DNA of 40,786 nucleotides from the NCBI GenBank assembly GCA_025356815.1, contig JANXQL010000127.1, positions 1-40,786 on the forward strand. The letters run 5' to 3'. The translations under genes and the position numbers were made by a program. Below are positions 1 through 40,786 of the stretch, piece after piece. The stretch's first letter is position 1, and each line of letters starts with the position of its first letter. This stretch comes from Pseudomonadota bacterium. GTDB taxonomy: Bacteria; Pseudomonadota; Gammaproteobacteria; Steroidobacterales; Steroidobacteraceae. Below the pieces are notes generated by a model. The model saw nothing but the letters and a program-made list of their open reading frames with translations, was not told where the DNA came from and did no database searches.

Positions 1-1103
1 GGCTGCGCGCGACGGTGCGTTCGAAGGACGTGGCCGGCTTTCGCCAGATGATGGAACGCGGCCGCGACTATCTGCACACGCGTCCGCAGCCGCTCGACCG
101 CGAACAGCAGCGCCGACAGCGACTCGGTGCCGTATTCGTTGAGTGCCTGGATCTCGAAGTACAGCGCCGGCGACTCCTCGGCCACGCGGCTGGCGACCTC
201 CAGCTGCGCGTCGAAGGTCGTGCTAGACATGCGCGCGAGCTTCGGTGCCGCCTCACCGCTTTCGGCGAGGGCGGTGAAGAACGCGATGTTCAGCGCATGT
301 GACAGGCCCAGCACGTAGGCGATCAGGCGGTCGTGCTCGTCCAGCCCCATCACGACACGCTCCGCCATCGTCGGCTGGAACAGCTCTTGCGCTTCGGCCA
401 GCGCCGCGGAGCTGCCCAGGTCGATGTAGATCACGTGCCGGCCCGACAACATGTCCGTGTCCGGACCGAACATCGGATGCAGCGAGGTGACCTTCACGCC
501 CGCCTTGACTAGCGCGTCGAGCCCGGCGCGCAGCGGCGTCTTGATCGACGCGAGGTCGAACACGAGCCCCTTCGGCGCGCGCGCGGCGAGTGCGTGCAGC
601 ACCTCGGTGGTGATGCCCAGCGGGGTCGCGACCACGATCACGTCGTGGTCCAGCGGCGAGTCCTGCCAGCTGGCGCGGTGCGGGTAGCCCTCGACTGGTC
701 CCGAGGGGTCCGCCACCTCGACCGCGAAGCCCTGCGAGGCGAGGAAGTCCACGAACCAGTGGCCCATCTTGCCGCTGCCACCGATCACGAGTGCGCGGCG
801 GCCGCTGCCTTGCCCCTCGGCGACGACGCGCGCCTGTTCCTGGGTGGCGAGCGAGGTCCGGATCAGCAGCCGCAGGATCTGCTCGGCCACGGCGGGCGAG
901 ACGCCGTGCATCTGGGCATGGGCGCGCACGCCGAGGATGACGTCGCGCTCGCGGCGATAGTCGCGGGTGGCATGGCCGGTCGAGCGCTTGGCGCGCATGA
1001 CCTCACGCGAGATGCGCTGGCGCTCGGCGACCAGCTCGATCAGCTGCCGGTCGATGTCGGTCACCCGGCTGCGCAGTTGTTCCAGGGTCGGCGATTCGGT
1101 CAC
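1..1103 (-). CDS. tyrA: T-protein: chorismate mutase / prephenate dehydrogenase, C-terminus cut by window edge
   Basis: Bifunctional enzyme of tyrosine synthesis: chorismate to prephenate, then NAD-dependent oxidative decarboxylation to 4-hydroxyphenylpyruvate. The reverse-strand frame starts at a GTG (1103-1101) and stays open to the window edge, giving about 367 residues, close to the 373 of E. coli TyrA, so only a few C-terminal residues are missing. Residues 1-90 look like an AroQ chorismate mutase (LRSRVTDIDRQLIELVAER, then a second helix with DYRRERDVI). A Rossmann glycine motif GGSGKMG follows near residue 105. Further on come VIVVATPLG, LHPMFGPD and LGLSHALN, as expected for the TyrA dehydrogenase. 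The GTG start is chosen because the mutase domain begins right after it and a GGGGA purine stretch lies 7 nt upstream; that stretch sits inside a hairpin (1110-1147). It follows the small exported protein gene on the same strand. Confidence 0.93.
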   Translation of the reverse strand, partial: MTESPTLEQLRSRVTDIDRQLIELVAERQRISREVMRAKRSTGHATRDYRRERDVILGVRAHAQMHGVSPAVAEQILRLLIRTSLATQEQARVVAEGQGSGRRALVIGGSGKMGHWFVDFLASQGFAVEVADPSGPVEGYPHRASWQDSPLDHDVIVVATPLGITTEVLHALAARAPKGLVFDLASIKTPLRAGLDALVKAGVKVTSLHPMFGPDTDMLSGRHVIYIDLGSSAALAEAQELFQPTMAERVVMGLDEHDRLIAYVLGLSHALNIAFFTALAESGEAAPKLARMSSTTFDAQLEVASRVAEESPALYFEIQALNEYGTESLSALLFAVERLRTRVQIVAAAFHHLAKAGHVLRTHRRAQ

Positions 1104-1109
1104 TTCAAG

Positions 1110-1147
1110 TCCCCGTCGTCCCCGGTTCAGCGCGGGGTCGACGGGGA
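1110..1147 (-). promoter_or_regulatory. Long hairpin covering the tyrA ribosome binding site
   Basis: Two 14-nt arms (1110-1123 and 1134-1147) are complementary except for one position, with a 10-nt loop between them. On the minus strand the 3' arm contains the GGGGA that would serve as tyrA Shine-Dalgarno, 7 nt before the GTG. The hairpin lies between the stop of the upstream gene (1158) and the tyrA start. On the minus strand no T-run follows, so it is not a standard terminator for that direction. On the plus strand TTTT (1148-1151) follows, but no plus-strand gene ends here. A translational control element or a readthrough brake is inferred, not shown. Confidence 0.5.
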
Positions 1148-1157
1148 TTTTGTCATG

Positions 1158-1583
1158 TCACAGCGGTACGTGGATCATCACCGACACATCGCCGTCGTCA
1201 TAGAGCACGCCCGCCGAGGGTGCCGGGCGATAGACGACCACCGGCGGGTAGCCTCCGTAAGCCGGCGCCGCCCGGTAGACCGGGTAGCCGTCCCGGTAGG
1301 CGTCGCTGTAATAGTCGCCGTAATAGCCACGGTCGCCGTCGTAGTCGTGCCGCCGCCAGACCGGGCGCCAGGCCGGCGACGGCCGGGCGTACTCCCAGCC
1401 GCGGTGCTCGCCACGGCCGGCCCAGCCGCGCGGCGCGTAGGCGTAGCCGTGGCGGTCGCTGTCATGGCCGCGGTCACGGCCATCGTGGTCGTGGGCGGCG
1501 GCCACAGACGCCATTCCAAGGCAGCCGACCGCGACGGCCGCGGCGATCAGGGTCGAACGGTAGAGGACGGGGCGGGTGTTCAT
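1158..1583 (-). CDS. Small exported His/Tyr/Arg-rich protein, unknown function
   Basis: A 141-residue protein with a clear N-terminal signal peptide: basic MNTRPVLYR, then a hydrophobic stretch ending ASVAAA before HDHDG. The mature part is low in complexity and rich in His, Asp, Arg, Tyr, Gly and Pro. It has repeated RDRGHDSDRHG- and YYGDYYSDAYRDGY-type segments and a C-terminal Pro/Val/Tyr patch. The start at 1583 is well supported by AAAGGAG 7 nt upstream. A similar longer frame continues upstream but has no ribosome site. No family is recognised with confidence. The composition suggests a periplasmic or outer-membrane-associated, possibly metal-binding, small protein; that is inference. 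It is divergent from pdxH (102 nt apart) and upstream of tyrA. Confidence 0.75.
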   Translation of the reverse strand: MNTRPVLYRSTLIAAAVAVGCLGMASVAAAHDHDGRDRGHDSDRHGYAYAPRGWAGRGEHRGWEYARPSPAWRPVWRRHDYDGDRGYYGDYYSDAYRDGYPVYRAAPAYGGYPPVVVYRPAPSAGVLYDDGDVSVMIHVPL

Positions 1584-1685
1584 CGCGGGCTCCTTTGGAG
1601 GGTACGGCTGCATCTTCGCGCCGCGAGCCTGAACCCCCGCTGAACCCGTACTGACGGCGCCGGCCCGAGGCCTTACCATGGATCC

Positions 1686-2390
1686 ATGAACCCGCTGAAC
1701 GCCCAGACGCTGCCCGATCCCCTGCCGAGCGATCCGCTGCAGGTCGCCGAGACCTGGCTTAAGCAGGCCTACGACGAGCAGGTCCAGCCGAACCCCAACA
1801 CGATGACGCTCGCGACCGTCGCCGCGAACGGCCAGCCGTCGGCCCGCATCGTGCTGTGCAAGGACATCGTGCTGCCGGAGGGATACCTGCAGTTCTATAC
1901 GAACTACGAGTCGCGCAAGGGCGCCGAGATGGCCGGCTGCGCGCGGGTCGCCGCGGTGCTGCACTGGGACGCACTGCACCGCCAGGTGCGCATCGAGGGC
2001 TTCGTTGTGCGCGCGCCGGCGCGCGAGAGCGACGACTACTTCCAGAGCCGGCCGTGGCAGAGCCGGGTCGGCGCGTGGGCCAGCCAGCAGAGCCAGCCGA
2101 TCGGGGCCCGTTCCCAGTTGATCGAGCAGCTGCGCGCGGCGGGCCGCCGCTTTGGCACGCCGCCGGTCGGCCCCGACGGCAACGAGGCGGACGACTCGCC
2201 GGACGGCGTCGAGGTGCCGCGGCCGCCGCACTGGGGCGGCTACCGGCTATGGGCGGATTCGGTCGAACTGTGGGTCGAGGGCGAGTACCGCATCCACGAC
2301 CGTGCGCGCTGGACACGCTCGCTGACCGCGATCGGCGACGGCCATGGCTTCCAGGCGACCCCTTGGCACGTCCAGCGACTGCAGCCGTAA
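1686..2390 (+). CDS. pdxH: Pyridoxine/pyridoxamine 5'-phosphate oxidase
   Basis: FMN enzyme that oxidises pyridoxine or pyridoxamine 5'-phosphate to pyridoxal 5'-phosphate. At 234 residues it is slightly longer than the usual 210-220. Family blocks in order: ARIVLCKDI (53-61), FYTNYESRKGAEM (70-82), WDALHRQVRIEG (94-105), DDYFQSRPWQSRVGAWASQQ (117-136) and the C-terminal RLQP expected for the family. The extra length comes from an acidic insertion of about 17 residues at 161-177 (GPDGNEADDSPDG), just before the conserved PHWGGYR. The signature near 194-206 is mildly divergent (VELWVEGEYRIHDR). No strong ribosome site is seen. An ATG 7 nt upstream is out of frame and reaches a stop after three codons, so 1686 is the start. 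The ABC ATPase gene follows after 11 nt. Confidence 0.96.
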   Translation: MNPLNAQTLPDPLPSDPLQVAETWLKQAYDEQVQPNPNTMTLATVAANGQPSARIVLCKDIVLPEGYLQFYTNYESRKGAEMAGCARVAAVLHWDALHRQVRIEGFVVRAPARESDDYFQSRPWQSRVGAWASQQSQPIGARSQLIEQLRAAGRRFGTPPVGPDGNEADDSPDGVEVPRPPHWGGYRLWADSVELWVEGEYRIHDRARWTRSLTAIGDGHGFQATPWHVQRLQP

Positions 2391-2401
2391 CCGCCCCTGC
2401 C

Positions 2402-3163
2402 GTGCTGCTCGGCGCCCGCGATCTGGAGGTCGCGGTGCCCGGCCGCCGGCTGGTCCGCGGCCTGTCGCTGGCGGTGCTGCCGGGCCAGCTGGTCTGCATC
2501 CTGGGCGCCAACGGCGCCGGCAAGTCCCTGACGCTGCACACTCTGGCCGGGCTGCGCGCGCCGACGGCCGGGCTCGTCACGCTCTGCGGCGCACCGCTGG
2601 GCAGCTGGCCACGCCGCGAGCGCGCGCGTCGGCTGGGACTGCTCACCCAGGTCAGCGAGGACCCATTCCCGAGCAGCGTGCTCGACGCCGTGCTGATCGG
2701 CCGCCATCCGCACGTGGACCTGTGGCAGTGGGAAAGTCCCGCCGATGTCGCGGTGGCGCGCGCCGCCCTGCGCGCCTGCGACCTCACCGGCCTCGAGGAA
2801 CGGGCCATCGACACGCTCTCCGGCGGCGAGCGCCGCCGCGTCGCACTCGCCGCGGTGCTGGCGCAGGATCCGGACGTGCTGCTCCTGGACGAGCCGCAGA
2901 ACCACCTCGATCCGCATCACCAGCTGGACATGCTCAAGCTGCTGCGCGCCCGCGCCGATGCCGGCCGCGCGGTCGTGGTCACGCTGCACGATCCGTCGCT
3001 GGCAGCGCGCTTCGCCGACCAGATGTTGCTGCTGTACGGCGACGGCCGCTGGCAGTCCGGCGAGACGGCCACCACCCTGACCGCGGCGGCGCTCGGCGAG
3101 ATGTATCGCGTGCCGATGACCGAGGTCGCGGTCGGCGGCCGCCGGATCTTCCTCAGCGACTGA
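2402..3163 (+). CDS. ABC transporter ATP-binding protein, BtuD/HmuV/FecE type
   Basis: Cytoplasmic ATPase subunit of an importer for B12, haem or ferric siderophore. With the GTG at 2402 it has 253 residues, the normal size for BtuD or HmuV. Visible motifs: Walker A GANGAGKS (35-42), Q-loop LLTQ, signature LSGGERRRVALA, Walker B VLLLDEP, the characteristic PQNHLDPHHQLDML, and an H-loop TLHD. The start is uncertain: no ATG lies between the pdxH stop and Walker A, and no clear ribosome site is present, so translational coupling to pdxH is plausible. No permease or binding protein is next to it. The riboswitch-btuB-adenosyltransferase locus 1 kb downstream makes cobalamin the favoured substrate (inference), but the motifs cannot separate B12 from haem or siderophore. 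The gene symbol is therefore left blank. Confidence 0.9.
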   Translation: MLLGARDLEVAVPGRRLVRGLSLAVLPGQLVCILGANGAGKSLTLHTLAGLRAPTAGLVTLCGAPLGSWPRRERARRLGLLTQVSEDPFPSSVLDAVLIGRHPHVDLWQWESPADVAVARAALRACDLTGLEERAIDTLSGGERRRVALAAVLAQDPDVLLLDEPQNHLDPHHQLDMLKLLRARADAGRAVVVTLHDPSLAARFADQMLLLYGDGRWQSGETATTLTAAALGEMYRVPMTEVAVGGRRIFLSD

Positions 3164-3173
3164 CGGTGGCAGG

Positions 3174-3935
3174 TTAGGCGAGGGCCGCGCGCAGCGTCGC
3201 GTGCAGCAGGCCGTTGGTCGCAAGCACGGCCGTCGTCGCGAGCCCCACCGGGGCGCCATCAAGCGCCGTGAAGCACCCCCCCGCCTCCTCGACGATCGTC
3301 ACCAGCGCCGCGATGTCCAGAATGTTCACGTCCGACTCGACTACCGCGTCGATCTTGCCGCCCGCCAGCAGGTGGTAGTGCAGGAAATCGCCGTAGCCGC
3401 GAATGCGACTCACTCGCTGCACGATCTCCCCGTAGCGCGCCCAGCCGGGGCCGGACGCGAGCGTGCGCAGATTGCCGCCCGACAGCGCCGCCTCCTCCAG
3501 CGTCGCGATGCCGCTGACCTTCAGCCGCCGCCCGTTGAGCCAGGCGCCGGCGCCGCGCTCGGCGTAGGCAAGCTCCCCGTACAGGGGCGCCGACGACACC
3601 CCCAGGACCAGCTGGCCGTCGCGCCACAGCGCGATCTGCGTCGAGAACATCGGGTACTCGCGCACGAACGCCTTGGTGCCGTCGATCGGGTCGACCAGCC
3701 AGACCGTATCGCTGCGGCCGGAGACCCCGGTCTCCTCACCATGGAAGCCGTAGTCCGGCGTGCGCTCGGCGAGCACCTCGCGGATCGCACGCTCGGCGCG
3801 CACGTCGGCCTCGGTGACCGGCGACTTGTCGGCCTTGAGTTCGACCGCGATGTTCTTCGCGTACAGCTCGCGGATCACGCGTGCAGCGGCTTCGGCCGCC
3901 TCGAGGGCGGCCCGCAGGTCGGGGCTCGGGTTCAT
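3174..3935 (-). CDS. hisN: Inositol monophosphatase family protein, probable histidinol-phosphatase
   Basis: Mg-dependent phosphatase of the IMPase fold, 253 residues. Metal-binding motifs are visible: GEET (66-69), WLVDPIDGTKAF (79-90), and the second acidic site ILDIAALVTIVEEAGG with Asp207. The lysine in DGTKAF and the second motif resemble HisN-type histidinol-phosphatases more than SuhB (inference). Other substrates such as inositol phosphate or 3'-phosphoadenosine phosphate cannot be ruled out. The start at 3935 gives the normal family length, but no Shine-Dalgarno lies upstream. A minus-strand promoter candidate would put the transcript start almost on the ATG, which fits a leaderless mRNA. 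It converges on the ABC ATPase gene (10 nt apart) and diverges from the btuB riboswitch. Confidence 0.88.
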   Translation of the reverse strand: MNPSPDLRAALEAAEAAARVIRELYAKNIAVELKADKSPVTEADVRAERAIREVLAERTPDYGFHGEETGVSGRSDTVWLVDPIDGTKAFVREYPMFSTQIALWRDGQLVLGVSSAPLYGELAYAERGAGAWLNGRRLKVSGIATLEEAALSGGNLRTLASGPGWARYGEIVQRVSRIRGYGDFLHYHLLAGGKIDAVVESDVNILDIAALVTIVEEAGGCFTALDGAPVGLATTAVLATNGLLHATLRAALA

Positions 3936-3942
3936 GCGCGCA

Positions 3943-4010
3943 GTTAGCCGAACCCCTGCCGCCCGTGTCAATTGCCATTGCTTGACACGCGCGGACCCGC
4001 TCGGCACGAT
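3943..4010. promoter_or_regulatory. Divergent promoters sharing a TTGACAC inverted repeat
   Basis: GTGTCAA (3965-3971) and TTGACAC (3982-3988) form a perfect 7-bp inverted repeat with a 10-nt centre. Each arm contains a consensus -35 hexamer, pointing outward. Plus strand: TTGACA 3982-3987, 17-nt spacer, CACGAT 4005-4010, which would start the riboswitch-btuB transcript near 4017. Minus strand: TTGACA 3971-3966, 17-nt spacer, GCTAAC 3948-3943, which would start hisN near 3936. Each -10 matches the sigma-70 consensus at only three positions. The symmetry could also be an operator. Promoter roles are inferred from sequence. Confidence 0.5.
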
Positions 4011-4017
4011 GCCGGCC

Positions 4018-4262
4018 GTCAGGTGACCCTGCGGCGCTCGCGCGCCAAGGGATGAAACGGGAAGTCGGTGAAACGCGCGTGCCCTGCACGGCATCATTCC
4101 GACACTGCCCCCGCAACGGTAGCCGAGTACAGGATCCGTCAGCCGCGCCCCGCGCGGCGGCCACTGCGAAAGCCGGGAAACCCCGGTGGACGTGGGAAGG
4201 CGACGGAACCTGACAGTCCGCAAGGACTGTCGACTCGGGAGTCCGGAGACCGGCCTGGCGAT
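4018..4262 (+). promoter_or_regulatory. Cobalamin (adenosylcobalamin) riboswitch
   Basis: Structured leader upstream of btuB. Conserved pieces occur in the right order: GGGAAGTCGGTGAAA (4059-4073), CTGCCCCCGCAACGGTA (4105-4121), GCCACTG of the B12 box near 4160, GGAAGGCG (4195-4202), and the 3' signature CTCGGGAGTCCGGAGACCGG followed by CCTGG (4234-4258). A long variable P6-like stem (GACAGTCC/GGACTGTC) lies near 4212-4231. The boundaries are set by motif content and are approximate. The downstream genes, a B12 receptor and a B12 adenosyltransferase, fit ligand-dependent repression. About 120 nt separate the aptamer from the btuB start; this stretch would be the expression platform. Confidence 0.93.
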
Positions 4263-4352
4263 CGTTCCCGCTGCACGGAGGGTGCAGGCGTGCCGGTTGC
4301 CGTTCTCGGCATCGGTCCGTCTTCCTTCAGCGCACGGGCAGTCCAGCCAATT

Positions 4353-4375
4353 CCATGCGGGCGAGCATGGAGGAG
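4353..4375 (+). promoter_or_regulatory. Hairpin beside the btuB Shine-Dalgarno
   Basis: CCATGC (4353-4358) and GCATGG (4365-4370) form a 6-bp stem immediately followed by the AGGAG ribosome site (4371-4375), 8 nt before the ATG at 4384. Its position at the end of the riboswitch leader suggests it belongs to the expression platform and affects ribosome access. That role is inferred. Confidence 0.4.
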
Positions 4376-4383
4376 ACCTGTCA

Positions 4384-6246
4384 ATGCGCTTCACCGCGTC
4401 CGGATTCCTGTCCCTTTCCCTACTGTCACTGGCGTCGTTCGGCGCCCTGGCTGCCCCCCTGTCGAGCGATGCCGGCGATGTCGGCGACGACCCGCACCTG
4501 CGTCCCGACCAGCGCGTCGTGGTGACCGCGAGCCGCGAGGCCGAAACCGCCTTCGAGGCGCTCGCCCCGGTCATCTACATCGACCGCAACGAGATCGAGC
4601 GCTCGCTCGCCCCCGACGTCGGCGACCTGCTGCGCTTCCATGCCGGCATCGACATTGCGCAGGTCGGCGGCCCCGGCCAGACCACGACCGCGTTCATTCG
4701 CGGCGCGAACTCGAACCACACCCTGACGCTGGTCGACGGCGTGCGCATCAACCCCGGTACGCTCGGGGTCGCGGCGCTGCACAACATCGCCCCGGAACTC
4801 GTCGACCACATCGAGGTGGTCAAGGGGCCGCGCTCGTCGCTGTACGGCACCGACGCGATCGGCGGGGTGATCAACATCATCACCCGCGCCGGCGACGTGA
4901 ACCGCCTCGACGCCATGATCGGCGGCGGCCGCTGGGACACGCGCGAGGCGGCTGCGAGCGGGGTGCTCGCAGGCGCTGCCGGTTCGCTGTCCTTCGGCGC
5001 GAACCTGCTGCAGACGGCGGGCTTTCCGACGCTCGCAAGCCAGACCCAGGACAGCGGCTATCGAAACGGTTCGGCCACCGTCGCCGGCCGCACGACCATC
5101 GGCGGCGTGGAGCTGGGCGCGCGTGCCTGGCGCGCCTCGGGCAACCAGCAGTACGCCGGCTACGATGCGGACTTCGCACTCGTGCCGCTCGACCAGGACT
5201 ACGTCAACTCTTCGTTCGCGGTCGATGCGGCGGGCCAGGTCGCCTCGCGCTGGCACACCAAGGGCGTCGCCTCGCACGTCGTCGACGACATCCGCCAGAA
5301 GCAGTCGCCGGACTACGCGATCACCCACCGCAACACGCTCGACTGGCAGAACGACATCGACGCCGGCGTGCAGCGATTCACGGTCGGCGGCCTGGTCGCG
5401 CGCGAGAACACCCGTGCGCTGTCGTTCGGCACGCAGTTCAACATCGATACGAACTCGCAGACCTGGTACGCGGAGGACCACGTGACGCTCGGCCAGCACC
5501 GGCTGCTCGGCGCGGTCGGCTTCACGCATCACTCGACCTTCGGCGACCATGCGACCTGGAACGCAGAGTACGGCTACGCGACCTCGGCGGACACCCTGCT
5601 CACCGTGGGCGCGGGCACGGGCTTTCGGGCCCCGGACAGTACCGACCGCTTCGGCTACGGCGGCAACCCGCAGCTCAAGCCCGAGCAGGCCCGCAATCTC
5701 GAGGTCGGCATTCGTCATCGCATCAGCGCCCACGAGAGCGTGGCGCTGACCGCGTTCGACAACGACATCACCAACCTGATCGCGTTCCAGTTCGCGCCGA
5801 CGCCCACCGATCCGTATGCGGGGCAGAACCAGAACATCGGCCGGGCGCGGATCCGCGGCATCGAGGCGAGCTGGGACTACGCCTCGGAGCTCTGGAGCGG
5901 CCACCTCGAGCTCAGTCGCCAGGATCCGGTCAACCGCGACGACGGCACGCGGCTGTTGCGTCGCTCGCGGCTGTCGGGCGCCGCCTCGCTGACGCGCCGC
6001 CTGGGACGGCAGGAGGCGGGCCTCGACCTGCTCGCCAGCGGCAGCCGAGAGGACTACGGTTACCCGTCGAACGTGCAGCTCGGGGGCTACATGCTGGTGA
6101 ATGCGTCCTGGCGCACGCCGCTGGTCGGCGGCCTGAAGCTGCAGATCCGGGTGGAAAACCTGCTCGACAAGCGCTACGAATACGCCAGCGGCTACAACAC
6201 CATGCGTCGCGCGGTGTCGGCGGCGCTGCGATACTCCTTCCTGTGA
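4384..6246 (+). CDS. btuB: TonB-dependent outer membrane vitamin B12 receptor
   Basis: Outer membrane beta-barrel importer of cobalamin, energised by TonB-ExbBD; 620 residues, close to E. coli BtuB (614). A signal peptide ends around ALAA (21-24). A TonB box, QRVVVTASR (43-51), follows. The plug domain contains TTAFIRGANSNHTLTLVDGV (101-120) and VKGPRSSLYGTDAIGGVINI (146-165). The barrel includes GAGTGFRAPDSTDRFGYGG and a C-terminal VENLLDKRYEYASGYN plus aromatic RYSF near the end. The final residue is Leu after YSF, whereas barrels usually end in Phe. The start is supported by GGAGGAG 8 nt upstream. Control by the cobalamin riboswitch and the downstream adenosyltransferase gene, 28 nt away, make B12 the likely ligand. 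Confidence 0.94.
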   Translation: MRFTASGFLSLSLLSLASFGALAAPLSSDAGDVGDDPHLRPDQRVVVTASREAETAFEALAPVIYIDRNEIERSLAPDVGDLLRFHAGIDIAQVGGPGQTTTAFIRGANSNHTLTLVDGVRINPGTLGVAALHNIAPELVDHIEVVKGPRSSLYGTDAIGGVINIITRAGDVNRLDAMIGGGRWDTREAAASGVLAGAAGSLSFGANLLQTAGFPTLASQTQDSGYRNGSATVAGRTTIGGVELGARAWRASGNQQYAGYDADFALVPLDQDYVNSSFAVDAAGQVASRWHTKGVASHVVDDIRQKQSPDYAITHRNTLDWQNDIDAGVQRFTVGGLVARENTRALSFGTQFNIDTNSQTWYAEDHVTLGQHRLLGAVGFTHHSTFGDHATWNAEYGYATSADTLLTVGAGTGFRAPDSTDRFGYGGNPQLKPEQARNLEVGIRHRISAHESVALTAFDNDITNLIAFQFAPTPTDPYAGQNQNIGRARIRGIEASWDYASELWSGHLELSRQDPVNRDDGTRLLRRSRLSGAASLTRRLGRQEAGLDLLASGSREDYGYPSNVQLGGYMLVNASWRTPLVGGLKLQIRVENLLDKRYEYASGYNTMRRAVSAALRYSFL

Positions 6247-6274
6247 CGACGGCCGTGCGCCGCGGAGATCCGTG

Positions 6275-6829
6275 ATGGGCAACAGATTGAGCAAGATCTA
6301 CACGCGCACGGGCGACGACGGCACCACTGGCCTGGGCGACGGCAGCCGTATCGACAAGGAGTCGCCGCGGGTCGAGGCCTACGGCACGGTGGACGAGGCC
6401 AACAGCGCGATCGGGGTGGTCCTCGCGGTGCCCGGACTGCCGGCGGCGATTGCCGCGACCCTCACCGAGGTGCAGCACGACCTGTTCGACCTGGGCGCGG
6501 AGCTGTGCATTCCCGGCCATCGCGTGGTGACCGAGGCGTACGCGACGCGCCTCGAACAGGCACTCGACGGTTTCAACGAGCACCTGCCGCCGCTGAAGGA
6601 GTTCATCCTGCCGGGCGGCGGGCCCCCCGCCGCCGCGTGTCACCTCGCCCGCACGATCACGCGCCGTGCAGAGCGGCGCGTCTGGTCGCTGGGACGGCTC
6701 GAACCGGTCGCACCGGAAGTGCCGCGCTACCTGAACCGGCTGTCGGACCTGTTGTTCGTGGTGGCGCGGGTGCTCGCCCGCCACGAGCGCGGCGATGATG
6801 TGCTGTGGACCCGCGGCCGGGGCAGCTGA
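6275..6829 (+). CDS. PduO-type cob(I)alamin adenosyltransferase
   Basis: Transfers the 5'-deoxyadenosyl group of ATP to cob(I)alamin, making coenzyme B12 in the cytoplasm. The 184-residue protein has the PduO/MMAB N-terminal ATP motif YTRTGDDGTTGLGDGSR (9-25), then VEAYGTVDEANSAIG and PGGGPPAAACHLARTITRRA with the conserved arginines. This distinguishes it from the CobA/BtuR type, which carries a Walker A. The ATG at 6275 has GGAG 7 nt upstream; a GTG directly before it (6272) is too close to that site. It lies 28 nt after btuB and probably shares the riboswitch-controlled transcript. PduO-type enzymes also salvage imported cobinamide or cobalamin, which fits the transport context. Confidence 0.94.
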   Translation: MGNRLSKIYTRTGDDGTTGLGDGSRIDKESPRVEAYGTVDEANSAIGVVLAVPGLPAAIAATLTEVQHDLFDLGAELCIPGHRVVTEAYATRLEQALDGFNEHLPPLKEFILPGGGPPAAACHLARTITRRAERRVWSLGRLEPVAPEVPRYLNRLSDLLFVVARVLARHERGDDVLWTRGRGS

Positions 6830-6842
6830 CGCCGCCCGTCGC

Positions 6843-7364
6843 TTATCGCCAGGCGGCGTCGTCCGCCGACGGCACGTCGCCGGAGACCCGCCCGCCGACT
6901 TCCAGCGCGAGCATCCGCGGGTCGTAGACGAGGTCATCGGTCAGCTTGAGGTCGGCGCCCTCTGCCGGTGCCTCGGTCAGCGGGGTGACCATGTTGTCGT
7001 CGCCGTACTCGACGCGCCAGTCAGTGACGGCAGAGCCGCCCGGCACGTAGGTGACCGAGCCTTCGAAGCGGTGAAACGCGGGCACGGGCCACTGGCGCCG
7101 GTCGAAGCCGGCCAGCGGCGTCAGCAGTCGCCAATCGCCGCGGAACAGCGGCACATCCTTGAACCGGCACACCAGGACCGCCTGCTTGGGCAGGCGTGCG
7201 TCGAGCCATTCGGCGGAGGGGTCCGAGATGCGCCGAGGGCCGAAGAAATAGCCCAGCAGCACGCCGCCGCGGCGCGGCGCGCGGGCGATCAGGCCGACCG
7301 CGTACTGGCCGCGTTCGACCGGCAGCATGAAGAATTGGCCTTCGCTGAATGCAATCGCCATCAT
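6843..7364 (-). CDS. Imm26-like protein, function uncertain
   Basis: A 173-residue soluble protein resembling the Imm26 family: an N-terminal EGQFFMLPVERGQYAVGLIA block, then GYFFGPR, and later FDRRQWPVPAFHRFE. The family is named for immunity proteins in polymorphic toxin loci, but many members stand alone with no toxin, and none is visible here. The acidic C-terminal third (about 130-173) has no recognised motif. Two adjacent ATG codons (7364 and 7361) can start it. GAGG about 7 nt upstream favours 7364; longer upstream frames lack support. It converges on the adenosyltransferase gene (13 nt apart) and follows ampD on the same strand after 84 nt. The family call is moderately sure; a role in immunity is not supported by context. 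Confidence 0.75.
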   Translation of the reverse strand: MMAIAFSEGQFFMLPVERGQYAVGLIARAPRRGGVLLGYFFGPRRISDPSAEWLDARLPKQAVLVCRFKDVPLFRGDWRLLTPLAGFDRRQWPVPAFHRFEGSVTYVPGGSAVTDWRVEYGDDNMVTPLTEAPAEGADLKLTDDLVYDPRMLALEVGGRVSGDVPSADDAAWR

Positions 7365-7448
7365 TACGAGGCCTCGATGCGTCGGGCGGAGGGCCCGCCC
7401 GGTGCTGATCCTACCCCAGCCGGGCACGGTGCGCGCCGGACCTGCCTC

Positions 7449-8024
7449 TCACCCTGAAGCCGCAACCCCTGCCGCCAGCCGGCCCCAGTCGAACGCGGGT
7501 CCGGGGTCGGTCTTGCGCCCGGGCGCAATGTCGCTGTGGCCGACCACGGCGTCCGCGGCCAGCGTCCCGTAGGCCCCTCGCAGCGCCTCCAGGACCGCGG
7601 CCAGTCGCTGGTACTGGGCCGGCTCGTAGGGCACCGCGTCGTCCCCCTCCAGCTCGATCCCGATCGAGAAGTCGTTGCAGGCGACCCGGTGGCGCCAGAC
7701 GGAGGCCCCGGCATGCCAGGCACGGGCGTGGAAGGGCACGAACTGGACGATCTCGCCGTCCCTGCGCAGGTAGAGGTGGCTCGACACCCGCAGCCCCTCG
7801 AGGGTGCGAAAGAACGGGTGGCGGTCCGGCGGCAGCGTGTTCAGGAACAGCCGCTCGACCCAGTCCTCGCCGAAGATACCCGGCGGCAGGCTGATGCCAT
7901 GGATCACGACCAGGTCCAGGCTCGCCCCCGGCGGCCGGGCGTCCTGGTTCGGCGACGGGACATACCGGGCCGGGCGCAGCAGCCCCTGACCGACATCGAC
8001 CTTGAAGGGGGAGACGGGCGGCAT
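7449..8024 (-). CDS. ampD: 1,6-anhydro-N-acetylmuramyl-L-alanine amidase
   Basis: Cytoplasmic zinc amidase that cleaves anhydro-muropeptides during peptidoglycan recycling. It has 191 residues, typical for AmpD (about 187), and no signal peptide, which separates it from the exported AmiD/AmpDh types. Motifs: LDLVVIHGISLPPGIFG with the first zinc His, HLYLRRDGEIVQFVPFHARA, WHAGASVWRHRVACNDFSIG, then VVGHSDIAPGRKTDPGPAFD with the second zinc His and the Asp ligand. AmpD normally acts with AmpG and AmpR; neither is in the window. The ATG at 8024 begins the family-like N-terminus, but no strong ribosome site is seen. It diverges from the bioA relic and rsmE. Confidence 0.95.
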   Translation of the reverse strand: MPPVSPFKVDVGQGLLRPARYVPSPNQDARPPGASLDLVVIHGISLPPGIFGEDWVERLFLNTLPPDRHPFFRTLEGLRVSSHLYLRRDGEIVQFVPFHARAWHAGASVWRHRVACNDFSIGIELEGDDAVPYEPAQYQRLAAVLEALRGAYGTLAADAVVGHSDIAPGRKTDPGPAFDWGRLAAGVAASG

Positions 8025-8092
8025 CGGCCGAGCTTAGCGCGCGAGCGGGCGGCGGGAAACCCGCGCGGTCGGTACACTGCGTCCCCAGTCCC

Positions 8093-8368
8093 ATGCCCTC
8101 GTCCGGTCCCTCCGCCAACGCCGACCTCGCGCGCCGCGACCCTGCGGTCGTGGGGCACCTGTGTGCCCAGACGAAGGACCGTGAGGCCGTGAACGGCGCG
8201 TTCTACGTCGACCCTCTTTGGCACACGGCGCTGCTGCACGCGCACGCCTGCCCGGGCAATGCGCCCGGTCGAGGCGCGTTGCTGCGCCTGATGCCACCGT
8301 ACGGGCGCGCGCCGGCCGACGCGAGCGTCGTGGTCATGGGCGAGTGCCCGGACGTCGCATGCGCCTGA
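8093..8368 (+). pseudogene. bioA: Eroded, in-frame internally deleted bioA relic (91 codons)
   Basis: An intact 91-codon frame ends 10 nt inside rsmE. Its product looks like three separated pieces of BioA (adenosylmethionine-8-amino-7-oxononanoate aminotransferase, about 430-470 residues). Residues 9-31 (ADLARRDPAVVGHLCAQTKD) resemble the N-terminal RD-AVVWHPCTQMKDHE block. Residues 33-64 (FYVDPLWHTALLHAHACPGN) resemble the FYDDYATLRAFLHSHTYTGN block. Residues 65-91 (LRLMPPYGRAPADASVV) resemble the C-terminal LPPY-ITPEQ block. The stretch between pieces 1 and 2, holding most of the active site including the PLP lysine, is gone. All pieces remain in one frame. A -10-like TACACT lies at 8073-8078. 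Matches are from memory of the family, not a search. BioA lies next to rsmE in Pseudomonas, which supports the call. A tiny functional leader peptide is the alternative. Confidence 0.65.
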
Positions 8369-9102
8369 CGCGCATCTATCTCGACCACCTGCCGGAGCCC
8401 GGCGCGCTGCTGCCGCTGCCGTCGCGTGCCGCGGTGCACCTGACGCGCGTGCTGCGACTGAAGGTGGGAGCTGCGATCGCGGTGTTCGACGGCGCCGGCC
8501 GCGAACACGACGCGACGCTCGAGACGCTGCGCGGCGAGTGCGTCGAGGTCCGCCTGGGTCCCGGCCGGCCGACCGCGGCGCCCTCGCCGCTGTCGATCAC
8601 CCTCGCGCAGGGTATCTCGCGCGGCGAGCGCATGGACTACGCGATCCAGAAAGCCACCGAACTCGGCGTGCGACGCATCGTGCCGCTGTTCTGCGGGCGC
8701 AGCGTGGTGAAGCTCGACGCCGGCCAGGCCGAGCGCAAGCTTGAGCACTGGCGCGGCGTCGCGATCTCCGCAGCCGAGCAGTGCGGACGCGCCGACCTCC
8801 CCGCGCTCGCCGCCCCGCGACGCCTTGCCGACCACCTGGCGTCGGCCCGCGACGCGGATCCCGCGGAGCTGCGGCTCGTGCTCGCGCCGCAGGCGGGCAT
8901 AAGCGCGCGCCAGCTGCCAGGCACGCCGACCGCGATCGAGATTCTCATCGGCCCCGAGGGCGGCCTCGGCGACGATGAACTTGCACTCGCGGCGCTCGCC
9001 GGCTACACCGGACTGCGACTCGGACCACGCGTGTTGCGCACCGAAACCGCCGCCGCGGCCGCGATCGCCGCGCTGCAGGCACTGCATGGAGATCTGGGAT
9101 GA
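8359..9102 (+). CDS. rsmE: 16S rRNA (uracil-1498-N3)-methyltransferase
   Basis: SAM-dependent SPOUT methyltransferase that makes m3U1498 in 16S rRNA; 247 residues, normal for RsmE. Motifs: N-terminal PUA-like segment AAVHLTRVLRLKVG and VFDGAGREHDATL; then QGISRGERMDYAIQKATELG, IVPLFCGRSVVKL, ISAAEQCGRADLP, and the knot loops LIGPEGGLGDDELALAA and LRLGPRVLRTETAAAAAIAAL. The ATG at 8359 overlaps the last 10 nt of the bioA-like frame, so translation is probably coupled to it. Its stop overlaps the mrcB start as ATGA. The three genes after the relic (rsmE, mrcB, TPR lipoprotein) are all overlapping and form one operon. Confidence 0.96.
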   Translation: MRLTRIYLDHLPEPGALLPLPSRAAVHLTRVLRLKVGAAIAVFDGAGREHDATLETLRGECVEVRLGPGRPTAAPSPLSITLAQGISRGERMDYAIQKATELGVRRIVPLFCGRSVVKLDAGQAERKLEHWRGVAISAAEQCGRADLPALAAPRRLADHLASARDADPAELRLVLAPQAGISARQLPGTPTAIEILIGPEGGLGDDELALAALAGYTGLRLGPRVLRTETAAAAAIAALQALHGDLG

Positions 9103-11405
9103 GTCGCATGAGGCTGCGCAGGCTGTCACGCCGGCTGCTGTGGATCGCAGGCGCCACCCTGCTGCTGCTGTGCGCGGCATTCGTCGCATGGGTGTACTAC
9201 CTCGACCAGGTGGTCACCAGCGAGTTCCGCGGTCGCCTCTGGTCGGTGCCGGCGCGCGTCTACGCCCAACCCATCGAGCTGTACGCGGGCGCCAACATCG
9301 GCAGCGAAGACCTCGAGCAGGAGCTGCGCCGGCTGCACTACCGCCCCGGCGATCCGGCCGCGGGACCCGGGCTGTACCGCCGCCGCGGCGGCGAGTTCGA
9401 CCTGAACGCGCGGCGCGTTCGCTTCGCCGACGAGCTGCGCGCGCCGGTGCGGGTGCGGGTGCGCACCGCAGTCGACGCCGTCACCGGCGTGAGCGCCGCG
9501 GACGGTAGCGAACTGCCGCTGTTCCGGCTCGATCCGCTGCTGGTCGGCAGCGTCTTCCCGGTGCATGGCGAGGATCGCATCGTGCTCGCCCCCGACGAAG
9601 TGCCGGCGCTGCTGCGCGGGGCGATCAAGACCATCGAGGACCGGCGCTTCGACGAGCACCACGGCGTCGACGTACGCAGCATCGCGCGCGCGGTATGGGC
9701 GAACCTGCGAGCAGGGCGCATCGCCCAGGGCGGCAGTACGCTGACCCAGCAGCTGGTCAAGAACTACTTCCTCAGCGACGAGCAGACCTTCGGACGCAAG
9801 GCGAAGGAAGCGGTGATGGCGCTGCGGCTGGAGGCCCGCTACACGAAGGAGGAGATCCTCGTCGCATACCTGAACGAGGTGTACCTCGGCCAGGACGGCG
9901 AGCGCGCGGTGCACGGCTTCGGCCTCGGCAGCGAATACTTCTTCGGCAAGCCGGTGGACGAGCTCGAGGTCGCCGAACTCGCGCTGCTCGTGGGACTGGT
10001 CAAGGGGCCCTCGTACTACGACCCGCACAAGCACCCTGACCGTGCGCGGATGCGCCGCAACCTCGTCCTCAAGGAGCTCGCCGACGAGCATGTCATCGAG
10101 GCCTCCACAGCCGCTCTGGCCTCGGCCCAGCCGCTCGGTCTGCGCACCACCGTCGGCGGCTACGTGCCGGCGTTCCTCGACCTCGTTCGCCGTCACTTGA
10201 AGCGCGACTACGCCGAGGCGGACCTGTCGGAGGCGGGGCTGTCGATCTACACGACCCTCGACCCGCGTGCGCAGGCGGCTGCCGAGCGCTCGCTGACGCG
10301 CGAACTGAAGCGACTCGATGCCAGCTCGCGTGTGAAGAACGCACACCTCGAGGGCGCGGTCGTGATCGCGGAGCCGCAGAGCGGCGAGGTGGTCGCCGTG
10401 GTCGGTGGCCGCGAGATCGGCTCGGCTGGCTTCAATCGTGCGCTCGACGCGCATCGCCCGATCGGCTCGCTGGTCAAACCCGCCGTCTACCTCGCCGCGA
10501 TGGAGAGCGGTCGCTACACGGCCGCAACCCTGATCGAGGACGCGCCTCTATCGATCAAGCTCGGCGACGGCAGCCTGTGGGAACCGCAGAACTACACCCA
10601 TGAGGTGTTCGGCACGGTGCCGCTGGTGCGCGCGCTGTCCGAGTCGATGAACCTCGCGACCGTGCGGCTCGGGCTCGACGTCGGCCTCGACAAGGTCGCA
10701 GGCACGCTGCAGCGCCTGGGGCTCGAGAAGCGACCGGCGCTGAATCCGTCGCTGCTGCTCGGGGCTGTCGACCTCACGCCGCTCGAGGTCGTGCAGGTGT
10801 ACACGGCGCTCGCCAATGGCGGCTTCCAGGCGCGCCTGCGTTCGGTGCAGGTGGTCCTCGACGAACACGGCACGCCGCTCAAGAGCTTCAAGCTGGAGGT
10901 GACCCCGGCGGCCTCGCCCGCGGCCGTCTATCAGGTCGACCGGATGATGGCGCAGGTGACCGAGCGCGGCACCGGCCACGCCGTCGGCGCCCGTTTCGGC
11001 GGCCGCCTCGTGGTGCCGGCGAAGACCGGCACGTCCTCGGACCTGCGCGACAGCTGGTTCGCGGGCTTCACCGGCAACCATGTCGCCGTGGTCTGGGTGG
11101 GCTACGACGACAACCGGCCGACCGGGCTCACCGGCGCGATGGGAGCGCTGCCGATCTGGCTTGGCACGATGGTCGACCTCAGGCCCACCTCATGGCAGAT
11201 GGCGGCGCCAGCGGAGGTGGAGGACCGCTGGATCGAGTTCTCCAGTGGCCTTGAGACCCGCCCCGGCTGCAGCCCGGACGCAGTCCCCGTGGCGGTGCCC
11301 AGAGGCACTACACTACCGGGACGCAGCGGCTGTGCGACGCCGTCATCGGACGCCCCGTCGGTCGTGGATAAAGTGAAGCAATGGCTACAAAAGACTTTGC
11401 ATTGA
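9099..11405 (+). CDS. mrcB: Penicillin-binding protein 1B, bifunctional glycosyltransferase/transpeptidase
   Basis: Inner membrane class A PBP that polymerises and cross-links peptidoglycan; 768 residues. One transmembrane helix lies at about 12-34. A UB2H-like domain runs from about 50 to 140 (SVPARVYAQPIELY, YRRRGGEFDLNARRVRF), which marks the PBP1B rather than PBP1A type. The GT51 domain has catalytic Glu180 in EDRRFDEHHGVD, then GGSTLTQQLVKNYFL and LNEVYLGQDG. The transpeptidase has SxxK at GSLVKP (Ser457), SMN in ALSESMNLATV, and KTGTS with Lys642. The start codon overlaps the rsmE stop (ATGA). The C-terminus overlaps the next gene by 25 nt. The partner lipoprotein LpoB is not obvious here, although a lipoprotein gene follows. 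Confidence 0.97.
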   Translation: MSRMRLRRLSRRLLWIAGATLLLLCAAFVAWVYYLDQVVTSEFRGRLWSVPARVYAQPIELYAGANIGSEDLEQELRRLHYRPGDPAAGPGLYRRRGGEFDLNARRVRFADELRAPVRVRVRTAVDAVTGVSAADGSELPLFRLDPLLVGSVFPVHGEDRIVLAPDEVPALLRGAIKTIEDRRFDEHHGVDVRSIARAVWANLRAGRIAQGGSTLTQQLVKNYFLSDEQTFGRKAKEAVMALRLEARYTKEEILVAYLNEVYLGQDGERAVHGFGLGSEYFFGKPVDELEVAELALLVGLVKGPSYYDPHKHPDRARMRRNLVLKELADEHVIEASTAALASAQPLGLRTTVGGYVPAFLDLVRRHLKRDYAEADLSEAGLSIYTTLDPRAQAAAERSLTRELKRLDASSRVKNAHLEGAVVIAEPQSGEVVAVVGGREIGSAGFNRALDAHRPIGSLVKPAVYLAAMESGRYTAATLIEDAPLSIKLGDGSLWEPQNYTHEVFGTVPLVRALSESMNLATVRLGLDVGLDKVAGTLQRLGLEKRPALNPSLLLGAVDLTPLEVVQVYTALANGGFQARLRSVQVVLDEHGTPLKSFKLEVTPAASPAAVYQVDRMMAQVTERGTGHAVGARFGGRLVVPAKTGTSSDLRDSWFAGFTGNHVAVVWVGYDDNRPTGLTGAMGALPIWLGTMVDLRPTSWQMAAPAEVEDRWIEFSSGLETRPGCSPDAVPVAVPRGTTLPGRSGCATPSSDAPSVVDKVKQWLQKTLH

Positions 11406-11935
11406 CCCGCACGCTGCTCGCCGTAGTGGGCACGGCGCTGCTCGCCGCCTGCGCGCTGCCCGCCCCGTACCGGCCCGGTAGTGCGACGCACCGCCCGGAG
11501 GTGGTCGCGCCGGCGCCGATACCGGCGCCCGCGCCGGAGCCCACGCCTGCGCCGCCAACGGTGCCGGTGCCGGTCACCGACACCGCCCCGCCGCCGCCGG
11601 CGAAGGAGTTCCGGCTCGGCCCGGCAGCCCAGTCGCTGGTGACGCAGGCGCGCGCGCAGATCGCTCGAGGCGAGCTGCCCGGAGCATCGACGACGCTCGA
11701 CCGTGCGTTGCACATCGAGCCGCAGAATCCGCTGTTGTGGATCGAGCTTGCGCGGCTGCGCCTGTCGGAGAGCGACCCGAAGCAGGCCGAGTCCTGTGGT
11801 CGGCGGGCGCTGTCGCTGGGGAGCAGTTCGACCAGCGCGCGCGTCGCCGCCGGCCGCGTGCTCGCCGACGCGCTGCGCGCACAGAAACGCGACGCCGAGG
11901 CACGCGACCTCGAATCCCAGCCCTGGATGAACTGA
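11381..11935 (+). CDS. TPR-containing outer membrane lipoprotein downstream of mrcB
   Basis: A 184-residue predicted lipoprotein. The signal sequence ends in the lipobox LAAC (Cys24), followed by a Pro/Ala/Val-rich linker (about 35-65, such as PAPIPAPAPEPTPAPPTVPV). The C-terminal half has a tetratricopeptide-like pair (QARAQIARGELPGASTTLDR, IEPQNPLLWIELARLRLSES). It starts inside mrcB (25-nt overlap), so coexpression with PBP1B is expected. The layout (lipid anchor, Pro-rich linker, C-terminal TPR) resembles LpoA/LpoB-like regulators in outline only. A role as a PBP1B partner is inference from context; no Lpo family motif is recognised. Confidence 0.85.
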   Translation: MATKDFALTRTLLAVVGTALLAACALPAPYRPGSATHRPEVVAPAPIPAPAPEPTPAPPTVPVPVTDTAPPPPAKEFRLGPAAQSLVTQARAQIARGELPGASTTLDRALHIEPQNPLLWIELARLRLSESDPKQAESCGRRALSLGSSSTSARVAAGRVLADALRAQKRDAEARDLESQPWMN

Positions 11936-11936
11936 C

Positions 11937-11955
11937 CGCCGCGGCTGCGGCGTTT
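11937..11955. terminator. Short convergent terminator hairpin
   Basis: CGCCGC (11937-11942) and GCGGCG (11947-11952) form a 6-bp GC stem with a 4-nt loop and then TTT, just after the lipoprotein stop and 8 nt before the chpC stop on the other strand. It could end transcription from both sides, but the T-run is short. Confidence 0.4.
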
Positions 11956-11959
11956 GCCC

Positions 11960-12430
11960 TCAGACCGACGTTTCCTCGGCGATCATGGCCTCGAGGTACT
12001 CGAGGTCGGGCACCAGTGGCGCCTCGTTGACCATGCGCAGCGCGCAAAGCACCGGACTGCGGTCCGGGAAAGCGCGCGTCGGATCCGCCTTCACGACGTC
12101 GGGGTTGAGCCGCACCAGCTGCGGGAAGCCTTGCGTGAGCACGCCGAAATTGCCTGCCTGCAGGCGCGACCCCAGGCAGTGCAGCACGACGATGCGTGTC
12201 CGTCCACCCGGCGTCGGCAGCGCGCGCCCCATCGCCGCCTCGAACGAGATGACCGGCAGCGCGCGCCCGTTCCAGCTCATCGTACCGACGTACCAGGGGG
12301 GAGCGCCGTCCATCTGCTGCAGCGGCACCCAGCCGATCACCTCGGCGACGCAGCTACGCGGCACGATCAGGCGCTCGTCCGCGAGCGGCACGAGCAGCCC
12401 GTAGAACTCCTCGCTGACGGTCTCGGTCAT
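11960..12430 (-). CDS. chpC: CheW-like adaptor, ChpC type
   Basis: CheW-domain protein of 156 residues that would link a receptor to the ChpA kinase. CheW features are visible: a first strand EFYGLLVPLADERLIVPRS, WYVGTMSWNGRALPVISFEA (the G-x-x-x-R-G-x-x-L-P-V-I block with one change), and TRIVVLHCLGSRLQAGNFGVL. The start (12430) overlaps the chpA stop by 4 nt (ATGA), showing tight coupling. A second CheW gene, pilI, lies at the other end of the operon. The position directly after chpA matches chpC of the P. aeruginosa Pil-Chp cluster. The terminal hairpin near 11950 may end the operon. Confidence 0.9.
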   Translation of the reverse strand: MTETVSEEFYGLLVPLADERLIVPRSCVAEVIGWVPLQQMDGAPPWYVGTMSWNGRALPVISFEAAMGRALPTPGGRTRIVVLHCLGSRLQAGNFGVLTQGFPQLVRLNPDVVKADPTRAFPDRSPVLCALRMVNEAPLVPDLEYLEAMIAEETSV

Positions 12431-15400
12431 GAGCTCTCCCGGCGACGGTGGACCAGCGGCTCGATCGCGTCGAGCAGTTGGTTTTCCTGGTACGGCTTGC
12501 CGAGATAGTCGTTGACGCCAAGCTCGATCGCGCGGGCGCGGTGCTTCTCGCCAACCCGCGAGGTGATCATGACGATCGGGATGTCGTGCAGGCGCTCGTC
12601 GGCGCGCACGAAGGCCGCGACCTCGTAGCCGTCCATGCGTGGCATCTCGATGTCCAGCAAGATCACGTCCGGCAGGTGATCCTCGAGGATCGCCAGCGCA
12701 TCGACGCCATCCTTGGCGGTCATCACGCGCATGCCGTTGCGCTCCAGGAGTCGCTGCGTGACGCGCCGCACCGTGATCGAGTCGTCGACCACCAGCGCGA
12801 ATGTGCGTTTGTCGGCCTGCTCCAGAGCGTCGGGCAGAACACGCGAGCGCCAGTCGCCGCGCACCAGTGTGCCCATGTCGAGGATGATGACGATCCGGCC
12901 GTCGCCGAGGATCGTGGCCCCGGCAATCCCGCGGATGCCCGCGATCTGGGGACCGACGTTCTTGACGACGATCTCGCGGCTGCCCACCAGCTCGTCGGTG
13001 ACCAGCGCCGTGGAACTGTCACCGGCGCGGATCAGGATTACCGCCACCGGCACGTCGGCGTCCGGCAACTGCGACGGCTGGCCCGCGACGAACACGCCCA
13101 GGTGCTGGAAGCGGTAGCGCTGGCCGGCGTACTCGAAGGTCGGCGCGTCCTCGTGCAGGTGGCGCTGCACGTCCGCCTTCGGCAGGCGCACGACGCTCTC
13201 CACCGTAGGCAGCGGCAACGCGTACAGCTCGGTGCCGGCACGCACGATCAGTGCCTGCGAGACGGCGAGCGTGAACGGCAGCCGGATCGTGAAACGCGTG
13301 CCCTTGCCGGGCGTCGAGTCCATCTGCAGAGCGCCACCGAGGCGCTTGACCTCGTTGGTCACCACGTCCATGCCGACGCCGCGACCGGCCGACTGGGTGA
13401 CCGCCGTCGCCGTCGAGAACCCCGGCTCCAGGATCAGCTGCATCGCGTCGGCGTCGGACAGCACCTGCCGTGGCTTGATCAGACCGAGTGCCACGGCCTT
13501 GTCGCGGATCGCCCGCAGGTTCAGGCCAGAACCGTCGTCCTGCACGACGATGACGACCTCGGACCCCTCGCGTCGCAGGGCGAGCTCGATGTGCCCTTCT
13601 TCGGGTTTGCCGAGTTCGGCGCGCCGCGCAGGGGCCTCGATGCCGTGCACGACGGCGTTTCGAAGCATGTGCTCGAACGGCGGCATCATCCGCTCGAGCA
13701 CTTGCCGGTCCAGCTCGCCGGTGGCACCGGTGACCTTCAGTTCGACCTTGCGGCCAGTCTCGAGCGCAACCTGGCGGACCGCGCGCGTCAGGCGTGGCAC
13801 GTGCCGCTGGAAAGGCACCATGCGCGTGCGCATCAGCCCGTTCTGCAGGTCGGTGACGATGCGCGCCTGCTGCATCAGCAGGTTCTGCGCCTCGCGAGTC
13901 TGGCTTTCGAGCAGACCCTGCAGACTCGCAACGTCGCTGGCGGATTCGGCCAGCGCCCGCGAGTACTGCTGCAGCGTCGAGTAACGATCCATCTCCAGTG
14001 GGTCGAAGCCGTCACGGCGACGGTCGTCCTCGAACCGGTGCAGGATCTGCGCTTCCGTCTCGATCTCGAGGTTGCGCAGCTGGTCGCGCAGGCGCTGCAC
14101 AACGCGCGCCAGTTCCGCGAGGTTCGAGTCGACAGAGGTCAGCTGCTGCTCGAGCCGAGAACGGTGGATGCTCACTTCGCCGGCGCTGTTAAGCAGGCTG
14201 TCGAGCAGATCGGCATCGACACGCGCCAGCTCCTGGCGGTCCTCGCGATGCAATGGCGGCTCGCGTCCCGGCGGCAACATGATCGAGCGCGACTCCTCGA
14301 GCATCGGGTCGACCGATGTCGTGGACGACTCGCTCAGCTCCGGCACCTCGCTTGTGTTCGGCACGGGTGCCAGTAGCGGCGTTGGCGGCGCTTCCACCGC
14401 AGGCAGCGGCGCCTCCGCGGCGGGTAGCGGCACTTCCACCGCCGGCGGTACATGTACCGCGACGGTCGCGATTTCAGAGACAACCGGGGGCGGCATGACC
14501 GGCGGCGCGACCGGCGGCGGCGCCGGCTGCGGCAACTGCTGTTCCTCGCCGAAGGTCCTGAGTACTGGCGGATCGGTAACGCCGCGCCCGAGGTCGTGAA
14601 GGCGTGCGATCAGCGCCGTCGCAGGCGGCACGTTGCCGCCAGCGTTGACGATCTCGCGCATCCGGTTCAGTTCATCCAGACTCGACTGCAGCACATCGAG
14701 CGTCTGCGGTGCCGCCGAGGTGCCGCTCAGCTCGCTCTGCGTCAGCAGCGACTCGACCTCATGGGCGAGCTCGCCCATCGCGGTCACGCCCGCCATCCGC
14801 GCTCCGCCCTTGAGGGTGTGCAGGAAGCGCTTGAGCTCGGTGACCCGTTCGGTATCGCGGGCGTCCTTGCGCAGCGCGACGAAAGCACGCTCGGCAGCCT
14901 CGAGCAGTTCGGTCGCCTCCTCGCTGAAGATCATCGCGATCTCGGCGTCGAAGTCGTCGGCTCGTGCGGCGGCAGCCGGCGGCGACGGTGCAGCGGGGGG
15001 CGGTGTCGCGGGAACTGACGGTGGCACCGACATCAGTACGTCCGACGAAAGCATGTCCTCGGCGGCAGGTGACTCGCTGTGGTCGCGCGCGTCACCGTTT
15101 GCGCCGACGCCGGCTTCGGCGTCGGTGGCAGGCGCGAGGCCGCGCGCGGCGATCTCGCGATCGGCATCGGCGTCGAGCCAGCGCAGCCGGGCCAGGATGT
15201 CGCCATGGCTGGTGAAGAATCCGCTAGCCTCGTCGATGTGCTGCGCGACCTCGTCAATCGCGGCGACCATGTCGACCAGCACGCGCCGCCCCGCCTCGGG
15301 AAGGCCGAGGCCGTGATCGTAGAGCTTGCGGACGTAGAGATTCAGCGGCTCGGCGAGCTTGATGCCCTGGCGGACCTCCGCCATCTTCGAGGCGCCGGCG

Positions 15401-18210
15401 AGCGTATGGCAGGCGCGGTGCAGTGCCTCGCTGACCGGGAACGGCGCGAAGCGCTCCGCGCAGTTGGTGATGAACTGACGGATCACCGCGAGGTGGTTGG
15501 AGACCTCGCCGCGGAAAATGTCGACCAGCACCGGGTCGCTGCTCGCGTCGCTGGGCTGCGCGAGGTCGCCCGCCGTCGCGCTCGCCGGACCGGTCGGCTG
15601 CGTGAACTCGCTGCCCGATGGCGGCGGCGGCGGCGGGTCGCGCGACGGGTCGGACGCGCGCTTCTTCTCGGGGTCGGCGCCGAGGCGCACGAACCGTGAA
15701 GGCACTTCCAGCGCAGAGGGACCGGCGGACGGCGTTGCGGCAGGCGCCATCGGCACCGCCGCGGGCACTGCAGGGTCGCTGCCAAGCAGCACGGCCGTGG
15801 AGATCATCCACTGGGCGGGCTCGGCCGGCGCGGGCTCGGACAGGGGTGCGGCTGCGGGGGCCGGCACCGGCACCTGCACGGGCGCCGCGGTCGAGGCCAC
15901 CTCCGCAGGCGCCGCAGCGGGCACGGGGGTCGCAGGCTCCGAGGCGCGCTCGTGCGCCGTCGCTTCCCCGTCCCGGCCATCGGCGTAGGCGTTGGCGTGT
16001 GCGATCAGCCGCGCGACGTCGACACTGGGCGCGGCGCCGCTTTCCAACTGGTCGATCAGCGATGGCAGCACCGCGACCGCCTCGCGAAGCAGGGCGAGCA
16101 TGCCCGGCGTGCGCGACAGCGTGCCGCTGATGATGCGGTTGAGCAGGTTCTCGATCGACCACGAATAGTCGCCGACCAGACGTGCGCCGACCATGCGCCC
16201 GCTGCCCTTGAGCGTATGGAACGAGCGCCGCAGGCGCGTCAGGGATTCCGCGTCGAGCGGGTTCTGGTCCCAGGCAGGGAAGTTCTGGCGGATCTTCGCC
16301 AGTTCCTCGCGGGCTTCCTCGATGAACAGGGTAACGAGGTCCGGGTCGAGCGCCGGCATCATGCCGGTCGCGGCCGATTCTGGCGGCGGCGCCCGGACTG
16401 GCGCCCCGGGCAGCACCTCGGTGCGATCGGCGCTGATCTCCTCGACGAGTTCGCGGTCGATGCGCTGCGTGGCCAGATAGATGCCGGTCTCGGCAGTCGA
16501 CACCGTCACGCCCTGCGGGCCGGCGGCCGCGGCGGCATCCAGCGCGCGCAGGCAGGTCTCGGCGTTGTCGAGCATGTACCACGGATCGCTGCGGCCACTT
16601 TGCAGCGTCTCCATGTAGTACTCAACCGATACGATCGCATCGGCCAGTCGGTCGAGCCGGCCGGGGGCGAGCTCGCCTACCACCGCCAGAATCGACTGCA
16701 GGTGGCGACCGATCTGCTCCAGCACCTCGACCGCACGCCCGCGACCGAGCATCAGCAGGCCAGCGGTGATGCCACGCAGCAGGTCGGGCACCTGATCGAC
16801 ACCGGATTGCTCGTGCTTGGCGAGCGCCGCCGCGACCGTTTCCTTGACGCGCGCGAGGTTGACGACGCATTCGCGCAGGACCGCGTTCTGCACCTGATGG
16901 AAGTCGCCGTCGGTGTCCTCGGGCGTGGCGACCCCGAAGCGGTTCGGCATGATCAGCCGCACCAGCTGGGCATCGAGGTTGTCCTCGACGCTGATCAGCG
17001 CGGCCGCGATGTCGACCAGCACCGAATCGGTCGGCGGCGCGGTGCGTGCGACGATCTCCTGCAGCCGCTGCAGCTGCGCCTGCACCTTGGACCGCAGGTT
17101 GCCCAGACCCAGCACACCGAGCGTATCGCTGATCTTGCGCAGCATCTCGAGCTGGCCATTGAGATCATCGACCTGCGAGGCGCCCTTGCGCACGAAGATG
17201 TCGAGGACATCCTTGACCCGCGACAGATCCTCCTTGATCGCAGCCGCCACGGTCTCCATCAGCTTGACCGAGGGCGCGGACAGGCTTTCCCGCTCGTGCT
17301 CTATCTGCTCGGAGACGGGCAGCAGCTCCTGCAGCTTGAACGAGGCGCGCACGGCAGAGACGCGCGGCCCGGCGGTCGTCGATCGGGCGACGTAGTAGAG
17401 AAGGTTGTTCAGCAGGTCGAGCGGCGGCGCTTCGCAATAGCGGGCTTCGCCGGTCTCGTACAGGCGCTTGAGCTCGCGATCGGCCTGGCCGAGCAGGCGC
17501 TTGATGGTGGCGGCGCCCTCGAGACCGTCCTCGCGCAGGGCCTCGACGATCGCGCCGATGACCCACCACAGCTGGAACACGGGCTGACGGGTTGCGATCT
17601 GTTCGAGGCGCTCGGAGACGACCGAGAGGATTTCCAGGTGCTGCAGCGGGCGCTCGCCCCGAATCCAGCCCAGCAGGCCCACCTGGAACCGCGGCCGCAG
17701 CCGACGCGCCCACTGGGCGACGTTCAGGGGCGGCTCGCCCGGCTTCTGCGGGACCGGCTGCGCCTGCCGGTCCGACGTCAGATTCAGCAGTAGCAGCGTG
17801 CCTTCGGACAGCAGCGCGTTGCCGCGCACGGCCCGCAGGTCGTTCAACAGCGGCAGCAGCACCAGCGCAAGATCACGCCCGCCACTGAGCACCCGCTCGA
17901 GGTACGCGGGCAACTGCACCATCGCGCGCATCAGCGCGTCGAGGCTCTCCGGCTGGTTGCGGTTTTCAACGGCGCTCTCGATCAGGTAGCGCGCGACGAG
18001 TTCCATTTCCTCCGCGAGCAGCGCCGCCCCGTAGACCTCGACGACGCGCAGCACGCCGTGAACCTCGTGCAGGCGGGTCGAGCAGACCTCCAGCGGCGAG
18101 CTGTCCTCGGGTCGTTCGGCGAACGCCTCGAGCGCGGCACGGGCCTCCGTGAGGGTGACCCCGAGCTCGGTGGAGACGACGTGCAGCGTGTGTTCGGCGA
18201 CCTCGCTCAT
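12427..18210 (-). CDS. chpA: ChpA hybrid CheA-type histidine kinase of twitching motility
   Basis: Very large cytoplasmic kinase, 1927 residues, that would phosphorylate PilG and PilH. Three Hpt sites are clear: His665 (FHTLKGSGRMVG), His935 (CHTLAGASKMAE) and His1131 (LHTLKGGARMAG). A weaker N-terminal Hpt-like segment has His48 in LHEVHG. The region at about 150-600 is helical and resembles the degenerate FimL/Hpt-like part of ChpA. Pro/Ala-rich linkers lie at about 745-830 and 1220-1300. The CheA core follows: dimerisation (DADLLDSLLNSAGEVSIHRS), kinase N box HMLRNAVVHGIE, DDGSG and GRGVGMDVV, a CheW-like domain after FTIRLPFTLAVSQ, and a receiver with VVDDS, Asp1853 (ILLDIEMP) and GKPY. 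P. aeruginosa ChpA is longer (2472) with eight Hpt/Spt/Tpt domains. pilJ ends 3 nt upstream; no pilK or chpB lies between. Confidence 0.96.
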   Translation of the reverse strand: MSEVAEHTLHVVSTELGVTLTEARAALEAFAERPEDSSPLEVCSTRLHEVHGVLRVVEVYGAALLAEEMELVARYLIESAVENRNQPESLDALMRAMVQLPAYLERVLSGGRDLALVLLPLLNDLRAVRGNALLSEGTLLLLNLTSDRQAQPVPQKPGEPPLNVAQWARRLRPRFQVGLLGWIRGERPLQHLEILSVVSERLEQIATRQPVFQLWWVIGAIVEALREDGLEGAATIKRLLGQADRELKRLYETGEARYCEAPPLDLLNNLLYYVARSTTAGPRVSAVRASFKLQELLPVSEQIEHERESLSAPSVKLMETVAAAIKEDLSRVKDVLDIFVRKGASQVDDLNGQLEMLRKISDTLGVLGLGNLRSKVQAQLQRLQEIVARTAPPTDSVLVDIAAALISVEDNLDAQLVRLIMPNRFGVATPEDTDGDFHQVQNAVLRECVVNLARVKETVAAALAKHEQSGVDQVPDLLRGITAGLLMLGRGRAVEVLEQIGRHLQSILAVVGELAPGRLDRLADAIVSVEYYMETLQSGRSDPWYMLDNAETCLRALDAAAAAGPQGVTVSTAETGIYLATQRIDRELVEEISADRTEVLPGAPVRAPPPESAATGMMPALDPDLVTLFIEEAREELAKIRQNFPAWDQNPLDAESLTRLRRSFHTLKGSGRMVGARLVGDYSWSIENLLNRIISGTLSRTPGMLALLREAVAVLPSLIDQLESGAAPSVDVARLIAHANAYADGRDGEATAHERASEPATPVPAAAPAEVASTAAPVQVPVPAPAAAPLSEPAPAEPAQWMISTAVLLGSDPAVPAAVPMAPAATPSAGPSALEVPSRFVRLGADPEKKRASDPSRDPPPPPPSGSEFTQPTGPASATAGDLAQPSDASSDPVLVDIFRGEVSNHLAVIRQFITNCAERFAPFPVSEALHRACHTLAGASKMAEVRQGIKLAEPLNLYVRKLYDHGLGLPEAGRRVLVDMVAAIDEVAQHIDEASGFFTSHGDILARLRWLDADADREIAARGLAPATDAEAGVGANGDARDHSESPAAEDMLSSDVLMSVPPSVPATPPPAAPSPPAAAARADDFDAEIAMIFSEEATELLEAAERAFVALRKDARDTERVTELKRFLHTLKGGARMAGVTAMGELAHEVESLLTQSELSGTSAAPQTLDVLQSSLDELNRMREIVNAGGNVPPATALIARLHDLGRGVTDPPVLRTFGEEQQLPQPAPPPVAPPVMPPPVVSEIATVAVHVPPAVEVPLPAAEAPLPAVEAPPTPLLAPVPNTSEVPELSESSTTSVDPMLEESRSIMLPPGREPPLHREDRQELARVDADLLDSLLNSAGEVSIHRSRLEQQLTSVDSNLAELARVVQRLRDQLRNLEIETEAQILHRFEDDRRRDGFDPLEMDRYSTLQQYSRALAESASDVASLQGLLESQTREAQNLLMQQARIVTDLQNGLMRTRMVPFQRHVPRLTRAVRQVALETGRKVELKVTGATGELDRQVLERMMPPFEHMLRNAVVHGIEAPARRAELGKPEEGHIELALRREGSEVVIVVQDDGSGLNLRAIRDKAVALGLIKPRQVLSDADAMQLILEPGFSTATAVTQSAGRGVGMDVVTNEVKRLGGALQMDSTPGKGTRFTIRLPFTLAVSQALIVRAGTELYALPLPTVESVVRLPKADVQRHLHEDAPTFEYAGQRYRFQHLGVFVAGQPSQLPDADVPVAVILIRAGDSSTALVTDELVGSREIVVKNVGPQIAGIRGIAGATILGDGRIVIILDMGTLVRGDWRSRVLPDALEQADKRTFALVVDDSITVRRVTQRLLERNGMRVMTAKDGVDALAILEDHLPDVILLDIEMPRMDGYEVAAFVRADERLHDIPIVMITSRVGEKHRARAIELGVNDYLGKPYQENQLLDAIEPLVHRRRESS

Positions 18211-18213
18211 CGC

Positions 18214-19554
18214 TCAGGCCTTGGCTCCGCCCGTCTTGCGGGCGCCATCGGCCCCTGCCGGCGGCGCGGCCCGTACCATCTTGGCCGGCGGCGCCGGTGG
18301 GACCACCCGCTCCGGCAGGCGGAATCCGGCGACCGACTTGCGCAGCTGCGCCGAAAGGTCGGCAAGCTTGCCGACCGACTGCGACATGCCGGTCGTGCCC
18401 TCCGCGGTCTGGATGCTGATCTCGCGCAGCACCTGCATGCTGCTGGATATGTTGGACGACACCGCCACCTGCTGGCGGGCACTCGCCGAGATGTTCTGCA
18501 TCAGACTCGCGATCTGATGCGAGACCTGCTCGATCTCCTCGAGGGCGGCGCCCGCGTTCTCGGCGAGCAGCGCACCGCCGACGACATCGGTCGTGCTGCG
18601 TTCCATCGACACGACCGCCTCGTTGGTGTCGGCCTGGATCGTGCGCACCAGCACCTCGATCTGTTTGGTCGCGTTCGCGGCGCGCTCGGCCAGCCGCTGC
18701 ACCTCGTCGGCGACGACCGCGAAGCCTCGGCCCGCCTCGCCGGCCATCGAGGCCTGGATCGACGCGTTGAGCGCGAGGATGTTGGTCTGCTCGGCGATAT
18801 CGTTGATGAGCTCGACGATGTTGCCAATCTCCTGCGAGCTTTCCCCCAGGCGCTTGATGCGCTTGGAGGTCTCCTGGATCGTCTCGCGGATCGCATTCAT
18901 GCCGTCGATCGTGCGGCGTACCGCGTCGCCGCCCTTGTGGGCGACGTCGACCGAGTGGCGGGCGACGTCGGCGCAGCGCTCGGCGTTGCCCGACACCTCC
19001 TCGATGGAGGCCGCCATCTCACTGACCGATTCAGTCGACGAGGCCACCTGCTTGGACTGGCCGCCACTGGCTTTGGCGAGGTGCGCGGCCGCCGCCTGGG
19101 TGGACTTCGCCGCCGCGTCCAGCGAGATGGCCGACTGATTGATCGTCGCGACCAGCTCGCGCAGCGCGTCGATCGCATAATTGATCGAGTCGGCGATCGC
19201 GCCGGTGATCTCCTCCGTGACGGTGGCAGTGACCGTGAGGTCGCCGTCAGCGAGGCTGGAAAGCTCGTCCAGCAAGCGCAGGATCGCCTCCTGGTTACGC
19301 TCGTTCTGCAGCGTCTGCTGCGCGGCGGCCTGACGCAGCATGGCGGCGCGCGCCTGCCCGACCAGCGCCACCGCCGTTGAGCCGATCGCAACCAGCACCA
19401 GCGCCAGGCTGAACCAGGGACTGACCAACGGCCCGCCGACGCCTTCGACGCCGAGCAGGATCGTCAGGGTCGCAAGCCCAAGCGCCACCAGTGCCAGCAC
19501 CAGCAGGCGCGGCGTCAGAGCCATCGCCTTGTCGTTCACGACTGTCGCGTTCAT
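18214..19554 (-). CDS. pilJ: PilJ-like methyl-accepting chemoreceptor with minimal periplasmic part
   Basis: Inner membrane receptor of the Pil-Chp system, 446 residues. Two hydrophobic helices lie at about 14-36 and 44-66 with only a few residues between them, so almost nothing projects into the periplasm. P. aeruginosa PilJ is about 680 residues with paired periplasmic PilJ domains. The cytoplasmic part is typical: a HAMP-like linker, a long coiled coil, and the receptor tip in AEQTNILALNASIQASMAGE, then AGRGFAVVADEVQRLAERA. The tip has GEAGRGFAVVADEVQ as in all MCPs, with the PilJ-like NASIQA in place of NAAIEA. A Pro/Ala-rich tail (about 415-446) follows. The start ATG 19554 has no strong ribosome site; a second Met at codon 11 is possible. 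It sits between pilI and chpA. Confidence 0.93.
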   Translation of the reverse strand: MNATVVNDKAMALTPRLLVLALVALGLATLTILLGVEGVGGPLVSPWFSLALVLVAIGSTAVALVGQARAAMLRQAAAQQTLQNERNQEAILRLLDELSSLADGDLTVTATVTEEITGAIADSINYAIDALRELVATINQSAISLDAAAKSTQAAAAHLAKASGGQSKQVASSTESVSEMAASIEEVSGNAERCADVARHSVDVAHKGGDAVRRTIDGMNAIRETIQETSKRIKRLGESSQEIGNIVELINDIAEQTNILALNASIQASMAGEAGRGFAVVADEVQRLAERAANATKQIEVLVRTIQADTNEAVVSMERSTTDVVGGALLAENAGAALEEIEQVSHQIASLMQNISASARQQVAVSSNISSSMQVLREISIQTAEGTTGMSQSVGKLADLSAQLRKSVAGFRLPERVVPPAPPAKMVRAAPPAGADGARKTGGAKA

Positions 19555-19600
19555 CTGTCTACACTCCGGCGCACGGCGGCACCGCTGACGGCCACGGTCG

Positions 19601-20158
19601 TCAAGACGCGGCCTGCAGGAAACTCGGGCTTTCGACCAGCAGCTTCAGGCTGAGCACCGGCCAGCCCTCGCCGCCGCGGCGGAACGCGCCGGCGAGGTAG
19701 CGCTCGCAGCGCACCAGCGTCGGCGGCGCGTTCGGAACGAACTCGCTCTCGGCGAAGCGTCGAAAGCCCTGCACCTCGTCGACCAGCACGCCTGCCGGGA
19801 TGTCGCGGTGGTTGACGATCAGCACGCGCACGTTGCGGCTCAGCGCCGTCACCCCGCTGCCCAGGTACTGGCGCAGGTCGATGACGGGCAGAAGCAGGCC
19901 ACGAACGTTTGCCAGTCCGCGGATCCAGCTGCGGGCTCCGGGCACTCGCGTCAGCATCGACGGCAGTGCCATGATCTCGCGCGTCTCCTCGCGGGCCACC
20001 AGAAAGCTTTCCGCACCGAGACGGAATGCGACGCCGACCCACTCGCGACCCTCGGTCGAGTCGCGGCCACCGGCCACCGCGCGTCCGCGCCGTTCCAGTT
20101 CGCGCAGCAGCTCGAACGGGCGGTCGCGCAGCTCGCGCAGGCTCTGCGGCTGCGACAT
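19601..20158 (-). CDS. pilI: PilI, CheW-like adaptor of the Pil-Chp system
   Basis: CheW-domain protein that couples PilJ to ChpA, 185 residues from the chosen start. An N-terminal PFELLRELERRGRAVAGG segment is followed by WVGVAFRLGAESFLVAREET. The conserved WIRGLANVRGLLLPVIDLRQ block comes next, then VRVLIVNHRDIPAGVLVDEV. Two starts are possible. The GTG at 20170 overlaps the pilH stop (GTGA). The ATG at 20158 has GGTGAG 7 nt upstream and matches the N-terminal spacing of the P. aeruginosa protein, so it is preferred. It ends 46 nt before pilJ. Confidence 0.93.
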   Translation of the reverse strand: MSQPQSLRELRDRPFELLRELERRGRAVAGGRDSTEGREWVGVAFRLGAESFLVAREETREIMALPSMLTRVPGARSWIRGLANVRGLLLPVIDLRQYLGSGVTALSRNVRVLIVNHRDIPAGVLVDEVQGFRRFAESEFVPNAPPTLVRCERYLAGAFRRGGEGWPVLSLKLLVESPSFLQAAS

Positions 20159-20166
20159 CGACGCGC

Positions 20167-20532
20167 TCACCCGGCCAGCGCCAACTGTGCCTTCTCGACC
20201 AGCTGTGCGGTCGAGACGGGTTTGACGAGGTAGCCGACCGCGCCCTGGCGCATGCCCCAGATGCGATCGGATTCCTGTGACTTGCTGGTGACCATGATCA
20301 CCGGGATGCGACAGGTTTCCGGGTCGTTGGCGAGCGTCCGGGTCGCCTGATAGCCGTTCACGCCGGGCATCACGATGTCCATGAAGATCAGGTCGGGCTT
20401 CATCGCCTTGGCGAGGCGGATTCCTTCCGCGCCGTCGCCCGCCTCGGCGGTCGAGAAGCCGTGGCGCTCGAGCGCCTTGCGGATCACGTGCACCTCGGTC
20501 GGCGAGTCGTCGACGATCAGTATCAGTGCCAT
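20167..20532 (-). CDS. pilH: PilH, single-domain response regulator
   Basis: CheY-like receiver, 121 residues, no output domain. Acidic pair and phospho-site: LILIVDDSPTEVHVIRKALE near the N-terminus, Asp in LIFMDIVMPGVNGYQATR, Thr/Ser in IPVIMVTSKSQESDRIWGMR, and the conserved Lys in YLVKPVSTAQLVEKA. The RIWGMRQGA segment is typical of PilH and separates it from PilG. In Pseudomonas PilH opposes PilG and is linked to PilT-driven retraction and phosphate-sink activity. The ATG at 20532 has GAGGG about 8 nt upstream. It lies 17 nt after pilG and abuts pilI. Confidence 0.95.
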   Translation of the reverse strand: MALILIVDDSPTEVHVIRKALERHGFSTAEAGDGAEGIRLAKAMKPDLIFMDIVMPGVNGYQATRTLANDPETCRIPVIMVTSKSQESDRIWGMRQGAVGYLVKPVSTAQLVEKAQLALAG

Positions 20533-20549
20533 GCCGGGGCCCTCTGGGC

Positions 20550-20975
20550 TCAGGATGCGGTGACGCCGGTGGCGCCCACGTGCTGTTCGATGGCCGTCAA
20601 CAGCTCGTCGCGCGTGAACGGTTTGGTCAGGTAGTGTTCCGAGCCGACGATGCGACCGCGGGCGCGGTCGAAAAGACCGTCCTTGGACGACAGCATGATG
20701 ACCGGGATGCCGCGGAAGACCTTGTTGTGCTTGATCAGCGAGCAGGTTTGGTAGCCATCGAGGCGCGGCATCATGATGTCGACGAACACGATGTCCGGCT
20801 GGTGGTCGGCGATCTTGGATAGCGCGTCGAAGCCGTCGACGGCGGTGAACACCTCGCACCCCTCCTTGGACAGCAGCGTCTCGGCCGTGCGCCGGATCGT
20901 CTTGCTGTCGTCGATCACCAGGACCTTAAGCCCGGTGAGTCGGGATTTCGTACTTGCTTGCGCTGCGTTTTCCAT
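20550..20975 (-). CDS. pilG: PilG, single-domain response regulator
   Basis: CheY-like receiver, 141 residues, first gene of the pil-chp operon. Motifs: LKVLVIDDSKTIRRTAETLL, DIVFVDIMMPRLDGYQTCSL with the phospho-Asp, PVIMLSSKDGLFDRARGRIV, and YLTKPFTRDELLTAI. The GLFDRARGRIVGS stretch is a hallmark of PilG. In Pseudomonas PilG promotes pilus extension through PilB and cAMP through FimL-CyaB. The ATG at 20975 is preferred over the GTG at 20984 because CAGGTG sits about 8 nt upstream. An AT-rich patch near 21060-21085 may carry the operon promoter. Confidence 0.96.
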   Translation of the reverse strand: MENAAQASTKSRLTGLKVLVIDDSKTIRRTAETLLSKEGCEVFTAVDGFDALSKIADHQPDIVFVDIMMPRLDGYQTCSLIKHNKVFRGIPVIMLSSKDGLFDRARGRIVGSEHYLTKPFTRDELLTAIEQHVGATGVTAS

Positions 20976-21270
20976 CGCTTGCACCTGAGATCGGACCTGC
21001 CTGGACGGGAAGCGCGCCGGCGTTCCCCCGGCGTGCTTCTGCCGGGCCCGAAGAACCCAGCGGTTTTAACATATCAAGCTTGAGTCGGCCATGTTGGCGC
21101 TCCGACACAGTTCACAGTTCGCCATTTCCTTCGTCCGGCCTGCCGCGGTGCGCGCAAGGGGCGATACCCGCTACCCGGTGTACTATGTGGAGGCACCCCC
21201 CGGTGGGTACCCGCATCACAATTTCGGTCGCCGGCCCGGCCGGCAGGCCATCTGTGCCCTGGAGACTCGC
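20976..21270. promoter_or_regulatory. Intergenic region between divergent pilG and gshB
   Basis: This 295-nt gap has no convincing gene. An AT-rich segment around 21063-21083 (TTTTAACATATCAAGCTTGA) stands out from the GC-rich surroundings and is the best candidate for the pilG promoter on the minus strand. On the plus side TACTAT at 21181-21186 could be the gshB -10, without a good -35. The gshB ribosome site GGAG lies at 21261-21264. Promoter assignments are tentative. Confidence 0.4.
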
Positions 21271-22239
21271 ATGCCTGCCCCGATCCGGCTCGGCGTGGTC
21301 ATGGACCCGATCGAGCACATCAAGCCCGCCAAGGACTCGACCCTCGCGATGCTGCTGGCTGCCCAGGCACGCGGCTGGGAGCTGCACTACGCCGAGCTTT
21401 CGCACCTGTGGCTGAGGGACGGCAGAGCGATGGGCCGGCTGGCGCCGCTGGAGGTGCGCGCCACCGCGGCCGACTGGTTCAGCCGCGGCGAGCCGGTGGT
21501 CCGGCCGCTGGCGGATCTCGACGTGATCCTGATGCGCAAGGACCCGCCCTTCGACATGGAGTACATCTACTCCACCTACATCCTCGATCGCGCCGAGACA
21601 GACGGCGTGCTGGTCGTGAACCGCCCGCAGGGGCTGCGCGACATGAACGAGAAGGTCTATACCGCCTGGTTCCCGGAATGCTGTGCGCCAACGCTGATCA
21701 CGCGCGACATGGCCGACATGCGCGCGTTCCTGCGCGAGCAAGGCAAGATCGTCTGCAAGCCGCTGCACGGGATGGGGGGGCGATCGATCTTCGTGATCGA
21801 CCTCGCCGACAAGAACGCGAGCGTGGTTTTCGAGACCCTGACCGACTATGGCCGGCAGTTCGCCATCGTGCAGCGGTACCTGCCCGAAATCGTCGAGACC
21901 GGCGATGCGCGCGTGATTCTGGTCGACGGCGAGCCGGTGCCGTTCGCGCTCGCCCGGATCCCGACAGCCGCCGACAACCGCGGCAACCTCGCCGCAGGCG
22001 CCAGCGGGGTCGCCCGGCCGCTGAACGAGCGCGACCACTGGCTCGCCAGCCGAATCGGGCCGACGTTGCGCGAACGCGGCATGATCTTCGTCGGACTGGA
22101 CGTGATCGGCGGGTTCGTCACCGAGATCAACGTCACCAGCCCGACCGGCATCCGCGAACTCGACAAGCAGTTCCACACGGACGTCGGTGGGCTGCTCGTG
22201 GACGCAGTCGATCGCCGGCTGGCGGCCAGGGTCCGCTGA
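21271..22239 (+). CDS. gshB: Glutathione synthetase
   Basis: ATP-grasp ligase that joins gamma-glutamylcysteine and glycine to form glutathione; 322 residues, near E. coli GshB (316). Motifs: VVMDPIEHIKPAKDSTLAML (9-28), a family hallmark; LMRKDPPFDMEYIYSTYILD; the glycine-rich loop KPLHGMGGRSIFVIDL; QRYLPEI; and the C-terminal INVTSPTGIRELD that binds metal and substrate. The ATG at 21271 is supported by GGAG 7-8 nt upstream and places the hallmark motif at the usual position. It is the first gene of a plus-strand run (gshB, tonB, yqgE, yqgF, pyrB) conserved in order in many Gammaproteobacteria. Confidence 0.97.
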   Translation: MPAPIRLGVVMDPIEHIKPAKDSTLAMLLAAQARGWELHYAELSHLWLRDGRAMGRLAPLEVRATAADWFSRGEPVVRPLADLDVILMRKDPPFDMEYIYSTYILDRAETDGVLVVNRPQGLRDMNEKVYTAWFPECCAPTLITRDMADMRAFLREQGKIVCKPLHGMGGRSIFVIDLADKNASVVFETLTDYGRQFAIVQRYLPEIVETGDARVILVDGEPVPFALARIPTAADNRGNLAAGASGVARPLNERDHWLASRIGPTLRERGMIFVGLDVIGGFVTEINVTSPTGIRELDKQFHTDVGGLLVDAVDRRLAARVR

Positions 22240-22287
22240 CCGCCCCGGGCCACGGCGCCCGCCCGGACCGCGCGTATACTCCACCCC

Positions 22288-23208
22288 GTGCCCGACACGA
22301 TGACGCTCGACGAACTCGCCGGGAACCGGTCGGCGCTGCCGCCGACCCGGGACCGGTTGCTGATCACGACATTTCTCGTCGGGTCGCTGCACGCCCTCGT
22401 GATCCTCGGCGTCACCTTCGCGCCGGCGCACGGCGGCCACGGCTCCGAGCCGCCCTCGCTGGCGGTGCTGGTCGTCCACGACCCGCTCGCCGAGGCCGAA
22501 CTGAACAAGAACGCCGACTACCTCGCACAGGTGAACCAGCGCGGCTCGGGCACCGGGCGGGATGTGCGTGGCGCGGAGTCGCCGCAGGCCTCTGCCGCGT
22601 CGCCGGCCGGCGACGAAGGCCGCGGCGACAGCGGCCGGCGCGGTCGTGCCGCGGGCAACCCGGGGGACGCGGACCTGATCGCGACCCGCGCGAGCCGGCA
22701 CGACCGACGCTACTTCGCCCACGGGGCGGCCGCGGCGGCGGGTTCGCCGCTCGTGCTCGAACCGCTGTCGAACGAGGCGGACGGCGCCGACACCGGCCAG
22801 GCGCTCGCCCTGCGCGGCGCGCCGCTGCACGAACTGATGGTCTCGGCCAACACCCGCGAGTCGAGCGTGGCGGTCTACCTCGACCGCTGGCGGCACCGGA
22901 TTGAGCGCATCGGCGCGGCCAACTACCCGCTCGAGACGGTGCGCCGCGCAGGCTACACCGGCAGCCCCGTGCTCGATGTGCGGATCCTGGCGGACGGCCG
23001 CCTCGGTGATGTGGTCATCAAGCGCTCCAGCGGCTACCTGACGCTGGACCAGGCGGCCCTCAATATCCTGAAGCTGTCGGCGCCCTTCGAGCCATTCCCG
23101 CGCCAGCTCGCCGCCCGCCACGACGCGTTGCGAATCAGTTACGAGTGGCAGTTCCTCAGCGGCGAGGCCGGCGATTCGACGGTACGGATGCCGGCCGATA
23201 CGCGCTAG
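22288..23208 (+). CDS. tonB: TonB-like energy transducer
   Basis: Inner membrane protein, 306 residues, that would transmit proton-motive force to outer membrane receptors. A single helix lies at about 24-44 (LLITTFLVGSLHALVILGVT). The long periplasmic spacer is rich in Gly, Ala, Arg, Asp and Ser, not the Pro-Lys/Pro-Glu repeats of classical TonB. The C-terminal domain is clear: VYLDRWRHRIERIGAANYPL, then GSPVLDVRILADGRLGDVVI and LDQAALNILKLSAPFEPFP. No exbB or exbD is adjacent. The start is the GTG at 22288; an ATG at 22300 is the alternative. Neither has a ribosome site, and TATACT at 22275-22280 would start a nearly leaderless message. The order matches P. aeruginosa PA0406. It might serve BtuB upstream, but no specificity can be read. 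Confidence 0.88.
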   Translation: MPDTMTLDELAGNRSALPPTRDRLLITTFLVGSLHALVILGVTFAPAHGGHGSEPPSLAVLVVHDPLAEAELNKNADYLAQVNQRGSGTGRDVRGAESPQASAASPAGDEGRGDSGRRGRAAGNPGDADLIATRASRHDRRYFAHGAAAAAGSPLVLEPLSNEADGADTGQALALRGAPLHELMVSANTRESSVAVYLDRWRHRIERIGAANYPLETVRRAGYTGSPVLDVRILADGRLGDVVIKRSSGYLTLDQAALNILKLSAPFEPFPRQLAARHDALRISYEWQFLSGEAGDSTVRMPADTR

Positions 23209-23255
23209 CGGCGGGCCGGCTTGTGGCCTCGCGGCGCGGGGCCGATACTAGCAAC

Positions 23256-23828
23256 ATGCGCAGCGCCTACCTGACCAACCAGCTCTTGGTCGCGATGCCA
23301 ACGCTCGCGGACCCGAACTTCGCACAGACCGTGACGTTGATCTGCGAGCACACCGATAACGGTGCGCTCGGCATCGTCATCAACCGGCCGATGGCCATGG
23401 GCCTTGGCGAAGTCTTCCAGCAGTTGTCGATGCCGACCGACAACACCGAGCTGCGCGACCAGCCGGTGCTGCGCGGCGGACCCGTGCATCAGGACCGCGG
23501 CTTCGTGCTGCACGCGCCCGGCGCTGCCGGCACGGCCACTTGGGATGCGACGCTCGAGGTCTCGCCGACGCTGCACGTGACGACCTCGCGCGACATCCTT
23601 GGCTCGATGGCGAAGGGCAGCGGCCCGAGCCCCGCTGTGGTCGCGCTCGGCTACGCCGGCTGGGAAGCGGGCCAGCTGGAGCAGGAGATCCGCTCGAACG
23701 CTTGGCTCAACGTGCCGATGGACGAAGCGATCCTGTTCAGCACGCCCTACGAGCACCGCTGGCACGCGGCCGTGCGCCTGTTGGGAATCGATTTCGGCCG
23801 CCTCTCGAGCCAGGCCGGGCATGCCTGA
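23256..23828 (+). CDS. yqgE: YqgE/AlgH family protein (UPF0301)
   Basis: A 190-residue protein of the UPF0301/AlgH family; biochemical function not firmly known. Family blocks: LTNQLLVAMPTLADPNFAQT at the N-terminus, VTLICEHTDNGALGIVINRP, LRGGPVHQDRGFVLH, and VVALGYAGWEAGQLEQEIRS near the C-terminus. The ATG at 23256 places the TNQLL block at the usual distance from the start, though no strong ribosome site is seen. It overlaps yqgF by 8 nt, the common arrangement of the two genes, and probably forms part of the gshB-pyrB transcript. Confidence 0.96.
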   Translation: MRSAYLTNQLLVAMPTLADPNFAQTVTLICEHTDNGALGIVINRPMAMGLGEVFQQLSMPTDNTELRDQPVLRGGPVHQDRGFVLHAPGAAGTATWDATLEVSPTLHVTTSRDILGSMAKGSGPSPAVVALGYAGWEAGQLEQEIRSNAWLNVPMDEAILFSTPYEHRWHAAVRLLGIDFGRLSSQAGHA

Positions 23829-24309
23829 TCGCTCGACCGACTCGGCCACCCCCGGCCGGTCGGGCCCCATCGTCGCGCTGGGCTTCGATTTCGGCCTGCG
23901 CCGCATCGGCGTCGCCGCCGGCGACACGCTCACCCGTGGCGCGCGCCCGGTCGGCGTCGTCCCCTGTCACGGGGGGACACCCGACTGGAACGCGCTCGGC
24001 CGCTACGTGCGGGACTGGGAACCCCGAATCCTGGTGGTCGGCGTCCCCTATAATATGGACGATACGCCGGGCGCGCTGACGCCGGTTGCCCGCGGGTTCG
24101 CCGCTGAACTCGGCCAGCGCTTCGGGCTCGAGGTCATCACGGTGGACGAGCGACTCTCCTCGCGCGAGGCCGCGGACATCCTGCGCCGGCAGCGCGCCAG
24201 CGGCGAGCGCACGCGCCGCGTCAGGCACGGCGATGTCGACTCGACCGCGGCGTGCGTGCTCTTGGAACAATGGCTGCACGAAGGCAGCCCCGACAAGCGG
24301 AACGAGTGA
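23821..24309 (+). CDS. yqgF: YqgF/RuvX, putative pre-16S rRNA nuclease
   Basis: RNase H-fold nuclease, proposed to process the 5' end of 16S rRNA and once described as a Holliday junction resolvase. It has 162 residues, longer than E. coli YqgF (138) because of an N-terminal extension of about 18 Ser/Thr/Gly/Pro-rich residues. Catalytic features: first Asp in LGFDFGLRRIGVAAGD, middle acidic motif ITVDERLSSREA, last Asp in GDVDSTAACVLLEQWL. VVGVPYNMDDTPG is the usual VVGLP-xxMDG block. The ATG at 23821 overlaps the end of yqgE. pyrB follows after 5 nt; a pyrR gene found here in Pseudomonas is missing. Confidence 0.95.
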   Translation: MPDRSTDSATPGRSGPIVALGFDFGLRRIGVAAGDTLTRGARPVGVVPCHGGTPDWNALGRYVRDWEPRILVVGVPYNMDDTPGALTPVARGFAAELGQRFGLEVITVDERLSSREAADILRRQRASGERTRRVRHGDVDSTAACVLLEQWLHEGSPDKRNE

Positions 24310-24314
24310 CTCCC

Positions 24315-25289
24315 ATGCTGCCATTCAGCCAATTCGACCCGCACGGCCGGCTACGCCACCTGATCACGCTCGACGGGCTGACCAGCGACCAGGTTCGCGA
24401 ACTCATCGACCGGGCGCAGGGTTTCCTGCGCGCCCCGGGAACCGCACCGGCCCGCAGTCGCTCGCTCGAGGGCCTCACCGTCGCCAACCTGTTCAACGAG
24501 CCGAGTACTCGCACGCGCTCCTCGTTCGAGCTCGCGGCACGTCGGCTCGGCGCCGATGTTCTGAACATCGAGATCCAGCTGTCCTCGCGCGTCAAGGGCG
24601 AGACCGTGCTCGACACGATCTATACCCTGCAGTCGATGGCGGTGGACGTCTTCGTGATCCGCGATGCGGAGCCCGGCGTCGGCCAGTTCGTCGCCGAGCA
24701 CGTCGCCGAGCACATCAGCGTGTTGTCGGCGGGCGAGGCGCACCTGTCGCACCCGACCCAGGGCCTGCTCGATGCGCTGACGATTCTGCAGTACAAGGGC
24801 GGCTTCCGCGACCTCGTGATCGCGGTGGTAGGCGACGTGCGCCATTCGCGGGTCGCGCGCTCCGCCTACCAGGTGTTCTCGGCACTTGAGGTTGGCGAGC
24901 TGCGCATCGTCGCCCCCGCGGCGCTGATGCCGGATCCGGGCGAGATGCCCGGCGCCGTACGCTTCGATTCGCTCGAGGCGGGCATCGCCCATACCGACGT
25001 CGTGATGATGCTGCGCGTCCAGAAGGAGCGAATGGCGGAAGTCTCGATTCCCGACCCGCACGACTACCACGCGCGCTGGGGACTCACGCGCGCGCGGCTC
25101 AAGCACGCGCGGCCGGAGGTGATCGTGATGCACCCCGGTCCGATGAACCGCGAGATCGAGATCGCCTCCGACGTCGCCGATGGCCCGCACTCGGTCATCC
25201 GCCAGCAGGTGACCAACGGCGTCGCCGTGCGCATGGCGGTGCTCGAGACCGTCATCGAGAACCGCCGCCTCCGGCAGGGGGCCCGGTGA
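24315..25289 (+). CDS. pyrB: Aspartate carbamoyltransferase catalytic subunit
   Basis: Second step of pyrimidine synthesis: carbamoyl phosphate plus aspartate gives carbamoyl aspartate. At 324 residues with an N-terminal extension (FDPHGRLRHLITLDGLTSDQ), it resembles the Pseudomonas-type enzyme rather than E. coli PyrB (311). Active-site blocks: LFNEPSTRTRSSFELAARRL (carbamoyl phosphate), LSSRVKGETVLDT, HPTQGLLDALTI, VVGDVRHSRVARSAYQVFS, and VIVMHPGPMNREIEI. The Pseudomonas-type enzyme usually assembles with an inactive dihydroorotase (PyrC') encoded next to it; none is in the window. Instead the stop overlaps the GTG start of a PyrK-like gene (GTGA). No pyrI regulatory subunit is present. 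Confidence 0.97.
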   Translation: MLPFSQFDPHGRLRHLITLDGLTSDQVRELIDRAQGFLRAPGTAPARSRSLEGLTVANLFNEPSTRTRSSFELAARRLGADVLNIEIQLSSRVKGETVLDTIYTLQSMAVDVFVIRDAEPGVGQFVAEHVAEHISVLSAGEAHLSHPTQGLLDALTILQYKGGFRDLVIAVVGDVRHSRVARSAYQVFSALEVGELRIVAPAALMPDPGEMPGAVRFDSLEAGIAHTDVVMMLRVQKERMAEVSIPDPHDYHARWGLTRARLKHARPEVIVMHPGPMNREIEIASDVADGPHSVIRQQVTNGVAVRMAVLETVIENRRLRQGAR

Positions 25290-26185
25290 GCGTCGCTCAC
25301 CCGGTACACCGCGGTTCGATCCTGCTGGAGGACGCCGAGGTGGTCGGCCAGGCGGCATGGCCCGGTCGCCAGTACGTGCTGACGCTGCGTGCGCCGCGCG
25401 TCGCGGCACGCGCGACCGCCGGCAGCTTCGTGCACCTGACCTGCGACGAGCACCTGCCGATGCGCCGGCCGCTGTCGGTTCAGCGCGCCTGTGTGCGCAG
25501 CGGCACGCTCGAGATCCTTTACAAGGTCGTGGGCGACGGCCTCGATCGCCTCTCGCGCGCCGCACCCGGCGAGCGTCTCTCCTGCCTCGGGCCGATCGGG
25601 CACGGTTTCACGCCAGACCCTGCCCGCCCGCTCGCACTGCTGATCGGCGGCGGCGTCGGCATGCCGCCCATGGTGTTTCTGGCCGAGACGCTGCTCGCTC
25701 GCGCCGCCGAAGGATTCCGCTCGCTCGCGCTGTTCGGTTCGGAGATCCCGTTCCCGTTCCGGATGAAGCCCTCGACGCTGGTCGTACCCGGCATCCCCGA
25801 CGGCACGATCGCGGCCCACCCGCTGCTTGAGGACTGGGGCGTGGCGAGCCGCCTGGCGACCCAGGCAGGCTTCGCCGGCTGCTTCCCCGGCTACGTCACC
25901 GAGCTTGCCAGCGCCTGGCTGGGCGGCCTCGACGCCGCAACGCTCGCGCGGGTGTCGATGTACGCCTGCGGCCCTACGCCGATGCTCGCCGCCACCGCCC
26001 GTGTCGCACAGCGCTTCGAGGTGCCCTGCCAGGTGTCGCTGGAGGAGTTCATGGCCTGTGCCGTCGGCGGCTGCGCCGGCTGCGCGATCCAGGTCCACAC
26101 AGCCGACGGACCTGCGATGAAGCGGGTCTGCGTCGACGGCCCGGTGTTCGATGCGAGCGCCGTATTTCCGCCCGTCGCCCCCTGA
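25286..26185 (+). CDS. pyrK: Dihydroorotate dehydrogenase electron transfer subunit-like flavoprotein (PyrK type)
   Basis: A 299-residue oxidoreductase of the ferredoxin-NADP reductase fold. In class 1B dihydroorotate dehydrogenases, PyrK passes electrons from PyrD through FAD and an iron-sulfur cluster to NAD. Features: the FAD motif MRRPLSVQRA, VGDGLDRLSRAAPGE, the nucleotide-binding LLIGGGVGMPPMVFLAE, YACGPTPMLAATARV, and a C-terminal four-cysteine [2Fe-2S] motif in FMACAVGGCAGCAIQV ending in KRVC. The GTG start overlaps the pyrB stop, so a pyrimidine role is likely. No pyrD lies in the window, and most Gammaproteobacteria use quinone-linked class 2 enzymes that need no PyrK. Its partner is therefore an open question. 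Confidence 0.86.
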   Translation: MSVAHPVHRGSILLEDAEVVGQAAWPGRQYVLTLRAPRVAARATAGSFVHLTCDEHLPMRRPLSVQRACVRSGTLEILYKVVGDGLDRLSRAAPGERLSCLGPIGHGFTPDPARPLALLIGGGVGMPPMVFLAETLLARAAEGFRSLALFGSEIPFPFRMKPSTLVVPGIPDGTIAAHPLLEDWGVASRLATQAGFAGCFPGYVTELASAWLGGLDAATLARVSMYACGPTPMLAATARVAQRFEVPCQVSLEEFMACAVGGCAGCAIQVHTADGPAMKRVCVDGPVFDASAVFPPVAP

Positions 26186-26201
26186 CCGACCAAGGACCCC
26201 C

Positions 26202-26864
26202 ATGCACATCCAGATGACTCCTCTTGAAGCACGCGTCCTCGCCGCGCTGATCGAGAAGGAGATCACCACGCCCGACCAGTACCCGCTGTCTCTGAACGCA
26301 TTGACCAACGCCTGCAACCAGAAGACCAACCGAGACCCGGTGCTGAGCCTCGACGATCGCACCGTGCAGGAAGTGCTGGACGGCCTGTCCAAGCGCCACC
26401 TGGTCCTGGAGCGCAGCGGCTTCGGCAGCCGCGTCGTCAAGTACCGCCACCGGCTGTGCAACGGCGACCACAACCCATTGAAGTTCTCCTCGCAGGAACT
26501 GGCCGTGATGTGCGAGCTGATGCTGCGCGGCCCACAGACGCCTGGCGAGCTCAGGAGCCGCGCGCAGCGACTGGCGGCCTTCACGGATCTGGGCGACATC
26601 GAGACGACGCTGGAGCTGCTGTTGGCCCGCGAGGATGGCCCGTACGTCGTCAAGCTGCCACGTCAACCCGGCGCGCGCGAGTCGCGCTTCTGCCAGCTGT
26701 TCACCGGCGAGCCGGACCTTGAGGCGCTGACAGCCACGGCCGCACGCGCGGAACCCGCGGCGGCACATGAGCCGGGACTTGCCGACCGCGTGCAGGCACT
26801 GGAAGAAGCGCTGGCGGCCGTGCGGGCCGAGCTCGCGGCGCTGAAGGCTCCGCCGGCCCCGTAG
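26202..26864 (+). CDS. yceH: YceH/DUF480 family protein
   Basis: A 220-residue protein of the DUF480 (YceH) family, which has two winged-helix domains; function unknown. Conserved blocks: LTPLEARVLAALIEKE-like N-terminus (here MTPLEARVLAALIEKEITTP), YPLSLNALTNACNQKTNRDP, then VMCELMLRGPQTPGELRSRA and LPRQPGARESRFCQL. A C-terminal coiled coil (about 190-215) is rich in Ala, Glu and Leu. AAGGA lies 8 nt upstream of the ATG at 26202. It follows the PyrK-like gene after 16 nt and may be cotranscribed. It converges on the pil ATPase genes (9 nt apart). Confidence 0.95.
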   Translation: MHIQMTPLEARVLAALIEKEITTPDQYPLSLNALTNACNQKTNRDPVLSLDDRTVQEVLDGLSKRHLVLERSGFGSRVVKYRHRLCNGDHNPLKFSSQELAVMCELMLRGPQTPGELRSRAQRLAAFTDLGDIETTLELLLAREDGPYVVKLPRQPGARESRFCQLFTGEPDLEALTATAARAEPAAAHEPGLADRVQALEEALAAVRAELAALKAPPAP

Positions 26865-26873
26865 CGGCAGGGC

Positions 26874-28007
26874 TCAGCTGAAGTTGATGCGAGCCTCGAG
26901 GTTGGTGCGCGAGTCGGCGTTCGCGAGCGCCTCCTCCATCTCGATCTTGCCCGCCTTGACCAGCGCATAGAGCGCCGCGTCGAAGTTCTGCATGCCGCGC
27001 TCAGTCGTATTCCTGAGCGCTTCCTTTACGCCCAGCACGTCGCCCTTCTTGATCAGCTCCTGGATGTGCGGCGTGTTCAGCAGCACCTCGACCGCGGCGA
27101 CGCGGCGGTTGTCCTTGGAGCGCACCAGCCGCTGCGACATGATCGCGCGCAGGTATTGCGAAAGGTCGAGGAAGATCTGCGCGTGCTGGTCGCGCGTGAA
27201 CATGTTGATGACCCGGTCGAGCGTCTCCGCCGAGTTGTTGGCGTGCAGGGTCGCGATACACAGGTGGCCGGTTCCGGCAAGGGCGATCGCCGCCTCCATC
27301 GTCTCCCGGTCGCGGATCTCGCCGATCAGGATGACATCGGGCGCGGCACGCATGGCGCTGCGCAGGGCGCGGTGGAACGATTTCGTGTCGAGGCCGACCT
27401 CGCGCTGATTGACGATCGATTTCTTGTTCGCATGCAGGAATTCAATCGGGTCCTCGATCGTCAACACGTGGTCAGACGCGTTCTCGTTGCGGTAGTTGAT
27501 CATCGCCGCGAGCGTCGTCGATTTGCCGGCACCGGCCGCACCGACCATCAGGATCAGCCCGCGCTTGAGCATCGTCAGGTCTTTGAGCACCTCCGGCATG
27601 CCCAGTGCCTCGAGGCGCGGCATGTCCGCAGTGATGTAGCGCAGCACGATCGCGGGATAGCCGCGCTGGTGGAAGACGTTGACGCGAAAGCGTCCGAGGC
27701 CGGGCTCAGAGATCGCGAAGTCAATCTCCAGCTCCTCCTCGAAGTACTCGATCTGCTCAGCGTTCATCAACCCGTAGGCGGCCTGCTTGACCATCTCCGG
27801 CGACAGGATCTGCTTATTGACCGGGTGGATCTGGCCCTCGATCTTGATCTTGACCGGTGCATAGGAGGTGAAGAAGAGGTCCGACGCCTTCTTTTCCACC
27901 ATCAGCTTGAACAGCGGCTTGGTGTTGAGCCTTGGTGAGCCCGTCTCGACGGCCATCTCCGTCGCGGCGAGCTCGCCAGGCTCAGTAGTTTTGGCCTTCA
28001 GATTCAT
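26874..28007 (-). CDS. Third PilT/PilU-family pilus ATPase (PilU-like)
   Basis: Secretion-superfamily hexameric ATPase, 377 residues, most like PilU. N-terminal domain: LFKLMVEKKASDLFFTSYAP (about 32-51). Walker A GAAGAGKST (the usual GPTGSGKST has several substitutions but the GxxGxGK[ST] core is intact), Asp box VLTIEDPIEF, Walker B PDVILIGEIRDRETM, and His box TGHLCIATLHANNSAETLDR. It overlaps the preceding pilU by 26 nt. Long internal similarity to the two upstream ATPases shows a tandem family. PilU homologues assist PilT in high-force retraction but need PilT themselves. A distinct helper role for this copy is inferred. An N-terminal extension of about 30 residues precedes the conserved domain. 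Confidence 0.92.
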   Translation of the reverse strand: MNLKAKTTEPGELAATEMAVETGSPRLNTKPLFKLMVEKKASDLFFTSYAPVKIKIEGQIHPVNKQILSPEMVKQAAYGLMNAEQIEYFEEELEIDFAISEPGLGRFRVNVFHQRGYPAIVLRYITADMPRLEALGMPEVLKDLTMLKRGLILMVGAAGAGKSTTLAAMINYRNENASDHVLTIEDPIEFLHANKKSIVNQREVGLDTKSFHRALRSAMRAAPDVILIGEIRDRETMEAAIALAGTGHLCIATLHANNSAETLDRVINMFTRDQHAQIFLDLSQYLRAIMSQRLVRSKDNRRVAAVEVLLNTPHIQELIKKGDVLGVKEALRNTTERGMQNFDAALYALVKAGKIEMEEALANADSRTNLEARINFS

Positions 28008-29142
28008 CGACGATCCTCAGGCTGCTGGCCTGTTCGTGGCTCAGCTTGTCCTCGCGCTTGCTCTCAAGCTTGATCCGCAGCCGCAACTCGTTCTTCGAGT
28101 CGGCGTTGCGCAGCGCCTCCTCGTAGCTGATCTGGTTGCTCTCGTAAAGATCATACAGCGACTGGTCGAAGGTCTTCATGCCGATTCGGGTCGAACGGGC
28201 CATGACGTCCTTGATGGCGGACACATCGCCCTTGAAGATCAGGTCCGCGATCAGCGGCGAGTGAAGCATGATCTCCATCGCCGCGATGCGACCGCCGCCG
28301 GTCCCCTCACGCGGCACCAGCCGCTGCGAGATCAGGGCACGGATATTCAACGACAGGTCCATCAGCAGCTGCTCGCGCTTCTCCTCGGGGAAGAAGTTCA
28401 CGATGCGGTCCAGGGCCTGGTTGGCATTGTTGGCGTGCAGGGTGGCCAGCACCAGATGGCCCGTCTCAGCGAACTGGATGCCGTATTCCATGGTCTCGCG
28501 GTCGCGGATCTCGCCGATCAGGATCACGTCCGGCGCCTGGCGCAGGGTGTTCTTCAGCGCTGCCTGCCACGAATCGGTATCGACCCCGACCTCGCGGTGG
28601 GTGATGACGCAACCCTTGTGCTGGTGCACGTACTCGACCGGATCCTCGATCGTGACGATGTGTCCGTGGGTCTGCTCGTTACGATAGTCGAGCATGGCGG
28701 CGAGCGTGGTCGACTTACCCGAACCCGTGCCGCCGACAATGATGGCGAGCCCGCGCTTGGAAAGGGCGACGTCCTTGAGGATCAGCGGCAGGTCGAGGTC
28801 GACAAGCGTCGGGATCTTCGCGTTGATCGTGCGGATCACGCAGCCGGTGTGGCCCATCTGGATGAACGCGCTGGCGCGGAACCGGCCGATGCCCTGCGGG
28901 GCGATCGCGAACTGGCATTCCTTGGTGGCGTCGAAATCGCGTGACTGTTTGTCATTCATGATCGCGCGCGTCAGCGTCGAGCTCTGCTCGGGCGTCAGCG
29001 GCACGTTGGTCTGCGGACGAATCTCGCCGTCGATCTTGATCGCGGGCGGAAAGCCCGCCGTGATGAACAGGTCCGACCCCTTCCGCTCAACCATGCGGCG
29101 CAGGAGGTCCTGCATCAGCTTGATACCCTGATCGCGATCCAT
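27982..29142 (-). CDS. pilU: PilU, accessory pilus retraction ATPase
   Basis: A 386-residue PilT-dependent retraction ATPase. The sequence is close to P. aeruginosa PilU in layout: LLRRMVERKGSDLFITAGFP at the N-terminus, Walker A GGTGSGKSTT, IVTIEDPVEYVHQHKGCVIT, Walker B PDVILIGEIRDRETMEYG, and ETGHLVLATLHANNANQALD. The C-terminal extension past the ATPase domain (about 345-386, SYEEALRNADSKNELRLRIK) is typical of PilU and absent from PilT. It follows pilT after 35 nt and overlaps the third ATPase gene by 26 nt, so the three are one operon. Confidence 0.94.
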   Translation of the reverse strand: MDRDQGIKLMQDLLRRMVERKGSDLFITAGFPPAIKIDGEIRPQTNVPLTPEQSSTLTRAIMNDKQSRDFDATKECQFAIAPQGIGRFRASAFIQMGHTGCVIRTINAKIPTLVDLDLPLILKDVALSKRGLAIIVGGTGSGKSTTLAAMLDYRNEQTHGHIVTIEDPVEYVHQHKGCVITHREVGVDTDSWQAALKNTLRQAPDVILIGEIRDRETMEYGIQFAETGHLVLATLHANNANQALDRIVNFFPEEKREQLLMDLSLNIRALISQRLVPREGTGGGRIAAMEIMLHSPLIADLIFKGDVSAIKDVMARSTRIGMKTFDQSLYDLYESNQISYEEALRNADSKNELRLRIKLESKREDKLSHEQASSLRIVDESEGQNY

Positions 29143-29177
29143 ATTGTCGTCCCCGGGGCGAGCTCAGTGCCCGCGCC

Positions 29178-30218
29178 TCAGATCGAATCCTTGTTCTGCG
29201 CCTTGTAGCGCGCCTCTTCCTTCGCGACGATGCCCTTGGCAACCAGTTCCTGAAGGCACTGGTCGAGCGTCTGCATGCCGGAGGACTGGCCCGTCTGGAT
29301 GGACGAGTACATCTGCGCGATCTTGCCCTCGCGGATAAGGTTCCGGATGGCGGGCGTGCCGATCATGATCTCGTGGGCGGCGATGCGGCCACCACCGACG
29401 CGCTTGAGCAGCGTCTGGGAAATGACCGCTCGCAGGCTCTCGGACAGCATCGAGCGAACCATCTCCTTCTCGGCGGCCGGGAACACGTCGACGACGCGGT
29501 CGATCGTCTTGGCGGCGGAGCTGGTGTGCAGGGTGCCGAACACGAGGTGGCCGGTCTCGGCCGCCGTCAGCGCCAGGCGGATCGTTTCCAGGTCGCGCAT
29601 TTCGCCGACCAGGATGATGTCGGGATCCTCGCGCAGCGCCGAACGCAGCGCCTCGGTAAAGCCGAGCGTGTCGCGGTGGACTTCGCGCTGGTTGATCAGG
29701 CAGCGCTTGGACTCGTGCACGAACTCGATTGGATCCTCGATCGTGAGGATGTGGTCCGGCCGATTGTCGTTGCAGTGGTTGATCATCGCCGCAAGCGTGG
29801 TCGACTTGCCGGAGCCGGTCGGGCCGGTGACGAGCACCAGTCCGCGTGGCAGCATGCACAGGTCCTTGAACACCTTCGGCGTGTTCAGGTCCTCCAGCGA
29901 GAGCACCACCGACGGGATGTTGCGGAACACGGCGCCAGCGCCGCGGTTCTGGTTGAACGCATTGACGCGAAAGCGCGCGAGCTTCGGAATCTCGAACGAG
30001 AAGTCCGTTTCGAAGAACTCCTCGTAAGCCTTCCGCTGCTTGTCATTCATGATGTCGTACACCATGCTGTGCACTTCCTTGTGCGCCAGCGACGGCATGT
30101 TGATCCGCTTGACGTCACCGTCAACGCGAATCATCGGCGGCATCCCGGCGGACAGGTGCAGGTCCGACGCGTTGTTCTTGACCGCGAAGGCGAGCAGTTG
30201 GGCGATATCGACAGCCAT
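29178..30218 (-). CDS. pilT: PilT, type IV pilus retraction ATPase
   Basis: Main retraction motor at the inner membrane base of type IV pili; 346 residues, normal for PilT (about 344). Motifs: LLAFAVKNNASDLHLSAGMP, Walker A GPTGSGKSTTLAAM, HILTIEDPIEFVHESKRCLI, Walker B PDIILVGEMRDLETIRLAL, ETGHLVFGTLHTSSAAKTID, and the PilT-specific C-terminal AIRNLIREGKIAQMYS. GGGAGT lies just upstream of the ATG at 30218. It is first in a minus-strand operon with pilU and a third ATPase. It diverges from yggS, as in P. aeruginosa. Confidence 0.97.
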   Translation of the reverse strand: MAVDIAQLLAFAVKNNASDLHLSAGMPPMIRVDGDVKRINMPSLAHKEVHSMVYDIMNDKQRKAYEEFFETDFSFEIPKLARFRVNAFNQNRGAGAVFRNIPSVVLSLEDLNTPKVFKDLCMLPRGLVLVTGPTGSGKSTTLAAMINHCNDNRPDHILTIEDPIEFVHESKRCLINQREVHRDTLGFTEALRSALREDPDIILVGEMRDLETIRLALTAAETGHLVFGTLHTSSAAKTIDRVVDVFPAAEKEMVRSMLSESLRAVISQTLLKRVGGGRIAAHEIMIGTPAIRNLIREGKIAQMYSSIQTGQSSGMQTLDQCLQELVAKGIVAKEEARYKAQNKDSI

Positions 30219-30290
30219 ATGGACTCCCGGTGCCGAAGCCGCCGGTCTGTTACGTACGCCGCAGTATAGCCATGGGTACGCGCCTCTAAT
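30219..30290. promoter_or_regulatory. Divergent promoter region pilT / yggS
   Basis: This 72-nt gap contains a -10 candidate for pilT on the minus strand, TATACT (30268-30263), with no good -35. On the plus strand TATAGC (30265-30270) overlaps it and could serve yggS, whose ATG at 30291 has no visible ribosome site. A GTTACGTACG palindromic patch lies at 30249-30258. Assignments are tentative. Confidence 0.35.
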
Positions 30291-31004
30291 ATGTTAACCG
30301 TTCCGCAGTTTTTGGCCGGCAACCTCGCCCGCCTGCGACAACGCATCGAAGACGCGACACGTTCCGCCGGTCGTGCCCCCGGCAGCGTCACCCTGATTGG
30401 TGTCAGCAAGACCCAGCCGATCGAGCTGGTCGCGGCGGCCCGGGCCGCCGGCCTCAGCGACTTCGGTGAGAACTACCTGCAGGAGGCCCTTGCCAAGATC
30501 GCGGCGACGCCGCGCGAGGGCCTGCAATGGCACTTCATTGGCCAGCTCCAGTCCAATAAGACCCGGCAAGTGGCCGAGCATTTCGACTGGGTCCACACGG
30601 TGGACCGACTCAAGGTCGCCGAACGGCTCTCGGCCCAGCGGCCCTTCCACGGGCCGCCGCTGAACCTCTGTCTGCAGGTGAAGCTCGGCGACGAGGACGG
30701 CAAGGGTGGCATCGCACCCGCGGATCTGCCCGCGCTGGCCCGGGACGTCGCCCGGCTGCCTCGCCTGACGCTGCGCGGACTGATGTGCATCCCGCCGGAG
30801 AGCGCCGACGCTGCAGTGCAGCGAAGCTATTTCGGCACGTTGCGGCGGCTGGCCGAGTCCCTGCGCGCGGGCGGGCTGCCGGTCGATGTACTGTCGATGG
30901 GCATGAGCGCCGACCTCGAGAGCGCGATCCATGAAGGCGCCACGCATGTGCGTGTCGGCACCGCCCTGTTCGGACCCCGGGTGAGACATGACGCAACGCA
31001 ATGA
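30291..31004 (+). CDS. yggS: YggS family pyridoxal phosphate homeostasis protein
   Basis: PLP-binding protein of the PLPBP family, fold type III, involved in vitamin B6 and amino acid homeostasis; no enzyme activity is established. It has 237 residues, typical. The PLP lysine lies in LIGVSKTQPIELV. Other blocks: LSDFGENYLQEALAK, WHFIGQLQSNKTRQV, GLMCIPPESAD, LSMGMSADLESAIHEGATHV, and VGTALFGPR. The ATG at 30291 directly follows an AT-rich TAAT and has no Shine-Dalgarno. It overlaps proC by 17 nt; the yggS-proC-yggT-yggU order is conserved widely. Confidence 0.96.
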   Translation: MLTVPQFLAGNLARLRQRIEDATRSAGRAPGSVTLIGVSKTQPIELVAAARAAGLSDFGENYLQEALAKIAATPREGLQWHFIGQLQSNKTRQVAEHFDWVHTVDRLKVAERLSAQRPFHGPPLNLCLQVKLGDEDGKGGIAPADLPALARDVARLPRLTLRGLMCIPPESADAAVQRSYFGTLRRLAESLRAGGLPVDVLSMGMSADLESAIHEGATHVRVGTALFGPRVRHDATQ

Positions 31005-31836
31005 TCCCTGGCCCCGCATCGCCGTCATCGGCGGCGGACAGATGGCCCGTTCGCTGGTCGGTGGCTGGGTCGCGCGCGGCGCGCCGACGACGGCGATCGC
31101 GGTGGCCGACCCCGCGCCTGAACAGCGCGTCTGGCTCGCCGAGCGCTTTGCCGGGCTTGCGGTGCACGCCGACAACGCCGACGCCGCTCGCGACGCGGCT
31201 GTCTGGCTGCTGGCGGTGAAGCCGCAGCAGCTGGCGGCGGTGGTCACCGCCCTCGCGCCGCTGGCCGCGGCGACACGCCCGCTGGTGATCTCGATCGTCG
31301 CCGGCATCCGCGCCGCGGACATCGATCGCTGGCTCGACGGACAGGCGCGCGTCGTGCGGGCGATGCCCAACCGTCCGGCACTGATCGGCGCCGGTGCCAG
31401 CGCCCTGTATGCCGCCGACACCGTCGGCGGACCGGCCCGCGCTCTGGCTGGGCGTCTGATCGAAGCGGTCGGCAGCGCCGTCTGGGTCGCGACGGAGGGC
31501 GACATGGATGCGGTCACTGCGGTGTCCGGTAGCGGACCTGCGTACTTCTTCCTGCTGATCGAGCTGCTCGAGGCCGCCGCCATCGCCGAGGGGCTCGATC
31601 CAGCGGTCGCGCGGCGGCTCGCCATCGATACGGCCGCGGGCGCTGCCGAGATGGCGCGCCAGAGCAGCGACGATCCAGCCACGCTGCGTGCGCAGGTCAC
31701 CTCCAAGGGCGGCACGACTGCCGCGGCGCTGGCGGTGTTCGAGGCCGCCGGGCTGCGTGCTATCGTCGCTCGCGCGGTAGCGGCCGCGGCTCTTCGCTCG
31801 CGCGAACTCGCGGCGGAGTTTGGACGCGGCCCCTGA
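30988..31836 (+). CDS. proC: Pyrroline-5-carboxylate reductase
   Basis: Last step of proline synthesis, reducing 1-pyrroline-5-carboxylate with NAD(P)H. At 282 residues it is near the usual 270-275. Rossmann motif IAVIGGGQMARSLVGGW (11-27), VKPQQLAAVV, VRAMPNRPALIGAGASALYA, the substrate region VTAVSGSGPAYFFLLIELLE, and AQVTSKGGTTAAALAVFEAA. The family usually has VTSPGGTT; here Pro is replaced by Lys, as seen in some Gammaproteobacteria. The start overlaps the yggS end, and yggT follows after 21 nt. Confidence 0.96.
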   Translation: MTQRNDPWPRIAVIGGGQMARSLVGGWVARGAPTTAIAVADPAPEQRVWLAERFAGLAVHADNADAARDAAVWLLAVKPQQLAAVVTALAPLAAATRPLVISIVAGIRAADIDRWLDGQARVVRAMPNRPALIGAGASALYAADTVGGPARALAGRLIEAVGSAVWVATEGDMDAVTAVSGSGPAYFFLLIELLEAAAIAEGLDPAVARRLAIDTAAGAAEMARQSSDDPATLRAQVTSKGGTTAAALAVFEAAGLRAIVARAVAAAALRSRELAAEFGRGP

Positions 31837-31857
31837 CTGGCGGGTACCCCTTAACAA

Positions 31858-32418
31858 ATGCGCGAACTCAGCTATATCGTCGACTCGGTGATGGCCCTGG
31901 TGGTCGGCGCCTTCCTGCTACGCCTGCTGCTGCAGTGGGTGCGGGCGGACTTTCGCAACCCCCTCGCGGCCGCCATCTCCCGCCTGACCAATCCGGTCGT
32001 GCTACCGCTGCGCCGGGTGCTGCCCCCCCTCGGTCGCACCGATTCGGCGTCGGTCGTCGCGGTGCTGGGTGCCGAGGCGCTCAAGACGCTACTGTTGATG
32101 ATGATCGGTGGCGGCCTGCCGGGCGCCGGCGCGTTCGTGCTGCTGGCGCTGCTGGACCTCGCCAACACCGTGCTGCTGCTGTACCTGTTCGCGGTGCTCG
32201 CCTACGTGCTGCTCAGCTGGGTGGCACCGGACGGCTACAACCCCGCCGGGCGGGTGTTCAGCGACCTGGCCATGCCGCTGTTGCGTCCGCTGCGCCGTGC
32301 ACTGCCGGCACTAGGCGGCCTGGATCTGTCACCACTGGCTGCGCTACTGCTCCTGTCGGTGCTGCGGATGGTGCTCAACGACCGTATCGCGCCGCTACTG
32401 GCCTCGCTGCTCGGATGA
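31858..32418 (+). CDS. yggT: YggT family integral membrane protein
   Basis: Inner membrane protein of 186 residues with two YGGT repeats, as in Gammaproteobacteria. Hydrophobic helices occur at about 5-25, 62-85 and 88-115, with a final one near 155-180. The conserved repeat core is visible twice: LLLQWVRADFRNPLAAAISR then LTNPVVLPLRRVLPPLG, and later LLSWVAPDGYNPAGRVFSDL and AMPLLRPLRRALPALGGLDL. Function is unclear; links to cell envelope and osmotic tolerance have been proposed for the family. Its stop overlaps the yggU start (ATGA). Confidence 0.94.
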   Translation: MRELSYIVDSVMALVVGAFLLRLLLQWVRADFRNPLAAAISRLTNPVVLPLRRVLPPLGRTDSASVVAVLGAEALKTLLLMMIGGGLPGAGAFVLLALLDLANTVLLLYLFAVLAYVLLSWVAPDGYNPAGRVFSDLAMPLLRPLRRALPALGGLDLSPLAALLLLSVLRMVLNDRIAPLLASLLG

Positions 32419-32714
32419 CCGCCTGGCACCGTTGGGACGGCGCCGACCTGATCCTGACGATGCGCGTGCAGCCGCGGGCGTCGCGCGATGCGCTGGTGCC
32501 CGAGCCCACCCGGCTGAAGGTCCGAATCACCGCGCCGCCGGTCGACGGCGCCGCCAACGCACACCTGCTTCGCTATCTCGCGGGGCGTTTTGGCGTGGCG
32601 CCATCGCGCACCGAACTCGTCCGCGGGACGACCGGACGCGAGAAGACAGTGCGAATCCAGGCGCCGACAGAGCTGCCCACCGAACTCGCGGAGCAACTTT
32701 CGCACTCACGATAG
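32415..32714 (+). CDS. yggU: YggU/DUF167 family protein
   Basis: A 99-residue cytoplasmic protein of the DUF167 family, function unknown. Blocks: LILTMRVQPRASRDALVPEP, LKVRITAPPVDGAANAHLLR, YLAGRFGVAPSRTELVRGTT and GREKTVRIQAP, which together cover the family. The start overlaps the yggT stop in an ATGA junction, closing the yggS-proC-yggT-yggU operon. About 200 nt without a gene follow; they hold the leader of the next gene and a weak extended -10-like TGTTATTGT near 32757-32765. Confidence 0.94.
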   Translation: MTAWHRWDGADLILTMRVQPRASRDALVPEPTRLKVRITAPPVDGAANAHLLRYLAGRFGVAPSRTELVRGTTGREKTVRIQAPTELPTELAEQLSHSR

Positions 32715-32922
32715 GGACGAAACATCGTAAAACGTAGTGGAATTGAGCGATCGGTGTGTTATTGTCGCGCCCGGTCGAGTCAGGTGGCAGTGGTTTTAAG
32801 GCTGATTTTTCCGACTTCCGGCATCACCCGAGCACCTTGTAGGGATCGATCTGGTAACCGCACGGAAGCGAAGAATCCGCTAAAAAACAACGGCCCGGAA
32901 CAGAAACTCACAGGAGAACACA

Positions 32923-33234
32923 ATGGCGAAAAAGAACGCGGCCCCGACCAAGTCCGAAATTCTCGCGCAGATCGCGAAGGACACGGATCTGTCGAAGAAG
33001 CAGGTCGGAGCTGTCTTCGAGTCGCTGAATGGCATCATCAAGAAGAGCCTGCGTGGCTCGGGTCTCTTCACGCTGCCGGGCCTGCTGAAGCACAAGGTCG
33101 TGAAGAAGCCGGCCACCAAGGCTCGCGAGGGCGTCAACCCGTTCACGGGTGAGAAGATGACGTTCAAGGCGAAGCCGGCCTCGAAGAAGGTGCGCGCCGT
33201 CGCCCTGAAGTCGCTCAAGTCCTTCGTGAACTGA
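32923..33234 (+). CDS. HU-family DNA-binding protein
   Basis: Small basic nucleoid-associated protein, 103 residues, related to HU/IHF. N-terminal Lys-rich MAKKNAAPTKSEILAQIAKD, helix pair LSKKQVGAVFESLNGIIKKS, and the DNA-arm region GLFTLPGLLKHKVVKKPATK with REGVNPFTGEKMTFKAKPAS. This corresponds to the ARxGxNPxTGE signature of HU, with TKAREGVNPFTGE. It differs from standard HU-alpha/beta (90 residues) in its N-terminal extension and LPGLLK core; the subgroup is common in Proteobacteria. CAGGAG lies 6-7 nt upstream of the ATG at 32923. Codon use is strongly biased to AAG and other preferred codons, suggesting high expression. A strong terminator follows, so it is monocistronic. Confidence 0.93.
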   Translation: MAKKNAAPTKSEILAQIAKDTDLSKKQVGAVFESLNGIIKKSLRGSGLFTLPGLLKHKVVKKPATKAREGVNPFTGEKMTFKAKPASKKVRAVALKSLKSFVN

Positions 33235-33270
33235 GCGGGCTACGCCGGGCCTTCGGGTCTGGTCGGCATA

Positions 33271-33297
33271 AAGCCGGGGCATCTGCCCCGGCTTTTT
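33271..33297 (+). terminator. Rho-independent terminator after the HU-like gene
   Basis: AAGCCGGGGC (33271-33280) and GCCCCGGCTT (33285-33294) form a perfect 10-bp stem with a 4-nt loop, running into TTTTT (33293-33297). It lies 37 nt after the HU stop. The opposite strand has a shorter T-run, so it may also stop transcription from the hydrolase operon side. Confidence 0.9.
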
Positions 33298-33331
33298 CAT
33301 TGGTGCGCCAGCGGCCGCAGGCGTCTGCCGT

Positions 33332-33979
33332 TCAGCCTGCGTCCAGTGTCGCCTGCACGGCCTGCTTCAATTCTGCGAGCCGGCCGTGGAAGAAATGCTC
33401 GCCCCCCGCGAGCGTCACGAGCCGGGGTGCCGGCTGCGCCGACGCGGCCCAGGCGACCACCGTCGCGTAGTCCACCAACTCGTCCTTGTCCCCCTGGATG
33501 ATGGTCCAAGGCGCCCTCGGCGCTGGGTAAAGATCGAAGTCGAAGCGCTTCACCGGTGGCGCGATGGTCACGAGGCGCACCGCCGGCCGGCGGCTGGCGA
33601 CCCGGAACGCGATGAACGCGCCGAACGAGAACCCCGCGAGCGTCAGCGCCGTGCCCGGCCAGCGCGCTGCGGCCCAGTCGACCACCGCCAGCGCGTCGTC
33701 GGTCTCGCCCCGGCCATCGTCGAAGGCGCCGGCACTTCCGCCCACGCCGCGGAAATTGAACCGCACGGTGGCCAGGCCCCGCTCCTGCAGCGCCCGCGCG
33801 GTCATGTGCACGACCTTGTTCTGCATCGTGCCGCCATGCAGCGGATGCGGGTGGCAGACGATGGCGATGTCCCGAGCGGCGAACATTGCCGGCACCTCCA
33901 CCAGTGCCTCCAGATCCCCGACAGGACCTGCGATGAGCACGCGCTCCGGCGTCGGCGGACGGAACGGCGCCGGCGGCAT
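33332..33979 (-). CDS. COG2945-type alpha/beta hydrolase
   Basis: Soluble alpha/beta hydrolase, 215 residues, of the small COG2945 group; substrate unknown. N-terminal IAIVCHPHPLHGGTMQNKVV (with the HPHP oxyanion-side motif), VRFNFRGVGGSAGAFDDGRG, nucleophile Ser in LAGFSFGAFIAFRVA, acid in IIQGDKDELVDY, and catalytic His in GGEHFFHGRL. The ATG at 33979 is chosen since it begins just upstream of the conserved part; a longer frame reaches into the FKBP gene. GAGGAG directly abuts the ATG, which is unusually close. It ends an operon with the FKBP gene and htpG. Confidence 0.9.
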   Translation of the reverse strand: MPPAPFRPPTPERVLIAGPVGDLEALVEVPAMFAARDIAIVCHPHPLHGGTMQNKVVHMTARALQERGLATVRFNFRGVGGSAGAFDDGRGETDDALAVVDWAAARWPGTALTLAGFSFGAFIAFRVASRRPAVRLVTIAPPVKRFDFDLYPAPRAPWTIIQGDKDELVDYATVVAWAASAQPAPRLVTLAGGEHFFHGRLAELKQAVQATLDAG

Positions 33980-33989
33980 CTCCTCGCGC

Positions 33990-34445
33990 TCAGCCGCCGC
34001 CGGGGCGGAAGTCGAGCAGCTCCACGTCGAACAGCAGCGTCGCATTCGGCGGGATCACGCCCCCCGCGCCGCGGGCGCCGTAGCCCAGCGCGGGTGAAAT
34101 CAAGAGCCGGCGGCGGCCGCCGCTGCGCATGCCCTCGACCCCGAGGTCCCAGCCACGGATGACCCGGCCCTGGCCCAGTTGGAAAAGGAAAGGACTGTGG
34201 CTGTCGAGCGAGCTGTCGAACTTCCGCCCCTTGCCTTCCTTCCTGGTCGGGTCGTACAGCCAGCCGGTGTAGTGCACGCGCACGAAGTCGCCCGCCTTCA
34301 CCGCGATCGCGTCGGCGGGTCCCGGCTCAAGCTCGGTGATGGTCAGGCCGTCAATCGACACCGGCGCCGTGACAGGCGCGGGATCGGTAGCGAACGCGGG
34401 CAAGGCGACGCACAGTGCGGCGATCAGTCCCAGCCATCGATGCAT
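33990..34445 (-). CDS. Exported FKBP-type peptidyl-prolyl isomerase
   Basis: A 151-residue periplasmic FKBP. The signal peptide MHRWLGLIAALCVALPAFA ends before TDPAP. The FKBP domain is complete: GDFVRVHYTGWLYD, KFDSSLDSHSPFLFQLGQGR, VIRGWDLGVEGMRSGGRRRL, LISPALGYGARGAGGVIPPN and ATLLFDVELLDF. Conserved residues include Tyr, Phe, Asp, Trp and Ile of the active pocket (YTGWLYD, FDSS, VIRGWD). The ATG at 34445 has GGGGAG 6 nt upstream. It lies 44 nt after htpG and before the hydrolase gene; whether it shares the heat-shock promoter cannot be seen. A general role in periplasmic protein folding is inferred. Confidence 0.92.
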   Translation of the reverse strand: MHRWLGLIAALCVALPAFATDPAPVTAPVSIDGLTITELEPGPADAIAVKAGDFVRVHYTGWLYDPTRKEGKGRKFDSSLDSHSPFLFQLGQGRVIRGWDLGVEGMRSGGRRRLLISPALGYGARGAGGVIPPNATLLFDVELLDFRPGGG

Positions 34446-34489
34446 CGTCGCTCCCCGGCCGGTGGCCGTCTGCGTTGCGGTGACGACCA

Positions 34490-36403
34490 TTATGACGCCG
34501 ATGCCAGCGGCACGCCGGCGAGCAGCAGGCGGTTGAGCCGGCGCACGAACTCGGCCGGTTCGGCCAGCTGGCCGCCCTCGGCGAGCGTCGCCTCGTCGAC
34601 CAGCAGGCCCGCAAGGTCGCTGAATACCGGGCCCTCCGGCAGCGCGGCGAGTCGGACGACCAGCGGATGGTTCGGGTTCACCTCAAGCGTCGGCTGCGAC
34701 GCCGGCAGCGCCTGGCCGGTGGCTGCCATGAGCTTGCGCATCTGCGCGCCGTAGTCGCCCTCACCGCGCACCAGACAGGCCGGCGACTCGGCCAGCCGCT
34801 GGGTCGCGCGCACCGCCTCGACCCGCGCGGCGAGCGCCTGCTTGAGGCGCCCGCACAGCGCGGCCGCCGCCTCGTTGCTCTTCTGCTCGGCCTCGCGCTC
34901 CTCCGGCGCCACCAGTTCGCCCAGATCGAGGTCGCCGCGGCTCACGTCGTGGCAGTGCTTGCCGTCGATTTCGCCCAGGTAGGACATCATCCATTCATCG
35001 ACCCGATCGTGCAGCAGCAGCACCTCCACGCCCTTCTGCTTCAGGCGTTCCAGATGCGGACTCTGGCGGGCTGCGTTCCAGGTCTCGGCGAGCACGTAGT
35101 AGATGTGCTTCTGGCCCGGACGCATGCGCGCGACGTAGTCGTCCAGCGTCTGGTCCTGCGTCTCAAGCTCGGTATGGGTGGAGGCGAAGCGCAGCAGTTT
35201 TGCGATCCGCTCGCGGTTGGTCGGATCCTCCGCCACGCCCTCCTTCAGAACCTGGCCGAACTCCTTCCAGAACGCCGCGTACTTGTCCGATTCGTCCTTG
35301 GCGAGCTTCGCCAGCATGTCGAGCACGCGCCGGGTGATGCCGCCACGCATCGCCTCGATGTCGGCGTCCTGCTGCAGCAGTTCGCGCGAGACGTTCAGCG
35401 ACAGGTCGGCCGAGTCGACTACGCCCTTCACGAAGCGCAGATACAGGGGCAGGAACTGGTCGGCATCGTCGAGGATGAACACCCGCTTGACGTACAGCTT
35501 CAGGCCGCGCGCCGCGTCGCGGCTCCACAGGTCGAACGGCGCCCGCGCGGGTACGTACAGCAGCGTCGTGTACTCGCGCTTGCCCTCGACCCGGTTGTGG
35601 GACCAGGCCAGCGGGGCGGTGAAGTCGTGCGCGACGTGCTTGTAGAACTCGGTGTAGTCCTCGTCCTTGAGCTCGCCGCGCGGCCGCGTCCACAGTGCCT
35701 GGGCGGTGTTGACCGCCTCGCGCTCGGCCGCCGCCTGCTCGCCGCCCGGCGGCGCCTGCTTCGCCATCTGCACCGGGAACGCGATGTGGTCGGAATAGCG
35801 CTTCACCAGGCTGCGCAGCCGCCAGCCGTCGGCATACTCGCGCGCGTCCTCCTTCAGGTGCAGCACGACCCGCGTGCCGCGTGCCGGCTGGGTCGCGGTC
35901 TCGACCGTGAATTCCCCCGAGCCGTCCGACTCCCAGCGCACGCCCTCGCCGGCCGGCAGGCCGGCCCGGCGCGTAAAGACCTCGACGCGGTCGGCGACGA
36001 TGAACGCCGAGTAGAAGCCGACCCCAAACTGGCCGATCAGCTGTGCGTCCTTCTGCTGGTCACCTGACAGGTGGGCGAGGAACTCGGCCGTGCCGGACTT
36101 GGCGATCGTGCCGAGGTGCTCGACCACCTCGTCGCGGGTCATGCCGATGCCGCTGTCCGTGACCGTCAGGGTACTGGCCGTCGCATCGAAGTCGACGTCG
36201 ATCTGCAGCCCGGTGGCGCCCTCGAGCAGACCAGGCTCCGCCAGCGCGCGAAAACGCAGCTTGTCGCAGGCGTCGGAGGCGTTGGAAATCAGCTCGCGCA
36301 GGAAGATTTCGCGGTTCGAATACAGGGAATGGATCATCAGGCGAAGCAGTTGCTTCACCTCGGCCTGGAAACCGTGGGTCTCCCGCTGGGCAGTAGAGGT
36401 CAT
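34490..36403 (-). CDS. htpG: Chaperone HtpG (Hsp90)
   Basis: Cytoplasmic ATP-dependent Hsp90 chaperone; 637 residues, near E. coli HtpG (624). The GHKL ATPase domain is clear: [50 protein letters not shown] and [20 protein letters not shown]. The middle domain has [20 protein letters not shown] and [20 protein letters not shown]. The start at 36403 gives [20 protein letters not shown], the usual N-terminus; the frame is open upstream but the added residues are not family-like. A sigma-32-type promoter lies 70-96 nt upstream. Genes for FKBP and hydrolase follow in the same direction. Confidence 0.98.
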
Positions 36404-36472
36404 GGCGCTTGGGTCCCGGAACAGGTGTGGTACGTGGAAACCGTGCCCGGCGCAGCGGGCCGACGCGCACAC

Positions 36473-36499
36473 TCTAGGGGCTCGGCGGCAGGTTTCAAG
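36473..36499 (-). promoter_or_regulatory. Sigma-32 (heat-shock) promoter of htpG
   Basis: Reading the minus strand, CTTGAAA (36499-36493) is followed after 12 nt by CCCCTAGA (36480-36473). The sigma-32 consensus is CTTGAAA, 11-16 nt, CCCCATNT. The -35 match is perfect and the -10 matches the CCCC core. The start site would fall near 36466, leaving a 5' leader of about 60 nt before the htpG ATG at 36403. Heat-shock control of htpG is well known, so the match is credible. Confidence 0.75.
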
Positions 36500-36578
36500 G
36501 GGCGCGGTGGCGCCGGCGGGCATTCGGGTCGGGTTCATGCTGGAATACGCCCCCGCCCTCCCTGCCGGAGATTACTCG

Positions 36579-37283
36579 ATGCACCCGATCCAGACCCGCT
36601 CGCTGCTAGCCGTGTGCTGGCTCCTCGTCGCTGCCGCCACGCTGCCGCTGCGCGCCGAGGCGTTGTCGCTCTCGGACCTCACCAATAAGGACGCCTCTTC
36701 CGGCCTGAAGGCCGCGCTCGCGCAGGGCGTGGACAAGGCGGTCGCCCAGCTCGGGGCGAGTGGCGGCTTCCTGCAGAACGCCAAGCTCGCCATCCCGCTG
36801 CCGCCGGCGTTGGAAAAGGCAGATCGGGCGCTCCGGATGGTCGGCATGGGCGGCGACGCCGATGCGCTGAGGGAGGCGATGAACCACGCGGCCGAGGCGG
36901 CGGTGTCCGAGGCCGGCCCGACCTTCAAGAAATCGCTGAAGAACATGACCCTCGCCGATGCCAAGGGCATCCTCGCCGGCGGCGAGGATTCGGCGACCCA
37001 GTACTTTCGCCGTACCTCATCCGACGAGCTGAAACAGAAGTTCAAGCCGATCGTCGGTCGGGCCACCGCCAAGCTCAAGCTCGCCACGGTCTACAACCAG
37101 TACGCAGGCAAGGCCGCGTCGCTGGGACTGGTCAGCGCCGTCGATGCCGACATCAACGACTACGTGACGGCCAAGGCCATGGATGGACTGTTCAGCGTGA
37201 TCGCCGACGAGGAAAAGGCGATCCGCCAGGATCCGCTGGGCCAGGCCAGCAACCTGCTGAAGAAGGTGTTCGGCGCGCAGTGA
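36579..37283 (+). CDS. DUF4197 family exported protein
   Basis: A 234-residue exported protein of the DUF4197 family; function unknown. A signal peptide MHPIQTRSLLAVCWLLVAAA ends near RAEA. The mature protein is largely alpha-helical: LSLSDLTNKDASSGLKAALA, IPLPPALEKADRALRMVGMG, LREAMNHAAEAAV, TQYFRRTSSDELKQKFKPIV, and the C-terminal AKAMDGLFSVIADEEKAIRQ DPLGQAS region typical of the family. The ATG at 36579 has GGAG 9 nt upstream; an in-frame ATG 40 nt earlier would only add residues before the signal peptide. It diverges from htpG and converges on the DUF481 gene. Confidence 0.9.
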   Translation: MHPIQTRSLLAVCWLLVAAATLPLRAEALSLSDLTNKDASSGLKAALAQGVDKAVAQLGASGGFLQNAKLAIPLPPALEKADRALRMVGMGGDADALREAMNHAAEAAVSEAGPTFKKSLKNMTLADAKGILAGGEDSATQYFRRTSSDELKQKFKPIVGRATAKLKLATVYNQYAGKAASLGLVSAVDADINDYVTAKAMDGLFSVIADEEKAIRQDPLGQASNLLKKVFGAQ

Positions 37284-37297
37284 GCCGCGCGCCGAAC
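37268..37297. terminator. Inverted repeat at the DUF4197/DUF481 convergent junction
   Basis: GTTCGGCGCG (37268-37277) and CGCGCCGAAC (37288-37297) form a perfect 10-bp stem with a 10-nt loop that holds the DUF4197 stop codon. The DUF481 stop lies 9 nt beyond. It probably limits readthrough on both strands, but no T-run follows, so the terminator call is moderate. Confidence 0.5.
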
Positions 37298-37305
37298 AGG
37301 TTCGG

Positions 37306-38070
37306 CTAGCGGATGTTGTAGACGATGTTGACGGTCGTCACCTGGTCGAGCTTCTTCACGCCCGCCGCGGGCTTGGTGTTGTAGCGCACGCCGTAGCCGA
37401 CGCTCAATGCCAGCCGGTTGCTGATGCTCACTGCGATCGCGACGTCGTTGGTGGCCGCCGTGTTAGCCGAACCCGAGGTCACGAACAGCTTGTCGGTCAG
37501 CCTGGTCGATGCCGTCAGCGTGTGCGCGTAGTCGATCCCCGCTGTGGCGACGATGTTGCCCTGCGCGTCGCCATTGATGCGCTGCACGACCGCGCCGCTG
37601 GCGTCCTTGACCAGCGCCTGCGGCTCGAGTCGCTGGTAGCCGGCGCCGAGGGTGCCGGCGAGCTTGGTCGAATCGTTGTCGATGAATTTGTAGCCGGCGC
37701 CACCGGCCACGGTCGCCTGATAGGCAAAGCCGCTGAAGAGGTCACGGACCCCATCCACCCCCGCGAACCAGAAGCTATGGCCACTGAGTGCGTGGTCGAC
37801 GTGATAGCGGGCCTCGATCCGCTCGCCGCTCATGATGCCGTTGTTCTTGCCATACAGGCCGCCGACGAACACCACGTTCTTCCACGGGCCATCGACACGG
37901 GCGAGATCGAGCTTGGCATTGAGCGAGGTGGAACTGGTATTGCCGCTGGAAAGCAGCAGCCCGCCCTGCCCGGTGCCGAGCCAGACGCCTTCGGGCGGCG
38001 GGGCGTCGGCGTGGGCCGTCGATACGAGAGTCATTGCCGCAAGCAGCGCTGTCCGATGCGCTCGGTTCAT
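37306..38070 (-). CDS. DUF481 family outer membrane protein
   Basis: A 254-residue predicted outer membrane beta-barrel of the DUF481 (YdiY-like) family. A signal peptide ends in STAHA before DAPPPEGVW. Alternating aromatic and small residues give short amphipathic strands: GLLLSSGNTSSTSLNAKLDL, WKNVVFVGGLYGKNNGIMSG, FSGFAYQATVAGGAGYKFID, KLAGTLGAGYQRLEPQALVK, and a C-terminal ALSVGYGVRYNTKPAAGVKK ending TVNIVYNIR. Function unknown; some members are alkaline- or salt-induced. The ATG at 38070 has GGAG 9 nt upstream. A 360-nt leader with hairpins separates it from metF. Confidence 0.9.
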   Translation of the reverse strand: MNRAHRTALLAAMTLVSTAHADAPPPEGVWLGTGQGGLLLSSGNTSSTSLNAKLDLARVDGPWKNVVFVGGLYGKNNGIMSGERIEARYHVDHALSGHSFWFAGVDGVRDLFSGFAYQATVAGGAGYKFIDNDSTKLAGTLGAGYQRLEPQALVKDASGAVVQRINGDAQGNIVATAGIDYAHTLTASTRLTDKLFVTSGSANTAATNDVAIAVSISNRLALSVGYGVRYNTKPAAGVKKLDQVTTVNIVYNIR

Positions 38071-38141
38071 CGAGAATCTCCGGTTAGGGGCGGCCGGCAA
38101 AGGGGGGCACGCCGTCGCGTGCAGTCCCGGGTCCGGGCCGC

Positions 38142-38179
38142 GGGTATCGTCGGGGGCGAACGATACCCAGAAACCTGGG
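38142..38179. promoter_or_regulatory. Two overlapping hairpins in the leader of the DUF481 gene
   Basis: GGGTATCGT (38142-38150) and ACGATACCC (38160-38168) form a perfect 9-bp stem with a 9-nt loop. CCCAG (38166-38170) and CTGGG (38175-38179) form a second stem that shares CCC with the first, so the two are mutually exclusive. Neither is followed by a T-run on the minus strand. They lie 72-109 nt before the DUF481 start. A regulatory role is possible but unproven. Confidence 0.35.
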
Positions 38180-38258
38180 CGCTTGTGCGACCTTTTCGGT
38201 GTATCGGGGGCAGAATCCCTGCTCGCGATCGGGTGCAGCGCACCGGGCAGATCGGTGG

Positions 38259-38402
38259 GATGGCGCGCGCCGAGCTGTCGAGCACAGCAACCGACTCAGG
38301 CGTGAGCGTCGCCGATGTGGTCTCGACTTTGACGCCTTTGAGCACGATTTCCCCGGTGGGCGGCGACGGATCGTTCGCGGGCGCCGCAGCAGGCGGCGCC
38401 AG
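38259..38402 (-). pseudogene. Fragment of an OmpA-like C-terminal domain
   Basis: On the minus strand, a Pro/Ala-rich stretch (APPAAAPANDPSPPTG) leads into EIVLKGVKVETTSATLTPES and then VAVLDSSARAI. This matches the start of the OmpA-like peptidoglycan-binding domain (typically I-L-GV-FETNSA-LTPES--VLD), including the first strand and part of the first helix. After Ile at 38259 similarity ends, and the peptidoglycan-binding GHTD and RA--V motifs are absent. There is no start codon or signal peptide before it; metF ends at 38431. It therefore looks like a remnant of an OmpA-family gene that once lay between metF and the DUF481 gene. The call rests on family knowledge without a search. The rest of 38071-38430 holds only the hairpins described separately. 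Confidence 0.55.
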
Positions 38403-38430
38403 CGCGTCCGATAGCCGCGCTGGCGCGACG

Positions 38431-39327
38431 TCAGCCGACCGCCGCTGGCCGTGGCGCGCGCACACCCAGCGCATGGCAGATCGCATACGGAATGTCCGCG
38501 CGATTGAGGGTGTACAGGTGGAACGCGTCCACGCCGTGTCGGCGCAGGTGATCGACCTGCTCGATCGCGACTGCGGCGCCGAGCAGTCGACGCGTCTCGA
38601 CATCTTCGTCCAGACCCTCGAAGCGCGCCTGGATCCAGCCGGGGATGGACGCGCCGCAGCGACGCGCGAAGCGACGTACCTGCGAGTAGCGCAGGATCGG
38701 CAGGATCCCAGGCACGAGCGGCACGGTGATGCCGGCGGCGACGCAGCGATCGCGAAAGCGCAGGAAGACATCATTGTCGAAGAAGAACTGCGTGATCGCG
38801 CGAGTCGCGCCGGCGTCGATCTTGCGTTTGAGGTTGTCCAGGTCGTTCGCCGCACTGCCGGCCTCCGGATGCACCTCGGGATAGGCAGCCACCGACAGCT
38901 CGAAGCGGGCCACCGATCGCAGCCCGCGGACCAGGTCGCTGCCCCAGGCATAGCCGTCGGCGAACGGTTCTCTGGCGCCGGCCGGCGCGTCGCTGCGCAG
39001 CGCGACGAGGTGGCGTACGCCCGCGTCCCAGTACTGACGCGCAACAGATTCGATCTCGCCGCTCGTTGCGCCGACCGCGGTCACGTGCGGTGCGACCTCA
39101 AGGCACGTCTCGGCACGCAGCCTGCGCACGACCTCGACCGTACGATCGCGGGTCGAGCCGTCCGCGCCATAGGTCACCCAGACGAAGCGTGGCGCGAGCG
39201 GCGCGAGCCGGCGCACCGACGCCCACAGCAGCGTCTCCATGTCCGGATCGGTGGGCGGGAAGAACTCGAACGACACCGCGACGGCGGCGGGGAGGGCGTT
39301 CGGGGTGGCGGCGGCAGCGACTTCCAT
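38431..39327 (-). CDS. metF: 5,10-methylenetetrahydrofolate reductase
   Basis: FAD-dependent TIM-barrel enzyme that makes 5-methyltetrahydrofolate for methionine synthesis; 298 residues, near E. coli MetF (296). Motifs: VSFEFFPPTDPDMETLLWAS at the N-terminus with the FEFFPP signature, RFVWVTYGADGSTRDRTVEV, VAPHVTAVG, HLVALRSDAP (FAD region), AAYPEVHPEA, and LKRKIDAGATRAITQFFFDN. The ATG at 39327 has AGGTGT 5 nt upstream and is preferred over a GTG ten codons earlier. No SAM or SAH riboswitch is recognised in the leader. A promoter candidate lies at 39437-39465. Confidence 0.97.
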   Translation of the reverse strand: MEVAAAATPNALPAAVAVSFEFFPPTDPDMETLLWASVRRLAPLAPRFVWVTYGADGSTRDRTVEVVRRLRAETCLEVAPHVTAVGATSGEIESVARQYWDAGVRHLVALRSDAPAGAREPFADGYAWGSDLVRGLRSVARFELSVAAYPEVHPEAGSAANDLDNLKRKIDAGATRAITQFFFDNDVFLRFRDRCVAAGITVPLVPGILPILRYSQVRRFARRCGASIPGWIQARFEGLDEDVETRRLLGAAVAIEQVDHLRRHGVDAFHLYTLNRADIPYAICHALGVRAPRPAAVG

Positions 39328-39436
39328 AGGACACCTGTGCACGTGAGACACGAGCACCGATGAATCGTGCAGCGTAGCGGGTGAACTTGCCGGGATGACG
39401 GTGGACGCTGGGCGCCCTCGATCGCTTTAGCCGGAT

Positions 39437-39465
39437 TTCTTACGCGCCCGCAAGCTGGTCTTCAA
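39437..39465 (-). promoter_or_regulatory. Candidate sigma-70 promoter upstream of metF
   Basis: On the minus strand TTGAAG (39465-39460) is separated by 17 nt from TAAGAA (39442-39437), matching four positions of each consensus hexamer. Transcription would start near 39430, about 100 nt before the metF ATG. The remaining sequence between 39358 and 39574 shows no convincing gene or further site. Confidence 0.4.
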
Positions 39466-39574
39466 ATCGGCGCGTCGCCAACATAGCCAGTGGACAGGCA
39501 GCCGGTCAATGGCCCGCAGCACGCATCGTCATTCGTTTTGGAAGGGTCGCTCTAACCGCGGACTCGACCGGGCT

Positions 39575-39664
39575 TCAGGAATGGCTGACGTAGCGACTCG
39601 CCTGCTGCCACACCATCGCGCACAGGTCGTCGAGTTCATCCCACAACAGCAGAAGACGTTCCAT
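39575..39664 (-). CDS. Very small protein gene (29 residues), unknown function
   Basis: A short minus-strand frame beginning ATG at 39664 with an excellent ribosome site (TGGAGG, GGAG ending 6 nt before the ATG). The product starts MERLLLLWDELDDLCAMVW and ends YVSHS. The acidic WDELDDL segment next to a leucine run looks like an amphipathic helix. Similar MxRLxxxWDELDDL N-termini are known to me from small Xanthomonadales proteins of unknown function (memory, not a search). The strong ribosome site and non-random composition support a real gene despite the size. It lies 67 nt after the other small gene and 247 nt before metF. Confidence 0.55.
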   Translation of the reverse strand: MERLLLLWDELDDLCAMVWQQASRYVSHS

Positions 39665-39731
39665 CGCATCCTCCAGGAGGCCGCCCGGGGTCGGGAGCGG
39701 CGGTGCTTGGCCGGAGCCGCACGGGGACCGG

Positions 39732-39962
39732 TCAGCCCTTGGGGCCCTTGCCGGGCTCCCAGTTGGTCATCATCTTCTCGGCCCAGCGCTTGTAATTGGC
39801 GTAGTTGTTCAGCGTGCGGGTGATCGCGCCGTGGCGACTGGGGCCGGGCGCTCGCGGCACCCCCGGCCGCTCGAATCGGCCTGTCATTCCCGTCGAACCC
39901 GTGCGGGCGGCATCGCCCGGCTTGAGGGTCGGAGGAATGCGCGGACTCTTGATGTCGCTCAT
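39732..39962 (-). CDS. Small basic protein, 76 residues, unknown function
   Basis: A 76-residue frame from ATG 39962. The N-terminal two thirds are Pro/Gly/Arg-rich and probably disordered (MSDIKSPRIPPTLKPGDAA and similar). The C-terminal part has a short predicted helix, ITRTLNNYANYKRWAEKMMT, then NWEPGKGPKG. No signal peptide or membrane segment is seen. The ribosome site is weak (CAGGTA upstream). No family is recognised. It lies 115 nt after the ppnN-like gene and before the 29-residue gene, all in the same direction. The gene is plausible because the frame ends in a compositionally distinct helix with Asn, Lys, Trp and Met that a chance GC-rich frame would rarely give. Confidence 0.5.
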   Translation of the reverse strand: MSDIKSPRIPPTLKPGDAARTGSTGMTGRFERPGVPRAPGPSRHGAITRTLNNYANYKRWAEKMMTNWEPGKGPKG

Positions 39963-40077
39963 ACCACGTACCTGTAATAGCTGTGATCCAGCCTAAGTCC
40001 GGCCCGGAACACGCCACAGGAACTGCGTCACAGGCGGACCGGAACCCGGTCACGCTTCGACGCATTGCGACATTCCC

Positions 40078-40786
40078 CTAAGAGACCACCTTATAGACGG
40101 GGCGGTACTCCCCGGAGATCTTCATCCGCTGCTGGGAGACGAACGCCGCCAGCAGTGCATCCAGCGGTTGCAGCAGTCGCGTGTCGCCGTGGATCTCGAA
40201 CGGGCCGTGCGCGACGATCTGGCGGATGCCCTTTTCCTTGACGTTGCCAGCGACGATCGCCGAGAACACACGCCTGAGGTTCGCGGCGCGCTGGTGCAGC
40301 GGCTGGTCCAGGTGCAGATCCAGCGCCGCGACGCTCTCGTGCGAGACGTCGAACGGCATCTGGAAGTCGGGCGGGATGCGCAGCGTCCAGTCGAAGTTGT
40401 ACGAATCCCCGATCTGGCGACGGTGCTGGCGCACGCGCTCGAGCCCCGTCACCATCGTGCGCGCGACCTCGGCCGGATCACCGACGATGATGCGATAGCG
40501 CGACTGGGCCTCGCGCCCGAGCGTGAGGCCGACAAACTCGTTGACCTGCGCGAACCAGCCTGCGGACTCGACCGGGCCGGTCAGCACCAGCGGTGCGGGC
40601 TGCGCTGCGTTGGCGGGGTCGAGCAGTATGCCGAGCAGATAGAGGATCTCCTCGGCGGTGCCAACGCCGCCGGGGAAGATCACGAACCCGTGGCCGAGCC
40701 GGACGAACGCCTCGAGGCGCTTCTCGATGTCCGGCAGGATCACCAGATGGTTGACGATCGGGTTGGGCGGCTCGGCGGCGACGATG
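40078..40786 (-). CDS. ppnN: PpnN/YgdH-type nucleotide 5'-monophosphate nucleosidase, N-terminus beyond the window
   Basis: C-terminal part (about 236 residues) of a LOG-family nucleosidase that splits purine nucleotide monophosphates into base and ribose phosphate. The frame is open to the right window edge, and E. coli PpnN is 454 residues, so roughly half is missing. The LOG motif is present: GHGFVIFPGGVGTAEEILYL, with PGG-GT--E as the nucleotide-binding signature. Upstream of it AEPPNPIVNHLVILPDIEKR matches the PpnN-specific approach. Downstream DWTLRIPPDFQMPFDVSHES and the C-terminal extension (GEYRPVYKVVS) occur in the long YgdH type rather than in short LOG cytokinin proteins. PpnN is a (p)ppGpp-responsive enzyme in E. 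coli. Confidence 0.93.
   Translation of the reverse strand, partial: IVAAEPPNPIVNHLVILPDIEKRLEAFVRLGHGFVIFPGGVGTAEEILYLLGILLDPANAAQPAPLVLTGPVESAGWFAQVNEFVGLTLGREAQSRYRIIVGDPAEVARTMVTGLERVRQHRRQIGDSYNFDWTLRIPPDFQMPFDVSHESVAALDLHLDQPLHQRAANLRRVFSAIVAGNVKEKGIRQIVAHGPFEIHGDTRLLQPLDALLAAFVSQQRMKISGEYRPVYKVVS

Follow-up and report, generated by a model that had tools for sequence, protein, structure and literature searches.

The 91-codon open reading frame at positions 8093-8368 of the window (by which we mean the whole stretch of 40,786 nucleotides that was analysed, from a contig of a Steroidobacteraceae genome) is best understood as a remnant of bioA; synteny, together with three collinear matches to the intact gene of a sister genome, supports this reading. 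We think that bioA was eroded here, and apparently repeatedly among the relatives, while selection probably kept the start codon, the frame and the stop codon that would hand ribosomes over to the next gene, rsmE. That the frame was kept by selection, probably for the sake of coupling, is suggested by four frame-neutral deletions in the window and by 16 of 22 leader-type loci in the family that end at the same overlap; to this extent, the proposal of the initial annotation that selection may keep the frame open for coupling has gained statistical support.

The frame runs on the forward strand from ATG to TGA and occupies exactly 8093-8368. Its last 10 nt, ATGCGCCTGA (8359-8368, forward strand), contain both the start of rsmE and the stop of the leader, so that the stop overlaps the downstream start. 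The rsmE gene (8359-9102, forward strand, ATG at 8359) encodes a 16S rRNA methyltransferase, identified by PF04452 (1.1e-46), PF20260 (5.1e-8) and alignment, and is the presumed recipient of coupling from the leader. The coordinates, the 10-nt overlap and the identity of RsmE given in the initial annotation were all borne out. Next comes a penicillin-binding protein gene that we take from its sequence to be mrcB-like (9099-11405, forward strand, 4-nt overlap with rsmE), and the divergent neighbour on the other side is an amidase gene, presumably ampD-like (7449-8024, reverse strand). Upstream of the leader lies a -10-like motif, TACACT (8073-8078, forward strand), within GGTACACT. A consensus scan of 7950-8700 returned no sigma-70 site, and close to none would be expected in shuffled sequence either, so we assign the -10 purely by its conservation.

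General libraries were of little help in recognising the stub. The 91-residue protein matched no Pfam family, gave a single weak BioA match in NCBIfam (NF005443, 11.9 bits, E 0.058, residues 8-32) and, in the PDB, hit one unrelated, chance-like chain (E 0.33). Its homology was therefore settled from the nearest relatives. In the nearest genome, G005, which belongs to the same genus and whose RsmE is 80% identical to that of the window's genome (G000), an intact bioA stands directly upstream of rsmE, in the same place and with the same 10-nt overlap; it is an open frame of 472 amino acids scoring 563 bits against TIGR00508. The stub matches this BioA in three collinear pieces (stub residues 1-33, 73%, E 5.2e-8; 25-77, 42%, E 3.1e-4; 60-91, 63%, E 2.1e-4), and the DNA alignment of the two scores 307, as compared with a mean of 116 (sd 8, maximum 138) for 200 codon-shuffled copies. 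With the same neighbours on both sides of the comparison, these matches bear out the initial observation of three BioA-like blocks in the right order and in one frame. The ancestor of the stub is thus the gene for 7,8-diaminopelargonate aminotransferase (TIGR00508, NF005443), whose start and end codons it keeps. It is an enzyme no more: 1089 of the 1365 nt of the G005 gene are deleted, and the full-length match above 405 bits to TIGR00508 that we would ask of a functional BioA is absent. The deleted part presumably includes the PLP lysine region.

The initial annotation spoke of one internal, in-frame deletion. In-frame and internal they are, but the DNA alignment to G005 shows four: the stub equals the G005 bioA minus 822, net 240, 21 and 6 nt, all multiples of three, which together account for the whole difference in length, 1089 nt. 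Five blocks are left, all on the forward strand: codons 1-30 (8093-8180, 85% DNA identity to G005, right edge ambiguous by a few bases); codons 304-330, after the 822-nt deletion (8181-8259, 71%); codons 412-419, after the net 240-nt deletion (8266-8287, 77%); codons 427-436, after the 21-nt deletion (8288-8316, 76%); and the end of the gene, codons 438-455 with the stop, after the 6-nt deletion (8317-8368, 79%). With 30 equally good alignments, the junctions can be placed only to within a few bases, and the 6 nt at 8260-8265 that interrupt the 240-nt gap are of uncertain origin. One could suspect an assembly artefact, given that the window's genome is fragmented into 207 contigs. However, the blocks differ from G005 by many substitutions, the deletions are four separate ones, and analogous states occur in other genomes, so we regard such an artefact as very unlikely.

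What became of biotin synthesis? The initial annotation left it moved, replaced or lost, and suggested a search of the genome for another bioA and for bioB and bioD. That search gave 17 matches of aminotransferase type to TIGR00508, none of them over the BioA cut-off, and no match to bioB or bioD at the limits used; the idea that bioA had simply moved elsewhere in this genome was rejected on these grounds. Since the genome is 95% complete, the absence of these genes is not absolute. Among the 15 genomes of the genus (83-99% complete), the same three, G002, G005 and G011, each have bioB, bioD and a bioA that passes the cut-off, and the other 12 have neither a bioA over the cut-off nor bioB or bioD at the limits used. 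This shared confinement is why biotin synthesis appears to have been lost, and not merely moved, in the window's genome and 11 other members of the genus. BioY was found in none of the 15 genomes, biotin ligase in 14. G011 is a separate case: at the old place of bioA it has a 23-codon leader, and its bioA is located elsewhere, near bioD and bioB on one contig (C69; L083, L133, L138). The BioA of G011 is 36-48% identical to the 21 other BioA sequences compared (42-45% to those of G005, G002 and G034), which suggests that biotin synthesis was reacquired, likely by transfer.

The same locus can be followed across the genus, where GGTACACT or a near form of it precedes the leader, bioA or rsmE. 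Behind this motif stands an intact bioA in G002 and G005 and an in-frame leader in nine genomes, of 91 codons in the window's genome, 37 in G008, 32 in G013, 28 in G001 and G004, 25 in G003 and 23 in G007, G010 and G011; in G006, G009 and G014 rsmE itself begins 6-7 nt behind the motif, and G012 has no rsmE match. BioA homology was tested on the window's stub and judged by eye for the leader of G008, and for the shorter leaders we infer an origin from bioA from their place, motif and overlap. In a tree of RsmE, MrcB and AmpD, G000 and G005 are sisters (98/97) and G008 branches next (100/99). The BioA tree, a quick one with long branches elsewhere, groups G005 with G002 (92) and both with G034 (99), and so suggests vertical inheritance; if the genes of G005 and G002 are indeed vertical, bioA would have been lost about six or seven times in the genus, the fork that decides between six and seven being poorly supported (39/13). 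The number would be smaller if G005 regained bioA at its old place. By eye, the leaders of G000 and G008 share a Leu to Pro change, and we asked whether this pointed to a single shared loss. As G005, with its intact bioA, is the sister of G000 (see above), we treat this change as possibly convergent.

We also went through 217 genomes of the family. A bioA over the cut-off is present in 166, and 51 are without one at E 1e-125 (these 51 by elimination). Eight of the 51 have no rsmE match at 1e-30, which leaves 43; from these we left out G179 (contig edge, stop inside the match), G148 (cut by the contig end) and G074, G106, G129 and G133 (the 3' end of bioA cut by the contig end), leaving 37, and then added G011, G119 and G017, whose bioA over the cut-off lies elsewhere, to reach 40 loci. 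In G017, G182 and G205 no -10 could be assigned by motif, and they were set aside before counting, so that 37 loci without bioA upstream of rsmE and with an assigned -10 were counted. The -10 motifs were assigned by eye; at 13 of the 37 loci, nine of them among the 22 discussed below, the motif was chosen for the locus, and in G004, where two motifs are possible, the nearer was used, the first ATG being the same with either. In G182 the bioA has by appearance suffered a frame-shifting deletion, or else a misassembly; if real, it goes against the pattern.

The distance from motif to rsmE is 6-9 nt at 15 of these loci and at least 22 nt at the other 22. The 15 have a leaderless-like spacing, and 13 of them lack a stop at +7 of rsmE. 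An rsmE placed 6-9 nt behind a -10-like motif is seen in L241-L247 without L243, plus G028 (genus g15), and also in G006, G009, G014, G158, G160 and G166; at these leaderless-like loci RsmE lacks, at residues 3-4, the Leu-Thr whose codons supply the overlap stop in other genomes. Among the 22 leader-type loci, the frame opened by the first start codon ends at rsmE +7, with the same 10-nt overlap, in 16, seven of which are outside the genus (G022, G069, G092, G119, G128, G149 and G169). The start in question is the first ATG in 14 of the 16 and the first GTG, no ATG being present, in two (G022 and G169); in G013 the first ATG is preceded by an in-frame GTG. The leader start is 3-31 nt behind the motif in the 16; if this motif is indeed the -10, the 5' leader would be short. 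The remaining six loci are diverse. The leader stops at +1 (ATGA) in G208, at -3 in G123 (where another ATG, four bases further along, opens a frame ending at +7), at -8 in G130 and at -16, from a GTG start, in G121; the first ATG of G027 opens a frame that ends far upstream, at -93; and the leader region of G134 has no start codon, rsmE there having its own Shine-Dalgarno match. The leader region of G121 (L222) shows, by eye, a short tandem repeat.

The initial annotation also allowed that the mini-protein may do something, and it is true that the frame is intact and that BioA motifs are still recognisable in it. A function of its own for the 91-residue product found no support and seems to us the least probable of the explanations considered. 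Over the 83 codons comparable between the stub and the G005 bioA there are 26 amino acid differences, of which 23 fall on the branch of G000, none on that of G005 and three could not be placed, as would be expected of a remnant whose protein has been released from purifying selection; among the codons that differ only synonymously, one change is on the G000 branch and eight are on the G005 branch. The pairwise dN/dS of G000 and G005 is 0.38 for the stub and bioA, as against 0.14 for rsmE and 0.09 for mrcB. A single-sequence structure model of the peptide has no confident fold (pLDDT 46.8). The leader peptides of the relatives vary in length (9-49 codons) and, by eye, in sequence, and the GC content at the second codon position is not lowered in the 16 leaders (0.73 versus 0.50 in rsmE), which makes it unlikely that the peptide matters. 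The stub peptide thus looks unconstrained, while its frame is kept.

It could of course be argued that a bioA pseudogene in a GC-rich genome, where stops are rare, stays open by chance. Long open frames come easily at high GC, that of the stub stays open for a further 29 codons upstream of its ATG, and the peptide is unconstrained. We nevertheless find this explanation improbable. If every frame were equally likely, four deletions out of four being multiples of three would have a probability of 1 in 81, or of 1 in 27 once it is granted that the whole is in frame, and the position of the leader stops in the family is a measure that hangs on frame, beyond the mere rarity of stops. As a null model, deletions were placed at random in 12 intact bioA genes and the leaders given the observed lengths (60,000 draws): 33% of the simulated frames ended at +7, 10.5% near rsmE (-20 to +6) and 17% upstream, 25% were fused to rsmE and 14% overran its start. 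The +7 stop follows in part from RsmE's own Met-Arg-Leu-Thr start. Against this 33%, 16 of 22 gives a P of about 1.6e-4. Shared ancestry makes the real number of events lower: with presumed independent lineages, counted from a reading of genus labels and the tree and not from a formal reconstruction, 13 of 19 end at +7 (P 0.0017), and the six leader lineages of the genus alone give P 0.0013. With one entry per genus and outcome the count falls to 6 of 9 and the excess is marginal (P 0.04), a point in favour of chance. On the whole, frame and overlap are conserved in the family while sequence and length change, as would be expected of a coupled leader, with the reservation that the excess is marginal per genus and outcome.

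The main rival to coupling is, in our opinion, a different one, namely avoidance: any leftover frame would have to stop at or before rsmE, since otherwise it would be fused to the protein or would block its start, and no handing over of ribosomes would be needed. Counting the first start only (in G000, G001, G004, G008, G092, G128 and G149 later starts do open frames that overrun the start of rsmE), no leader-type locus among the 22 is fused to rsmE in frame and none overruns its start out of frame, although 25% and 14% of the simulated deletions do, which speaks for coupling but also for avoidance; the four leaders ending elsewhere near the start (+1, -3, -8 and -16) are a further point for avoidance. 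But avoidance would also accept stops far upstream, the fate of 17% of the simulated deletions, or the loss of the leader start, and these are represented by one locus each (G027 and G134), as against the 16 that end precisely at +7; nor does avoidance by itself explain why a start codon is kept close behind the -10. The exact excess at +7 and the kept start codon favour coupling, and we consider avoidance unlikely, if less so than the other alternatives.

The initiation signals of rsmE are less telling. A Shine-Dalgarno match weaker than -5 kcal/mol is found at 13 of 16 leader loci and at 8 of 12 loci with bioA, so leader loci are not clearly set apart in this respect, and because the matches in G008, G010 and G069 are fair ones (-6.6 to -9.5), rsmE need not depend on coupling there. 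An attenuator leader peptide is not indicated: between 7950 and 8700 a simple scan gave no terminator-like site (0.1 expected) and Rfam no match, and the peptides differ by eye.

From these data we infer a transcription start, translation of the leader and its coupling to rsmE, and the scenario that we favour would be as follows. Formerly, bioA and rsmE would have overlapped as two genes of one operon, with ribosomes coming from bioA doing at least part of the translation of rsmE. Once biotin synthesis was lost, bioA would decay by deletions, and mainly those would be retained that keep its start codon, its frame and its stop inside the start region of rsmE. The outcome would be a leader ORF (91 codons here, shorter in the relatives) whose peptide is irrelevant; its translation would end 7 nt into rsmE, and the ribosome would then either step back and reinitiate at rsmE or open its start site. 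In an alternative end state, bioA would be wholly deleted and rsmE set straight behind the promoter.

The window contains three other features that we mention for completeness. A Cobalamin riboswitch (RF00174, 68 bits; 4004-4272, forward strand) lies upstream of an ORF within 4186-6246 and of another at 6272-6829, which we take to be TonB-receptor-like and cobalamin-adenosyltransferase-like, respectively. A SAM_alpha riboswitch (RF00521, 41 bits, gathering threshold 36; 39406-39483, reverse strand) lies just upstream of a presumably MetF-like ORF (38431-39357, reverse strand); this family is named for alphaproteobacteria, and the host genome looks gammaproteobacterial. Finally, three consecutive ATPase ORFs (26874-30218, reverse strand) are, as we would name them from their sequence, PilT/PilU-like.

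Part of the proposed system is already known. Overlapping pairs coupled by termination-reinitiation, as presented in two papers (PMC10666635, PMC12548453), resemble the stub in that the first ORF ends where it overlaps the start of the second, and short upstream pieces suffice in E. coli reporters of such pairs (same sources); the difference is that here the upstream gene is dead with its frame kept, and that the overlap is 10 nt, where 4 or 1 is usual. According to one of them, a review (PMC12548453), overlaps of more than 4 nt couple less well, so that the 10 nt of the stub count against coupling. That review also notes that delivering ribosomes may be the sole role of a short ORF, and its ribosome-delivering uORFs and MIRU insertions in mycobacteria share with the stub a short ORF, an unneeded peptide and a stop at the start of the main gene (PMC12548453); those arose by insertion of a mobile repeat or are of unknown origin, whereas the present leader would come from an enzyme gene that was eroded where it stood, something that apparently happened several times. 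Coupled gene pairs and short ribosome-delivering ORFs are therefore not new; a coupled leader ORF born by gene erosion would be. In a literature search of titles and the starts of abstracts, covering few subscription papers, we found no description of an enzyme gene eroded in place to a coupled leader, and nothing on this locus appeared by title among papers on rsmE with bioA or biotin, or on Steroidobacteraceae with biotin.

For the family as a whole, we hold by a narrow margin that the loss of biotin synthesis has, time and again, left bioA as a translated leader of rsmE, 9-91 codons long, with start, frame and stop kept and an irrelevant peptide; a leaderless rsmE would be the other stable end. 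If true, this would describe a general way in which coupled leader ORFs come about, and would offer an origin for short leader ORFs. It would also be a natural experiment. The usual arguments for translational coupling come from reporters or from overlap statistics; an upstream protein that has become irrelevant, with its frame kept, allows selection on coupling to be told apart from that on the protein or on gene order, and would show the former acting independently of the upstream protein. For annotators, it would mean that a small unconserved ORF preceding a conserved gene can be a functional relic of an enzyme that was lost.
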